From Bacteroidota bacterium (GTDB taxonomy: Bacteria > Bacteroidota > Bacteroidia > JAFLBG01), in NCBI GenBank assembly GCA_017303975.1, contig JAFLBG010000019.1, positions 1-53,848 of the forward strand: a stretch of DNA of 53,848 nt. The letters are read 5' to 3'. A model generated the notes under the pieces. That model was given only the letters and a program-made list of their open reading frames with translations, had not been told where the DNA came from and did not search any database. Each line of letters begins with the position of its first letter. Position 1 is the stretch's first letter. Below are positions 1 through 53,848 of the stretch, one piece after another. Position numbers and translations under genes: made by a program.

Positions 1-2
1 GA

Positions 3-2075
3 TTTGTTTCTCAAACTGCCGATGTGAAAACTCTGGCACACGAATTAGCGCATGGAGCCTTTGGTTTGGAGCATCCGTTCCCGCAAATAACACAAGGCTC
101 TTCGGGGTTGCTCATGGACTACGCTTCCGGAGAAGAGTTGACGAGGATGGAGTGGGATGGAGCGCATACTGCACTTCCTATGTTTATTTGGAATGATTCA
201 GAAGAGGATGGCAGTTTGATGAGCCCAATTTGTGTACAAGATAGTTTAGTAAAATACCATGTGCTTGCCCCTAATGGTTGGGCATTTAAACTTCCAACAA
301 AAAGTAGTATTAAAAAATATTCTACTTGCTTTCAAGGTGCAATAGAAGAGTTTGAGGTAAATGGTGTAAACTATAAAGCCGATTACGATGGTGGTTGTAA
401 TGCGTTTAACCAAAATGCAAGCGATGATTTTTATGGATATAAAAACAGCTCAGGCACACAGCTGTCTGGAATTAACTATGTTCAAGCAGCTCCAAGTGTA
501 TTTGCATTTATAAAAGAAAATAACACAAGTACCAATGTGTTTAAAATAAAGAATTACCAAGCTCCATATAATGCAAATAACAAATTGATAGATGTCAACT
601 CTGCAACTAGTTATTTAAACTCTTATTTATCTGCTGCAAAGGTAGAGTGTAAGTTTAGCGCATCTTACAATTCTGCTTCACTTACTAACGATCCGCAGGT
701 AAATGCAATTAAGGGTTTGTTTAATAGCCTCAATCCCAATGCAGCTGTTTATGTGTTGATTGGTAATACCATCGTAGAGCGAGATTCAGCTACTAATCAG
801 CCTAAATATAAGAGCATATCGCAAAGCAAGGTAAATCAGCTTAAGCAAAAAATAACAAATAAAAATTTTACGCAGCCTTACGCTGTTTTCTTTGAAAAGA
901 CAACAAGCGGTTTTCAAGTTATTGTTCGATACAATGCTGCAACACCTATTAAACCTGGATATGGCACTCCGCAACAAGTACTACAGCAATCGGAGCAAAT
1001 AGTAGAGCAGCGATTAAATACCTATTTACAAAACAAAAATGATCTTACTAAAAAGGAGGGGGTTTCTTCAGGGGCTTCTTTGCCCGATGGTAGTTCTATT
1101 TCTACTAGGAATGAAAGCATACTGGAAAAGGCAATTCATTTAGTTGATTTAGGAAAAGAGTTTTTGGGAGATGCTAAAATACCCGAGAAATGTTGGGATA
1201 AGAACAACGCTAATTACAGCAATTTCTTTTTACACACAGGAGCCTTGCCGAGTGGCATTGGCGATGGCATCATAGAAGAGGCAAAAGATATTCCGGTATT
1301 AGTTGCTTATGGATGCGACTTAGCGCTCAACCCACAAACTCGGCAGGAAGTAGCGAGCGCCTTTGCCAATTTTACGTTTGATACATTGCTCAACGGGCTT
1401 ACCAATGCAGGAAAATCATGGGTAGGTACCTATGCCCAAGCTAATTCACAGTCATGGCACCAAGGCGGAAAAGATGCGGTTATGGTGCTTTCCATGGTTA
1501 GCGGTATGGGTGCGGTAAAACAATCTTTAGATGCCGCAGCTTCGGGTGTTTCTAAGAAAATGGATGAAGTGACTAAGGTGGTGAGGAAGAAGGCGGTTGG
1601 ATTAAAAATGCTTGGGACTAAAATTGATAATTTTGTCACAGTTATTTCGAAAGATGAAACCTTACCCAATTGGATAAAAACATCATTTAAAGATGCTGAA
1701 TACATGACTGTTCAAATAAATCAAAAAGTAACACTTTATAGAGATTTTGGAGGAGCTGCAAAAATGGATGGTAGTTTTTCAACAACAATAAATAATGCAA
1801 CTAGAGACGAGCTTGCTCTTGATGTAAATTTTAATAATAGCATGCGCTTCAAATCGACAATTGAAGTTCCAATAGGAGTGTCTTTAAATATTGGAAAGGT
1901 AGGCCCTTATCCTCCTGGGTCTCCAAACGCATTACCCGGAGGTGCAGATCAGATATTGTTGCCAGATAATTATTCTCATTCTTGGATAAAAGAAGTATTA
2001 GATACACAGACAGGACAATTATATACAGTTGCTCAATTCAAGCAAGCATTTCCAAATCTTATTAAAAATCCGTAA
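3..2075 (+). CDS. Polymorphic-toxin-like protein, 5' truncated by the window edge (metallopeptidase motif, ART-like C-terminal tip)
   Basis: The reading frame is open from base 3, so the gene starts upstream and the GTG at 24 is only an internal valine codon. The visible part is about 690 residues. Near its start lies HELAHGAFGLEH, a zinc-metallopeptidase HExxH motif with a third histidine. This segment is familiar to me from large Bacteroidota toxin or surface proteins. The middle is Ser/Asn-rich. An Ala-rich linker at about residues 480-540 (numbering from base 24) resembles pre-toxin regions. The last 110 residues carry LYRDFGG (Arg573), GSFST (583-587) and GGADQI (639-644), a spacing reminiscent of ADP-ribosyltransferase or TNT-like toxin domains. 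The stop codon abuts the ATG of a small gene, as in toxin-immunity pairs. The toxin fold is inferred and no catalytic activity is proven by the motifs alone. Confidence 0.6.
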   Translation, partial: FVSQTADVKTLAHELAHGAFGLEHPFPQITQGSSGLLMDYASGEELTRMEWDGAHTALPMFIWNDSEEDGSLMSPICVQDSLVKYHVLAPNGWAFKLPTKSSIKKYSTCFQGAIEEFEVNGVNYKADYDGGCNAFNQNASDDFYGYKNSSGTQLSGINYVQAAPSVFAFIKENNTSTNVFKIKNYQAPYNANNKLIDVNSATSYLNSYLSAAKVECKFSASYNSASLTNDPQVNAIKGLFNSLNPNAAVYVLIGNTIVERDSATNQPKYKSISQSKVNQLKQKITNKNFTQPYAVFFEKTTSGFQVIVRYNAATPIKPGYGTPQQVLQQSEQIVEQRLNTYLQNKNDLTKKEGVSSGASLPDGSSISTRNESILEKAIHLVDLGKEFLGDAKIPEKCWDKNNANYSNFFLHTGALPSGIGDGIIEEAKDIPVLVAYGCDLALNPQTRQEVASAFANFTFDTLLNGLTNAGKSWVGTYAQANSQSWHQGGKDAVMVLSMVSGMGAVKQSLDAAASGVSKKMDEVTKVVRKKAVGLKMLGTKIDNFVTVISKDETLPNWIKTSFKDAEYMTVQINQKVTLYRDFGGAAKMDGSFSTTINNATRDELALDVNFNNSMRFKSTIEVPIGVSLNIGKVGPYPPGSPNALPGGADQILLPDNYSHSWIKEVLDTQTGQLYTVAQFKQAFPNLIKNP

Positions 2076-2366
2076 ATGATGAACACTCAGTTTGTTTTAA
2101 AAGAAATTGAAGAAATTATACAAACAGTAAAAGATCATGCTTCAAAAAACTTAAATCACGTTACTGATTGTGATTTTTTTTTAAACAAATATTCTTACTT
2201 CAAAAAATCGATTGCTGATAATAATTTAAAGGAAATTAACGAATTTATTTATTGGAATAAATGGTATGCTCCGCGAATAGTTTATGATGGAATTGGGAAT
2301 AAGAAACTCATTGGCTTAATTGAAAAGCTTAATTCAATGTTTGATGGGAAAGAAAGGACTATCTGA
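2076..2366 (+). CDS. Putative immunity protein for the upstream toxin
   Basis: This small acidic, helix-rich protein of 96 residues has no signal peptide or membrane segment. I do not recognise its family. Its ATG directly follows the TAA of the toxin-like gene with no intergenic bases, so the two must be co-transcribed and probably translationally coupled. Two in-frame ATGs are adjacent (Met1 and Met2), so the start may be either. In Bacteroidota polymorphic toxin loci a small cytosolic gene immediately after the toxin tip usually encodes the cognate inhibitor. The immunity role rests on position and size only. Confidence 0.5.
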   Translation: MMNTQFVLKEIEEIIQTVKDHASKNLNHVTDCDFFLNKYSYFKKSIADNNLKEINEFIYWNKWYAPRIVYDGIGNKKLIGLIEKLNSMFDGKERTI

Positions 2367-2526
2367 AAGCTTTATTAGCTAGTAGAATTGGCAGTAAATG
2401 TAACAATAAAACTTAGCTGCCTAAGGCGGCTATACAACCACCGGAGGTGCTAAACAAACTTTCTTGCTAGACGATAGTAAATGGACAATTACTTTAGAGC
2501 CTAATTCATTAATCCCTCCAAAATAA
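2367..2526 (+). pseudogene. Decayed toxin-tip relic (displaced C-terminal cassette)
   Basis: This stretch has no intact gene but reads as broken coding sequence. Bases 2425-2526 encode an open C-terminal piece of 33 codons that begins GGYTTTGGAKQTF and ends EPNSLIPPK followed by TAA, like the last residues of a Bacteroidota toxin domain. Upstream, the other two plus frames carry short plausible pieces interrupted by stops (for example KALLASRIGSK ending at a TAG near 2415), so at least one frameshift is implied. The stop is followed after six bases by the ATG of the next small gene, repeating the toxin-immunity layout. The reading as an old tip displaced by recombination is inference. Confidence 0.4.
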
Positions 2527-2532
2527 AAACGA

Positions 2533-2937
2533 ATGAAAATAAATGAAAGAATACGAGAAATCGAAAATATCGAAGTTGGATTTGATATTTCGTTAGCTGA
2601 GAAAAAATTGAATATGCTTGATTCGCTATTATCTGAAATTGAAAATTCATATTTTTCAGATATTTGTAAAATCTCTAGAGAAGAAATAATATCGGTACTT
2701 CAACATTGCTATGGAATATCCTATGAAATAGGAAATACAAAACAGAGTCTATTAAATTCGAATAAAGAAATTGAAATTTCTAAAAGAACTTTATCAATAG
2801 CAAGATTATTGTTTGGTAAGTCAAAAGAATTGCTGCCTTATTTATCATTAAACCTTGTCAACTCCATTTCTAATAAAGAATTGCATAATTCGATAAGTAT
2901 GGAAATATCAGAAATTAAAAATCAAACTTTGAAATAA
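2533..2937 (+). CDS. Putative orphan immunity protein
   Basis: This protein of 134 residues is predicted to be almost wholly helical, rich in Glu, Ile, Leu and Ser, and cytosolic. It has no family I recognise. The ATG lies six bases after the stop of a broken toxin-tip fragment, so it sits where the cognate immunity gene of that lost toxin would be. Retained immunity genes next to decayed toxin cassettes are known in polymorphic toxin systems, where they protect against sister strains still carrying the toxin. That role is inferred from arrangement only. The 3' end overlaps a possible minus-strand coding relic. Confidence 0.45.
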   Translation: MKINERIREIENIEVGFDISLAEKKLNMLDSLLSEIENSYFSDICKISREEIISVLQHCYGISYEIGNTKQSLLNSNKEIEISKRTLSIARLLFGKSKELLPYLSLNLVNSISNKELHNSISMEISEIKNQTLK

Positions 2938-3129
2938 AATTCCCCGTGCGCGCTAAGCTGAAATCAAATATGTGAGTTATGGCTTTGTGTGTAACCTTAT
3001 TAAAAATTGGTCTTGCATCTTTGAAACTTAGCTGACTTCCTAATTCCTGTTCTCTAACAAGATCTTCTGCATTTATTGATAAAATTTGTTGAAGTCTATT
3101 ATTTATTGACTCAACAATATTTTTTTTTG
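2915..3129 (-). pseudogene. Possible minus-strand gene fragment, unknown
   Basis: Read on the minus strand this interval is open for about 70 codons and has protein-like composition, including NRLQQILSINAEDLVREQEL and GSQLSFKDARPIFNKV. It has no start codon. It begins just after a stop at a run of nine A residues, and the same type of sequence seems to continue upstream in another frame (KGRQLSKKK), so a one-base slip in the homopolymer would lengthen it. It lies directly downstream of the HEPN gene on the same strand. I do not recognise the family, and chance openness in AT-rich DNA cannot be excluded. Confidence 0.25.
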
Positions 3130-3178
3130 CTCAGCTGTCGCCCTTTATTTAATTTAATATAGTATTTAAGTCCAAAAG

Positions 3179-4546
3179 CTAGTTAAGTTTTAAATCAAGT
3201 TCCCATTTATCTACACCAATTAATTGGAGGATTAAAATTCCGCTTATACGATATAATAGTTTATTTGCTTGTTCCAATTCATCATAATTAATGATTTTAG
3301 TACTACCATGTATTAATGAGTTTCTAATTCCAACTAATTTCTTTAAATCGATTGAGCAATTGGTTATATCAATTTTGTTTTTTAATAAAAATTCTTCAAG
3401 AGGTCGTTTCATCGGTCTATATTTCAAATCGTTTCTTAAAGAATTTAATTTCGCTTTAAATTCTTCTTTTTCTTCTTGAGAAACGATTTCGATAAGTATA
3501 TCAATGGCTTCGTCACATTTTGTGTTTTTTATTCTTTTTGAGCTTATGAACGAAAATTTCGAATTGATTTCGTCATCCATTGCTTTTAAGTATTCAATAA
3601 TGCTATAATAAATAAGAAATTTTGAGGAATCATATACATTTTTTGCATGTAAAAATCTACTAACTACAATTGTCAGTTTATTATAATTGTCCAATGAAGA
3701 TCTTTGCCAATTGGAATTCATAAGTTCATGAAAATCCCCGTAGTTTTTAAACCCCCATAAATTACCATTTGGAGGTAGAAAGTCCTTTCTTGATATTTTT
3801 TTTATTTCAATTGTACCTGCCTCTAAATGGATTCTTGAAAAAGTATAATTTATAGATGAATGGAAATAAAATGAAGCAATGCTGCTAATTAAACTAGCAT
3901 ATTTTATAGCCTCAATTTCAGTTACTTTTTCTTTATAAATGAACTGAATTTTGGGCTCTTTAATAATCTTAGCCTCACGATTATCATCATTAAAACAAAA
4001 ATTAAACTCTGGACGAAAGCTTGCTTTTTCGATATTATAATATGCTTCCATTCCATTCATTCGGCTGATAGAAAATTTATCGTCTGTGCCAAATAAAGGA
4101 GCATAATACTTCTTTACCAATTCAAATCCTGAATCATTCAGGTAAAATTCACCTGTATTTATACTCTCTTGAGAAGGAAGCCAGTAAAGCTTAACGATGT
4201 CAATTTTAATACTTATGTATTCATAATTTCCTTCAAACTGTTTTGATCCTACTTTAAAACCTATTAATGCTGAATCAGAAATGTCAATTTTTTGGAGGTT
4301 CGGATTATTTCTACTATTTACTTTTATTTCTAAAAAAGAACCAAATTTTCTCCAATTTATTCCCTCAAGCCATTTACAAAGTTTATTTCCAAAATAAGTT
4401 TTAGGTTCAAAGAGTATTCGCAATTCAATTTCATTTTCTTTTGTGTATAGATGTACATGGTGAGAAGCCTTTACTTTTTCAGAATGTTCATAAAATTTAT
4501 CGAAATCGATATCAGGGAAGGAAAGTTCAAAACAAAGATAATCCAT
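3179..4546 (-). CDS. HEPN-domain protein, ApeA-like (putative abortive-infection nuclease)
   Basis: This is a soluble protein of 455 residues without a signal peptide. The first roughly 280 residues are beta-rich and match no catalytic family I know. The last 150 are helical and end in IRNSLIHG, giving the HEPN Rx4H motif (Arg408, His413), the RNase active site of HEPN toxins and anti-phage effectors. A variable N-terminal domain of about 300 residues followed by a C-terminal HEPN matches ApeA-type proteins, which stop phage growth by cutting cellular RNA. An AGGAGA element sits just before the ATG, unusual for this phylum. Two micro-ORFs precede it on the same strand. The family assignment comes from motif and architecture and has not been checked by search. 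Confidence 0.55.
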   Translation of the reverse strand: MDYLCFELSFPDIDFDKFYEHSEKVKASHHVHLYTKENEIELRILFEPKTYFGNKLCKWLEGINWRKFGSFLEIKVNSRNNPNLQKIDISDSALIGFKVGSKQFEGNYEYISIKIDIVKLYWLPSQESINTGEFYLNDSGFELVKKYYAPLFGTDDKFSISRMNGMEAYYNIEKASFRPEFNFCFNDDNREAKIIKEPKIQFIYKEKVTEIEAIKYASLISSIASFYFHSSINYTFSRIHLEAGTIEIKKISRKDFLPPNGNLWGFKNYGDFHELMNSNWQRSSLDNYNKLTIVVSRFLHAKNVYDSSKFLIYYSIIEYLKAMDDEINSKFSFISSKRIKNTKCDEAIDILIEIVSQEEKEEFKAKLNSLRNDLKYRPMKRPLEEFLLKNKIDITNCSIDLKKLVGIRNSLIHGSTKIINYDELEQANKLLYRISGILILQLIGVDKWELDLKLN

Positions 4547-4554
4547 CTATTCTC

Positions 4555-4644
4555 CTAGTTTTTAATATTAGTACAATTTTGAAATTCTTTATAAAGAATT
4601 CCCTCATAGCCCTTATCATTAATAGAGTTATTTGTTTCACTCAT
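4555..4644 (-). CDS. Micro-ORF (29 aa) ahead of the HEPN gene
   Basis: This short ORF starts MSETNNSINDKGYEG and ends FQNCTNIKN. Its ATG overlaps the last codons of the 48-residue ORF before it (ATGAGTGA arrangement), and its stop is nine bases before the HEPN ATG, so all three would lie on one transcript. No family is recognised. It may be a leader peptide, a relic of the same lost gene as the preceding ORF, or chance. The tight overlap is the only support. Confidence 0.25.
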   Translation of the reverse strand: MSETNNSINDKGYEGILYKEFQNCTNIKN

Positions 4645-4783
4645 TTTTCATGGGTTTGCGTTTATTAGACTTCTCCTTTGAAAAAAGATCCGTAGTATAT
4701 TTTTCGTAGAGTTCAAATAAAAATTCCATTCGTTTGTCTTTGCTTAATGCTCTATCTTTTATTTCGTTCCAGCTTAATGCCAT
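4637..4783 (-). CDS. 48-aa ORF resembling a collapsed DNA methyltransferase (relic)
   Basis: The ORF begins MALSWNEIKDRAL, which I recognise as the characteristic N-terminus of a family of large class I DNA methyltransferases of restriction-modification systems (normally about 900-1000 residues). It then passes straight into MEFLFELYEKYTTDLF followed by a Lys-rich end, which resembles the C-terminus of the same family. No catalytic motif (NPPY or SAM site) remains. The simplest reading is an in-frame internal deletion that joined both ends of the methyltransferase. It could also be a genuine small protein. It is followed by the 29-residue ORF and the HEPN gene on the same strand. Confidence 0.4.
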   Translation of the reverse strand: MALSWNEIKDRALSKDKRMEFLFELYEKYTTDLFSKEKSNKRKPMKNE

Positions 4784-5000
4784 TGCAGTTTGTACTATGT
4801 TTAACAACTAAAAATAGGGAAAAGATTGTAGCTTTTTCGAGATGTTAAAATCTTTATGGGGTTTGGGAATGCTTGTAGAGAGACTAATTCCGTAAGCTAA
4901 TTTAGTAGTTGTTTGTGTTTAGAAAAGATTAAGTCTAATGTTCTCCAGTATACACTATGCAGAAGTCCTGAATTTGTTTGCTACATCTTAGTGTTTAACT

Positions 5001-5017
5001 GTTAAGCAGAGCTTAAC
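5001..5017. repeat. Inverted repeat, 7-bp stem
   Basis: GTTAAGC, loop AGA, GCTTAAC: a perfect stem with a three-base loop. There is no T-tract on either side, so it is not a standard intrinsic terminator. It lies 11 bases from a second, longer hairpin. Confidence 0.5.
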
Positions 5018-5028
5018 ATAATAAAATG

Positions 5029-5051
5029 GGCACTAAGAAAATCTTAGTGCC
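5029..5051. repeat. Inverted repeat, 9-bp stem
   Basis: GGCACTAAG, loop AAAAT, CTTAGTGCC: a perfect nine-base stem. There is no U-tract on either side. It may be a recombination or protein-binding site, or the terminator-like end of the 5142-5681 minus-strand gene, which lies about 90 bases away. An extra copy of the half-site sequence ATCTTAGTG occurs at about 4986. Confidence 0.5.
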
Positions 5052-5141
5052 TACTGGGGACAACTAATTTATTCTTATCTAAGAACAGCAGCTTAACCTA
5101 AATTTAGTGCAATGAGGAAACAGGTCACTTTTTATATTGGA

Positions 5142-5681
5142 TTATTTAATCGTTTTTGAATGTTTTGTATTATATAAATACACTGCTTGGGTTATATTGT
5201 TTGATTGCTTATACTTTGCTAATATTTCAGGATCATCTTTTAATAGTTTTTTTAAAGTTATAGAACTAGAACCAACACCAATAAAATCTCCTACTGAAGT
5301 TAATGAAACGTATAATTTAGTATTAGGAACAAATGCTGTTATTTCAGGATATGCCTCTCCTCTGGCTCCAATTTTCGTCATAATATTACCCCAAAGACAC
5401 ATATCCCCAGACATCAACATTTTCAGAGGGCCGTCTTTGGGATGTATGCGAATAATCCGACCACCACCATCCCAAAAAGCATATAGCTCGTTTGTCTTAA
5501 AATTTACAGATTCACCTTTATGTTTAAAGGTAATAACGTCTTTGGCAGAAGAAAATAGTTCATACCCAGATATCAAAGAGTCTTTGATAAAAGCTTCCTT
5601 CGTAAAATAAATTCCATTTTTTTGAGCCAAACATTCTAAACTCAATAAAATTAACATATTTACATAACCCATTTTTCTCAT
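5142..5681 (-). CDS. Secreted protein of unknown function (179 aa)
   Basis: The protein starts with a short basic stretch and a hydrophobic core (YVNMLILLSLECLAQ), which looks like a signal peptide cleaved after about residue 19. The start could instead be Met4. The rest is a mixed alpha/beta domain with an IIRIHPKDGPLKMLMSGDM segment and no cysteine-rich or catalytic motif I can name. No family is recognised. It is divergent from the next plus-strand gene across about 220 bases, and the two share neither motif nor obvious function. An overlapping plus-strand ORF in this interval is its antisense shadow. Confidence 0.6.
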   Translation of the reverse strand: MRKMGYVNMLILLSLECLAQKNGIYFTKEAFIKDSLISGYELFSSAKDVITFKHKGESVNFKTNELYAFWDGGGRIIRIHPKDGPLKMLMSGDMCLWGNIMTKIGARGEAYPEITAFVPNTKLYVSLTSVGDFIGVGSSSITLKKLLKDDPEILAKYKQSNNITQAVYLYNTKHSKTIK

Positions 5682-5899
5682 AACACCAAATAATAAAATT
5701 TACTAAAATTAGAAAAAAAGACCCACTTTTAAAGGGAATTCAGATTTTACACAAAGAAGATAGATGTTCGAAATTTATTCCAAGCTGAACTTTGTGAAAA
5801 TACAAGAGTTGTAGATTAACCTTTTTGCTATAAAACGGTAACATTCAATTGTGCGCATGGAGATATTTTTTATTTTTAGGCACATAAACCAACATAATC

Positions 5900-7096
5900 A
5901 TGAAAAATTTATTTTTTGCGACTATAATTCTAATTATACTGAATCCTCTAAAGGCGCATTCTCAAAGCGTAAAAACCAAGCACCAAAGTTTTAGGTATGA
6001 GATTTTGCCTCCCGTGGTTTTGCCCAAAAATTATACAACTTATAAGGTGGAAACAATAAACGAATCCTCCGATGGAATTCCGTTAAACCCTAAATTTATT
6101 TATGTAAAAGAAGAGTATTTAACCGGGTTGAAAAACACCACAATGGTGGCGTTTAAAACGGGCGTTATTGCTGGAGGGAGTATTATTAGTAAAACCAATG
6201 AGCAAAAAGTAGAAGACAATACAACAGCCTCTTTGCAAATAAGTATTCTATTTAATAATTTGGAGATAGTCGATAAAAAAGATTTTTCAAATCAAGCTAT
6301 AAATCCTCAAACAGCAACAACTCAAGGGTATTTTACTTATAAATTATTTTTCAAATTCCCTTATCGAATTAGAATAAAAGATGTAGATGCAAACAAATAT
6401 ATTTTGGACACTTTGATTAATACTCAAAAAAGCACCTTGTTTCCATGTGACTACAGATACGATGGATATGGCAACAAAACGAACTTCCCTGGCTACACCA
6501 ATAAACCCGACTTAGATATAGACTATAATAAAAACGGAAAGGACTTATATGCAAATTCTAAAATGATACTTGCACAAACTTGCATGAATGAAGTTAAAGA
6601 GATATTGAAAAACAAATATGGCTATGACTGGAGATTACAAACTGTACACATAAGTCGAGTAAAATCTAAAAGCCCCAAATTTGATGTGTGCGATACAATT
6701 TCCGGAATCATGGATAAATTGTTTGATTCGATTTCTTATAATACCAAAAACGAAAAACACTTAAACTGGCACACAGTTTTCGTGAAAAATGAAATAAATA
6801 AGGTAGCTCCTATCTGGGAGAAAATGATTTCTAGTAATTATTATTTAGAAGAATTTAAAGACCCCCTGGTAAGAGATGAATTTATTTATAAAACTAAAAG
6901 AAATTTAATTGTTGCCTATTTATTTCAAGATGATTTTGAAAAAGCGCTTAAGCTTTATTATGAAGTAGAGCCATTAACTGCAGTTAAGTTTTTAGGCGGA
7001 ACAACTCCTGATGAGCATATGAAAACATTGCTTGAAGTTATACTCAGAGAAAAGTCGATGTATTCGCTGCACAAAAAAGCATATAGCTATCAGTAA
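5900..7096 (+). CDS. Secreted protein of unknown function (398 aa)
   Basis: A clear signal peptide (MKNLFFATIILIILNPLKAHSQ) is followed by a periplasmic or surface domain of about 375 residues. The segment TTMVAFKTGVIAGGSIIS near residues 80-97 is mildly hydrophobic and followed by a predicted beta region. The C-terminal 120 residues are helical and could contain TPR-like hairpins (YLFQDDFEKALKLYYEVEP). It has no lipobox and no T9SS sorting domain, so it is likely periplasmic. No family is recognised. It stands alone in its transcription unit, with about 190 bases before the next gene. Confidence 0.6.
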   Translation: MKNLFFATIILIILNPLKAHSQSVKTKHQSFRYEILPPVVLPKNYTTYKVETINESSDGIPLNPKFIYVKEEYLTGLKNTTMVAFKTGVIAGGSIISKTNEQKVEDNTTASLQISILFNNLEIVDKKDFSNQAINPQTATTQGYFTYKLFFKFPYRIRIKDVDANKYILDTLINTQKSTLFPCDYRYDGYGNKTNFPGYTNKPDLDIDYNKNGKDLYANSKMILAQTCMNEVKEILKNKYGYDWRLQTVHISRVKSKSPKFDVCDTISGIMDKLFDSISYNTKNEKHLNWHTVFVKNEINKVAPIWEKMISSNYYLEEFKDPLVRDEFIYKTKRNLIVAYLFQDDFEKALKLYYEVEPLTAVKFLGGTTPDEHMKTLLEVILREKSMYSLHKKAYSYQ

Positions 7097-7136
7097 ATAG
7101 TTTTTTGCATTTAGTATTTAGATAGCTGTGTGTATC

Positions 7137-7170
7137 ACACCACACTAGCCGTAACTTTATTCTTGTACAT
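7137..7170 (-). repeat. Duplicate of the ppx 3' end (left copy)
   Basis: About 34 bases nearly match the last codons of ppx at 7992-8025: the first 24 bases are identical and the rest has three mismatches. Read on the minus strand it still encodes KVTASVV followed by a stop (TGA here, TAA in ppx). It is therefore a non-functional copy of a gene end, and together with the intact ppx end it flanks the 209-residue gene as a direct repeat. Confidence 0.6.
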
Positions 7171-7282
7171 TTCCTACAACTAATGAATTAAAGGGTTTGG
7201 TGGAAGTAAAAGGTCGTCATTTTTTAAAATGTTAGAATAAGTTTAGGGTAAATAGTATATTTATTTACTAAAATAAGCTAAG

Positions 7283-7912
7283 ATGAAAAAAATACTTCCT
7301 TTACTATTTATTGTGTTCTTTACTGCGAACTCTTTTGCTCAAGATAATGCTATACAAGTAGGAGAAAAGGTGGCCGTAACGTTTTTTGATTTCGATTTTG
7401 CCTTAGGTTTTTGGGGCGAAAAATCACGCACAGTAAAAATTGGTTCTGAAGAAAAGAAAACGGTTGAAGTTATCATGCGAAATATGGAAGAAAGTTTTAA
7501 CAAGCGATACAATGTAACTTTAGAGCCTGCTAAATTAAATTATAGTGGAGATGAAGGTGTATGGACGGTAAAATGTTTTCCTAAAATTAAAACCAAAAAT
7601 GCCATTGAATTAGGTTATGATAAAATAATTGAAATAAATGCATATATGCACGCTTCTGCAGCTATTGGGATAGGAGTGGGTCCTGTATCCGTAAGCGAAC
7701 CAAAACCTGTAATGTTCTTAAAAGTGAAAATTAAAGACAAAACCGGCAAAACAATTTGGAGTAAAACCGCAAGAATAAAAGACGATGAAAGACAAACCAG
7801 TATTGCGGTTGGTGGTTTTAATGCAAATGGCGGTTTTACAGGAGAATCAATCATCGATTTATATAATGCAACCCTAGAAAAGGTTTTTCTTAAGGTTGAT
7901 AAGAAAAAGTAG
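7283..7912 (+). CDS. Secreted protein of unknown function (209 aa)
   Basis: The signal peptide MKKILPLLFIVFFTANSFAQ precedes a domain of about 190 residues. This is beta-rich with a glycine-rich centre (HASAAIGIGVGPVSVSEPKP) and an alternating pattern in VMFLKVKIKDKTGKTIWSK. It has no lipobox, no sorting domain and no catalytic motif. No family is recognised. The gene lies between a duplicated 3' end of ppx on its left and ppx itself on its right, which suggests that it arrived by insertion or that the locus was rearranged. It converges on ppx. Confidence 0.6.
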   Translation: MKKILPLLFIVFFTANSFAQDNAIQVGEKVAVTFFDFDFALGFWGEKSRTVKIGSEEKKTVEVIMRNMEESFNKRYNVTLEPAKLNYSGDEGVWTVKCFPKIKTKNAIELGYDKIIEINAYMHASAAIGIGVGPVSVSEPKPVMFLKVKIKDKTGKTIWSKTARIKDDERQTSIAVGGFNANGGFTGESIIDLYNATLEKVFLKVDKKK

Positions 7913-7989
7913 CGCTGCCTACAATTTCAAAATATTCAGGAGCTTATAAAGCTACACGCGCTTTCTTCTATTATAGTAAGTTGTAACAC

Positions 7990-8892
7990 TTACACCACAC
8001 TAGCCGTAACTTTATCCTTGTGCTTTTCATATAGCTGGTGTATCAAACCGTCAGAAAGTCCTATTTGCGGCACAATCATGTTTTCTATGTTGGCGGCTTT
8101 CATAACAGCTAATACAATGCGCGTGGCAGGAACAATTACATCGGCTCGGTCGGGGTTCATTTCAAAAACCTTCATGCGCTCTTCGTAGCTGTAATTAGAT
8201 AACAAATCGTACAAATATTTTACCTTGCTGTAAGGTACCGATTTACCCGGTTTACGATTGGTCATTTTAAACAACTTATTTATGTTGCCCCCCGAACCTA
8301 TTGCTGTAAGAGGTTTGTAGCTTTTGGTGTTAGCTTTAATCCAGTCTTTGAAAAAATTCCAGTATTGTTTATCTACCTGGTTGTGCAGCAGCCGAATAGT
8401 GCCAATATTAAAGGATTGCGAGAGCACTACTTTGTTTTTCGAAAAAAGAGTAAGCTCCGTGCTTCCTCCGCCAATATCAATGTATAAGTACGATTGATTT
8501 TTGTCTAAATGTTCCTCCACGTGGTTGGAGTAAATAATGTTTGCCTCGGTTTTTCCATCTACAATTTCGATAGTTAGACCAATTTCTTTTTTTATATACT
8601 CTATTATTTCCGGTCCGTTGCTGGCATCGCGCATGGCCGATGTGGCGCAGGCTCGGTAGTCGACAGCACCGTGTATGTCCATTAAATTTTTAAAGGCTTG
8701 CATGGCCTTAAAAAAAAGCTCTTGCTTGCGCGGACTTATTCTGCCTAACAAAAACGAATCTTCGCCCAAACGAATAGGTACACGTATTAGGTCAGCTTTT
8801 TTAAAAGCTGGCTCGTTGTTGTTGTTTAAGTAAACGTGACACAGTAACAAACGCATTGCGTTTGAACCAATATCAATTGCGGCTAGTTTCAA
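7990..8892 (-). CDS. ppx: Ppx/GppA-family exopolyphosphatase
   Basis: This protein of 300 residues belongs to the actin-like ASKHA fold. It has the N-terminal phosphate-binding loop DIGSN (7-11), the catalytic-type glutamate in DGKTEANIIY (Glu116) and the second loop DIGGGSTEL (139-147). It hydrolyses terminal phosphate from polyphosphate or (p)ppGpp-type substrates in the cytosol. The length matches the short two-domain form common in Bacteroidota rather than the longer E. coli enzyme. The ATG overlaps the 3' end of ppk1 by 20 bases, so synthesis and breakdown of polyphosphate are co-expressed. Substrate choice between polyphosphate and pppGpp cannot be decided from sequence. Confidence 0.92.
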   Translation of the reverse strand: MKLAAIDIGSNAMRLLLCHVYLNNNNEPAFKKADLIRVPIRLGEDSFLLGRISPRKQELFFKAMQAFKNLMDIHGAVDYRACATSAMRDASNGPEIIEYIKKEIGLTIEIVDGKTEANIIYSNHVEEHLDKNQSYLYIDIGGGSTELTLFSKNKVVLSQSFNIGTIRLLHNQVDKQYWNFFKDWIKANTKSYKPLTAIGSGGNINKLFKMTNRKPGKSVPYSKVKYLYDLLSNYSYEERMKVFEMNPDRADVIVPATRIVLAVMKAANIENMIVPQIGLSDGLIHQLYEKHKDKVTASVV

Positions 8893-10975
8893 CTAATAAA
8901 CTTTTTGCTAAGTTAATAGCAAAGTTATTCTTAAAAAATAAATATATATCATCTTGCGCTCTTATTTTGGTTTTTTGTGTAGATGATTTATACACATTGG
9001 TTTGCTTTTGATCTATGGTGCGCGCTTTGGTATTGTCTTTCCACTGAATGTCCATAAGCGATTTGATTATGGTTTGAATATGTTTGTCGTAAATTGGAAT
9101 AGCCACCTCCGAGCGGTAATCTAAATTGCGGTTCATCCAATCGGCCGATGAAATATAAATTTTTTCATCGCCACCGTTACAAAAAATAAATACTCGTGCG
9201 TGTTCCAGGTATTTATCCACAATACTTATACATTCTATTTTGTCGCTCATGCCGGCAATTTGCGTTACTAAGGAACAAACACCACGTACAATTATTTTCA
9301 TTTTAACCCCGGCCGCATTTGCTTCGTATAGTTTAGAAATAATTTCGGCATCAACCAAACTGTTTAATTTAATGCTTATGTAAGCTTCCTTGCCTTCTCG
9401 TGCATGATCAATTTCTGTTTGAATCATACGCATAAATTTTTTGCGCATGGTAAATGGTGCTACCAGCAAATGCTTGTAGGTTCCTACTTTTAGGTTGTCG
9501 CTGTAAAATTCAAACAGCTTTTCTACTTCGTCTGTAATTCTTTTGTCGGCTGTTAGTAAGCTAAAGTCGCTGTATATTTTTGCCGAATCTTCGTTGAAAT
9601 TTCCGGTGCCAACGTGCGCATACACAACTTTTTTGTTGTTCTCTTTTCTAACAATACTGAAAAGCTTGGAATGTACTTTTAAATGCGGCACGCCAAATAT
9701 TACCGTAGCGCCCTCTTCTTGCAGTTTGTTAGCCCAGTAAATGTTGTTTTCTTCATCAAACCGTGCTTGCAACTCTACTACAATTGTAACCTGTTTGCCG
9801 TTCTTTAAGGCGTTTATGAGCGCATTAATAATGTTAGAGTTTTTTGCGGCTCTGTACAGCGTAATTTTAATGCTTTCTACTTTTGGGTCGATAGATGCTT
9901 CACGTAAAAAATCGATAATATGTTGGTAGGATTGATACGGAAATGTAAGCAGTATATCTTTTTCTCGCACCGTTTTAAAAACACTTTTGTGTATGTCTAA
10001 AAACGGGTGACTTAGGGGATGCGGGATTGTGTATTTTAAATCTTTTCTGCCTAAGTCAGGAAAATTCATAAAATCTTTAAAGTTGTGGTAACGACCACCC
10101 GGTATTAAATTTTCCTCGTTTAACGGCTTTAATCTTTTGGTAAGATACGTAAGCATGTCCTTGCTAATTTCGCAATCGTACGTTAATCGTACCGGCTGAC
10201 CTCTTTTTCTTTTCTTAACACTTTTCGAAATTTTTTCTACAAAACTTTTTGATACATCCTGGTCTATATCCAATTCTGCATCTCTTGTAAGCTTTATGGT
10301 GTGCGCCTCTATGGAGTCGTAGTCGAATATCGAGTAGATATCATCCAAACAAAATCGAATAACATCGTCAATTAAAATAATGTACTTTTTGTTTTTTGCA
10401 GATGGTAAAACCAAAAAACGATTTGCGCCAGTTGTTGGAATTTCTATAAGTGAATGTTTGCTTTTTTTGTCTTTGCCAAATTTGGTAAGCCGCACCAACA
10501 GATATATTGTATTGTCTTTTAAATAAGGAAAGTCCGGAGCGCTGTCCAACATAATAGGAAATAACGATGGAAGGACATTGTCCAAGAAATGCGCTTTTAC
10601 AAAATTTTGGTGTTCGGTATTTAACTGTTTTTCGTTTATGATGTAAATATTATTGCGCTCTAAATCCTTTAAAATTTGAGTGTAAATTTTGTCTGATTTG
10701 TTTTGTTGGATGATGACTATTTTTTGAATTTTTTCCAACAAATCTTTTGGGTCTTGCCCTAGTTGCTCCTTAGCCTTTTTGCCGGCTTTGGTCATTCTTT
10801 TAATGGTGGCTACGCGCACCCTGAAAAACTCGTCTCTGTTATTCGAAAAAATTCCCAAAAATTTGATTCTTTCTATTAGCGGAACCGCTGTGTCTGCTGC
10901 TTCTTGCAATACACGGTCGTTGAAAGACAACCAACTAATATCTCTGTTAATTAATGTTGCTGTTTTAACACCCAT
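8873..10975 (-). CDS. ppk1: Polyphosphate kinase 1
   Basis: This 700-residue enzyme reversibly transfers the gamma phosphate of ATP to polyphosphate chains. The N-terminus (NRDISWLSFNDRVLQEA) is typical of PPK1. The catalytic phospholipase-D-like half has KVHSKLF with the autophosphorylated His435 and Lys437, HVGTGNFN (454-461), and YLEHARVFIF with the second histidine His592. The two histidine positions agree with the E. coli numbering. It is full length, slightly longer than E. coli PPK at the C-terminus, where a variable Lys/Thr-rich tail follows residue 645. It is the first gene of a ppk1-ppx operon and diverges from the pseudouridine synthase gene. Confidence 0.97.
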   Translation of the reverse strand: MGVKTATLINRDISWLSFNDRVLQEAADTAVPLIERIKFLGIFSNNRDEFFRVRVATIKRMTKAGKKAKEQLGQDPKDLLEKIQKIVIIQQNKSDKIYTQILKDLERNNIYIINEKQLNTEHQNFVKAHFLDNVLPSLFPIMLDSAPDFPYLKDNTIYLLVRLTKFGKDKKSKHSLIEIPTTGANRFLVLPSAKNKKYIILIDDVIRFCLDDIYSIFDYDSIEAHTIKLTRDAELDIDQDVSKSFVEKISKSVKKRKRGQPVRLTYDCEISKDMLTYLTKRLKPLNEENLIPGGRYHNFKDFMNFPDLGRKDLKYTIPHPLSHPFLDIHKSVFKTVREKDILLTFPYQSYQHIIDFLREASIDPKVESIKITLYRAAKNSNIINALINALKNGKQVTIVVELQARFDEENNIYWANKLQEEGATVIFGVPHLKVHSKLFSIVRKENNKKVVYAHVGTGNFNEDSAKIYSDFSLLTADKRITDEVEKLFEFYSDNLKVGTYKHLLVAPFTMRKKFMRMIQTEIDHAREGKEAYISIKLNSLVDAEIISKLYEANAAGVKMKIIVRGVCSLVTQIAGMSDKIECISIVDKYLEHARVFIFCNGGDEKIYISSADWMNRNLDYRSEVAIPIYDKHIQTIIKSLMDIQWKDNTKARTIDQKQTNVYKSSTQKTKIRAQDDIYLFFKNNFAINLAKSLLVETSRN

Positions 10976-11060
10976 ATACTTTTATTGTTTGTAATAACAA
11001 AGCAAACAAGTTATACAAACAATGTTAATTTAATGTAATCTTTGTGCAAAATTTTGAATT

Positions 11061-11642
11061 GTGACGCACCACCACTACTTAATTTATAAACCTTATGGTT
11101 ATTTGAGCCAATTTGTGTGTGAGCATAAGAATAAAAAACTATTAGGCGAGTTGTTTGATTTTCCGCTAGGAATAATGGCCATTGGTCGTTTAGACGAAGA
11201 TAGCGAAGGGTTGTTGTTGCTAACTACCGATGGAAGAATAAGCGAACTGATAAGAAGCAGAAATATAGAAAAGCAGTATTATGTTCAATTGGATGGAATT
11301 GTAACAACCCACGCAATAGAAAAGCTAAGGCAAGGAGTTGATATAAGTATTCAGGGAGAAAAATATACAACACTTCCTTGTAATGCATCTATTTTAACTG
11401 AGACCCCTTTGTTTCCGGAGCGAAGCAAAAAAATACGTAGCGAAAGGCACGGCCCCACCACCTGGATTTCTATTGTTTTAACAGAAGGCAAGTACAGACA
11501 AATTCGCAAAATGACTGCTGCGGTTGGTTTTCCAACGTTACGCCTTATTCGAGTAAGAATAGGTGCTGTTTATTTAAACAATCTAAAGCCGGGAGAGGTA
11601 GTGGAGTTGAACAACTTAGCTGAGCAAGTTATTGCCTCTTAG
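11061..11642 (+). CDS. RsuA/RluE-family rRNA pseudouridine synthase
   Basis: A protein of 193 residues with no S4 domain. The sequence HYLIYKPYGYLSQF and the catalytic block GRLDEDSEGLLLLT (Asp45 nucleophile) are diagnostic of the RsuA/RluB/RluE/RluF branch. RQIRKMTAAVGFPTLRLIRVRIG near the C-terminus is the conserved tRNA/rRNA pseudouridine synthase end motif. It converts a uridine of 23S rRNA to pseudouridine. The lack of an S4 domain and the short length fit RluE best. There is no in-frame ATG, so the start is taken as GTG at 11061, immediately before the conserved KPYG block. Confidence 0.88.
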   Translation: MTHHHYLIYKPYGYLSQFVCEHKNKKLLGELFDFPLGIMAIGRLDEDSEGLLLLTTDGRISELIRSRNIEKQYYVQLDGIVTTHAIEKLRQGVDISIQGEKYTTLPCNASILTETPLFPERSKKIRSERHGPTTWISIVLTEGKYRQIRKMTAAVGFPTLRLIRVRIGAVYLNNLKPGEVVELNNLAEQVIAS

Positions 11643-11678
11643 ATGTCCGCTGAGGCTGAAATTCAAACTAAAACGGGG

Positions 11679-12350
11679 TTATTTCTTTTTTAATTGCTGT
11701 AGTTCTAGCAATTTAGAAACCATATAAAACATTTCGGTAGCAATGGTTTTATTAAGTTCCATGTATTTTTCTTGTTCGTTTTTTTTTGCTTCGAATTCGG
11801 TGGGTGTTTTATAAGGCAGCTTTAAGTAGCTCATTTTTTGGTCAGCAAATGTTTCGCCCGATGAGCAGATGTTAATGAGAATGGTGGTTTCGCTATTTAT
11901 TTTTCCTAAGGTGTTTTTTGGGGCAATTATATATTCGGGTGCATTGTTGTTTAGCGAAATTGTATATCCTTTAGGAATAGTGTTCGATTCGGCATAATAG
12001 AATCCGGATTGCTTTAGAATATCCACAACTCCGGGATAAATATCTGCAATAGAATCGCCATAAGAAAACGCAATTCTATCCACCACACCATAGTAATAAA
12101 AGGCAGTTTGTGTCCAGGTTTGCAACAGCTGTGTTCTGCGTGTATTTGTTTTACAAGCATATACAATGTGCTTTTTTTCTAATAGCTCAATGGCAATATT
12201 GTTGAGTACTGCTTTTCTTTTTTTGGAAATCTTTTTTGAGTTGGAAATAGCCGTATTACAAAAATTAGACAATTCCTTATTAAACGCAATCTGTTGTGAT
12301 GCCGCAAAGTTGCTAATACATACAAAAGCAAGAATCTTAAACCAATGCAT
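11679..12350 (-). CDS. Secreted low-molecular-weight phosphatase / arsenate-reductase-like protein
   Basis: A signal peptide (MHWFKILAFVCISNFAASQQ) precedes a domain resembling the Bacteroidota low-molecular-weight protein-tyrosine-phosphatase/ArsC-like family. The P-loop is YACKTNTRRTQLLQTW, with Cys66 and Arg72 in CX5R spacing. YYYGVVDRIAFSYGDSIADIYPGVV corresponds to the family's segment after the P-loop, and TIATEMFYMVSKLL to its C-terminal helix. Family members are normally cytosolic, so the signal peptide is unusual and places this one in the periplasm. Canonical P-loop glycine and serine residues are replaced, so activity is uncertain. It converges with the pseudouridine synthase gene. 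Confidence 0.6.
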   Translation of the reverse strand: MHWFKILAFVCISNFAASQQIAFNKELSNFCNTAISNSKKISKKRKAVLNNIAIELLEKKHIVYACKTNTRRTQLLQTWTQTAFYYYGVVDRIAFSYGDSIADIYPGVVDILKQSGFYYAESNTIPKGYTISLNNNAPEYIIAPKNTLGKINSETTILINICSSGETFADQKMSYLKLPYKTPTEFEAKKNEQEKYMELNKTIATEMFYMVSKLLELQQLKKK

Positions 12351-12427
12351 ACTTACAAGATATAAAACTCTTGCAAAGCTAACACAGAAATTGCCATTTA
12401 GAAATGCTTGCTAAAAAACAAACTTGG

Positions 12428-12676
12428 TTATGCTGCTACAAGCGCCATAGGCTCTGCGTAACCCAAGTCTTCCAATGACACTTTGTAAATCGAATAATTG
12501 TTCCCTGTTAAATTAGAAGTGGATTTTATTTTGCTAAACGTGTTGTAGCTTGCAAAATAATACTCAGGCTCTTCGTTGTTTTTTTGTTCCCACACTACAC
12601 CATACACTTCTTTCCCACTTTTAAGTTTAAACCTGCAAGGTAATTCTTTGTAGGCTTGAAATTGTGAATAGTCCAT
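12428..12676 (-). CDS. Small conserved-looking protein of unknown function (82 aa)
   Basis: A small cytosolic protein with strong alternating beta character (LPCRFKLKSGKEVYGVVW, PEYYFAS), which could form an SH3-like or Sm-like barrel. No signal peptide, metal motif or known family is recognised. The ORF is flanked by non-coding gaps of about 80 and 170 bases, its codon use matches its neighbours, and it begins with a single ATG. These points support it being a real gene. Confidence 0.5.
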   Translation of the reverse strand: MDYSQFQAYKELPCRFKLKSGKEVYGVVWEQKNNEEPEYYFASYNTFSKIKSTSNLTGNNYSIYKVSLEDLGYAEPMALVAA

Positions 12677-12844
12677 AGGTTTCTAGGTTTTTTGTTTAAT
12701 TTAACGAAGAAAAATAGAAAAGGTTAGCCTGAGTTTTCAACAAAATAAAATTTATGTTAATAGCTCTTAACAGTAATCAACAATAGTTCATTACTTGGTT
12801 AATTTCAATTTTATTAAATCATAACTTTTATTATTTTAAATAGA

Positions 12845-13945
12845 ATGAAACTTAAAATTAAAGACATCACAAATTATTTAGAGTCAATTGCCCCTCTGGC
12901 TTATCAAGAACAGTACGATAATTGTGGGTTGTTGGTAGGCGATAAAGAAACAGAGCTTACATCGGTTCTTGTTGCTCTGGATTGTATAGAAGATGTGGTA
13001 GAAGAAGCTATCCAAAAAAAGTGTAACCTTATTGTAGCCCATCACCCCATCATTTTTAGCGGACTTAAAAAAATTACCGGTAAAAATTACATCGAACGAA
13101 CCATACTAAAGGCAATAAAAAACGATATTGCTATTTACGCAATGCATACCAATCTTGACAATGTGAGCAATGGCGTAAATGCAAAAATTGCAGAGAAGTT
13201 GGGCTTGATTAATTGTAAGGTTTTAGCCCCCAAGCAAAAACTCTTGAAAAAGATAATTACTTTTTGTCCTTCGGAACATGCAGATAAAGTGAGAGCTGCT
13301 TTATACGAAGCGGGTGCGGGGCATATAGGTAATTATGACCACTGTTCGTTTAATACCGATGGCTTTGGAACATTTCGGGCGTTGGAGGGTAGCCATCCTT
13401 TTGTAGGTAAACAAAATGTGCCCCACCAAGAAAAAGAACAAAAAATAGAAACGATATTTCCATCGTATTTGCAAAGCAAAGTAGTTTCGGCACTTTTTGC
13501 AAGCCATCCGTACGAAGAGGTGGCGTATGATATAATTTCTTTGGATAATAATTCCACTACCGTAGGTTCGGGAATGGTGGGAGAGTTAGAAAGCGAACTT
13601 TCTGAAAAAGACGTATTTCAATTAATTAAAGCCCAATTAAATTGTACTGTTATTCGCCACTCAAGCTTATTAGGTAAATCAATTAAAAGAATTGCAGTTT
13701 GCGGAGGCTCCGGTAGTTTTTTGTTAAACGAAGCAATATACTCTGATTGTCAGTTGTTTATAACTGCAGATGTTAAGTACCATCAGTTTTTTGATGCAGA
13801 TAAAAAAATTGTGATAGCTGATATCGGACACTTTGAAAGTGAGCAATTTACCCCCGAATTAATAAAAGCGTTTATTTTAAGAAAATTTCCTACCTTTGCC
13901 GTTCACTTAACGGGTGTAAATACTAACTCAATAAATTATTTTTAA
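12845..13945 (+). CDS. Nif3-like dinuclear metal-center hexameric protein
   Basis: This protein of 366 residues belongs to the Nif3/YbgI/GTP cyclohydrolase I type 2-like family. The metal ligands are visible: AHHPIIF (His66, His67), AMHTNLD (His101, Asp105) and the C-terminal DIGHFESEQ (His329, Glu333). An extra domain between about residues 128 and 230 corresponds to the PII/CutA-like insertion of the long bacterial Nif3 form. The biochemical role is unsettled in the family; hydrolase and chaperone functions have been proposed. The next gene starts one base after its stop, as is common in Bacteroidota where Nif3 is paired with a zinc-ribbon protein. Confidence 0.93.
   Translation: MKLKIKDITNYLESIAPLAYQEQYDNCGLLVGDKETELTSVLVALDCIEDVVEEAIQKKCNLIVAHHPIIFSGLKKITGKNYIERTILKAIKNDIAIYAMHTNLDNVSNGVNAKIAEKLGLINCKVLAPKQKLLKKIITFCPSEHADKVRAALYEAGAGHIGNYDHCSFNTDGFGTFRALEGSHPFVGKQNVPHQEKEQKIETIFPSYLQSKVVSALFASHPYEEVAYDIISLDNNSTTVGSGMVGELESELSEKDVFQLIKAQLNCTVIRHSSLLGKSIKRIAVCGGSGSFLLNEAIYSDCQLFITADVKYHQFFDADKKIVIADIGHFESEQFTPELIKAFILRKFPTFAVHLTGVNTNSINYF
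13891..13898 (+). promoter_or_regulatory. Possible internal -7 element (TACCTTTG)
   Basis: An exact match to the Bacteroidota -7 consensus TAnnTTTG lies inside the 3' end of the Nif3 gene, about 50 bases before the zinc-ribbon ATG. No clear TTG -33 partner is present at the usual spacing. It could let the zinc-ribbon gene be transcribed on its own. Chance occurrence within codons is possible. Confidence 0.25.
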
Positions 13946-13946
13946 A

Positions 13947-14726
13947 ATGGCTAAGAATAAAGCAGACGAAAAATCAGATGTATCGGTTGAAGAAAAGTTA
14001 AGAGCACTTTATCAATTACAACTGGTAGATACTAAGATTGATAAAATAAAAACAGTTAGAGGCGAGCTTCCATTAGAGGTTAGCGATTTAGAAGATGTTG
14101 TTGCCGGTTTAGAAACACGTTTTAATAACTTTACTGCGGAGATTGAGGCGTTAGAACAAAGTATTAACGACAAAAAGAATGCGATTAAAGATGCTCAATC
14201 GCAAATAAAAAAATATACTGAGCAACAAGGTAAAGTTAGAAATAACAGAGAGTACGATTCTATTACGAAAGAGATAGAATTCCAAAATTTGGAAATTCAA
14301 CTTGCAGAAAAAAGAATGAAAGAAGCTAAAGCGACTATTGCCGCTAAAGCCGAGATGATAGAATCTGCAAAAACAGAGTTTAACGACAAAAAGAAGGATT
14401 TAAAGCATAAAAAAGAAGAGTTGGATGAGATTGTGGCTGAAACTCAAAAAGAGGAAGATGCTTTATTGAAAAAGTCAAAGACTGCATCTGCTTTAATAGA
14501 AGAAAGATTACTTACAGCATACAAACGTATTCGCTCTAACGCAAAAAATGGGTTGGCAGTAGTAAGCGTACAAAGAGATGCTTGCGGAGGATGTTTTAAT
14601 AAAATACCACCACAAAGACAATTGGATATTAGAATGCGTAAGAAAATATTAGTTTGCGAACATTGCGGAAGAATATTGGTAGATGCAGAATTGGTGCCGG
14701 AAGTAAAAGATAAAGAGATGGCATAA
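13947..14726 (+). CDS. Coiled-coil zinc-ribbon protein (COG1579 type)
   Basis: A protein of 259 residues. Residues 30-175 form a long charged coiled coil with heptad-like Leu/Ile spacing and many Lys/Glu. The C-terminal C4 zinc ribbon is made by CGGC (Cys213, Cys216) and CEHC (Cys237, Cys240). This is the layout of the family usually called 'C4-type zinc ribbon domain protein', proposed to bind nucleic acid or act as a chaperone-like factor. It starts one base after the Nif3 stop and is the last gene of that operon, since a strong hairpin terminator follows. Confidence 0.88.
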   Translation: MAKNKADEKSDVSVEEKLRALYQLQLVDTKIDKIKTVRGELPLEVSDLEDVVAGLETRFNNFTAEIEALEQSINDKKNAIKDAQSQIKKYTEQQGKVRNNREYDSITKEIEFQNLEIQLAEKRMKEAKATIAAKAEMIESAKTEFNDKKKDLKHKKEELDEIVAETQKEEDALLKKSKTASALIEERLLTAYKRIRSNAKNGLAVVSVQRDACGGCFNKIPPQRQLDIRMRKKILVCEHCGRILVDAELVPEVKDKEMA

Positions 14727-14742
14727 ATTTCAAATTTTTATA

Positions 14743-14780
14743 AAAAAAGGGAAGTTGTTTAAAAACAGCTTCCCTTTTTT
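14743..14780 (+). terminator. Intrinsic terminator after the zinc-ribbon gene
   Basis: GGGAAGTTGTTT pairs with AAACAGCTTCCC across a short A-rich loop (12 pairs including one G-T), flanked by an A-run on the left and a T6 tract on the right. It is symmetric and could act on both strands, but only the plus strand has a gene to terminate. Confidence 0.9.
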
Positions 14781-14887
14781 ATTGACCCTGTTTTTGGTAG
14801 AGTTTCAAAAAAAACGTATATTATATTGTTGTTTGACCTGCACAAAACACATCCTGTTTCACTATTCCTATACCACAAATTTTTTGC

Positions 14888-17800
14888 ATGAAAACTAACA
14901 GTACATTATATTCACTCATATTTCTTTGCTTCATTTCTATAACTCTCAATTCTATGTCAGCCGGGTTTTCTGATACGGAAGGTTGGCTGAAAAACAAATT
15001 CGTTTATTTAGAACCCAATTTGGGTCAAATTAAATCTCCGGAAGGTTTTGATCAAGATATTTATTATGCCGGACATTTTGGAACGACTCGCTTTTTTGTT
15101 ACAAATAAGGGACTTGTTTATTATTTAAGCAAGCCTGCAACTAATACCACATCTCGAAAAGACCGTCAACAGCTTGCCTTGAATGTGGATGTTGAAAAAA
15201 CAGGCGTAGTACTTGATTCGATAGCATATTTCCGTTTTGATATGCTAATAGAGGGTGCGAACATTGATAGAAATAATATAGTAGGAGAAGAGCCATCCAT
15301 AGAGAGTTATAACTATTATTTGGGACACTGTCCAAAAGGAGTTACTCAAGTAAAAAAGCATAAAAAAATTACAATACGTAACGTGTATCCCGGTATCGAT
15401 TGGGTATTGTATGGCATAAATGAGAATGGTTTGAAATACGACTTTGTGGTTCATCCCGGTGCAAATGCCAATCAGATACAACTAAAATACGATGGTATTG
15501 ATGAAATAAATACATTGGAGAATAATCAATCAATTCAATTTGAAACACCCTTTGGAAAAATACAAGAAGGAAAACTTTTTTGTTTCCAAAATGAAAAGAA
15601 AATAGCTGCTTCCTACCAAATACAAAATAACAATGTACACTTTAATGTTTCTAATTACGATAAACATCAGCAACTCGTAATCGACCCTCCGGTACTTATT
15701 TGGGGCACATTTTTTGGAGGTTCTAATACGGAAGATATGGCTTTTGATATTACTACTCATAATGGTTATGTTTATGTGGCAGGGGAAACAATAGAATATA
15801 CGGCTGGAACAGGATTCCCTACGGTTAATCCCGGGGGAACAGCATATGTTCAGGCGTATGATGAATGGGATGACTTTATTCTAAAGTTTGATACAACAGG
15901 AGTTCTGCTTTGGGTAACCTATTATGGAGGCACATCAACAGAGCAAATCCCTCATGTAACTGTTGATAATAGCGGCAATTTATATATGACAGGGAACACA
16001 TTTTCTGCTGCTGATTTCCCTACACAAAGTAAGCCGGGAGCTTACAATCAACTTGTGAGTGGTGGTTCTCGAGAAGGTTTTGTTGTAAAGTTTGATAATA
16101 CTGGAACTCGACTTTGGGCAACATTTGTAGGAGGTTCTTTACAAGAATTTCCACGCGAAATTAAGACAGATAATTTGGGCAACAAATATGTAACTGGTCG
16201 TGTTAATTCTACAAACATGCCGCTCGTAAATCCCGGTGGTGGTGCTTATTTTGACGGTACACACAATGGAGGTGTTTGGGATTTTTTTATTTGGAAGTTT
16301 GATGCTGCCGATAGTTTAGTTTGGTCAACCTATTACGGAGGTACTGCTTTAGATGAAGCAATGGCAATAGATATAGATAACTCAAATAATTTGTGGTTGG
16401 TAGGCATGACTACTTCTACTAATATTCCAACACAAAATTTGACTGGTGCGTACAACCAAGTTGCCAATGCCGGTCAATACGATGCATTTGCAATAAAGTT
16501 TAACAGTAGCCATGCATTGGTTTGGGCATCGTATGTTGGAGGTTCTGCTCAATACGATATGTTTTACGATGTAGATGCAAGTGTTGCCAATGATATAGTG
16601 ATGGTGGGCGCTTCAAACTCTACAAATTTCCCAACTATGAATCCCGGAGGTGGAGCTTTTTTTCAAGGAACACTTGGTACAGCATCGACAAATAATTATA
16701 GAAATTGTGTGATTGTAAAACTGGATAACAATGCCGCAATGCAGTGGTCAACCTATTATGGAGGTAGTAATCCAGTTAACTTTCCTGGGGATGAAGCTTG
16801 GGGTGTAGTGACTGACAATGCAGGAGATGTATGGGTTACGGGTAGTGCCATATCTGTCGATTTTCCAACAGATGGATGTGGGGGATATTTTAAGGGGAAT
16901 GTTGCAAATGGTGAAGCAGGAGAAAGTTTTTTGTTGCAGTTTAGTAATGCAAGTGCAAGAAAGCATGCAACGTTTTGTGGATCAACTTTGGATCAAGATG
17001 CGATGTATGGAATTTCTTTTTCTGCACCCCAAACAATTTTTTTAACCGGATTTCAAAATGGTATTAATCCGGTTCCTCCACTACAGAATCCTGGAGGAGG
17101 GGCATATTACCAAGCTGTAAAAGCCGGTGGAACAGAAGTCATTATTCAGAAGTATAGGAAAATAATATATAACCCAATTGCACAGGCTACAGTAAGCGAT
17201 AGTGTAATTTGTGTGGGAGATAGTATCAATTTTTCAGATTTGTCTTATAATTATTATACCCCAGTTACAAAGTGGAATTGGTCATTTCAAGGGTCAGCGG
17301 TGCCAACCTCTAGCCAAAAGAATCCGGCAAATGTTTATTATACTAATCAAGGAGTATATAGTGTAACTCTTATCGCCTCCAATTTTTGCGAAGCAGATAC
17401 GATATATAAAAATCTTTACATTACGGTTAATCCATTGCCTACTGTGCAAGTATCTCCATTGTCTGTATGCAGCGGAGTTGCTGCTGATTTAACTGCAAGT
17501 GGCGCTACTTCCTATAGTTGGTCACCATCCACAGGACTTAGTGCTACTATAGGTGCTAGCGTAACATGTAGTATCACAACTGCAACTAATTATACTGTTA
17601 CCGGAACGGATGCACTAGGATGTGTTTCTTCTTCTTCGCTTGCTATTTCTGTAGTCCCGCAACCTACGGTTAGTATTAGTATAAACGACACAGTGTGCAA
17701 TGGTCAATCAGCAACTATTACAGCGGGTGGTGGAACAAATTATAGTTGGAGCAATGGCTCTACAACATCAGCAATTAATGTGTCGCCATCGGTAAGTACA

Positions 17801-19009
17801 ATCTATACAGTGTCGGTTTCAAATGGATTTTGTATGGCAAAAGACTCAGCAACTATTTTTTCGGAGGCTGCAATTGCTGCTATATCAGGTACTTCATCTA
17901 TTTGCTCCGGATCATCGGCTACACTTTCTGCGGCAGCTGCTACTAATTATTTGTGGAGTATAGGCGGAACGGGCACTTCCATTGTTGTTTCTCCAACTAC
18001 TAATTCCTTGTATTCATTAACTGTTTTCGGTCAGTATTGTTTGGATACATCATCTATTGCAATTACAGTAGATGTTCCTCCAACGCTTAGTGTAAGCAGT
18101 AATACGACAATTTGTGCAGGCCAATTGACAACTATAAGTGCAAGTGGAGCTGCAAACTACAGTTGGAGCAATGGTTCTACAACAGCATCTGTATCTATCT
18201 CGCCAACATCAAATACTACTTATACTGTATCGGCCTCAAATGGAGTGTGTCCCCCGGTTATTGATTCTGTAACTATTCAAGTAATGTTGTCTCCAACTGC
18301 AGATGCCGGAATAGACCAGATTGTGTGTGCGTCCCAAACCGCTACAATTACAGCATCTGGAGGGGTAACATATTTGTGGAGTACAGGGCAAACAACGGCT
18401 ACTGTTATTGTAACACCTGTCAATACCGCTGTGTATAATGTAACCGTAAGCAACGGGAATTGTAGTAGTGTAGATTTTGTTACTATTACCGCTTCTTCCC
18501 CTGCTGTGGATGCAGGAAATAATACTACTATTCCTTATGGGCAAAGTGTTGCATTGAATGCTACAGGAGGGGTAACATATAGTTGGTCTCCCGGAGCAAT
18601 GCTTAGTTGTACAACTTGTGCAAGCCCGCTTGCAAGCCCAACGGTATCTACCATGTATTATGTAGAGGCTACAGACAATAATAATTGTACTGCAATAGAT
18701 TCTGTTTATATAACAGTTGAAACTCCCTGCGACCAAGAATTATTTGTTCCTAACGCATTCTCACCAAACAATGATGGACAAAACGATAACTTAGAAATAA
18801 AAGGAGTGAATTGCGTATTGTCGTTGCATGTTACACTTTATAATCGTTGGGGACAAAAAGTTTTTGAGACTACCAACCCAAAAGAATATTGGACAGGGTA
18901 TTTTCAAAATAAACCTGCCGATACTGGGGTCTATTCCTATCTTATAACCGGTAGCGATCATTTAGGCAGTTCAATATCTCTAAAAGGAAATGTTTCACTT
19001 ATCCGGTAA
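14888..19009 (+). CDS. Secreted SBBP beta-propeller / Ig-like protein with T9SS type B sorting domain (1373 aa)
   Basis: The signal peptide ends near residue 25 (LNSMSA). Residues 30-270 match the N-terminal domain that precedes SBBP propellers in Bacteroidota (YLEPNLGQ, IRNVYPGIDWVLYG). Residues 275-750 contain about eight SBBP-type repeats with the pattern WxTYYGGxxxE...D...N.Y..G. A PKD-like domain follows (WNWSFQGSAVPTSSQKNP), then five to six short Ig-like repeats with SGATSYSWSPSTG/NYSWSNGSTT motifs to about 1270. The last 90 residues (PNAFSPNNDGQND...YNRWGQKVFE) are the CHU_C-type sorting domain that directs T9SS export and surface attachment. It probably has a binding or adhesive role. 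It is a lone transcription unit. Confidence 0.92.
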   Translation: MKTNSTLYSLIFLCFISITLNSMSAGFSDTEGWLKNKFVYLEPNLGQIKSPEGFDQDIYYAGHFGTTRFFVTNKGLVYYLSKPATNTTSRKDRQQLALNVDVEKTGVVLDSIAYFRFDMLIEGANIDRNNIVGEEPSIESYNYYLGHCPKGVTQVKKHKKITIRNVYPGIDWVLYGINENGLKYDFVVHPGANANQIQLKYDGIDEINTLENNQSIQFETPFGKIQEGKLFCFQNEKKIAASYQIQNNNVHFNVSNYDKHQQLVIDPPVLIWGTFFGGSNTEDMAFDITTHNGYVYVAGETIEYTAGTGFPTVNPGGTAYVQAYDEWDDFILKFDTTGVLLWVTYYGGTSTEQIPHVTVDNSGNLYMTGNTFSAADFPTQSKPGAYNQLVSGGSREGFVVKFDNTGTRLWATFVGGSLQEFPREIKTDNLGNKYVTGRVNSTNMPLVNPGGGAYFDGTHNGGVWDFFIWKFDAADSLVWSTYYGGTALDEAMAIDIDNSNNLWLVGMTTSTNIPTQNLTGAYNQVANAGQYDAFAIKFNSSHALVWASYVGGSAQYDMFYDVDASVANDIVMVGASNSTNFPTMNPGGGAFFQGTLGTASTNNYRNCVIVKLDNNAAMQWSTYYGGSNPVNFPGDEAWGVVTDNAGDVWVTGSAISVDFPTDGCGGYFKGNVANGEAGESFLLQFSNASARKHATFCGSTLDQDAMYGISFSAPQTIFLTGFQNGINPVPPLQNPGGGAYYQAVKAGGTEVIIQKYRKIIYNPIAQATVSDSVICVGDSINFSDLSYNYYTPVTKWNWSFQGSAVPTSSQKNPANVYYTNQGVYSVTLIASNFCEADTIYKNLYITVNPLPTVQVSPLSVCSGVAADLTASGATSYSWSPSTGLSATIGASVTCSITTATNYTVTGTDALGCVSSSSLAISVVPQPTVSISINDTVCNGQSATITAGGGTNYSWSNGSTTSAINVSPSVSTIYTVSVSNGFCMAKDSATIFSEAAIAAISGTSSICSGSSATLSAAAATNYLWSIGGTGTSIVVSPTTNSLYSLTVFGQYCLDTSSIAITVDVPPTLSVSSNTTICAGQLTTISASGAANYSWSNGSTTASVSISPTSNTTYTVSASNGVCPPVIDSVTIQVMLSPTADAGIDQIVCASQTATITASGGVTYLWSTGQTTATVIVTPVNTAVYNVTVSNGNCSSVDFVTITASSPAVDAGNNTTIPYGQSVALNATGGVTYSWSPGAMLSCTTCASPLASPTVSTMYYVEATDNNNCTAIDSVYITVETPCDQELFVPNAFSPNNDGQNDNLEIKGVNCVLSLHVTLYNRWGQKVFETTNPKEYWTGYFQNKPADTGVYSYLITGSDHLGSSISLKGNVSLIR

Positions 19010-19084
19010 TTGTTTTATTCCCCGTTAGTATGCAATTTCCAATACTCTAAAAAATCAACTATTTTAGGGCTCTAAATTATTAGT

Positions 19085-20638
19085 ATGGCAAACAACGAAG
19101 ATTTATTCAAGAATATTATTTCTCACGCAAAAGAGTATGGATTTATTTTTCCATCAAGCGAGATTTATGATGGATTAAGTGCGGTTTACGATTACGGTCA
19201 ATACGGTGCCGAACTGAAAAAAAACATTCGTGAGTATTGGTGGAAATCAATGGTGTATATGCACGATAATATTGTAGGCATTGATTCTGCCATTTTTATG
19301 CATCCTACAATTTGGAAAGCTTCCGGACATGTGGATGCCTTTAACGATCCATTGATTGATAATAAAGATTCAAAGAAAAGATACCGCGCAGACGTATTGA
19401 TTGAAGAGCATGTTGCAAAGATTGAAACGAAAATTGAGAAAGAAGTTGAGAAAGCAGCTAAACGATTTGGCGAGACATTTGATGTAAAGCTTTACAAAGA
19501 GACCAATCCACGCGTAGTTGAATACCAAACAAAGATTGACGAAATAAATACTCGCTTTAAAACAGCATTAGAGAACAATGATTTGGCAGAGGTAAAGCAA
19601 ATTATTGTCGATTTAGAAATTGTTTGTCCAATATCCGGAAGCCGCAATTGGACTGATGTTCGACAATTTAATTTAATGTTCTCTACGCAAATGGGTTCTG
19701 TAAGCGAAGACTCCGGAACTATTTATTTGCGCCCGGAAACTGCGCAAGGTATTTTTGTAAATTTTTTAAACGTACAAAAAACGGGACGTATGAAAATTCC
19801 GTTTGGTATTGCACAAACCGGAAAAGCCTTTAGAAACGAGATTGTAGCACGCCAATTTATTTTCCGTATGCGCGAATTCGAACAAATGGAAATGCAATTT
19901 TTTATTCGCCCCGGAACAGAAATGCAATGGTATGAATACTGGAAAACAACTAGAATAAAATGGCACGAAGCATTAGGCTTCTCTAAAGAGAATTATCGTT
20001 TTCACGATCATATTAAATTAGCGCATTACGCGAATGCTGCTTGTGATATAGAATTTAATTTCCCATTTGGATTTAAAGAACTAGAAGGAATACATTCCCG
20101 AACCGATTTCGATTTAAAGAGTCACGAAAAATTTTCAGGAAAAAAATTACAATATTTCGACCCGGAATTAAATCAAAATTATGTGCCGTATGTTGTAGAA
20201 ACATCAGTGGGTCTCGATCGTATGTTCTTAGCGGTTTTGTCTGCTTCTTATAAAGAAGAGAAGTTAGAGGATGGAACTAGTCGTGTAGTATTGAGAATTC
20301 CTCCATTTTTAGCGCCAGTTAAAATTGCAATTTTGCCATTGATGGGAAAAGATGGACTGGATGACAAAGCAAAAGAAATTTACAACGAATTAAAGTATAA
20401 TTTCTACTGTCATTACGAAGAAAAAGATTCTATCGGGAAACGTTATAGAAGGCACGATGCCATTGGTACTCCATTCTGTATTACGATAGATCATCAAACA
20501 TTAGAAGATAATACAGTAACTATTCGCTACCGAGATACAATGCAGCAAGAGCGAATTGCAATCCAAGAACTAGTGTCTAAAGTGTCAAAATTGACTGATT
20601 TTAAAGCTATTACAAATTCTTCTCCAACTTTGGCATAG
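19085..20638 (+). CDS. glyS: Glycine--tRNA ligase (alpha2 type)
   Basis: A class II synthetase of 517 residues of the dimeric eukaryote-like/alpha2 type that charges tRNA-Gly. Near the N-terminus is FIFPSSEIYDGLSAVYDYGQYG. Class II motif 2 is seen in FRNEIVARQFIFRMREFEQME and motif 3 in VETSVGLDRMFLAVL. The C-terminal 110 residues (VKIAILPLMGKDGL onwards) form the anticodon-binding domain. The length and motif order are complete. A lipoprotein gene follows after 30 bases and may be co-transcribed. Confidence 0.96.
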   Translation: MANNEDLFKNIISHAKEYGFIFPSSEIYDGLSAVYDYGQYGAELKKNIREYWWKSMVYMHDNIVGIDSAIFMHPTIWKASGHVDAFNDPLIDNKDSKKRYRADVLIEEHVAKIETKIEKEVEKAAKRFGETFDVKLYKETNPRVVEYQTKIDEINTRFKTALENNDLAEVKQIIVDLEIVCPISGSRNWTDVRQFNLMFSTQMGSVSEDSGTIYLRPETAQGIFVNFLNVQKTGRMKIPFGIAQTGKAFRNEIVARQFIFRMREFEQMEMQFFIRPGTEMQWYEYWKTTRIKWHEALGFSKENYRFHDHIKLAHYANAACDIEFNFPFGFKELEGIHSRTDFDLKSHEKFSGKKLQYFDPELNQNYVPYVVETSVGLDRMFLAVLSASYKEEKLEDGTSRVVLRIPPFLAPVKIAILPLMGKDGLDDKAKEIYNELKYNFYCHYEEKDSIGKRYRRHDAIGTPFCITIDHQTLEDNTVTIRYRDTMQQERIAIQELVSKVSKLTDFKAITNSSPTLA

Positions 20639-20668
20639 AATTGGTATTGAGTTAGTAAAACATAAACC

Positions 20669-21865
20669 ATGAACTCTTTTCGTATCAACCAGTTGTTTAC
20701 AACCATTTTAGTTGTAGCTATTTTACTTGGAACGTCTTGCCAAAAATCTACCAAGTTGCTTTATAATGGGCAATATGATTTTGCTATTACTAAGGCAATA
20801 AAACAACTAAAAAAAAATAGAAAGAAAAATTTAGATAAAGAGATTTCTGTTTTAGAACAGGCATATAGCATTGCGAATGATAAGGATAGAACACAAATTG
20901 AGTTTTTGAAAAAAGAAGGAAGGCCTGATTCGTGGGATGACATATTTAATAAATACAGTTGCTTAAAAGATAGGCAAGAGATTGTAGAACGAGCTATCCC
21001 ATTCATTGAAAAAAAAGCCGGTAGAAAATTAAAAATAGATTTGGTAAACTATGACAATGAGCTAATTGTTGCGAAGCAAAAAGCTGCCGAATATTATTAT
21101 GTACACGGAAGTCAGCTGCTAGAAAGAAAAACAAGAGTAGATGCTCGAAATGCATATTATGATTTTAAGCGAGTAAAAGATTATTTTTCTATTTACAAAG
21201 ATGTTGATCAAAAATTGAATCAAGCTCGGTACGAAGGAACAAATCAAGTTTTGTTTGTGATGAAGAATAATACCGGTATGATTATGCCCCAAGGATTTGA
21301 GCAAGAACTGACAAAGATAAGTTTATATGAATTAAACAAAGATTGGACAAACTACAATACTACATTCGACTCCACTAAGTTTTATGATTTTGGGATACTG
21401 GTTAATCTTAAAACGATTGATGTAACTCCCGAGTTGGTTAAGGAGAACACTCACACTAATTCTATACAAGTAGAAGATGGTTGGCAATATGTGCTAGATG
21501 CAAAAGGAAATGTAAAACGAGATAGTGCCGGAAATGACATCAAAGTGCCAAAGTACACAACCATAAGTTGTATGGTAAAAGAAACTAAGCAGAGTAAAAG
21601 AGCCATGGTTTCCGGTTCATTAGATTTTATGAATTTAAAAACAGGTCAATTAATTAAAACGGCTCCAATAACAGCAGAATCTATTTTTGAACATCGGTCA
21701 GGATATATTTCCGGAGATTTACGAGCACTAAAACCGGAGCACAAAATTTTGCAAGGTTCGGCACCTATGCCATTTCCTTCCAGTCCGTCTATGATATTAG
21801 ATGCCGGACAAACACTAAAGAATATGGTAAAAGATATTATTTGGAATAACAAGTATGTATTTTAG
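20669..21865 (+). CDS. Lipoprotein of unknown function (398 aa)
   Basis: The N-terminal signal ends in a lipobox, LLGTSC, with the acylated Cys near residue 25. The first half of the mature part is Lys-rich and helical with TPR-like spacing (YNGQYDFAITKAIKQLKKNRKK). The second half is beta-rich and ends in a helical stretch (ILDAGQTLKNMVKDIIWNN). There is no catalytic motif and I recognise no family. It is likely anchored in the outer or inner membrane facing the periplasm. It lies between glyS and the alpha-2-macroglobulin gene. A weak hairpin terminator follows, so it may end the glyS transcript. Confidence 0.65.
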   Translation: MNSFRINQLFTTILVVAILLGTSCQKSTKLLYNGQYDFAITKAIKQLKKNRKKNLDKEISVLEQAYSIANDKDRTQIEFLKKEGRPDSWDDIFNKYSCLKDRQEIVERAIPFIEKKAGRKLKIDLVNYDNELIVAKQKAAEYYYVHGSQLLERKTRVDARNAYYDFKRVKDYFSIYKDVDQKLNQARYEGTNQVLFVMKNNTGMIMPQGFEQELTKISLYELNKDWTNYNTTFDSTKFYDFGILVNLKTIDVTPELVKENTHTNSIQVEDGWQYVLDAKGNVKRDSAGNDIKVPKYTTISCMVKETKQSKRAMVSGSLDFMNLKTGQLIKTAPITAESIFEHRSGYISGDLRALKPEHKILQGSAPMPFPSSPSMILDAGQTLKNMVKDIIWNNKYVF

Positions 21866-21902
21866 GAATGGTTGCATAGGGTACTCTTTTCTCATTCGCT
21901 TT

Positions 21903-21930
21903 ACCTACTTCATTTTGTAGGTGTTTTATA
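21903..21930 (+). terminator. Weak possible terminator after the lipoprotein gene
   Basis: ACCTAC, eight-base loop, GTAGGT, then GTTTTATAG. The stem is short and the T-run has only four Ts, so termination would be partial at best. Confidence 0.3.
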
Positions 21931-21973
21931 GATTTTTGCATTAAATTACATCATATTGAATACATTATAAATT

Positions 21974-24900
21974 ATGAGAAGAATATATTTAGTAGTACTA
22001 ATTTTAATTCTAGCAATTCTAACAACAACAGCCGCTATTATGTATAAAACTTCGGATAAATCAGATGGGAAGCCGGCTGCTACATACAAGAAAGACTGGG
22101 AAAAAGTCGATTCGCTTACTAACGAAGGACTTGCGAAATCAGCATTGCAAGTGGTTGATGATATTTACAAAAAATCTATTTCCGATAAAAATTCAATACA
22201 ATCTATTAAAGCAATTTTACATCAATTAAAGCTAACATCGTATGTAGATGAAAATTTCTTTAGCACAACCGTTGATAAGCTAAATAAGGAAATAGAGAAA
22301 AGTTCAGCTCCCACAAAAAACATACTTCATTCTATAACTGCTGATATATACTGGCAATACTATCAAAACAATCGTTGGAAATTTTTAGACAGAACGACTC
22401 GTGCAACCGTTACGGAATCCGATATTGAAACATGGGATTTGGCAAAAATTTCGGAGGTGGTAAATTTTCACTATGCTCAATCGCTTGCTAACAAAGATCT
22501 GTTGTGTAATACTTCTATCGCTGACTTCGAGGAAATATTGATTTCTTACGATTCAACTTCTAAAGCCTTGCGCCCCACACTGTTTGATTTTGTTGCCAAT
22601 AAAGCCTTAAGCTATTATTCAACTACTGAATCGGAATTGACAAAACCTGTATATTCCTTCGAATTAAATGATGTTCGCCATTTCGATAGTGCTCCCGTTT
22701 TTGCTAAGCAACTTATTCAACACAAAGATTCCGCTTCTAATAAATTAATGGCATTGAAATTGTTTCAACAACTAATCAATTTGCACCTCACCGACAAACA
22801 GCCGGACGCGCTCTATGACATTGATCTGGCAAGAATACAGTTTGTGTATAATCACTCGGTTTTGGAAAATAAGAATCAAGCCTATTTAAATACCTTAACT
22901 TCTTTAAAAACAAAATGTACCAATCATCCTTTTTATGCAGAAGTGTGTTACGAGCTTGCAAAATACTATATTGGTACAAGTGCCGACTATAAACCTAAAG
23001 AATCTGCCGAACACAAGTGGGATAAAAAAATTGCGTTAGCACTTTGTGAAGAAGGAATAAAAAAATATCCAAATACATTAGGAGCTAATAATTGTACCGT
23101 ACTTAAAAATCAAATTAACTTCAAAAACCTTTCTATTCAGGCGGATCAGGTTTTGCCTAAGGAGGAAACCGGAAAGCTACTTGTTTCTTACACCAACATC
23201 TCTAAATTATATTTTAGAATAATGCAAGTAAGAAATGATTTCAGTGAAATGCAGCACACAGAGAATTACGGCAACGAACAATACGTTAACAAATTACTTA
23301 ACCTAACTCCGCTTCACACGTGGAGTGTAGATTTGCCGGTTGATTCAGACTATTACAGTCATACCGCAGAAATAAAAACGCCTAAACTTTCTTCCGGTCG
23401 ATATGCTATACTATGCAGCAACAGTAGCTCGTTTGAAATGCGTAACAACGGTGTTGCATTTTTAGAGCAAACAATTTCGAATATTGGCTACGCAAAAAAA
23501 AATATAGATGATGGAGGTTCTGAAATTTTTGTATTTGATAGAACATCCGGATTGCCGATAGCTAAAACTGCTATTACATTGTGGGAAACCGAGTATAACT
23601 ATTCTGCCCGCCAGTACAAGCGAAAAAAAGGAGTGACCTATGTAACCAACAAAGATGGCAGTTGTGTAATTACAGAAAAGGGGAGTTATAGAAATTACGA
23701 TTTGCAATTAGTACATAAAGGCGACACGTTGTGGGCAATGAATGATTTGTATTTGTACAAACGAAACAATGAAGTGCGAAAACAAACAAGAACTTTTTTA
23801 TTTACCGACCGTTCAATATACCGTCCCGGACAAACTATTTACTTCAAAGGGCTGGTATTAGAGCAAACGAATGACGAACATGCGATTAAAACGAATCATT
23901 CTTCTGTTGTTACTTTTTATGATGCCAACTATCAAAAAGTATCTTCTTTAAATCTTAAAACAAATGAATACGGAACCTTTTCCGGATCTTTTGTTGCTCC
24001 AATGGGATCTGCTACTGGAATGATGCAAATAAGTAACGAAAATGGTAACACTTCTTTTTCCGTTGAAGAATACAAGCGTCCAAAATTTGAAGTGGTATTT
24101 AACAAGGCAAATGGAAGCTATAAGTTAAATGATAATGTAGAAATAATAGGTAAAGCAAAAGCATACTCCGGAGCCTCAATTGATGGCGCTTCTGTTAAAT
24201 ACAGAATAGTGCGCAATGCTCGCTTTCCTTATTGGTGCTATTGGTGGAGAGGTTATGCGCCTACTTCAGCGGAAATGGAAATAGCGAATGGTGTTGTTGC
24301 AACAAATGATACTGGTGCATTTGTTATTAATTTTAATGCCATAGCTGACAAAAGTGTTTCTAAAGAATTTGACCCAACATTTAATTTTACTATTTATGCG
24401 GATGTAACAGATATAAATGGAGAAACACGTTCGTCCGAAACGGTTGTTTCTGTTGGCTATAAGGCATTGTTGCTAGAAATTGATTGCAGTGAGTATGTTT
24501 CAAAAGAGAAACTGACTAATCTTGAAATTAAGACCACTAACCTTTCCGGAGAGCCGGAACCTGCGGTTGGAGAAATAACTATCTATAAACTTGCATCTCC
24601 TTCTAAAATATATCGCAAGCGTAATTGGAGCGAACCGGAAAAACAACTTTTGTCGAAAACCGAATTTGATAAGTTGTTTCCATCTGATGAATATGCTAAC
24701 GAGCGGGAATTTTCTAGTTGGGCGAAGGAAACCAAAATTGCAGCGATTGATTTTAATACAGCTAAAGAAAAAACAATTAATCTGGAATCTTTCTCCAAAC
24801 AATGGAAGCAAGGTGTTTATGTAATTGAAGGTTCATCTAAAGATAAATACGGAGCAGATGTAAAGTCCATTAATTATTTTACGTTGTTTGGTAATGAGGA

Positions 24901-27900
24901 AAAATCACTCCCTTATTTAACTGCCGACTGGTTCGTTGCTGAAAAGATAAAAGGAGAGCCAGGAGAAAAAGCCGTTGTGAGCATTGGTTCTTCGTATCCC
25001 AACACCCGCATTATTTACGAAATTGAAAGCAACGGAAAAATAGAGAAGCGTGAAACGCTTGTTCTGTCTAACGAGAAAAAGACAATCGAAATTCCTATCG
25101 AAGAAAAACATCGAGGTAATTTTGCAATACACTTTTTCTACGCGAAAGAAAATAGGACATACATCCACAATCAAATCATTACAGTTCCATACACCAATAA
25201 GGAGTTAGATATCATTTTCGAAACATTTAGAAACAAACTGTTGCCGGGAAGTGCCGAAGAATGGACATTAAAAGTAAAAGGTAAAAAAGGAGAAAAAGTA
25301 GTTGCTGAAATGTTGGCAGGAATGTATGACGCATCTTTAGATGCATTTAAGCCTCACAACTGGTATTTTTCTATCTATCAAAATTATTATTCGCGTATTA
25401 CTTGGAATGCAAGTTCAACTTTTGCCTCCTCTCAGTCGGTATTGTTAGCCAGTAATTGGAATACCTATCAAAGCCAGTTGTTTAAAAACTATCATCAACT
25501 CAATTGGTTTGGTCTTGGTTTTGGTGGAGATTATTATAATTTTAGAGGCGCCAGAGGTGGACTTCCTGCTATGATGAGCATGGAAGCAGAAGGTGCTGAA
25601 ATGGACGAAATGGCTCCTAGTGGTGGAGATGGGAAATCTGTTAAGAAAAGAAGTGCCGCAATGGCAATGACAGCAGCGCCTGCAATGATGGGCAAAGCAG
25701 AGGCTACTAATAGCAAAGATGAAGCTGTTGTTGGAAATGCTCTAGAGCAAGGAAAGAAAGTGACTCCCGATTTCTCGGATGTAAAAGTCCGCAGTAATTT
25801 TAACGAAACAGCATTTTTCTTTCCGCAGCTGCAAACTAATGAGAATGGAGAAATCAGCATTAAGTTTACCATTCCGGATGCGCTTACAAAATGGAAGTTT
25901 ATGTCTTTTACGCACACCAAAGATTTAAAATTTGGACTGGCACAAAATGAAGTTGTTACGCAAAAACCGCTAATGGTAGTTCCTAACGCACCTCGTTTTT
26001 TTAGACAAGGAGATAAACTATTTTTCTCTTCGAAAATTACCAATCTCTCAGATAAAGAACAGTCGGGACAAGTGCAATTGTTTTTAATAGATCCGTTCTC
26101 AGGTAAAGCGATAGATGCGGATTTTAAAAATACTAATGCATTAAAATCATTTACGGTAAAAGGCGGATTAAGTATTTCAACGGATTGGGAAGTAATAATT
26201 CCCGACAATGCAGAGGCGGTTACCTATAAAGTTGTTGCAAAAACAGCTGATTATAGTGATGGGGAGGAAATGACAATTCCTGTATTAACCAATAGAATGT
26301 TGGTTACAGAGGCACTTCCACTGCCAATTAGAGGAAAGCAGACAAAAACATATACATTCGATAAATTTATTTCGCAAAATAATAAATCGACCACGCTTCG
26401 TAATCATGCATTAACATTAGAGTTTACAAGTAATCCTGCATGGTACGCAATTCAAGCTCTTCCATATTTAATGGAGTATCCGTATGAATGTGCTGAACAA
26501 ACATTTAGCCGATATTATGCAAATGCTATTGCGCATCATATAGCCAATTCTAAGCCTAAAATTAAAGCGGTGTTTGAGAGTTGGAAAACACAATCTCCGG
26601 ATGCGTTGCTATCTAATCTAGAGAAAAATAAAGAGCTGAAAGCGCTTTTGTTGGAAGAAACTCCTTGGGTGTTGCAAGCAAAGAATGAAAGTGAGCGTAA
26701 GCGCAGAGTAGCCTTATTGTTTGATTTAAATAAAATGAGTTCGGAGTTGGAGTATGCAATAAAAAAACTGCAAAAGATGCAAACCTCTAATGGCGGATGG
26801 CCATGGTTTGAAGGCATGCCGGACGATGCGTACATAACTCAGCATATTGTTTGCGGACTTGGACATTTAGATCATTTAAAAATAAAATCTGTTCGTGAGA
26901 ATGCAGCCGTTTGGAATATGCTTACAAAAGCGGTTCAATATGTAGATGCTCGCATGCAAGACAGATACAATGATTTGCAGAAGTACAAAATGCTTGATAA
27001 ATACACGATTGATCAAATGGCAATTCATTATTTATACACACGCAGCTATTTTAAAGATATAGCAGTAGATAATTCGCACAAGACAGCATTTGATTTTTAT
27101 CTAGCACAAGCATCTAAAAATTGGTTGAAAAATGGCAGATACCTACAAGGGATGGCAGCATTGGCATTGAGCAGGTACAGCGATTCTTCTACACCGAAAA
27201 AAATTCTTGCATCGCTTAAAGAAAATGCAATTGTAAGCGAAGAGATGGGAATGTATTGGAAGGAGAGCTATACGGGCTATTGGTACGAATCGCCCATCGA
27301 ATCCCATGCTATGCTAATTGAAGCATTTGATGAAATAGCTAACGATACCAAAGTGGTGAATGACTTGAAAACTTGGTTGCTAAAAAACAAGCAAACGAAC
27401 GATTGGAAAACAACCAAAGCGACAACCGAAGCTTGCTATGCGCTTTTATTAAGAGGTGAAGATTGGTTAGATACCGAAATAAACTCTGAAATAACCCTTG
27501 GTACAACAAAAATCGATCCTTATAAAATGGATGGGACAAAGGTGGAAGCTGGAACAGGCTATTTTAAAACAACTTGGAGAAGCAGCGATATAAAACCAGA
27601 AATGGGAAATATTACTATTGCAAAAACTAAAGAAGGTATTTCTTGGGGAGCTATGTATTGGCAGTACTTTGAACAGTTAGATAAAATTCCAAGTGCAACA
27701 AACAATCCACTAAAAGTTGCTAAAAAATTATTTGTTGAAACGGTTTCGGATAAAGGACCTGTGTTAACGGCTATTACAGATATAACAAAATTAAAACCCG
27801 GAGATAAAGTAAAAGTGCGAATAGAATTGCGTGTGGACAGAAATATGGAATATGTTCATCTAAAAGACATGCGGGCTTCGTGCTTTGAACCTACCAATGT

Positions 27901-28129
27901 GCTAAGTAGCTACAAATGGCAAGGAGGATTGGGTTATTACGAAAGTACACGCGATGCGGCTACTAATTTCTTTATTTCGTATTTGCCAAAAGGAACATAT
28001 GTGTTTGAATATCCATTGATAGTTAGCCATTATGGAAATTTCTCTAATGGTATCACAACCATCCAATGTATGTATGCGCCTGAGTTTACAACACATTCGG
28101 AGGGAATACGGGTAAGTGTAGAGAAGTAG
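21974..28129 (+). CDS. Alpha-2-macroglobulin family protein with thioester motif (2051 aa)
   Basis: A single N-terminal hydrophobic segment (YLVVLILILAILTTTAAIMY) without lipobox anchors or exports the protein. Residues 600-720 hold the MG2 domain (FTDRSIYRPGQTIYFKG). A Met/Ala-rich, low-complexity segment with a KKR site at about 1195-1250 is in the bait-region position. The A2M signature domain follows (FFFPQLQTNENGEISIKFTIPDALTKW, about 1280-1315). The thioester motif CAEQ begins at Cys1506 (YPYECAEQTF) and is followed by the helical thioester domain (1500-1800) and a beta-sandwich receptor-like end. Such proteins trap proteases that enter the periplasm. The usual PBP1C partner gene is not adjacent. 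The length exceeds E. coli YfhM by about 400 residues, mainly at the N-terminus. Confidence 0.93.
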   Translation: MRRIYLVVLILILAILTTTAAIMYKTSDKSDGKPAATYKKDWEKVDSLTNEGLAKSALQVVDDIYKKSISDKNSIQSIKAILHQLKLTSYVDENFFSTTVDKLNKEIEKSSAPTKNILHSITADIYWQYYQNNRWKFLDRTTRATVTESDIETWDLAKISEVVNFHYAQSLANKDLLCNTSIADFEEILISYDSTSKALRPTLFDFVANKALSYYSTTESELTKPVYSFELNDVRHFDSAPVFAKQLIQHKDSASNKLMALKLFQQLINLHLTDKQPDALYDIDLARIQFVYNHSVLENKNQAYLNTLTSLKTKCTNHPFYAEVCYELAKYYIGTSADYKPKESAEHKWDKKIALALCEEGIKKYPNTLGANNCTVLKNQINFKNLSIQADQVLPKEETGKLLVSYTNISKLYFRIMQVRNDFSEMQHTENYGNEQYVNKLLNLTPLHTWSVDLPVDSDYYSHTAEIKTPKLSSGRYAILCSNSSSFEMRNNGVAFLEQTISNIGYAKKNIDDGGSEIFVFDRTSGLPIAKTAITLWETEYNYSARQYKRKKGVTYVTNKDGSCVITEKGSYRNYDLQLVHKGDTLWAMNDLYLYKRNNEVRKQTRTFLFTDRSIYRPGQTIYFKGLVLEQTNDEHAIKTNHSSVVTFYDANYQKVSSLNLKTNEYGTFSGSFVAPMGSATGMMQISNENGNTSFSVEEYKRPKFEVVFNKANGSYKLNDNVEIIGKAKAYSGASIDGASVKYRIVRNARFPYWCYWWRGYAPTSAEMEIANGVVATNDTGAFVINFNAIADKSVSKEFDPTFNFTIYADVTDINGETRSSETVVSVGYKALLLEIDCSEYVSKEKLTNLEIKTTNLSGEPEPAVGEITIYKLASPSKIYRKRNWSEPEKQLLSKTEFDKLFPSDEYANEREFSSWAKETKIAAIDFNTAKEKTINLESFSKQWKQGVYVIEGSSKDKYGADVKSINYFTLFGNEEKSLPYLTADWFVAEKIKGEPGEKAVVSIGSSYPNTRIIYEIESNGKIEKRETLVLSNEKKTIEIPIEEKHRGNFAIHFFYAKENRTYIHNQIITVPYTNKELDIIFETFRNKLLPGSAEEWTLKVKGKKGEKVVAEMLAGMYDASLDAFKPHNWYFSIYQNYYSRITWNASSTFASSQSVLLASNWNTYQSQLFKNYHQLNWFGLGFGGDYYNFRGARGGLPAMMSMEAEGAEMDEMAPSGGDGKSVKKRSAAMAMTAAPAMMGKAEATNSKDEAVVGNALEQGKKVTPDFSDVKVRSNFNETAFFFPQLQTNENGEISIKFTIPDALTKWKFMSFTHTKDLKFGLAQNEVVTQKPLMVVPNAPRFFRQGDKLFFSSKITNLSDKEQSGQVQLFLIDPFSGKAIDADFKNTNALKSFTVKGGLSISTDWEVIIPDNAEAVTYKVVAKTADYSDGEEMTIPVLTNRMLVTEALPLPIRGKQTKTYTFDKFISQNNKSTTLRNHALTLEFTSNPAWYAIQALPYLMEYPYECAEQTFSRYYANAIAHHIANSKPKIKAVFESWKTQSPDALLSNLEKNKELKALLLEETPWVLQAKNESERKRRVALLFDLNKMSSELEYAIKKLQKMQTSNGGWPWFEGMPDDAYITQHIVCGLGHLDHLKIKSVRENAAVWNMLTKAVQYVDARMQDRYNDLQKYKMLDKYTIDQMAIHYLYTRSYFKDIAVDNSHKTAFDFYLAQASKNWLKNGRYLQGMAALALSRYSDSSTPKKILASLKENAIVSEEMGMYWKESYTGYWYESPIESHAMLIEAFDEIANDTKVVNDLKTWLLKNKQTNDWKTTKATTEACYALLLRGEDWLDTEINSEITLGTTKIDPYKMDGTKVEAGTGYFKTTWRSSDIKPEMGNITIAKTKEGISWGAMYWQYFEQLDKIPSATNNPLKVAKKLFVETVSDKGPVLTAITDITKLKPGDKVKVRIELRVDRNMEYVHLKDMRASCFEPTNVLSSYKWQGGLGYYESTRDAATNFFISYLPKGTYVFEYPLIVSHYGNFSNGITTIQCMYAPEFTTHSEGIRVSVEK

Positions 28130-28210
28130 TTGTTTTTTATTGTATCGGATACTCATAATTTGTCATTTTTTGTATTAGAAAGTGGCATTTCTTTTCGTAT
28201 CTTAAAAACA

Positions 28211-28594
28211 ATGATTTTAAGTTGCCGTTTATTCTTACTTACTTGTTTAGTATTCTTTTCGTTTGCAATTTGTACCCAAACAACCTATACAGTAAGCACT
28301 TTGGTAGATGAATCTGACGGAAATTTTTCTGCCGGAGATTTCTCTTTGCGCGAAGCTATAGAACAATCGAATGCTGATGGTGTTGCCAGTACAATTGTAT
28401 TTGCTATTACAGGAGGAGGAGCTTATACGTTTACCATTGCCAATGCACTAGGAGCGCTTCCGGCTTTAACAGAGAACAATACACTTATTGACGGTTGGAC
28501 AAATATTGGAGATATGCCAACACAAAATGTTAATACGCCCATTAGTTCTTCAAGGGATAGAGATCTTTTTAATAAAAAGCTTCTAGTGAAATAG
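28211..28594 (+). pseudogene. Truncated CSLREA-type surface protein (N-terminal remnant)
   Basis: The frame is open from 28130, but the signal peptide (MILSCRLFLLTCLVFFSFAICTQ) indicates a start at ATG 28211. It is followed by TYTVSTLVDESDGNFSAGDFSLREAIEQSNAD, which matches the CSLREA domain seen at the start of large secreted beta-helix proteins, with Phe in place of the first Cys. The frame ends after 127 residues with an unrelated-looking tail (SSSRDRDLFNKKLLVK) and no repeats, polymorphic-repeat region or sorting domain. It is therefore read as the surviving 5' end of a deleted surface-protein gene. A 12-base direct repeat TTTTTTATTGTA occurs on both sides (28133-28144 and 28603-28614). 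Confidence 0.55.
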
Positions 28595-28640
28595 TATTCT
28601 GTTTTTTTATTGTAACTTATACCAATTAAGGATACGCAAA

Positions 28641-29687
28641 ATGAAAAGAATTGGGAAAGCACTTCTACTTCTAACAATTTCACTACTTCTGTTTTCGTGT
28701 AACAATCAATCAGAAAATGCAGACGAACAAATAACAGCGAAGGAGGTTACAGTCTATTCTCAAAGGCATTACGAGTCTGACGATTCGTTGTATGCACTAT
28801 TTACAAAACAAACCGGTATCAAAGTAAATTTAATAAAAGCAAAAGCCGATGAACTTATTAATAAATTACAATTGGAAGGGGGGAATTCTCCTGCTGATGT
28901 TTTTATTACAGTTGATGCAGAACGATTAATTAGAGCAAAGCAGAAAAATTTATTACAACCTATTTCTTCTGATGTACTTTCTGATATTACCTCGGAATTA
29001 AAAGATTCTTCCGGCTATTGGACGGCACTTACATACCGAGCGAGAGTGTTAGCATGTATAAATACCCTAGAAAAAAATAAATTACCTGCCACATACCAAG
29101 AACTTGCAAGTCTAAAATGGAAAGGAAGAATATTGGTTCGCTCCTCCGAAAGTGGCTATAACCAAGCTCTTTTATCATCCATTATTTTTAATACAAATGA
29201 AACTATTGCTAAGCAGTGGGCCGCAAGTATTGTTCAGAATTTAGCGAGAGAACCTAAAGGGAATGATAGGGATCAAATGAAGGCTGTTGCTGCAGGTGTT
29301 GGGGATGTAGCAATTGTTAATTCATATTACTACGCACTTCTTCTACAGTCAAAAGATAAAACAGAACGCGATGCTGCAAGCAAATTGAAAATTATTTTCC
29401 CGAATCAAAATGAAAGTGGGACGCATGTTAATATAAGCGGAGTTGCTCTAACAGCCAGCTCTCCTAATAAAGAGAACGCGATACAGCTAATTAAATTTTT
29501 GCTGGGTAAAGATGCTCAAGAATATTTAACAATTAGAAATTGTGAATATCCTGCGAATAGAAATGTTCAAGCAAATGAAGTGTTGAAACAATTGAGTGTT
29601 TTTAAGGCAGACTTTAATGCAGTTGCTCACTTGGAGGAAAATCATGAAAAGGCAATGATGATTTTTAACGAAGTTGGTTGGAAATAA
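28641..29687 (+). CDS. Ferric iron ABC transporter, substrate-binding lipoprotein
   Basis: A lipoprotein signal (LLLFSC, Cys near residue 20) is followed by a type II periplasmic binding fold of about 325 residues. VTVYSQRHYESDDSLYALFTKQTGI is typical of the FbpA/FutA/AfuA family. The tyrosine cluster NSYYYA (Tyr229-Tyr231) corresponds to the family's Fe(III)-coordinating tyrosines, and NVSG-like NISGVALT near residue 268 is also conserved. It delivers ferric iron to the permease encoded next. It is the first gene of a three-gene importer operon (permease after 67 bases, ATPase overlapping). No Fur-box-like sequence is evident upstream. Confidence 0.9.
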   Translation: MKRIGKALLLLTISLLLFSCNNQSENADEQITAKEVTVYSQRHYESDDSLYALFTKQTGIKVNLIKAKADELINKLQLEGGNSPADVFITVDAERLIRAKQKNLLQPISSDVLSDITSELKDSSGYWTALTYRARVLACINTLEKNKLPATYQELASLKWKGRILVRSSESGYNQALLSSIIFNTNETIAKQWAASIVQNLAREPKGNDRDQMKAVAAGVGDVAIVNSYYYALLLQSKDKTERDAASKLKIIFPNQNESGTHVNISGVALTASSPNKENAIQLIKFLLGKDAQEYLTIRNCEYPANRNVQANEVLKQLSVFKADFNAVAHLEENHEKAMMIFNEVGWK

Positions 29688-29754
29688 AATTGATATTTAT
29701 ACTATCATATTGGGTATGTCATTCTTAATTGCAAGACACACAAATTGAAACTGG

Positions 29755-31371
29755 ATGAGCAATCTTAGAAAATATTTTTCTCTTTCTTCCATCACAACCT
29801 ATATCATATCCATCCTTATTTTACTGCCTATCCTTGTTTTGACATTTAATTTTTTGGGAGGGTCGAATAAAATTTGGGAACATTTGTACAATACTGTACT
29901 TGTAGGATATCTAGCCAATACAATGCTTCTATTGCTTGGTGTTGGTTTAATTTCATTCGTAATTGGAGTGTCTTGCGCCTGGATTGTTACTGCATATGAG
30001 TTTAAGGGGCGTGCATTTTTTGAATGGGCATTGGTGCTCCCATTGGCTATTCCACCTTATGTAGCAGCCTATTCCTATTCAGGAATTTTTGATTTTACTA
30101 GTCCTCTTTCCTTATATACAACAGAATTTACAGGATATACTAATGTGTTTGCAAACTTTATGTCGCTGCGTTCTTTGGTGCTAATACTAAGTATGATAAT
30201 GTATCCATATATTTATCTTTTTGCTAAAACAGCTTTTGCAAATCAATCTGTAAAATTGCTTGGTGCTTCCAGAACATTGGGTAGCACAAGCGTGCGCACA
30301 TTTTTTTGGGTTGCGTTGCCACTTGCACGCCCAATGCTTGCAGGCGCTACATCAATAGTGTTTATGGAGCTGCTAAATGACTATGGTGCCATGAAGTATT
30401 ATGGTGTTGACACAATTACTACAGCCATTTGTCAAGTATGGTTTTCTTTTAATGATGTTTTGGCAGCAACCAAATTAGCTGTTTTGCTTATGCTCATAAG
30501 TATGGTAATTATCGGTGTGGAGCAACTAATGCGGTTTAGGGGCGCATACACTCAACCTGACACAAATACCATTACAGTTAGCAGAATTAAACTAAATGGA
30601 TACAAATTAGTTGTTGCGCTGTTTGTTTGTTGTGTGCCTTTTATATTCGGTTTTGTTCTGCCTATTGCACAACAGATTTATTGGTTTTCTATTTACAAAA
30701 CAACAATTGTTTCAGCTACACTTTTTGAATGGGCTATTAATTCTATTAAAATGTCATTGTTGGCATCTGTAATTGCTGTTGCTTTGGCATTGTTATTTTT
30801 ATACACGGTAGTAGAATCAAAAAATAAGATTCAAAAACTACTAACACGATTTGTAGGTATTGGATATGTTTTTCCTGGGGCAGTGTTAGCTATAGGAATT
30901 ATAATTCCATTTATTTTTGTTCATAATTACTTCGCACAGCATTATGAAGGTTACAACTTGCAAAATGGATTGATTATAGGCGGAACAATTGCCTTAGTGT
31001 TTGGGTATGTTGTTCGTTTTCTAGTTTTCCCATTAACAATTATTCACTCCGAAAACGAAAAAATTGCAACAAAGGTAATAGAGGCGGCTATACTACTTGG
31101 AAAATCAAAATGGAGTTCGTTTTTTAAAATAAATCTTCCGTTACTTAAAAAATCAATATTGGTAGGAGGGTTGTTGGTATTTATAAATGTGTTAAAAGAA
31201 ATACCGCTTACTATTATTCTCCGTCCGTTTAATTTTGAAACATTGGCAACAAAGTCATTTGAACTTGCGAAGAACGAGATGGTTGGTGAAGCTGCAGGCT
31301 TATCATTAATAATAATACTTTTAAGCAGTATTCCTGTATTAGTATTATATAAATTATTTTTTAGAAAGTGA
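29755..31371 (+). CDS. Ferric iron ABC transporter, permease
   Basis: A 538-residue integral inner-membrane protein with about twelve hydrophobic segments. This is the duplicated permease type of the FbpB/SfuB/FutB family, in which two six-helix halves are fused. Each half carries an EAA-like cytoplasmic loop: KLLGASRTLGSTSVRTFFWVALPLARP in the first half, and KVIEAAILLGKSKWSSFFKINLPLLKK in the second. It forms the transmembrane channel for Fe(III). The stop overlaps the GTG start of the ATPase gene by four bases. Confidence 0.92.
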   Translation: MSNLRKYFSLSSITTYIISILILLPILVLTFNFLGGSNKIWEHLYNTVLVGYLANTMLLLLGVGLISFVIGVSCAWIVTAYEFKGRAFFEWALVLPLAIPPYVAAYSYSGIFDFTSPLSLYTTEFTGYTNVFANFMSLRSLVLILSMIMYPYIYLFAKTAFANQSVKLLGASRTLGSTSVRTFFWVALPLARPMLAGATSIVFMELLNDYGAMKYYGVDTITTAICQVWFSFNDVLAATKLAVLLMLISMVIIGVEQLMRFRGAYTQPDTNTITVSRIKLNGYKLVVALFVCCVPFIFGFVLPIAQQIYWFSIYKTTIVSATLFEWAINSIKMSLLASVIAVALALLFLYTVVESKNKIQKLLTRFVGIGYVFPGAVLAIGIIIPFIFVHNYFAQHYEGYNLQNGLIIGGTIALVFGYVVRFLVFPLTIIHSENEKIATKVIEAAILLGKSKWSSFFKINLPLLKKSILVGGLLVFINVLKEIPLTIILRPFNFETLATKSFELAKNEMVGEAAGLSLIIILLSSIPVLVLYKLFFRK

Positions 31372-32396
31372 ATTACTTTAGCTTACATAACATTACTAAG
31401 CGATTTAGGAATGCACACTCAGATGTGTTATCGGGCATTTCGCTTGAATTAAAAAAAGGAGAAATACTTGCCTTGCTCGGTAAAAGTGGGTGTGGAAAAA
31501 CAACACTCTTGCGTGCCATTGCAGGATTAGAAGAATTAAATGACGGAGAGTTTGTTTTAAACAATACAACGCTCAATAGTTCTAAGGTGTTTATACAACC
31601 AGAAAAAAGAAGAATAGGACTTGTATTTCAAGATTATGCATTATTTCCACATTTAACAGCGTTAGAAAATATTTCATTTGGATTGGGTGCATTACCAAAA
31701 AAGGAAAGAGCTGTAAAAGCCCAACTGTATCTGGAAAAAGTAGGGTTGCAAAACATGGGAAATTATTACCCACACGAGCTTTCCGGAGGACAACAACAAA
31801 GATTGGCTTTGGCAAGAACACTCGCAACAGAGCCGTTATTGCTTTTGCTAGACGAGCCGTTCAGTAATTTAGACGATACATTGAAAAAGGAAATGAGAAT
31901 GGTGGTGAGAGATATAATAGACTCTTTTGGGATAACAACTATTGTAGTTACGCATGATGCGAATGATGCGTTTGCATTAGCCGACAGGGTTGCAGTTATG
32001 CAAGATGGACAACTTATACAAGTTGGTACATCTTTAGATATTTACAAGTATCCGAAGAGTGAATATGTTGCAAGATTAACAGGTTCCGTGAATGTTTTGA
32101 ATGCAGTAGCTGTAGAATCCAATCGTGTTCAAATAGAAAATTCTATAATTCAAATAGAACCTCAAAAGTTAGTTATAAACCAGCGCTATAAATTGGTTAT
32201 TCGCCCGGAGAATGTTCAACTGTCTAGCAAAGGAAGTGTTGATGCAGTTGTGAAAGCGGTTTCGTTTTTAGGAGCTTATTATGAAATCCTTGTTGCTGTT
32301 GGTAATTGTAGGTTGTTGGTACATACAAAGGATAGTAGATTTTTAGTTGGAGAAAAAGTGAAGTTAGAATTTTTGGAAATTTTTATTTGCGAATAA
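31368..32396 (+). CDS. Ferric iron ABC transporter, ATP-binding protein
   Basis: A cytosolic ABC ATPase of 342 residues. The motifs are Walker A GKSGCGKTT (38-46), Q-loop Gln88, signature LSGGQ (138-142), Walker B LLLLLDEP (157-164) and switch His196. The C-terminal 100 residues (YKLVIRPENVQLSSKG) are a TOBE-type regulatory domain as in FbpC/FutC. The start is GTG at 31368, overlapping the permease stop, which implies translational coupling. It powers uptake by the permease and binding protein encoded just upstream. Confidence 0.93.
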   Translation: MNYFSLHNITKRFRNAHSDVLSGISLELKKGEILALLGKSGCGKTTLLRAIAGLEELNDGEFVLNNTTLNSSKVFIQPEKRRIGLVFQDYALFPHLTALENISFGLGALPKKERAVKAQLYLEKVGLQNMGNYYPHELSGGQQQRLALARTLATEPLLLLLDEPFSNLDDTLKKEMRMVVRDIIDSFGITTIVVTHDANDAFALADRVAVMQDGQLIQVGTSLDIYKYPKSEYVARLTGSVNVLNAVAVESNRVQIENSIIQIEPQKLVINQRYKLVIRPENVQLSSKGSVDAVVKAVSFLGAYYEILVAVGNCRLLVHTKDSRFLVGEKVKLEFLEIFICE

Positions 32397-32569
32397 ATAC
32401 AAATTAGTTGTCCCTAAAATGTGTAAATTCAACCCATAATTTCTTTTCTACTAAAGGAAAAATAAATTCTAATTTGTCTAGTATATGAAATAGCCAGCTT
32501 TCCGAAGTGTAAACACGAATAAAGCTAATATGACTATATTATATGATAATTGAAAGTAATAATACCTAT

Positions 32570-35500
32570 ATGAAAACTCGTTTTACTCTTTTTATAGTTG
32601 GCCTTTTGGCTTTATTCTTTAACTCAATCAATGCACAAACAATTATCTGGGGAAATATAACATCTTCGTCTCCTGCGGTAGTTTGTGGCGATGGAAGCCT
32701 TCTGTCGCTTTCTTTTACGGCTGGTGGTGGCGGCTTAACCAATGGAGTAGTGGAAGTACATTTGCCTGCTAATATTACGTATGGAGGAAATTTTTCTTAT
32801 ACCCGAAGCGGAACCGGATCGATTGTTTACGACAACACTTCTAGTTCAAGTAGCCCTCGTTTTTTGCTAGACACCGTTGTCAATGCCGAAAACATTACAA
32901 TAAATTTTAGTCGTTTGGTAAGCTGTGGTGCTGCCGCAACAACACGTGATACTGTTTTTGTTTACAACGGAACAACTCAAATTGGGAATAAAAAAATCAC
33001 ACCGGTGTATAATATTCAAAGTGCATCATTAAGTGTGTTGGGTGTTTCTAATGTTCCTTCGCCTGCATCTATTGCATCGGTTGTTGCTCGCACTATTCGA
33101 ATTACCAATCAAGATTTTGGATATGTGAAGAAGTTCAAATTTGTAGATGTTTTTGATGCAAACAGTTTGTCTGTTGATGTAAATAGTTTTACCATAGATC
33201 CTACTTCTTCTAATTATTCTGTTAACTCAAGTTATATAACCTTAGCTCCAACTAACGACAGCGTGTATATCAACTTTGACACAACACTTATAAAACAAAT
33301 AGGGGATTTTGATATTTATTTTGAAAAAAACGAAACATTTGAATTAGAATATAATGTAACACCGCTTACTTGTGGCTCTGCATCGGGGTCGATAGCGTCA
33401 AATTTATATGTGTCTTGGAAGTGTGATAGTATAGCATCTGATTGCCAAGTTGGAAGCGCTAATTTTGATATTGCATTAGATGCCGGTGGAATACCTAGCT
33501 TAAGCTTTGTAAGGGATAATCCGACAAACAAAATATGTTTAGGTCTTTCCGCAAATCAAAAAAAAATACGAATAATCAATTCAGGGAATGGAGATGCAAC
33601 TAATGTATTGATTGATTTGGTAAATTTATTTGCAGGTGCTGGCCGAAATTATATTGATACTGCTAGTGTTCGTTATAAGGTTGGAGCTAATGGTGCTTTG
33701 GTTAAGCCGATTCTGTCGGGAGTAGTACTAAGAAATAATGGAGGGAATACCGTTGCTAATAATTGTAATATAAATGGACTTCCCCATTCATTCAAATTAT
33801 TAATCGGAACTATTCCTGCGGGAGATACGGTTTGGGTACAATATGATATGTATTTTTGTGCATACAACTATTGCCCAAATTCTGCTACAACTCAGTATGG
33901 AAACGTTTTTACAGAGTTGAGTGGAATGAAAATAAATCAAGCTACCTACCAGAGTTTGTGTGGTACTAATTACACAGCTTCTAATATACTTATTGAGGGA
34001 GGAGACGCTCCTAAATCAACTGTTAATTCTAATTTTCCGGGTGATATTAATGCTGGCGAAACAAAAGAATTTATTGTTGATGTAACAGCAGAATCGTATG
34101 GAGGCACTTCTAGGCAATATGTTCAATCCTCTGCCGCTTACTATGAAGTAGAACTGACATTGCCTTCAGGAATTGAATTTGACAATTCTGGTGGCGATGG
34201 TGTTAGATGGTATACTCCAGGTCGAACAACTTTTTGGAGTGGATTTACTATTGTTACCAATACCACCTCCTCTTTAATAGTTCGTTTCCCAGTTTCATCA
34301 AAGCCCGGAGTGAGCTTTACGAATAGTGAATTAGTGTTTAAGCTAAAAGGAGTTGATTATTCAGGTAGTGGTGGAAGTTGCGGAAATAAAACTATCGCAA
34401 CTTCTTTGCGTTTTAATCCTGACGCTGCAAACACTTGTCCTACTTCTTCAGTTTTGTCATTGAACTGTTTTTCGTCCTCTGTTAATTTACATTGTCCAAA
34501 TCCATCTTGTGTTGGTATGGTATTTTCTTCGTTTTCGGCCGAAAGAAATAATTTTGGTCTTGTAGATAATGATAACAATGGAGTTGTAGATGGCTCAGGT
34601 AGTATAAGTATGTCTAGTGTAAGAAAAGACAGACTTATGTTTGGAGATACTTTAAAAGTTTCGTTTGGTGGTGTTGTAAACACGGACATCTCAAATCCAA
34701 CCTTTTCAAAAGGATATGCAAAGTTGATTGTTCCTACCCTCAATACTTATTTTACTTCATTAACAGCCAACGCCACCATTAAAAGAGCATCTGGAGGATC
34801 AATCCTTTCCGGAACAATTGCGGCATCAATAATTGCAGATTCTATTTTTTATGATTATTCCACTTTAGCCGGTAATGTTTTTAATGAGGATGATACAGTG
34901 CTGGTAGAGGTTACTTTGCGAATGAAACATAATACAGGTGGTAACATTGTAACAGTTCCTGTAAGTTCTGAATTTTATGTTTCCCAAGTATCTAATCCAT
35001 ATGGTATAAATAAATTTGGATGTGATAGCTATGCTGAAATAATAAACTTAGTTGGTTATTATTTTACTATCTATCATATTTCATCTGATGGTACTTCTCA
35101 GAACATAGACAATTTTCTTAATTTTTCTCAAGGATGCCAAGATAAGATTTATGGTATTGCTTACTATTTAAGTGTCGGACCTTGTTGTAGCAATTATAGC
35201 GGAGGAAATCTTTTTCCATTTGAGGTGAGACGATGGAGCTTTTTAGATACAGTTCAATATACCATGCCTAACGGATATCAATTAATTAGCTCTTCCGCAA
35301 TTAATCAGCGCACCGGTGGCACTAATGTAACTACAAACGAAACTTCCGCTACCGTTCCATTTACAAGTAATGGAAATATATATACGTTTAATTTCAAAAA
35401 TTTATACATTCAAAATGGAGGTTCTTCTTTTAATGTAAGTGATGATGGTTGGTTAATAAAGCATTATTTAACTATTCGCCCAACAGGTAATGCTCCGTAT

Positions 35501-38500
35501 GGTGTTAACCAATCTTTTGCGTCTAAATACTCTTTTGGAAGTTCTTCTGCTATCCCATATACCGTGCAATCAAATACCAATAGTTGGATGCTAAACTATG
35601 TAGGTCCTAAACCAGATCTAACTTCTGCTGCAACTAATTTGAACGGATATTCTAATCTTGTTACGTGGGATGTAGATGTTCGTAATTTGGACGCAACAAT
35701 ACCGGCTGCAAATAATTGGTTGTATGTTTCCGGTTTGTCTAACGGAGTTACAATCACTACAGTTACAGATGGAACTGTTACTGTTACTCCAGATGCAAAT
35801 GGGTTTTATCAGTTGGGAACACTCGCTGCATCAGGGATAAAAAACATTCAAATTACAGGAGATTATAATTTGTGTGGCAAAGATAGTATCAAAGTATATA
35901 CCGGATATAGTTGTATATCTTATCCAACCTCCTTATATAATTCATCTACTTTTATTTGGGATAGTTTGAAATTATATATTCAACCTACTCCGGCTCAAAT
36001 TGCAATCAGCATCACGCCACTAATAAATACACCAACAGACCCAAGCGATGGATTTTCTGCAGCTTATGGTGCAAATACTATAAATATGTGTAATGAGTTT
36101 CCTATGCAATTGCAAATTAATAGTGCGCAACCTAGCACCATTTATAATGTGTATTCTCTTATGCAGTTGCCAACAAACGGACTTGGACAATCCGGTTTAG
36201 ACTTTGTAAGTGCTTCCGGATATATAGAGTATCCAATTGGTACAACACCTCGTCCTTTTTCTGTAGCTGCAAATGCAGCATTGGCAGTCTCTGGTCAAAC
36301 ATCTCTTACCTTTAATTTGGCACAAATAGATCCTACTTATTTTGCTCCATCTGCTACCAAAGGCTTAAAGGGCTCTATAGAAACAGATAGCAACAAGGTG
36401 ATACTTCGATTTAAAATGTTGAGTAATTGCAATTTGGTTTCCGGGTCGGTGTGTCGTGCCGCAGGATATGCTAAAGCTCCGTGTGGATCGGATGCAATAG
36501 GAAATGCCGTTACCGTTTCAAGTAGCGTGTTGGGAATTACAGGTGTTAGTCCTACAAACGGCATTGATATTGATTTAGATATTTCATCACCTAATTTTTC
36601 TAGCTGCTCGGCAGTACAAACCGGTACAATAACAATAACAAAAATTGGCAATTCACCTTTAAGTCCAACCGACTCTATTTATTTATCACTTCCTTCGGTA
36701 ATAAATGTAAATGCGCTCAATTGGGTAAGTGGTGTTGGTTCTCAGCCTCTGCTCAACACGGTGGTGGTAGGTACAAATCAAATAGTAAGTTGGCAATACC
36801 CACAACAATTTAATCTACTGTTAAATAATGGAAATGGATTTACTGCAACCTATACGTTTACTTTTACATTAGGTAGCATTTTGCCAACAACTCCTTCCAC
36901 AGGAATGATAACAATTCAGGGAATAGAGAAAATAAATATTTTGTGTGGCATACTTCCTTGCGCTAATGCTGGTGTATTAATGGAAAATCAGTTGGATGTT
37001 CCAATTACTATTGCTTCGCCTATGGTAGGTATTGCAAAGGAAGTTTCTAATATTCAAATGTTGACAGATACAACCTACGCTGTAACGTTTAATTTGATTG
37101 CACAAAATTATAGTAATGTAGTTGTTGCAAATATTCAAATACGAGATACATTACTTAATGCATTCGCTGGAGCTGCTACTTATACAGTATCATCATATAC
37201 TTCCACCGGAACCTTATATACAAAAAATGGATACAATGGTTCTTCTGTAGATTCATTGTTGAATAGTTCTATCAGTACATTGAATGTTGGAGCTGTTGAT
37301 ACGGTACAATTATCTGTTGTAGTAAATACACATGGTAGTGCCTATGGTCCATTTTACAATTCTGCTTATGTTTTCGGAGTTACTAGTTTAGGTTGCATTA
37401 CAAAAGATAAATCAGATTGGGGGTCGAATCCGGATTCAAACGGAAATGGAAATCCATCCGATTCATTAGAGGACACACCCACTCCTATATTTTTATCTAA
37501 TCCAGTGTTAGGTGTGGCAAAGACGGTAGTTTCTGCAGTATTGCAAAGCAATCATTCGTATAGTGTTACTTATTCTATAATAGTTGAAAATTTAGGCAAT
37601 GTAAATCTTTCTTCTGTTCAGGTTGTAGATAGTTTGAGCAATACGTTTGGAGCACCTGCCACTTATACTGTTACATCTGTTGCTGCTACAGGCAGCTTAG
37701 TTGCAAATAGTTTGTTTAATGGTTCTACAAATGATACGTTGCTACTAGCTTCTGTAAGTTCCATCCCGGCTGGAGGACTAGATACTATCACATTAGTATT
37801 GCAAGTTAGTCCTAACGGATTTTTTGGGCCGTTTTATAATTCGGCCATTGCAAGCGGTGTTGGCGTGGGAGTAAATAATTCAGTTGTTAGTACAACGGAT
37901 GTTTCTGATAATGGCACAGATCCTGATCCTAATGGAAATAACAACCCTAGAGATGTAAATGAAGATGACTCTACACCATTAATATTTGCCCCGTCTAGCG
38001 TAATTGGTGTAGCTAAAGCTGTTTCTTCGCCTACATTGCAGAGCAATGGAAATTACCTTGCTACATACAATGTTGTGGTAGTGAATTATGGAAACGACAC
38101 ACTTACTTCAGTTCAAGTGGTAGATAATTTAAGTACAACATTCCCTTTGCCAACAACTTTTACTGTTGTAACTCCACCAACAAGCACCGGATTCTTAACC
38201 GTAGATAATACGTTTGATGGAAGTACAAACACAAATCTATTAATCGCAGGTAGTAGTATTCTTGTTAGTGGCGCTGTAGATACTATTTCTTTTGCAATTG
38301 AAATTACAGGCAATGGGCCAGCAGGACCATTCAATAATACTGCATTTGCAAGTGGTGTGAGTGTAGTAACTTCAATTTCTGTTGCAGATACATCCACCAA
38401 TGGATATAATCCGGATTTGAATGCCAACAATAATCCTCATGATGTTGGAGAAGATATTCCAACTCCATTGTGGTTGTACAATTCTGTTCTTGGGGTGGCA

Positions 38501-40228
38501 AAATCAGTTTCTTCTTCAACATTACAAGCAACAGGAATCTATAGTGTAACGTATAAAGTAGTTGTAACTAATTATGGAAATAACTCAATCGACTCTATTC
38601 AGGTAGCAGATAATTTAAGTGCAACATTTCCTCTGCCGACAACTTTTACAGTTACATCAGCGCCTTCAGCCGCTGTATTAACTGCTAATACAGGGTTTAA
38701 TGGAGCCTCAAATACTAATTTGCTTTCTATGTTAACCAGTAGTTTATCTGCCGGACAGTCCGATACTATTTTATTTACGGTGGCTATTTCTGCTAACGGC
38801 TTTTTTGGACCATTTTACAATACAGCTTTTGTAAGTGGAGTAGGGAATGGAAACTTGACGCTAGTAAGTGACACCTCAACCAACGGAAACAATCCAGATC
38901 CGAACGGAAATGGAAATCCTTCGGATGCAAACGAAAATATTCCAACACCATTACTCTTAACACCAAATGCTGTTATTGGTATGGCAAAGGCGGTATCAGC
39001 ACCATCGCTTCAACCGGATGGAACTTATTTAGTTACTTATACTGTAGTTGTTAAAAATTATGGAAACGACACCATCAAAACAATTCAGGTTGTAGATAAT
39101 TTGGCAAGTACATTTCCTCCGCCATCTACATTTACTGTAACCGCACCACCAACTGGTTCTGGAACATTATTCTTTAATACATTATACAATGGTAATACAG
39201 ATATAAATTTATTAAATACGAATAGCTTTTTAGCTGCCGGAGATAGTGGTAAAATTATATTTACGGTTGCTCTCTCAAATAACGGAATGTTTGGACCATT
39301 TAAAAATTCTGCAATAGGTACAGGAGTTGGTAGCGCAAGTGGAACCGTGGTTTCCGATACATCAACAGCCGGAACCAATCCGGATCCTAACGGGAATAGT
39401 AATCCGAGTGATGCAGGAGAAAGTTTAACAACAGACTTTAGTCTTACTCCAAATGCATCTATTGGAGTTGCAAAGGTTGTAACAGCGGCTGAGAAATTGA
39501 ATGATGGTAGTTACAACGTTTCATATTTGATAACAGTAGTTAATTATGGAAACGAGATTCTTGCAAATATTCAGGTTACAGATAATTTAGTAAATACATT
39601 CCCTAGTCCAACAACTTTTATGTTGTCGTCAGGAGTAATAACTACAGGTGGTCTTACCGCAAATGTAAATTATAATGGAGTAGGAGACGTTGATTTGTTG
39701 AGTAGCCTTACAAGCACACTTAACATTGGAGATACGGCAACAATTTCCTTCAGTGTTCGAGTATATCCACCAGCAGGGCAAACAACATACTATAATGTTG
39801 CGTTGGCTAGTGCTGTTGGTAATTCTAGTGGCAATATTACTACAGATGCTTCTCAGAATGGAACAGCGCCTGACCTTAATGGTAATGACAATCCTTCTGA
39901 TGTAGGAGAGGACACTCCAACTCCTTTAGTTTTAGACGGTCCAGATATAAAAATTCCGGACGGATTTACACCTAATGGAGATGGCGTAAATGATGCATTT
40001 GTTATTGTTGGGTTGTACGCATATCCAAACAATGTGCTTAAAATATTTAATCGTTGGGGAAATTTAATCTATGAGATAAAGGGCTACCAAAATGATTGGG
40101 ATGGCTACCCTAATGTAGATACTCCAATGATTGGAAAAGATAAAGTTCCTAATGGCACTTATTTTTATGTGCTTGATTTAGGCGATGGAGGAAAAGGATA
40201 TACCGGATACTTAGTAATTAAATATTAA
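32570..40228 (+). CDS. Giant secreted repeat protein with T9SS type B sorting domain (about 2552 aa)
   Basis: The frame is open from ATG 32543, but the signal peptide (MKTRFTLFIVGLLALFFNSINAQ) begins at ATG 32570, chosen as start. Residues 25-1480 are Ser/Thr/Asn-rich beta-sandwich material with no named motif. Residues 1485-2458 hold six tandem DUF11-like repeats of about 162 residues; each starts V(I/L)G(V/M)AKxV and ends with an Asp/Asn-rich signature such as NPDPNGNGNPSDANE, a plausible calcium-binding spacer. The C-terminal 90 residues (IPDGFTPNGDGVNDAF...IFNRWGNLIYE) are the CHU_C/type B sorting domain. The PorP/SprF gene follows after 19 bases, as is common for type B cargo. It is probably a large adhesin or sheath protein. 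Confidence 0.92.
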   Translation: MKTRFTLFIVGLLALFFNSINAQTIIWGNITSSSPAVVCGDGSLLSLSFTAGGGGLTNGVVEVHLPANITYGGNFSYTRSGTGSIVYDNTSSSSSPRFLLDTVVNAENITINFSRLVSCGAAATTRDTVFVYNGTTQIGNKKITPVYNIQSASLSVLGVSNVPSPASIASVVARTIRITNQDFGYVKKFKFVDVFDANSLSVDVNSFTIDPTSSNYSVNSSYITLAPTNDSVYINFDTTLIKQIGDFDIYFEKNETFELEYNVTPLTCGSASGSIASNLYVSWKCDSIASDCQVGSANFDIALDAGGIPSLSFVRDNPTNKICLGLSANQKKIRIINSGNGDATNVLIDLVNLFAGAGRNYIDTASVRYKVGANGALVKPILSGVVLRNNGGNTVANNCNINGLPHSFKLLIGTIPAGDTVWVQYDMYFCAYNYCPNSATTQYGNVFTELSGMKINQATYQSLCGTNYTASNILIEGGDAPKSTVNSNFPGDINAGETKEFIVDVTAESYGGTSRQYVQSSAAYYEVELTLPSGIEFDNSGGDGVRWYTPGRTTFWSGFTIVTNTTSSLIVRFPVSSKPGVSFTNSELVFKLKGVDYSGSGGSCGNKTIATSLRFNPDAANTCPTSSVLSLNCFSSSVNLHCPNPSCVGMVFSSFSAERNNFGLVDNDNNGVVDGSGSISMSSVRKDRLMFGDTLKVSFGGVVNTDISNPTFSKGYAKLIVPTLNTYFTSLTANATIKRASGGSILSGTIAASIIADSIFYDYSTLAGNVFNEDDTVLVEVTLRMKHNTGGNIVTVPVSSEFYVSQVSNPYGINKFGCDSYAEIINLVGYYFTIYHISSDGTSQNIDNFLNFSQGCQDKIYGIAYYLSVGPCCSNYSGGNLFPFEVRRWSFLDTVQYTMPNGYQLISSSAINQRTGGTNVTTNETSATVPFTSNGNIYTFNFKNLYIQNGGSSFNVSDDGWLIKHYLTIRPTGNAPYGVNQSFASKYSFGSSSAIPYTVQSNTNSWMLNYVGPKPDLTSAATNLNGYSNLVTWDVDVRNLDATIPAANNWLYVSGLSNGVTITTVTDGTVTVTPDANGFYQLGTLAASGIKNIQITGDYNLCGKDSIKVYTGYSCISYPTSLYNSSTFIWDSLKLYIQPTPAQIAISITPLINTPTDPSDGFSAAYGANTINMCNEFPMQLQINSAQPSTIYNVYSLMQLPTNGLGQSGLDFVSASGYIEYPIGTTPRPFSVAANAALAVSGQTSLTFNLAQIDPTYFAPSATKGLKGSIETDSNKVILRFKMLSNCNLVSGSVCRAAGYAKAPCGSDAIGNAVTVSSSVLGITGVSPTNGIDIDLDISSPNFSSCSAVQTGTITITKIGNSPLSPTDSIYLSLPSVINVNALNWVSGVGSQPLLNTVVVGTNQIVSWQYPQQFNLLLNNGNGFTATYTFTFTLGSILPTTPSTGMITIQGIEKINILCGILPCANAGVLMENQLDVPITIASPMVGIAKEVSNIQMLTDTTYAVTFNLIAQNYSNVVVANIQIRDTLLNAFAGAATYTVSSYTSTGTLYTKNGYNGSSVDSLLNSSISTLNVGAVDTVQLSVVVNTHGSAYGPFYNSAYVFGVTSLGCITKDKSDWGSNPDSNGNGNPSDSLEDTPTPIFLSNPVLGVAKTVVSAVLQSNHSYSVTYSIIVENLGNVNLSSVQVVDSLSNTFGAPATYTVTSVAATGSLVANSLFNGSTNDTLLLASVSSIPAGGLDTITLVLQVSPNGFFGPFYNSAIASGVGVGVNNSVVSTTDVSDNGTDPDPNGNNNPRDVNEDDSTPLIFAPSSVIGVAKAVSSPTLQSNGNYLATYNVVVVNYGNDTLTSVQVVDNLSTTFPLPTTFTVVTPPTSTGFLTVDNTFDGSTNTNLLIAGSSILVSGAVDTISFAIEITGNGPAGPFNNTAFASGVSVVTSISVADTSTNGYNPDLNANNNPHDVGEDIPTPLWLYNSVLGVAKSVSSSTLQATGIYSVTYKVVVTNYGNNSIDSIQVADNLSATFPLPTTFTVTSAPSAAVLTANTGFNGASNTNLLSMLTSSLSAGQSDTILFTVAISANGFFGPFYNTAFVSGVGNGNLTLVSDTSTNGNNPDPNGNGNPSDANENIPTPLLLTPNAVIGMAKAVSAPSLQPDGTYLVTYTVVVKNYGNDTIKTIQVVDNLASTFPPPSTFTVTAPPTGSGTLFFNTLYNGNTDINLLNTNSFLAAGDSGKIIFTVALSNNGMFGPFKNSAIGTGVGSASGTVVSDTSTAGTNPDPNGNSNPSDAGESLTTDFSLTPNASIGVAKVVTAAEKLNDGSYNVSYLITVVNYGNEILANIQVTDNLVNTFPSPTTFMLSSGVITTGGLTANVNYNGVGDVDLLSSLTSTLNIGDTATISFSVRVYPPAGQTTYYNVALASAVGNSSGNITTDASQNGTAPDLNGNDNPSDVGEDTPTPLVLDGPDIKIPDGFTPNGDGVNDAFVIVGLYAYPNNVLKIFNRWGNLIYEIKGYQNDWDGYPNVDTPMIGKDKVPNGTYFYVLDLGDGGKGYTGYLVIKY
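37022..39944 (+). repeat. Six tandem coding repeats of about 486 bases
   Basis: Repeat starts are at about 37022, 37505, 38000, 38486, 38972 and 39458, giving periods of 483, 495, 486, 486 and 486 bases. The repeats are conserved in protein sequence (for example NYGNDTLTSVQVVDNL against NYGNDTIKTIQVVDNL) but well diverged in DNA, so they are old duplications. Three consecutive periods are exactly 486 bases. Confidence 0.9.
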
Positions 40229-40247
40229 TTGTAATACCCCTATTGTT

Positions 40248-41180
40248 ATGCAAAAATATAGAAACACATTAGCTGTATTGATTTTGTTTGTAGGTGTTGT
40301 AAAAGCCCAGTACGACCCTATGTTTACTCAATACATGTTTAACGAAGCATTTATTAATCCTGCCTATGCAGGCTCTAAGGAGGCGGTGTCGTTAACTTCG
40401 TTGTATCGCTCCCAGTGGGTAAATATTCCTGGAGCGCCTAAAACAATTAGTTTTTCTGCGCATGCTCCATTGATGAATAATAAAATGGGATTGTCGTTTT
40501 CTTTATTGAATGATAAAATTGGTGTTGCTAACAGAACAATGAGTTTTGTGGGATATGCGTATCGTTTTAAACTTTCAAAAGGGTTATTCTCTCTAGGTTT
40601 GCAAGCCGGTATGAATAGTATAGAAGAGAAATTGTCGCAGTTAAATACTACTACACAGGGAGATCAATTATTTGCAGCTAACACACCTACAGTACGTACA
40701 CCTAATTTTGGATTTGGAATGTATTATTACACCGGACGTTTTTATACCGGATTGTCAATTCCTCGATTGGTAAATAATGATATTAAGTTAAATGCAAATC
40801 AACAAATTGAGAAGAAAAACAAATTTCAACCAGATAACTTTCATTACTTTTTTGTGGCAGGATACGTATTTGATGTTGCGGATGATATAAAACTAAAACC
40901 GCAAATGATGACCAAAGTTGTAAAAAATGCACCAATAGAAGTGGATATGAATGTAAATGTGTTATTGAAAGAGTTGCTTTGGCTAGGTATTTCCTATCGT
41001 ACTAAAGCCGATATATCTGCATTGGTTGGATATCAAGTAACCCCACAATTACTTATAAATTATTCATACGACTATTCATTAACGGCATTGCAGCAATACA
41101 ATTCCGGCTCGCATGAAATTGCGATAAATTATTTGTTTAGTTACAACAAAAGAAAAATTGCATCTCCAAGATATTTTTAA
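40248..41180 (+). CDS. PorP/SprF-family T9SS outer-membrane protein
   Basis: The signal peptide ends VVKAQ, directly followed by YDPMFTQYMFNEAFINPAYAGS, the diagnostic start of the PorP/SprF family. The 310-residue chain is a predicted beta-barrel of the outer membrane (alternating pattern, SLYRSQWVNIPGAPKTISFSAH). Family members bind type B cargo at the surface and are usually encoded next to their cargo. Here the giant type B protein lies 19 bases upstream and a PorE-like protein 23 bases downstream, so the three form one operon. Confidence 0.95.
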   Translation: MQKYRNTLAVLILFVGVVKAQYDPMFTQYMFNEAFINPAYAGSKEAVSLTSLYRSQWVNIPGAPKTISFSAHAPLMNNKMGLSFSLLNDKIGVANRTMSFVGYAYRFKLSKGLFSLGLQAGMNSIEEKLSQLNTTTQGDQLFAANTPTVRTPNFGFGMYYYTGRFYTGLSIPRLVNNDIKLNANQQIEKKNKFQPDNFHYFFVAGYVFDVADDIKLKPQMMTKVVKNAPIEVDMNVNVLLKELLWLGISYRTKADISALVGYQVTPQLLINYSYDYSLTALQQYNSGSHEIAINYLFSYNKRKIASPRYF

Positions 41181-41203
41181 TTTGACATAAAAGCGCTTTT
41201 AAT

Positions 41204-43708
41204 ATGTATAAGATAGTTTCTAAGAAAACGTTATTTCTTTTTGTTTCAGTGATTGTATTCGCTCATGTAGCAATAGCTCAATCGTATTCATTAAAAAAGG
41301 GGAATAAACTATATAGTCAAAAGGCTTATGCTGAAGCCATTGCTAGCTATGAAAAAGTTTTGATAAAGAATTCTGATAACGCAGAAGCAATTATTAAATT
41401 GGCCGACTGCTATCGACTCACCAACAATACTTCAATGGCTGCTAAAATGTATGCCAAAGTGGTAGAGCTAAAAGAATGCCAACCTATACATAAGTATTAC
41501 TACGGTCAAACGTTAATGAGTATGGGTAATTACTCAGAGGCAAAACGTTGGATGGAGCAGTATGATTCGGATGCAAGAGGAACAACTTTTGCTAAATCAA
41601 TAGCCAATATAAATCAGTTTTTTAAGGATAGCGATAGTTATATAATTTCGAAGCTTCCGTTTAATTCGGCTCAAAATGATTTTTCACCGACAATATATAA
41701 GCAAGGCATTGTTTTTATGTCATCAAGAGAAAAAGAAACTAATATGTTGCTTCGCACGCATGCGTGGACAAACAAACAATTTTATAGCTTGTACTATACA
41801 GATAAAAGCGGTACTAATTATTCGGAACCTAAATTTTTTACAAAAAATATAAGTTCCAAATTTAATGATGGTCCAATTTGCTTTTCTAAAAATAACAATG
41901 TTGCATATTTTACTCGCAACAATATTGAAAAAGGAAAAGTTGCTAAGAGTGCAGAGGGTGTTGTTAAGCTGAAAATATTTTCTGCAAAAATAATTGAAGA
42001 TAAAGAAGGAAAAACCGTATTTGAAAACAGTATTCCTTTTGCTTACAATAGCAATGAATATAGTTGTGCTCATCCTGCCATTAGCAATGATGGAACAAAA
42101 CTGTTTTTCACTTCTGATATGCCCGGAGGTTTTGGTGGAATGGATTTGTACGTATGCACGAAGGAGGGAGAAGGTTGGAGCAAGCCAACTAATTTAGGAG
42201 ATAATATCAATACAAAAGGAGATGAAGTGTTCCCTTTTATTCATTCAGATGGCACGCTTTTTTTCTCCTCTAATGGGAGAGAGGGAATTGGCGGGTTAGA
42301 TATTTTTTATACGATGTATCGTTTCGGAGAAATTAGCTCGGTAATTAATATGGGCGCTCCAATTAACAGTTCCGGAGATGATTTTTCTTTAACGATTAAT
42401 GCAGACAATAAAACAGGTTATTTTAGCTCAAATAGGCAGAATTTAGATTTGAATGATGACATTTATTCGTTTATAAAACTAAAAGAGAAATTTAGCATTG
42501 TAGTGGTAGATGAAAAAACAACACTTAATATTAAATCGTCCATGGTAAAGATTAAAGACATGGTTACCGGAAGAATAATAGAGAAACAATTAGACAATGG
42601 TGTCCTTGAAATTGATTTATTCCCCAACAGAAAATATGAAGTAGAGGGGATTGCCGATACCTACAAAAACAATACAATCGCTATCATTACCAATCCATCT
42701 AATCCTAACATAGAAGTAAGACTAGCCAAAGCAATGGTGCTAGATTTAAATGTGTTGGTTCTGAATAATTTTAAAGAAAAATCTCCGGTTGCTAATGCGC
42801 AAGTTTCGATTATTGGTAGCGATGGAAAGTCTGTTTTGGTAGCTACAAACGAGCAGGGTAAAATTATATCGATACCACTTGTCGGAGAGAACTTGTATTC
42901 GCTTACTGCAAGCTTAAACGGGAAAACTTCGGATAAGGCAATAGTATCAACAGAAGGAGCTAAGGAAACAAAAACATACGAACAAACACTGTACTTAGAA
43001 AATATTGGAGCTGTTTGTTTGTCGGGAGCTGTACGCGATAAAATGAACGGGCTAATACCACTGGGTGGCGCAAAGTTGATTGTTACCGACCCGTTGACAA
43101 ACGAAAAAGTATATGAAACAGTTTTAGATAAAGATGGGAAATATAAAACTTGTCAATTAGAAACAAATAAAGTGTATAAGGTTACGGCTATTAAATCAGG
43201 CTATTTTACTACGAGCGAAGAAGTGTCTACGTTGGATAAGAAAAAGTTGGCGCTTAAGCAGACGTTGCTTTTTGAAAAAAATGTAGATGTAGAACGCATA
43301 ATAGTAGGTCGTTCTATTAAAATAGATAATATTTATTTCGACCTAGGGAAGTGGAATATTAGAAAAGATGCGGCTAAAGAACTTGATAAAATTGTTCGTT
43401 TGCTAAAAGAAAACGATGATATTGTTATCGAACTCGGTTCTCATACAGATTGCAGAAGTCCGTCAAAGTCCAATTTGGATTTATCTGATAAGCGTGCAAA
43501 ATCATCTGCTCAGTATATCGTTGATCATGCTATTGAGGCAGTACGCATTACCGGAAAAGGGTATGGTGAAACACAATTAGTAAATAAGTGCGAATGCGAA
43601 GGTCCCAAGAAAGTGCCGTGTACCGAAAAGGAGCATCAGGCAAACAGAAGAACCGAGTTTAAGGTAGTTGGTTTTCTGAAAGACGGAGTTATTATCTACG
43701 AAAAGTAG
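41204..43708 (+). CDS. PorE-like TPR / propeller / OmpA peptidoglycan-binding protein
   Basis: An 834-residue secreted protein. The signal peptide ends near VAIAQ. Residues 28-125 hold TPR hairpins (AYAEAIASYEKVLIKNSDNAEAIIKLADCYR). Residues 150-425 hold PD40/WD40-like propeller blades (HPAISNDGTKLFFTSDMPGGFGGMDLY, FPFIHSDGTLFFSSNG). Residues 430-690 contain carboxypeptidase-regulatory-like repeats. Residues 705-830 are an OmpA C-terminal domain (IYFDLGKWNIRKDA, SHTDCRSPSKSN, NRRTEFKV) that binds peptidoglycan. This domain order matches PorE and its paralogues, which tie T9SS outer-membrane parts to the cell wall. No lipobox is seen. It is probably the anchor for the PorP protein encoded upstream. 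Confidence 0.92.
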   Translation: MYKIVSKKTLFLFVSVIVFAHVAIAQSYSLKKGNKLYSQKAYAEAIASYEKVLIKNSDNAEAIIKLADCYRLTNNTSMAAKMYAKVVELKECQPIHKYYYGQTLMSMGNYSEAKRWMEQYDSDARGTTFAKSIANINQFFKDSDSYIISKLPFNSAQNDFSPTIYKQGIVFMSSREKETNMLLRTHAWTNKQFYSLYYTDKSGTNYSEPKFFTKNISSKFNDGPICFSKNNNVAYFTRNNIEKGKVAKSAEGVVKLKIFSAKIIEDKEGKTVFENSIPFAYNSNEYSCAHPAISNDGTKLFFTSDMPGGFGGMDLYVCTKEGEGWSKPTNLGDNINTKGDEVFPFIHSDGTLFFSSNGREGIGGLDIFYTMYRFGEISSVINMGAPINSSGDDFSLTINADNKTGYFSSNRQNLDLNDDIYSFIKLKEKFSIVVVDEKTTLNIKSSMVKIKDMVTGRIIEKQLDNGVLEIDLFPNRKYEVEGIADTYKNNTIAIITNPSNPNIEVRLAKAMVLDLNVLVLNNFKEKSPVANAQVSIIGSDGKSVLVATNEQGKIISIPLVGENLYSLTASLNGKTSDKAIVSTEGAKETKTYEQTLYLENIGAVCLSGAVRDKMNGLIPLGGAKLIVTDPLTNEKVYETVLDKDGKYKTCQLETNKVYKVTAIKSGYFTTSEEVSTLDKKKLALKQTLLFEKNVDVERIIVGRSIKIDNIYFDLGKWNIRKDAAKELDKIVRLLKENDDIVIELGSHTDCRSPSKSNLDLSDKRAKSSAQYIVDHAIEAVRITGKGYGETQLVNKCECEGPKKVPCTEKEHQANRRTEFKVVGFLKDGVIIYEK

Positions 43709-43744
43709 ATAATAGGAGAGAATAATGATTTGTTGATTGTATTT

Positions 43745-44269
43745 TTAAGAAGCTTTGCCAGAAGCTGATTTGGTTTTAGCAGTAATGCTTTTAGCTGATT
43801 CAAGCATAGTTCTAATTTCCTTTTCTGAAAAGGCATCGCCTTTAATATCTTCAACAACAAATGATTTTTCGCCAGTTTTAATTATAGCATATAAGTGATA
43901 TTCCGATTGATTTTCGATAATTGACGATTCATACAAAATTGTAGTTGGTTCATCAATCAAATATTTTTTTAGTTTATTTACATCATTCCCAGCTACATCA
44001 CTTTTAGCTAAGCTAATATCTCCGGCATCTTCAATAATAGATAATTGAAAGCCTTGCCCAATTTTTATTTCTGTTGCACCCCAAGATTGTTGTACAATTT
44101 CTGCTGTTCCGTTAGTCGAGTCTGGTATGTTAATAGTAGCGTCTAATCCGTATTTAGTTAAATCAACCTGTGTCATGCCGGCAGGTACATTTGCATTTTC
44201 TTTTGATTCGTTACCGCACGATGCTATAAATAGTACACACGCTATAAGTAATAAAAAATTTGTTCTCAT
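43745..44269 (-). CDS. Lipoprotein of unknown function (174 aa)
   Basis: The signal ends in the lipobox LFIASC, with the lipid-bearing Cys near residue 18. The mature part is a small alpha/beta domain (TKYGLDATINIPDST, GFQLSIIEDAGDISLAKSDVAGND) with a Ser/Lys/Thr-rich tail. No family is named with confidence. It converges with the PorE-like gene and diverges from the dipeptide epimerase gene across an AT-rich gap with two palindromes. Confidence 0.65.
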   Translation of the reverse strand: MRTNFLLLIACVLFIASCGNESKENANVPAGMTQVDLTKYGLDATINIPDSTNGTAEIVQQSWGATEIKIGQGFQLSIIEDAGDISLAKSDVAGNDVNKLKKYLIDEPTTILYESSIIENQSEYHLYAIIKTGEKSFVVEDIKGDAFSEKEIRTMLESAKSITAKTKSASGKAS

Positions 44270-44302
44270 GATTTTTTGTTGTGATTGATTATTCGATACA
44301 AA

Positions 44303-44334
44303 TATATACGTATATAAATATTATATATAATATT
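44303..44334. promoter_or_regulatory. Two adjacent perfect AT-rich palindromes in a divergent intergenic gap
   Basis: TATATACGTATATA (14 bases, 44303-44316) is immediately followed by AATATTATATATAATATT (18 bases, 44317-44334). Both equal their own reverse complements. They lie between divergently oriented genes and overlap where both promoters are expected, so they could be an operator. AT-rich DNA yields such palindromes by chance more often than balanced DNA. Confidence 0.3.
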
Positions 44335-44354
44335 GACGTATATTTTTTACTGCT

Positions 44355-45389
44355 ATGATTCAACTTAAGTACTACCCAAATCAATTAGAGTTTAAGCATC
44401 CTTTTAAAATAGCGCTTAATGCAAGAACATCCACTTCTGTGGTTTTTGTAGAACTTAAAGCCGCAAGTTTTTCCGGTTATGGAGAAGCTTCGCTTCCTCC
44501 ATACCTTAAAGAAAATCAAGCAAGTGTTGAGCAATATTGTAAAAAAGCGGCAGTGTTATTAGAGAACTACGAAGGAGAAATAAATTTGAATGAACTTTTA
44601 AATGTACTATGGAATTGTATGCCTGAAAATTATGCAGCTAAAGCTGCTTTAGATATGGCAGCACACGATTTAGTTGGCAAAATAAGTGGTAGGAATATAA
44701 GAGAGATATATGGGATACGTGGGCATACAAATTTCCCTACATTTTTTACTATTGGAATAACCGACAACGAAAAGGAGTTGCACCAAAAGTTAGATGAAGC
44801 AAAAGAATATTCATTATTAAAATTAAAACTGGGCTCGACCAATGATAGAATGCTTGTATCTAATGTACGTTCATATACAGATAAACCTATTGCTGTTGAT
44901 GTAAATCAAGGCTGGAAAACAAAGGAGGAAGCCCTTGATATGATACAATGGTTGCAAACAAAAAACGTGTTGTTTGTAGAACAGCCGATGAATAAAAAAA
45001 TGTTGGATGAACACGGTTGGTTAAAAGAGAAATCTCCACTTCCAATTATTGCAGACGAGTCTTTACAAACTTTTGATGATTTAGATGTTGTTGCAAATTG
45101 TTTTGATGGAATTAATATTAAGTTGATGAAGTGTGGTGGTATTAGAGAAGCATTTAAAATAATTACTAAAGCTCGAAACCTTAAGTTGAAGATTTTGATT
45201 GGTTGTATGTCTGAAACTTCGTGTGCAAACTCCGCAGCAGCTGTATTAGCGGGATTGGCAGATTGGGTTGATTTAGATGGCCCATTATTGATTAAAGAAG
45301 ATTTTTTTTGGGGATTAAATTTTTCGAGAGGAAAAATTTATTTGAATGATGAACCAGGGTTGGGAGTAGAGAGACAAAAACTATTGTAA
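44355..45389 (+). CDS. Dipeptide epimerase (L-Ala-D/L-Glu epimerase type, enolase superfamily)
   Basis: A cytosolic enzyme of 344 residues. The muconate-lactonizing subgroup features are all present: the catalytic KxK pair in LLKLKLG (Lys156, Lys158), metal ligands Asp182 (DVNQGW), Glu209 (EQPM) and Asp234 (ADES), the opposite-face Lys256 (IKLMKCGG), and DLDGP (306-310), the DxD motif that binds the dipeptide amino group. It epimerises L-Ala-D-Glu from peptidoglycan turnover to L-Ala-L-Glu. The exact dipeptide specificity varies in the family and is inferred. It stands alone and ends five bases before a hairpin. Confidence 0.9.
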   Translation: MIQLKYYPNQLEFKHPFKIALNARTSTSVVFVELKAASFSGYGEASLPPYLKENQASVEQYCKKAAVLLENYEGEINLNELLNVLWNCMPENYAAKAALDMAAHDLVGKISGRNIREIYGIRGHTNFPTFFTIGITDNEKELHQKLDEAKEYSLLKLKLGSTNDRMLVSNVRSYTDKPIAVDVNQGWKTKEEALDMIQWLQTKNVLFVEQPMNKKMLDEHGWLKEKSPLPIIADESLQTFDDLDVVANCFDGINIKLMKCGGIREAFKIITKARNLKLKILIGCMSETSCANSAAAVLAGLADWVDLDGPLLIKEDFFWGLNFSRGKIYLNDEPGLGVERQKLL

Positions 45390-45394
45390 AAGAA

Positions 45395-45416
45395 AAGCCC
45401 CCGATTCCGGGGGCTT
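45395..45416 (-). terminator. Hairpin terminator between epimerase and KAAAP microprotein genes
   Basis: AAGCCCCCG, loop ATTC, CGGGGGCTT: a perfect nine-base stem. On the minus strand it is followed by a T-rich run (TTCTTTTAC), making it a good terminator for the microprotein gene. On the plus strand the following bases are less T-rich (GATTCTTAC), so it may also stop the epimerase transcript less efficiently. Confidence 0.85.
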
Positions 45417-45421
45417 GATTC

Positions 45422-45526
45422 TTACTTTTTCTTTTTAGCTGCTGCTTTCTTTTTAGGAGCTGCTGCTTTTTTCTTAGGAGCTGCTGCCTTCTTTTTTGGA
45501 GCTGCTGCTTTTTTCTTAGTTGCCAT
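45422..45526 (-). CDS. 34-aa Lys/Ala/Pro repeat microprotein (histone-H1-tail-like)
   Basis: The ORF encodes MATKKKAAAPKKKAAAP and continues with the same seven-residue unit PKKKAAA to a Lys4 end; there are four KKKAAA blocks in 34 residues. It contains only Met, Ala, Thr, Lys and Pro, with 16 lysines and no acidic residue, so it is strongly basic. The composition is that of histone H1-type C-terminal tails and of bacterial nucleoid proteins such as Hc1 or AlgP tails, so DNA or RNA binding is likely. Synonymous codon variation between units (AAG/AAA, CCA/CCT) argues for selection on protein sequence. It has its own hairpin terminator nine bases before its stop side and a plausible promoter upstream. 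Confidence 0.75.
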   Translation of the reverse strand: MATKKKAAAPKKKAAAPKKKAAAPKKKAAAKKKK

Positions 45527-45578
45527 GGTTTTTGGTTTTAGTTTATGCATCTAAGTAACTAAAAATGATTCTATAAAA

Positions 45579-45605
45579 CAAACTATTGTGCATTTATTTT
45601 TTCAA
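45579..45605 (-). promoter_or_regulatory. Possible promoter of the KAAAP microprotein gene
   Basis: On the minus strand TTG is followed after 17 bases by TAGTTTG, close to the Bacteroidota -33/-7 pattern (TTG, TAnnTTTG; one base short between TA and TTTG). It would start transcription about 45 bases before the microprotein ATG. The rest of the gap to the methyltransferase gene shows nothing else. Confidence 0.35.
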
Positions 45606-45732
45606 CAGCTTTTTGTTAACAACGTTGGATTTCGATTTTTAGTTCTTGCTCATGTTTAAATATTTTATTTTTTTAAATGAGTGTGCTCTTGTATGTGTTG
45701 TTGATAAAGGGGTGTAGGGTGTTGTGTGAAAA

Positions 45733-46941
45733 TTATTTTTTTCTTTTCAATAAAGCCATGTAAAATCCATCTCCATTTTTTTCTTCCGGAAGAATTCTTT
45801 TTTCTTTTACAAAATCCCATTCACTTCCTTTTTTAGTTAAAAAGTTTTGAATTTGAATCTCTCCTTCGCCTTTAAATATGCTGCATGTAGCGTAAACTAA
45901 AATTCCTTCGGGTTTTACCATCAACGAATATTTTTCAAGAAGTTCTTTTTGGAGATCAATTAATCGATTATACCCATCTTTTTCCAATTTCCATTTCATG
46001 TCCGGATTTCTTCTCCAAACTCCACTTCCCGAGCAGGGAATATCAAGCAAAACTAAATCTGCAGAGTGGTGCAATCGTTTTATTGTTTTGCTCGACTCAA
46101 TTGTTCTAGGTTCAATAATTGATATTCCGTTTCGTACCATTCGCTTTTTTAGTTCGTCCAATTTCCATTTGTGAATATCCAATGCAATAATTTTACCTCT
46201 ATTATTCATGAGCGTTGCTAAATGCAGCGATTTCCCTCCGGCCCCTGCACATGCATCTATTACACGCATGCCCGGTGTTACGTTGCAGAAAATACTTACT
46301 TGCTGTGATGATACATCTTGAAATTCGAAGTGCCCATTTTTAAACTGAGGTGTCTCGAATAAATTTTTATAGGTAGTAACAAATAGTGCATCCTTGGTTT
46401 CCTGAAATTCTGTTGCATCAATTTTGTTCTTGGCAAATTCGGAAACTAGATTGGAGGTGGTTGTGCGAAGCGTATTTGTCCGAACGTGTATTTTAGAGTT
46501 TTTGTTTAATTCGTGCAGTATGTTTTTCCACTCATCGCCATAATCATTTTTTCCAAGTTCATTAATCCAATCAGGAACAGATTCTTCGTTTTCTGTTTTT
46601 GCAACAACGTATTTACCCAAAATGTCAGTTTGTGTGTTCTCCGACACATTGTTGTAGTAATTATTGTTTCTGCAAGTTGCCCAAGCAAAAATTACTTTTC
46701 TAATTTCTAAATTAGTACTCATGTGGTTTTCTATTCCCGCTGCAGCACACCACAATCGCCAGTAACGAATAAGGTCGTAAATGTCGTTTATAAATAACGA
46801 CCTGATTTTTATATCGTCAAAAAACTTATTGTGCTTAAACGTTTGTTCTAGCTCTTTGCTAAGTGTTTTGTTTTCGAAAAGAGTATGTTTAATGATTTGT
46901 TCGAATGCCGGTATAAAATTATTTTTGTTTATCTCGTTCAT
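45733..46941 (-). CDS. RsmB/NOP2-family RNA (cytosine-5) methyltransferase
   Basis: A 402-residue SAM-dependent enzyme. SAM binding is shown by VIDACAGAGGKSLHLA, followed by IIALDIHKWKL. Motif IV has DIPCSGSGVWRRNPDMKW (Cys303, product release) and motif VI YATCSIF (Cys353, the catalytic nucleophile); their 50-residue spacing equals that in RsmB. The N-terminal 150 residues are helical and lack the NusB-like domain sequence of classical RsmB, so the exact target rRNA cytosine is not assigned. It is divergently transcribed from the sodium:solute symporter gene. Confidence 0.88.
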   Translation of the reverse strand: MNEINKNNFIPAFEQIIKHTLFENKTLSKELEQTFKHNKFFDDIKIRSLFINDIYDLIRYWRLWCAAAGIENHMSTNLEIRKVIFAWATCRNNNYYNNVSENTQTDILGKYVVAKTENEESVPDWINELGKNDYGDEWKNILHELNKNSKIHVRTNTLRTTTSNLVSEFAKNKIDATEFQETKDALFVTTYKNLFETPQFKNGHFEFQDVSSQQVSIFCNVTPGMRVIDACAGAGGKSLHLATLMNNRGKIIALDIHKWKLDELKKRMVRNGISIIEPRTIESSKTIKRLHHSADLVLLDIPCSGSGVWRRNPDMKWKLEKDGYNRLIDLQKELLEKYSLMVKPEGILVYATCSIFKGEGEIQIQNFLTKKGSEWDFVKEKRILPEEKNGDGFYMALLKRKK

Positions 46942-47001
46942 AATTGTTTAGTTGGTTATATAAAAGTAATATTAACTAATTCAAAATACGCTTTAATATA
47001 C

Positions 47002-48366
47002 GTGCTGATACTTTTTATTCTTATTTATATACTTGTTACTTTATTTATAGGCTTGTTTTCGGCAAGGTATTTAAAGTCTACTTCCGATTTTATTGTAGCC
47101 GGACATCGCTTGCCATTGTCTATGGCAACAGCTACCGTTTTTGCAACATGGTTTGGATCCGAAACTCTTTTGGGAGCATCTTCTCAATATGCAGAGTATG
47201 GATTAATTGGAGTAATTGAAGACCCATTTGGAGCATCGTTGTGTTTGTTGCTAATTGGTTTGTTTTATGCACGACCTCTTTATAGAATGAAGTTATTAAC
47301 CTTTGGAGATTTTTATAAAGTTACATTTGGTCCTAAAGCAGAAATTGTAGCCGCACTTTTTTTAATTATATCTTATTTTGGTTGGATAGCAGCTCAAATG
47401 GTTGCAATGGGAATTGTAGTGAGCTTGTTAAGTGGTTGGGATTTGCATGTCTGTATTATTGCTACATCGGCTATTGTTATACTTTACACCTATGTTGGCG
47501 GAATGCTAGCCGTATCGGTCACAGATTTTATTCAAATGATTTTTATAATCATTGGATTGGTAATCGTTTTACTTTTTCTTTTGCCGGAAGTCGGAGGAAT
47601 TTCAAAATTATTTTCTGAAATACCTAAAAGCCACTACTCTATATCGCTAACAACTCCCAGAGATTATATTTCTTTTTTTGCAGCACTCATTACACTCGGT
47701 TTAGGTTCTATTCCGCAGCAAGATGTTTACCAACGTGTGATGGCATCCAAGTCGGAGAAAGTAGCGGTGGTATCTTCTATTATTGGAAGTGTTTTGTATT
47801 TTACCATTGCCTTAATTCCTTTAGTTTTGGCTTTGATTGCAAAAAAAATGAATCTTGATTTTGGAGATGATATTCAAAACATGTTGCCAACACTAGTACT
47901 TACTAAAACACCTTTATTGATACAAATATTGTTTTTTGGGGCTTTGATATCTGCAATTATGAGCACAGCAAGTGGAGCTATTTTGGCCCCCGCTGTAATT
48001 TTAAGTGAAAATATTTTAAAACCTCATTTTTTTAAAAGGAAATTAAGCGATAAAAAATTATTACGTATTACACGTATTAGTGTTTTGGTTGTTTCGGCTA
48101 TTGCATTAATCATGGCATTGGTGCGCAGAGATATTTATGAATTAGTAGGAGAAGCTTCTGCAATTAGTTTGGTTTCTTTATTTGTGCCACTTACGGCCGG
48201 TTTGTTCTTTAAATTGAAATCGGAGCGTGTTGCCTTGTGTTCTATGCTCGGAGGGTTTGCAACTTGGGTGATTTGTACTTTATTATTTCCAGATAGCTAT
48301 CCTATTGTTGTTGGTTTGTTAGCAAGTGTACTGTTTAGTTGCTTCCCAGCAAAAAAGAGTAAGTAG
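47002..48366 (+). CDS. Sodium:solute symporter (SSS family)
   Basis: An inner-membrane transporter with about 12-13 hydrophobic helices. The N-terminal ARYLKSTSDFIVAGHRLP and ATWFGSETLLGASSQYAEYGL are typical of the SSS/LeuT-fold symporters, as are SIPQQDVYQRVMAS (Na+ site region) and ALISAIMSTASGAILAPAVIL. The frame is open from ATG 46885, but that start would overlap the divergent methyltransferase gene by 57 bases and add a non-membrane leader. GTG 47002 gives MLILFILIYILVTLF directly as the first helix and is preferred with moderate certainty. The substrate cannot be told from sequence. No partner gene is adjacent. Confidence 0.88.
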   Translation: MLILFILIYILVTLFIGLFSARYLKSTSDFIVAGHRLPLSMATATVFATWFGSETLLGASSQYAEYGLIGVIEDPFGASLCLLLIGLFYARPLYRMKLLTFGDFYKVTFGPKAEIVAALFLIISYFGWIAAQMVAMGIVVSLLSGWDLHVCIIATSAIVILYTYVGGMLAVSVTDFIQMIFIIIGLVIVLLFLLPEVGGISKLFSEIPKSHYSISLTTPRDYISFFAALITLGLGSIPQQDVYQRVMASKSEKVAVVSSIIGSVLYFTIALIPLVLALIAKKMNLDFGDDIQNMLPTLVLTKTPLLIQILFFGALISAIMSTASGAILAPAVILSENILKPHFFKRKLSDKKLLRITRISVLVVSAIALIMALVRRDIYELVGEASAISLVSLFVPLTAGLFFKLKSERVALCSMLGGFATWVICTLLFPDSYPIVVGLLASVLFSCFPAKKSK

Positions 48367-48519
48367 TGGTTGTTTTTTTACGGACGGTATTAATTTCTTA
48401 AATAAATAAAATGTCTTATCTTTTTAAAATGAATTTTTAAACAATATCGTATATATATAGTACTAACCACAAATAATATCTAAACAAAATACCCCAACCA
48501 CTATTTAAAACACAAACAA

Positions 48520-50154
48520 ATGAAAAAAAAACTACTTTTTATTGCAGTTGTATTTATTTCGAATCTCAATGCTCAAACATGGCAGCAATTAGAAAAAATT
48601 GTGGCCTCCGATAGAAAATCGAATCAACAATTTGGAAACGCTGTAGATATTGATGGTCCCTATGCTATAGTAGGAACTTGGTTAGAGGATAGAGATGGGA
48701 ATGGGCAAAACACAATGCAGATGGCAGGAGCTGCATACATATTTGAAGGGGACGGAAAAACAGGTTATACGCAGAAAGTAAAAATTTTGCCAAACGATAG
48801 AGACACAGTTGCAGAATTTGGGTACGATGTTGCAATTTCAGGCAACTACGCAATTGTAGGTTGCCCTGCTAATGATTTTGATGCCAATGGAAGTAATTAT
48901 GTAGATTGGGCCGGAGCTGCATATATATTTGAAAAACAATCTTCCGGTTCTTGGATTCAAGTGCAAAAGCTTGTAGCGTCCGACAGGTTAGCTGGCTCTA
49001 CCAATGGAGGCTCTTTCGGATTTAGTGTTGATATTGATAGTAATGTTGCAGTTATTGGAACATACAATCAAGATGTAATTGTAGGAAGCACACACCATGT
49101 GGCTGCTGGAGAAGTTTATGTTTTTGAACGTAATTCTTCCGGTGTTTGGAATGAGACTCAAAAATTAATTGCGTCTGATTTTAATGCAACAGATTATTTT
49201 GGAACTTCCGTTGCCATACATAAAAACAGAATAATTGTAGGCAGCCATCAAAACTATACGAATGCAACCGGGGGTAATTTTTCATTCTTTACAGGTGCTG
49301 CATATATTTTTGAAAAACAAACTTCGGGAACTTGGACTGAGATGCAAAAAATTGTTGCCAACGACAGGCGCAGTATGGCTTATTTTGGATGGTCTGTAGG
49401 AATTTGCAATGATTTTGCAATAATTGGTGCATATGGAGATAGTGCAGATGCTTCTGGGTTAAACAATATTCATAATGCAGGATCTGCTTATATTTTTGAG
49501 TATAATACTTCTAATACTTGGGTGCAAACACAAAAAATCGTTTCCTCATATAGAGATAACGATGGACGATTTGGTTGGGCTGTTGATGTTTCGGATAGTA
49601 CAGCTATTATTGGCGCATTTCAAGAAGGAGACACCTCTTCTATAAATCAATTAACACAAGCTGGATCTACGCATATATATAAGCGTAATAGTTCTGGAAA
49701 TTGGAATTTATTAAACAAGGCACTTTCGTCCGATTTAGCATCTGGTGATTATTATGGATACGATGTCGCAATTAAAAATGACAGAGCTATTATTGGTGCT
49801 GTGTACGAAGACGAAAATGTTTTAGGAACAGGATCTCTATTCAACTCCGGGTCTGCTTATATATTCAGGGCTACTTCGGGTAGTAGTAGTTTGTCTGTGT
49901 CAGAAAAAAATAAAAACACATTTGCACTTTATCCTAATCCAACAGCAGATTTTGTTACTATTGTGTTAGAAAATAATCTAGAAAAAGTACAGCTTGAAAT
50001 AGTTGATGCTACTGGAAAGTTGTTGTTTGAGAATAGCTTTGACAACTCAGCTCCCAAAACTCTAAATCTGTCAAATTTGACAAATGGGTTATATTTAGTT
50101 CGTGTAAAAACATCCATTGGAGTATCAACAGAAAGAATAGTAATTAACAGATAA
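48520..50154 (+). CDS. FG-GAP-type beta-propeller protein with T9SS type A sorting domain (544 aa)
   Basis: The signal peptide ends NLNAQ near residue 19. Residues 20-455 form about seven propeller blades, each with the pattern ASDR...FGxxVDI...AIVG...G.AYIFE, as in FG-GAP/integrin-alpha-like repeats, with Asp/Asn-rich loops that could bind calcium. The last 75 residues (FALYPNPTADFVTIVL...GLYLVRVKT...ERIVINR) are a T9SS type A sorting domain, so the protein is exported and cell-surface attached. It is transcribed alone. It is followed 150 bases later by another type A cargo gene with no shared promoter visible. Confidence 0.9.
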   Translation: MKKKLLFIAVVFISNLNAQTWQQLEKIVASDRKSNQQFGNAVDIDGPYAIVGTWLEDRDGNGQNTMQMAGAAYIFEGDGKTGYTQKVKILPNDRDTVAEFGYDVAISGNYAIVGCPANDFDANGSNYVDWAGAAYIFEKQSSGSWIQVQKLVASDRLAGSTNGGSFGFSVDIDSNVAVIGTYNQDVIVGSTHHVAAGEVYVFERNSSGVWNETQKLIASDFNATDYFGTSVAIHKNRIIVGSHQNYTNATGGNFSFFTGAAYIFEKQTSGTWTEMQKIVANDRRSMAYFGWSVGICNDFAIIGAYGDSADASGLNNIHNAGSAYIFEYNTSNTWVQTQKIVSSYRDNDGRFGWAVDVSDSTAIIGAFQEGDTSSINQLTQAGSTHIYKRNSSGNWNLLNKALSSDLASGDYYGYDVAIKNDRAIIGAVYEDENVLGTGSLFNSGSAYIFRATSGSSSLSVSEKNKNTFALYPNPTADFVTIVLENNLEKVQLEIVDATGKLLFENSFDNSAPKTLNLSNLTNGLYLVRVKTSIGVSTERIVINR

Positions 50155-50301
50155 TTTTTTTCTGATTTACTACACAATACTCTTTAATAGTTTTGATGAT
50201 AAATATCATATCGATTTTAATTCGTAAAATCTTGTCGATTATTTTTTATTGTTCATCTAAATTTTTACTTTGTGTAAGTTAACCAATCATAAACAACAGA
50301 A

Positions 50302-53300
50302 ATGAAAAAAAATCTACTCTCTTTACTAATTTGTTTAGTGATGCTTGGAGGCAATATGTTTGCTCAAGCTTCATTTTTTACAAGTTCTACTGCAGGCTGT
50401 GCGCCAGTTACAGTAACATTAACAAATCAATCCCATTTTATGGGAGATACTACCAAGAATAAGTTTGCTTGGTATGTAGATAATGTTAAAATTGATTCAA
50501 TGTATAACACAACTCAAGTTTTTTGGGGCGGAGGACATTTTATACAATTGTTCCGTTACGACAGTACAGGAAATTTTATTGGAAGCTTTTCTAATAATAT
50601 CAATATAGATGGAACTCCAGGAATGTTTTATCCGGAGAATAATTCTACTTTTTGTTCTGGGGAAATGACAAATTACTATATAAATAGTAGCTCATTTTCA
50701 AATCTTAATTGGGATTTTGGAGACGCTACCATGTCCAACAATTATGTAAACAAAGCATTTTCTTCTCTCGGGACAAAAACAGTTACGCTTTATTATAATT
50801 CGTTTAGTTGTCCTTCCGATACAATAACTCAAAATGTAATTATTACAAATACGATTATTCCTAATGCGCAAATTGGAAACAGTGCCAACAGTGCATGTCC
50901 GAACGACTTGCTTAGTTTTTGGAATAATAACGCAACTGCAAATTCTTTCTTGTGGTATTTTGGAGATGGAGACACTTCAACAATGGCTTCTCCTCAGCAT
51001 TCTTACGCTGACACAGGAATGTATAAGGTAAAGCTAGTTGCAATGAATCTTTGTGGAAATGTAGATGTAGATTCTTTATATATACACATTAATAATGCAA
51101 CACCGCTTAATTTATTTATAAATGCAAATCCTTTTAATCCTTGTCCTTACGAAGCAGTAAGTTTTTCTTCTTTTGGAGCAGCAGTTTATAATTGGAATTT
51201 AGGTGATGGCTCTACTTCTAATAAATCTTTTTTTAATCATCTGTATGCCGATACAGGTAGCTATACAATTACGTTGATTGGTACAAATAATTGTGGCAAT
51301 AGTGATACTGCAACTTCTATGGTAAATGTTCAGTATCCTACATTTAATAATTTATTTGCGAATATTTTGTTCGAAGGAAACAATATGTGGGGTGTAGATA
51401 CCTTAAATGTATGTCCTGGAGAATCTTTTGGAGTTAGAAACAACACGTTTTCTAATTCATATTTAACTTACAGATGGGAGTTTGGGGATGGCGATTCGGC
51501 ATTAACAACCAATGCTACTCATAGTTATACAAACATCGGAAAATATCAAATAATGATGATTTTAACCAGCTCTTGTATGCAAAAAGATACTGCATATAAA
51601 TGGGTTAAAGTTGTTAACAACATGAAGCCGATGGTTAATCTGCAAGCAGTTCCTCCGTCAATTTGTCCGGGAGAGAATGTTTATTTCTTCGACAATCAAA
51701 ATGGCGATAAAATTAAATATTCATACTCGGTATGGTTTGGTGATGGCGATTCTCTTGTTAATATTAATTCGTATGCAGATAGCAGTATTCAAGTATTTGC
51801 TAAACATACCTATGCTGATACGGGGCTTTATATGTTTACATTTAAAGCTACTAATTCATGTGGTTTAGATTCTATCTATAACGGTATGGTGTATGTTGGA
51901 AATCCAAATATGGCACAATTTACGTTGGCGGAAAATAGCAGTGATAATACAGCGCAATGCGTTGGCGAACCTGTTCGTTTCTTTGCTGTAGGTGGGGTAA
52001 GTTACGAGTGGAATTTTGGAGACAATACAACAGACACAGGAATGGTTGCAATGCATGCATTTAATGCACCCGGAACGTACTCTGCGTCTGTTATTATTAC
52101 AAGCGGTTGCGGAACAAAAGATACATTACAAACAACAGCTAATATTACCAATTCAAATTTTCCGAATACGTTTTTTGATATGGATAAAGCATTTGCTTGT
52201 GGTGGCGATACCGTTAAATTTAACTACCAAGGCAATGTAGATCCATCTACTGCAGCTACTTATTCGTATGTGTGGGATTTTGGCGATGGAGATACAGCAT
52301 TTGTGCAAAATCCTTGGCATGTATTTAGTAGCACAGGAAGTTATATGGTAAATCTAACAGTTACAAATATGTGTGGGAACTCAAGTTCTCAGAATAGAAA
52401 TGTTTCTGTTGTTACTCCAACTACAACATTCACCGGCTTAGCTGCAAGTGCATATTGTGCGAATGATAATTCCCTATATCTACTTACAGGTATCCCTGCG
52501 ATGGGAACATTTACAGGAAGTGGAATTGCAGGGTCAAACTTTAATCCTTCTGTTTCCGGTGCAGGACAACATGCCATTGTATATGATTATGTAAATAGTT
52601 TAGGTTGTTCTGCTTCTAGTATGCAAACTGCAACAGTTAATGTTCCTCCTACAGCAGATGCTGGAATGAATGCTGCGGTTTGTGCCGGAGGAAATGCTCA
52701 GTTGCAAGCAAGTGGAGGTGGTAATTATTTATGGTCTCCATCTACAGGGTTAGATTTTACAAACATTTCTAATCCAAGCGCTTCTCCTTCTGCAAATACT
52801 ACCTATACTGTTAGTGTATCTGATGGAATTTGTTCAAGTACTGATACTGTTTTAGTATCTATTGCCGCTGCATTAACTGCTAATGCAGGCTTGGGCGATA
52901 CTATTTGTACAAACCAAACAATTCAGTTGATGGGAACAGGTGGTGGTAATTATGCGTGGAGTCCTTCTACGGGATTATCAAACGATTCAATTGCTAACCC
53001 GATTGCATCTCCTACAGTTACTACGGTTTATGTGTTAACGGTATACAGTGGAGCTTGCACTAATATGGATACAGTTGTAGTTACAGTAGGAGGAACAAAT
53101 GTTACATTTGCACCTACTACAAATACAGTTTGTTTATCTGTTTCTTCACTAACATTATCCGGAGGTTTACCTACAGGAGGAATGTATATTGGCACGGGTG
53201 TTTCTAACGGAGTTTTCTCTCCTTCTGTTGCAGGAGTTGGGTTACACACAATTTGGTATAGCTATACATCTGCTTTGGGTTGTGTTGATAGTACATCTGC

Positions 53301-53595
53301 AACAATTACCGTTAATACTTGTAACACAAGTGTTGATGAAAATTCAATAAATGGGTTGGCTAACATTTATCCAAATCCATCCGAAGGATTAGTAAATGTT
53401 CAATTCAATACTGTTGGAGAAACTTCTGTTGCAATTTATGATAGCAGAAGCCAACTTATAGCTTCAGAGAAATATAGTGTTATTGTAACCGGAACTACTA
53501 AGCAAATTTCTTTAGATGGATTTGCTAAAGGAGTTTATTTTGTAAGAGTTGCCACCCCAAATGGCACATTAAATAAACGAGTGGTGCTTCAATAA
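50302..53595 (+). CDS. Multi-PKD-domain secreted protein with T9SS type A sorting domain (1097 aa)
   Basis: The signal peptide ends NMFAQ near residue 22. Seven PKD domains follow to about residue 700, each with W(D/N/E)FGDGDT...H.YADTGxYxxxL. Two Ig-like repeats with ASGGGNYLWSPSTG and GTGGGNYAWSPSTG lie at about 790-930, flanked by two copies of another domain (GTFTGSGIAGSNFNPSVSGAGQH and GMYIGTGVSNGVFSPSVAGVGLH) at about 705-775 and 935-1005. The end (ANIYPNPSEGLVNVQF...GVYFVRVATPNGTLNKRVVLQ) is the type A sorting domain. It is probably an adhesin or glycan-binding surface protein. A strong terminator follows 23 bases after the stop. Confidence 0.92.
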   Translation: MKKNLLSLLICLVMLGGNMFAQASFFTSSTAGCAPVTVTLTNQSHFMGDTTKNKFAWYVDNVKIDSMYNTTQVFWGGGHFIQLFRYDSTGNFIGSFSNNINIDGTPGMFYPENNSTFCSGEMTNYYINSSSFSNLNWDFGDATMSNNYVNKAFSSLGTKTVTLYYNSFSCPSDTITQNVIITNTIIPNAQIGNSANSACPNDLLSFWNNNATANSFLWYFGDGDTSTMASPQHSYADTGMYKVKLVAMNLCGNVDVDSLYIHINNATPLNLFINANPFNPCPYEAVSFSSFGAAVYNWNLGDGSTSNKSFFNHLYADTGSYTITLIGTNNCGNSDTATSMVNVQYPTFNNLFANILFEGNNMWGVDTLNVCPGESFGVRNNTFSNSYLTYRWEFGDGDSALTTNATHSYTNIGKYQIMMILTSSCMQKDTAYKWVKVVNNMKPMVNLQAVPPSICPGENVYFFDNQNGDKIKYSYSVWFGDGDSLVNINSYADSSIQVFAKHTYADTGLYMFTFKATNSCGLDSIYNGMVYVGNPNMAQFTLAENSSDNTAQCVGEPVRFFAVGGVSYEWNFGDNTTDTGMVAMHAFNAPGTYSASVIITSGCGTKDTLQTTANITNSNFPNTFFDMDKAFACGGDTVKFNYQGNVDPSTAATYSYVWDFGDGDTAFVQNPWHVFSSTGSYMVNLTVTNMCGNSSSQNRNVSVVTPTTTFTGLAASAYCANDNSLYLLTGIPAMGTFTGSGIAGSNFNPSVSGAGQHAIVYDYVNSLGCSASSMQTATVNVPPTADAGMNAAVCAGGNAQLQASGGGNYLWSPSTGLDFTNISNPSASPSANTTYTVSVSDGICSSTDTVLVSIAAALTANAGLGDTICTNQTIQLMGTGGGNYAWSPSTGLSNDSIANPIASPTVTTVYVLTVYSGACTNMDTVVVTVGGTNVTFAPTTNTVCLSVSSLTLSGGLPTGGMYIGTGVSNGVFSPSVAGVGLHTIWYSYTSALGCVDSTSATITVNTCNTSVDENSINGLANIYPNPSEGLVNVQFNTVGETSVAIYDSRSQLIASEKYSVIVTGTTKQISLDGFAKGVYFVRVATPNGTLNKRVVLQ

Positions 53596-53618
53596 TTCAA
53601 AAGTTCGTTATATTAAAA

Positions 53619-53660
53619 CAAAAGAGAAACGCCCCGCAAATGCGGGGCGTTTCTCTTTTG
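53619..53660 (+). terminator. Strong intrinsic terminator after the PKD protein gene
   Basis: The stem CAAAAGAGAAACGCCCCGC pairs perfectly over 19 bases with its complement across the loop AAAT, and ends in a CTTTTG side. The A-rich and T-rich arms make it usable from both strands. Confidence 0.92.
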
Positions 53661-53848
53661 TAAATGCTGCAAGTTGAATGTCTAGGTGTTAAGTAGTAAG
53701 TTCTTTCGTGATGCGCGTGTCGTCATATCGAGCGAAGTCGAGATAGAGCGTTGCTCTGAGTATTGAAACTAATAGTTGTACCGTGATTTGCTTTACTCAC
53801 AATGTGTTTATTTTTTTTTAATTGTGTTCGTGAACCTCGCGAAAAACT
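53661..53848. other. Gene-free right end with a REP-like element
   Basis: No protein-like ORF or RNA gene is visible. The stretch CGTCATATCGAGCGAAGTCG at 53721-53740, followed by AGATAG, is a form of the imperfect palindromic 'TCGAGCGAAGTCGAGA' element that recurs between genes in many Bacteroidota genomes as I remember them. It usually lies near gene ends, as here, after a terminator. Only one copy is present in this window. Confidence 0.4.

Follow-up and report, generated by a model that had tools for sequence, protein, structure and literature searches.

Inspection of the window, i.e., the whole stretch of 53,848 nucleotides analyzed here, revealed a very short gene on the minus strand that lies between a convergent epimerase-like gene and a gene for an rRNA methyltransferase (Table 1). 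The initial annotation had described it as a 34-residue open reading frame (ORF) of KKKAAA blocks with only five kinds of amino acid, and we found it exactly so: the encoded product (here named KAP peptide) is composed of M, A, T, K, and P and contains three PKKKAAA blocks and one KKKAAA block. The repeat units differ by synonymous AAA/AAG and CCA/CCT exchanges only, which also agrees with the variation without amino acid change noted earlier. The K/A/P array occurs a single time in the source genome. A second in-frame ATG upstream, at position 45550, would allow a form of 42 amino acids; since this codon directly adjoins the conserved −7-like promoter box and the inner ATGGC serves as the start in relatives, the form of 34 amino acids is the likely product.

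Table 1. Features of the KAP peptide locus in the window
Feature	Position	Strand	Details
Putative lipoprotein gene	43745–44269	−	174 amino acids; relatives beside peptide gene elsewhere
Enolase-superfamily dipeptide-epimerase-like gene	44355–45389	+	Convergent neighbor; Pfam MR_MLE_C/MR_MLE_N
Terminator-like hairpin, bidirectional	45395–45416	−	9 pairs, 7 of them G-C; common to KAP gene and convergent epimerase gene
KAP peptide gene	45422–45526 (stop included)	−	34 amino acids, MATKKKAAAPKKKAAAPKKKAAAPKKKAAAKKKK
Short A-rich leader	45527–45550	−	Ends in ACC-ATGGC, without Shine-Dalgarno site; alignment of relatives
−7-like promoter box	45551–45558	−	TTACTTAG (TTACTTCG in most relatives); conserved in relatives
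Palindromic upstream element	45596–45619	−	TNAACA-N6-TGTTNA, then A/T run (TTAACAAAAAGCTGTTGAAAAAAT in window); conserved in relatives
RsmB/F-type rRNA methyltransferase gene	45733–46941	−	Upstream neighbor; Pfam PF01189

With such a sequence, raw protein searches mostly fail under low-complexity correction (nothing matched in the phage set, and matches in the class genomes and in solved structures were weak), and we therefore relied on gene order and DNA signatures to find relatives. The first clean relative was a peptide of 44 amino acids (MAKKVVKKAAAPKKKAAAPKKK...) in genome G006, which belongs to a different family of the class and shows the same order of peptide gene, convergent epimerase gene, and divergent gene for a 174-amino-acid lipoprotein. 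The epimerase was then searched through 295 class genomes, and the surroundings of the 30 best loci were read, these loci being chosen without regard to the peptide. A free-standing, convergent K/A/P peptide of 24 to 57 amino acids was present directly downstream of the epimerase in 18 of these 30 loci (window counted), so that the short Lys/Ala/Pro ORFs suggested as a check at this position do exist in relatives.

Alignment of the 18 loci found by synteny alone revealed a common set of control elements. ACC precedes ATGGC in all 18, and in nearly all of them the stop codon is followed, within a few bases, by a GC-rich hairpin and a T-run. The matching terminator claimed for the window was recovered, and its hairpin can end both the peptide gene and the convergent epimerase gene. 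The promoter box reads TACTTCG in 16 loci, TATTTCG in one, and TTACTTAG in the window. With two mismatches, the box is similar to TAnnTTTG, the −7 element of Bacteroidota. Of the promoter proposed in the initial annotation, this conserved promoter-like box stands, while no E. coli-type promoter was found directly upstream of the KAP gene on the minus strand. The window locus carries all marks of the family, namely, the ACC-ATGGC start, a TTACTTCG-like box, the TNAACA-N6-TGTTNA palindrome, the terminator, and a K/A/P peptide without acidic residues; it deviates from the family pattern in having TTACTTAG for TTACTTCG and MATK for MAKK.

The palindrome lies partly beyond the interval 45395 to 45605 to which the gene had initially been assigned. 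When the alignment was anchored at the −7-like box, it appeared about 37 bases upstream of this box as TCAACA-N6-TGTTGA with an A/T run after it. The pattern matched in 18 of the 20 genomes searched, with one site at the peptide gene in 17 of them, including the window. Peptide genes were matched with the 6-base spacer and not with a 7-base spacer. This conserved operator points to a candidate regulator. A few other sites with a 6-base spacer lie before genes that include gyrB (G005, L246) and porP/sprF-like genes in family f21, and a 7-base-spaced variant precedes rpiB (L221, L222, and L223) and a clpC-like gene (L229), likewise in f21. The elements TCAACA-N6/7-TGTTAATAAAATA before rpiB, the clpC-like gene, and gyrB hint at a regulator shared with the peptide gene.

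A DNA signature of promoter, leader, and start, TACTTCGT-N12-40-ACCATGGCNAARAAR, matched 38 of 395 class genomes, always in one copy, and gave no match in the control. The matches were distributed over the families f21 (12/14 genomes), f37 (9/12), f41 (8/14), f6 (5/6), and f44 (2/2), and f7 and f16 contributed a single genome each. The signature further matched 85 stretches in the named genome collection, and 80 of these were examined as loci. Among these, 71 encode K/A/P peptides of 23 to 81 amino acids (median, 39), all in Bacteroidota records and nearly all in metagenome-assembled genomes; the remaining nine (from Streptomyces, Nocardia, Ramlibacter, etc.) are longer ORFs of ordinary kind that show no K/A bias. 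Members outside the strict signature were found in f61 (17 to 22 amino acids) and f15 (21 to 25 amino acids, one type lying next to murB and a deaminase gene in a synteny of its own), which gives an overall length range of 17 to 81 amino acids. Each of the f15 genomes harbors a pair of short K/A peptide genes at separate loci (L260 and L273 in G014; L261 and L216 in G214). Since the 60 genomes drawn as relatives include none of the window's order, the family appears not to be confined to a single order of the class Bacteroidia.

In 30 of the 71 loci (group A), the epimerase gene is convergent and directly follows the peptide gene. Loci of group B have no epimerase gene and a different lipoprotein-like gene upstream, with the 174-amino-acid lipoprotein family retained downstream. 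A relative of this lipoprotein lies at most 3.5 kb away in 48 of the 71 loci, including epimerase-less ones, and because the family is common to both groups, we regard them as orthologous. Within group A, an RsmB/F gene precedes the peptide gene and reads in its direction at 26 loci (of the 71), so that the proposed search near the methyltransferase gene was also productive.

Comparison of 16 similar peptide pairs of equal length, which partly overlap, gave 24, 31, and 72 differences at codon positions 1, 2, and 3, respectively (p = 6e-8); ten pairs picked to limit overlap gave 12, 16, and 43 (p = 2e-6). Members differ in length by whole codons, and their start and stop remain in frame. Over the 71 members, K accounts for 48.8%, A for 37%, and P for 6% of residues, and D and E are missing in every member. 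Selection acts on frame and composition, not on exact sequence or length, and free length and repeat number combined with a fixed charge pattern are a hallmark of a disordered polycation. As third codon positions vary most and the palindrome, the −7-like box, ACC-ATGGC, and the terminator are conserved, the KAP locus is very probably a gene that is monocistronic, translated, and under selection. Relatives keep the frame as well as the start, the terminator, the promoter, and the gene order, in line with the real gene initially claimed and contrary to the lack of frame conservation that was to count against it. The gene, its control elements, and its orthology by gene order are direct observations, and the KAP peptide gene is a real, conserved member of a family found across many uncultured Bacteroidia. 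No name or match for this family was found in Pfam (no hit for five members at E values up to 10), NCBIfam, solved structures, or the literature as far as covered, and it is apparently undescribed so far.

With their K/A/P-rich composition, nearly without acidic or hydrophobic residues, the KAP members belong to the H1-like lysine-rich class. They share with the C-terminal tail of histone H1 the Lys/Ala/Pro composition, the lack of acidic residues, the repeat-like build, and the variable length, but have no globular domain, measure only 17 to 81 amino acids, and are encoded in bacteria by a separate single-copy gene that has a terminator of its own. The chlamydial proteins Hc1 and Hc2 and Hc1-like proteins (PF07432, PF07382) are likewise bacterial nucleoid proteins of H1-like type, whereas the KAP peptide is much shorter and has no non-repeat part; none of five family members matched these profiles at E values up to 10. 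To our knowledge, all H1-like proteins previously described from bacteria exceed the KAP peptide in length, a point against an H1-like role. The C-terminal KPAA domain of AlgP/PhaF from Pseudomonas consists of tandem Lys/Ala/Pro repeats of a type reported to bind DNA (PMC9239181), but these proteins are larger and carry an N-terminal helical or phasin domain; the KAP peptide is the repeat alone, a whole protein of 34 amino acids, and does not qualify as AlgP/PhaF. Mycobacterial HupB has a C-terminal PAKK/KAAK tail with H1-like basic motifs (PMC5676037), while the KAP peptide has no HU domain. Similarly, bTHX of family f21 is short and basic with a similar K/A/P tail, but the KAP peptide lacks the MGKGDKK core (PF17070) and any Pfam match, and the genome of the window encodes its own Thx on another contig. 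KAP peptides are thus of the H1-like lysine-rich kind, set apart by their tail-only form, size, conserved place, and control elements.

DNA binding has been published for KPAA peptides, and the C-terminal domain of AlgP is similar to the H1 tail (PMC9239181); in HupB, DNA binding is stabilized by the PAKK/KAAK tail (PMC5676037). From the likeness to these tails with published DNA binding, we infer that the KAP peptide would be translated at a useful level, be disordered or helical, and bind polyanions irrespective of their sequence, DNA foremost and perhaps RNA or polyphosphate as well. Once bound, it would neutralize and compact the nucleoid like the C-terminal tail of histone H1, and its affinity would be tuned by the number of repeats, which varies among species, as one expects of a tail driven by charge. 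That the conserved single-copy gene encodes a basic peptide binding DNA like a free-standing H1 tail appears to us slightly better than an even chance, the evidence for the gene being good and our confidence in the function moderate. The free-standing small protein resembling an H1 tail envisaged in the initial annotation is in keeping with the conserved frame, start, terminator, promoter, and gene order and with the K/A/P composition. The condensation of nucleoid DNA or of RNA proposed in the initial annotation may follow from this composition and from the published data on the AlgP and HupB tails; by itself, the composition does not distinguish DNA from RNA, the ribosome, or polyphosphate as the target. 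More tentatively, as a possibility that we would not yet bet on, the family may comprise class-wide minimal linker-histone-like peptides of protamine size (17 to 81 residues) that set nucleoid compaction; they would be encoded by single-copy core genes in many uncultured Bacteroidia, under a conserved regulator dedicated to them.

We consider it unlikely that the peptide is instead an additional small polycation that belongs to the ribosome or binds rRNA, comparable to the basic tails carried by ribosomal proteins. Such a role is possible because in some f21 genomes the C-terminal tails of bTHX and bL21 are the same kind of K/A/P tract; about a third of the loci have an rRNA methyltransferase gene upstream, and short unannotated ribosomal proteins, bS22 and bL38, do exist (PMC10618245). 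However, no sequence match was found in solved structures including ribosomal chains, a comparison in which low-complexity queries score weakly, the genome of the window has a separate bTHX gene on another contig, and the neighbors of the peptide gene change between lineages and are not ribosomal operons. A peptide that organizes or neutralizes polyphosphate granules is quite improbable: H1-like AlgP with its KPAA repeats associates with such granules and sets their spacing, and polycationic peptides form condensates with polyphosphate (PMC9239181), but AlgP has an extra N-terminal domain that the KAP peptide lacks, and no polyphosphate gene recurs among the clustered neighbors.

Being short, independent, and equipped with a conserved promoter and terminator, the unit could also produce a regulatory small RNA in which the open frame is incidental, and the transcript does fold more stably than shuffled sequences (z = −3.7). 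Much of this predicted stability is supplied by the terminator hairpin, though, all Rfam matches were below threshold with none reaching the gathering score, and the excess of third-position changes and the whole-codon length changes with preserved start and stop make this reading very improbable. A chance low-complexity ORF or the decayed remnant of a longer gene is scarcely credible. Low-complexity repeats are common, and genome G031 has look-alike DNA tandem repeats at contig ends; yet synteny, signature, a single copy per genome, and a purifying pattern extend over at least nine families, and the existence of syntenic orthologues excludes a chance origin of the ORF.

Should the KAP peptide compact DNA, it would rank with the smallest chromatin-like proteins of bacteria, being an H1 tail alone, and would offer a simple system for the effect of a disordered polycation on the nucleoid. 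Very short low-complexity genes are easily missed by gene callers and masked in similarity searches, which is how a conserved gene can stay unseen.

Several look-alikes were set aside. Seven matches in G031 were rejected because they are units (FEKKAAG) of a DNA tandem repeat and mostly lie at contig ends; this repeat is dispersed over many contig ends (L002, L007, L009, L011, L013, and L015) and probably breaks the assembly. Identity with bL38 was likewise rejected, bL38 being a structured protein at 23S helix 95 (PMC10618245) and the KAP peptide matching no solved ribosomal chain. Most of the loci read for matches to the pattern KKAAAPKK proved to be tails of bTHX, of bL21, or of longer K/A-rich proteins and not free-standing. 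In f21, long K/A/P tails occur on bTHX (MGKGDKK...; L039, L040, L041, L046, L048, L050, and L052), and K/A/P tails also on bL21 (L042, L043, L047, L049, and L051). Other families of the class encode proteins of about 150 residues that consist almost wholly of K/A/P repeats (L055 in G221 and L068 in G075).
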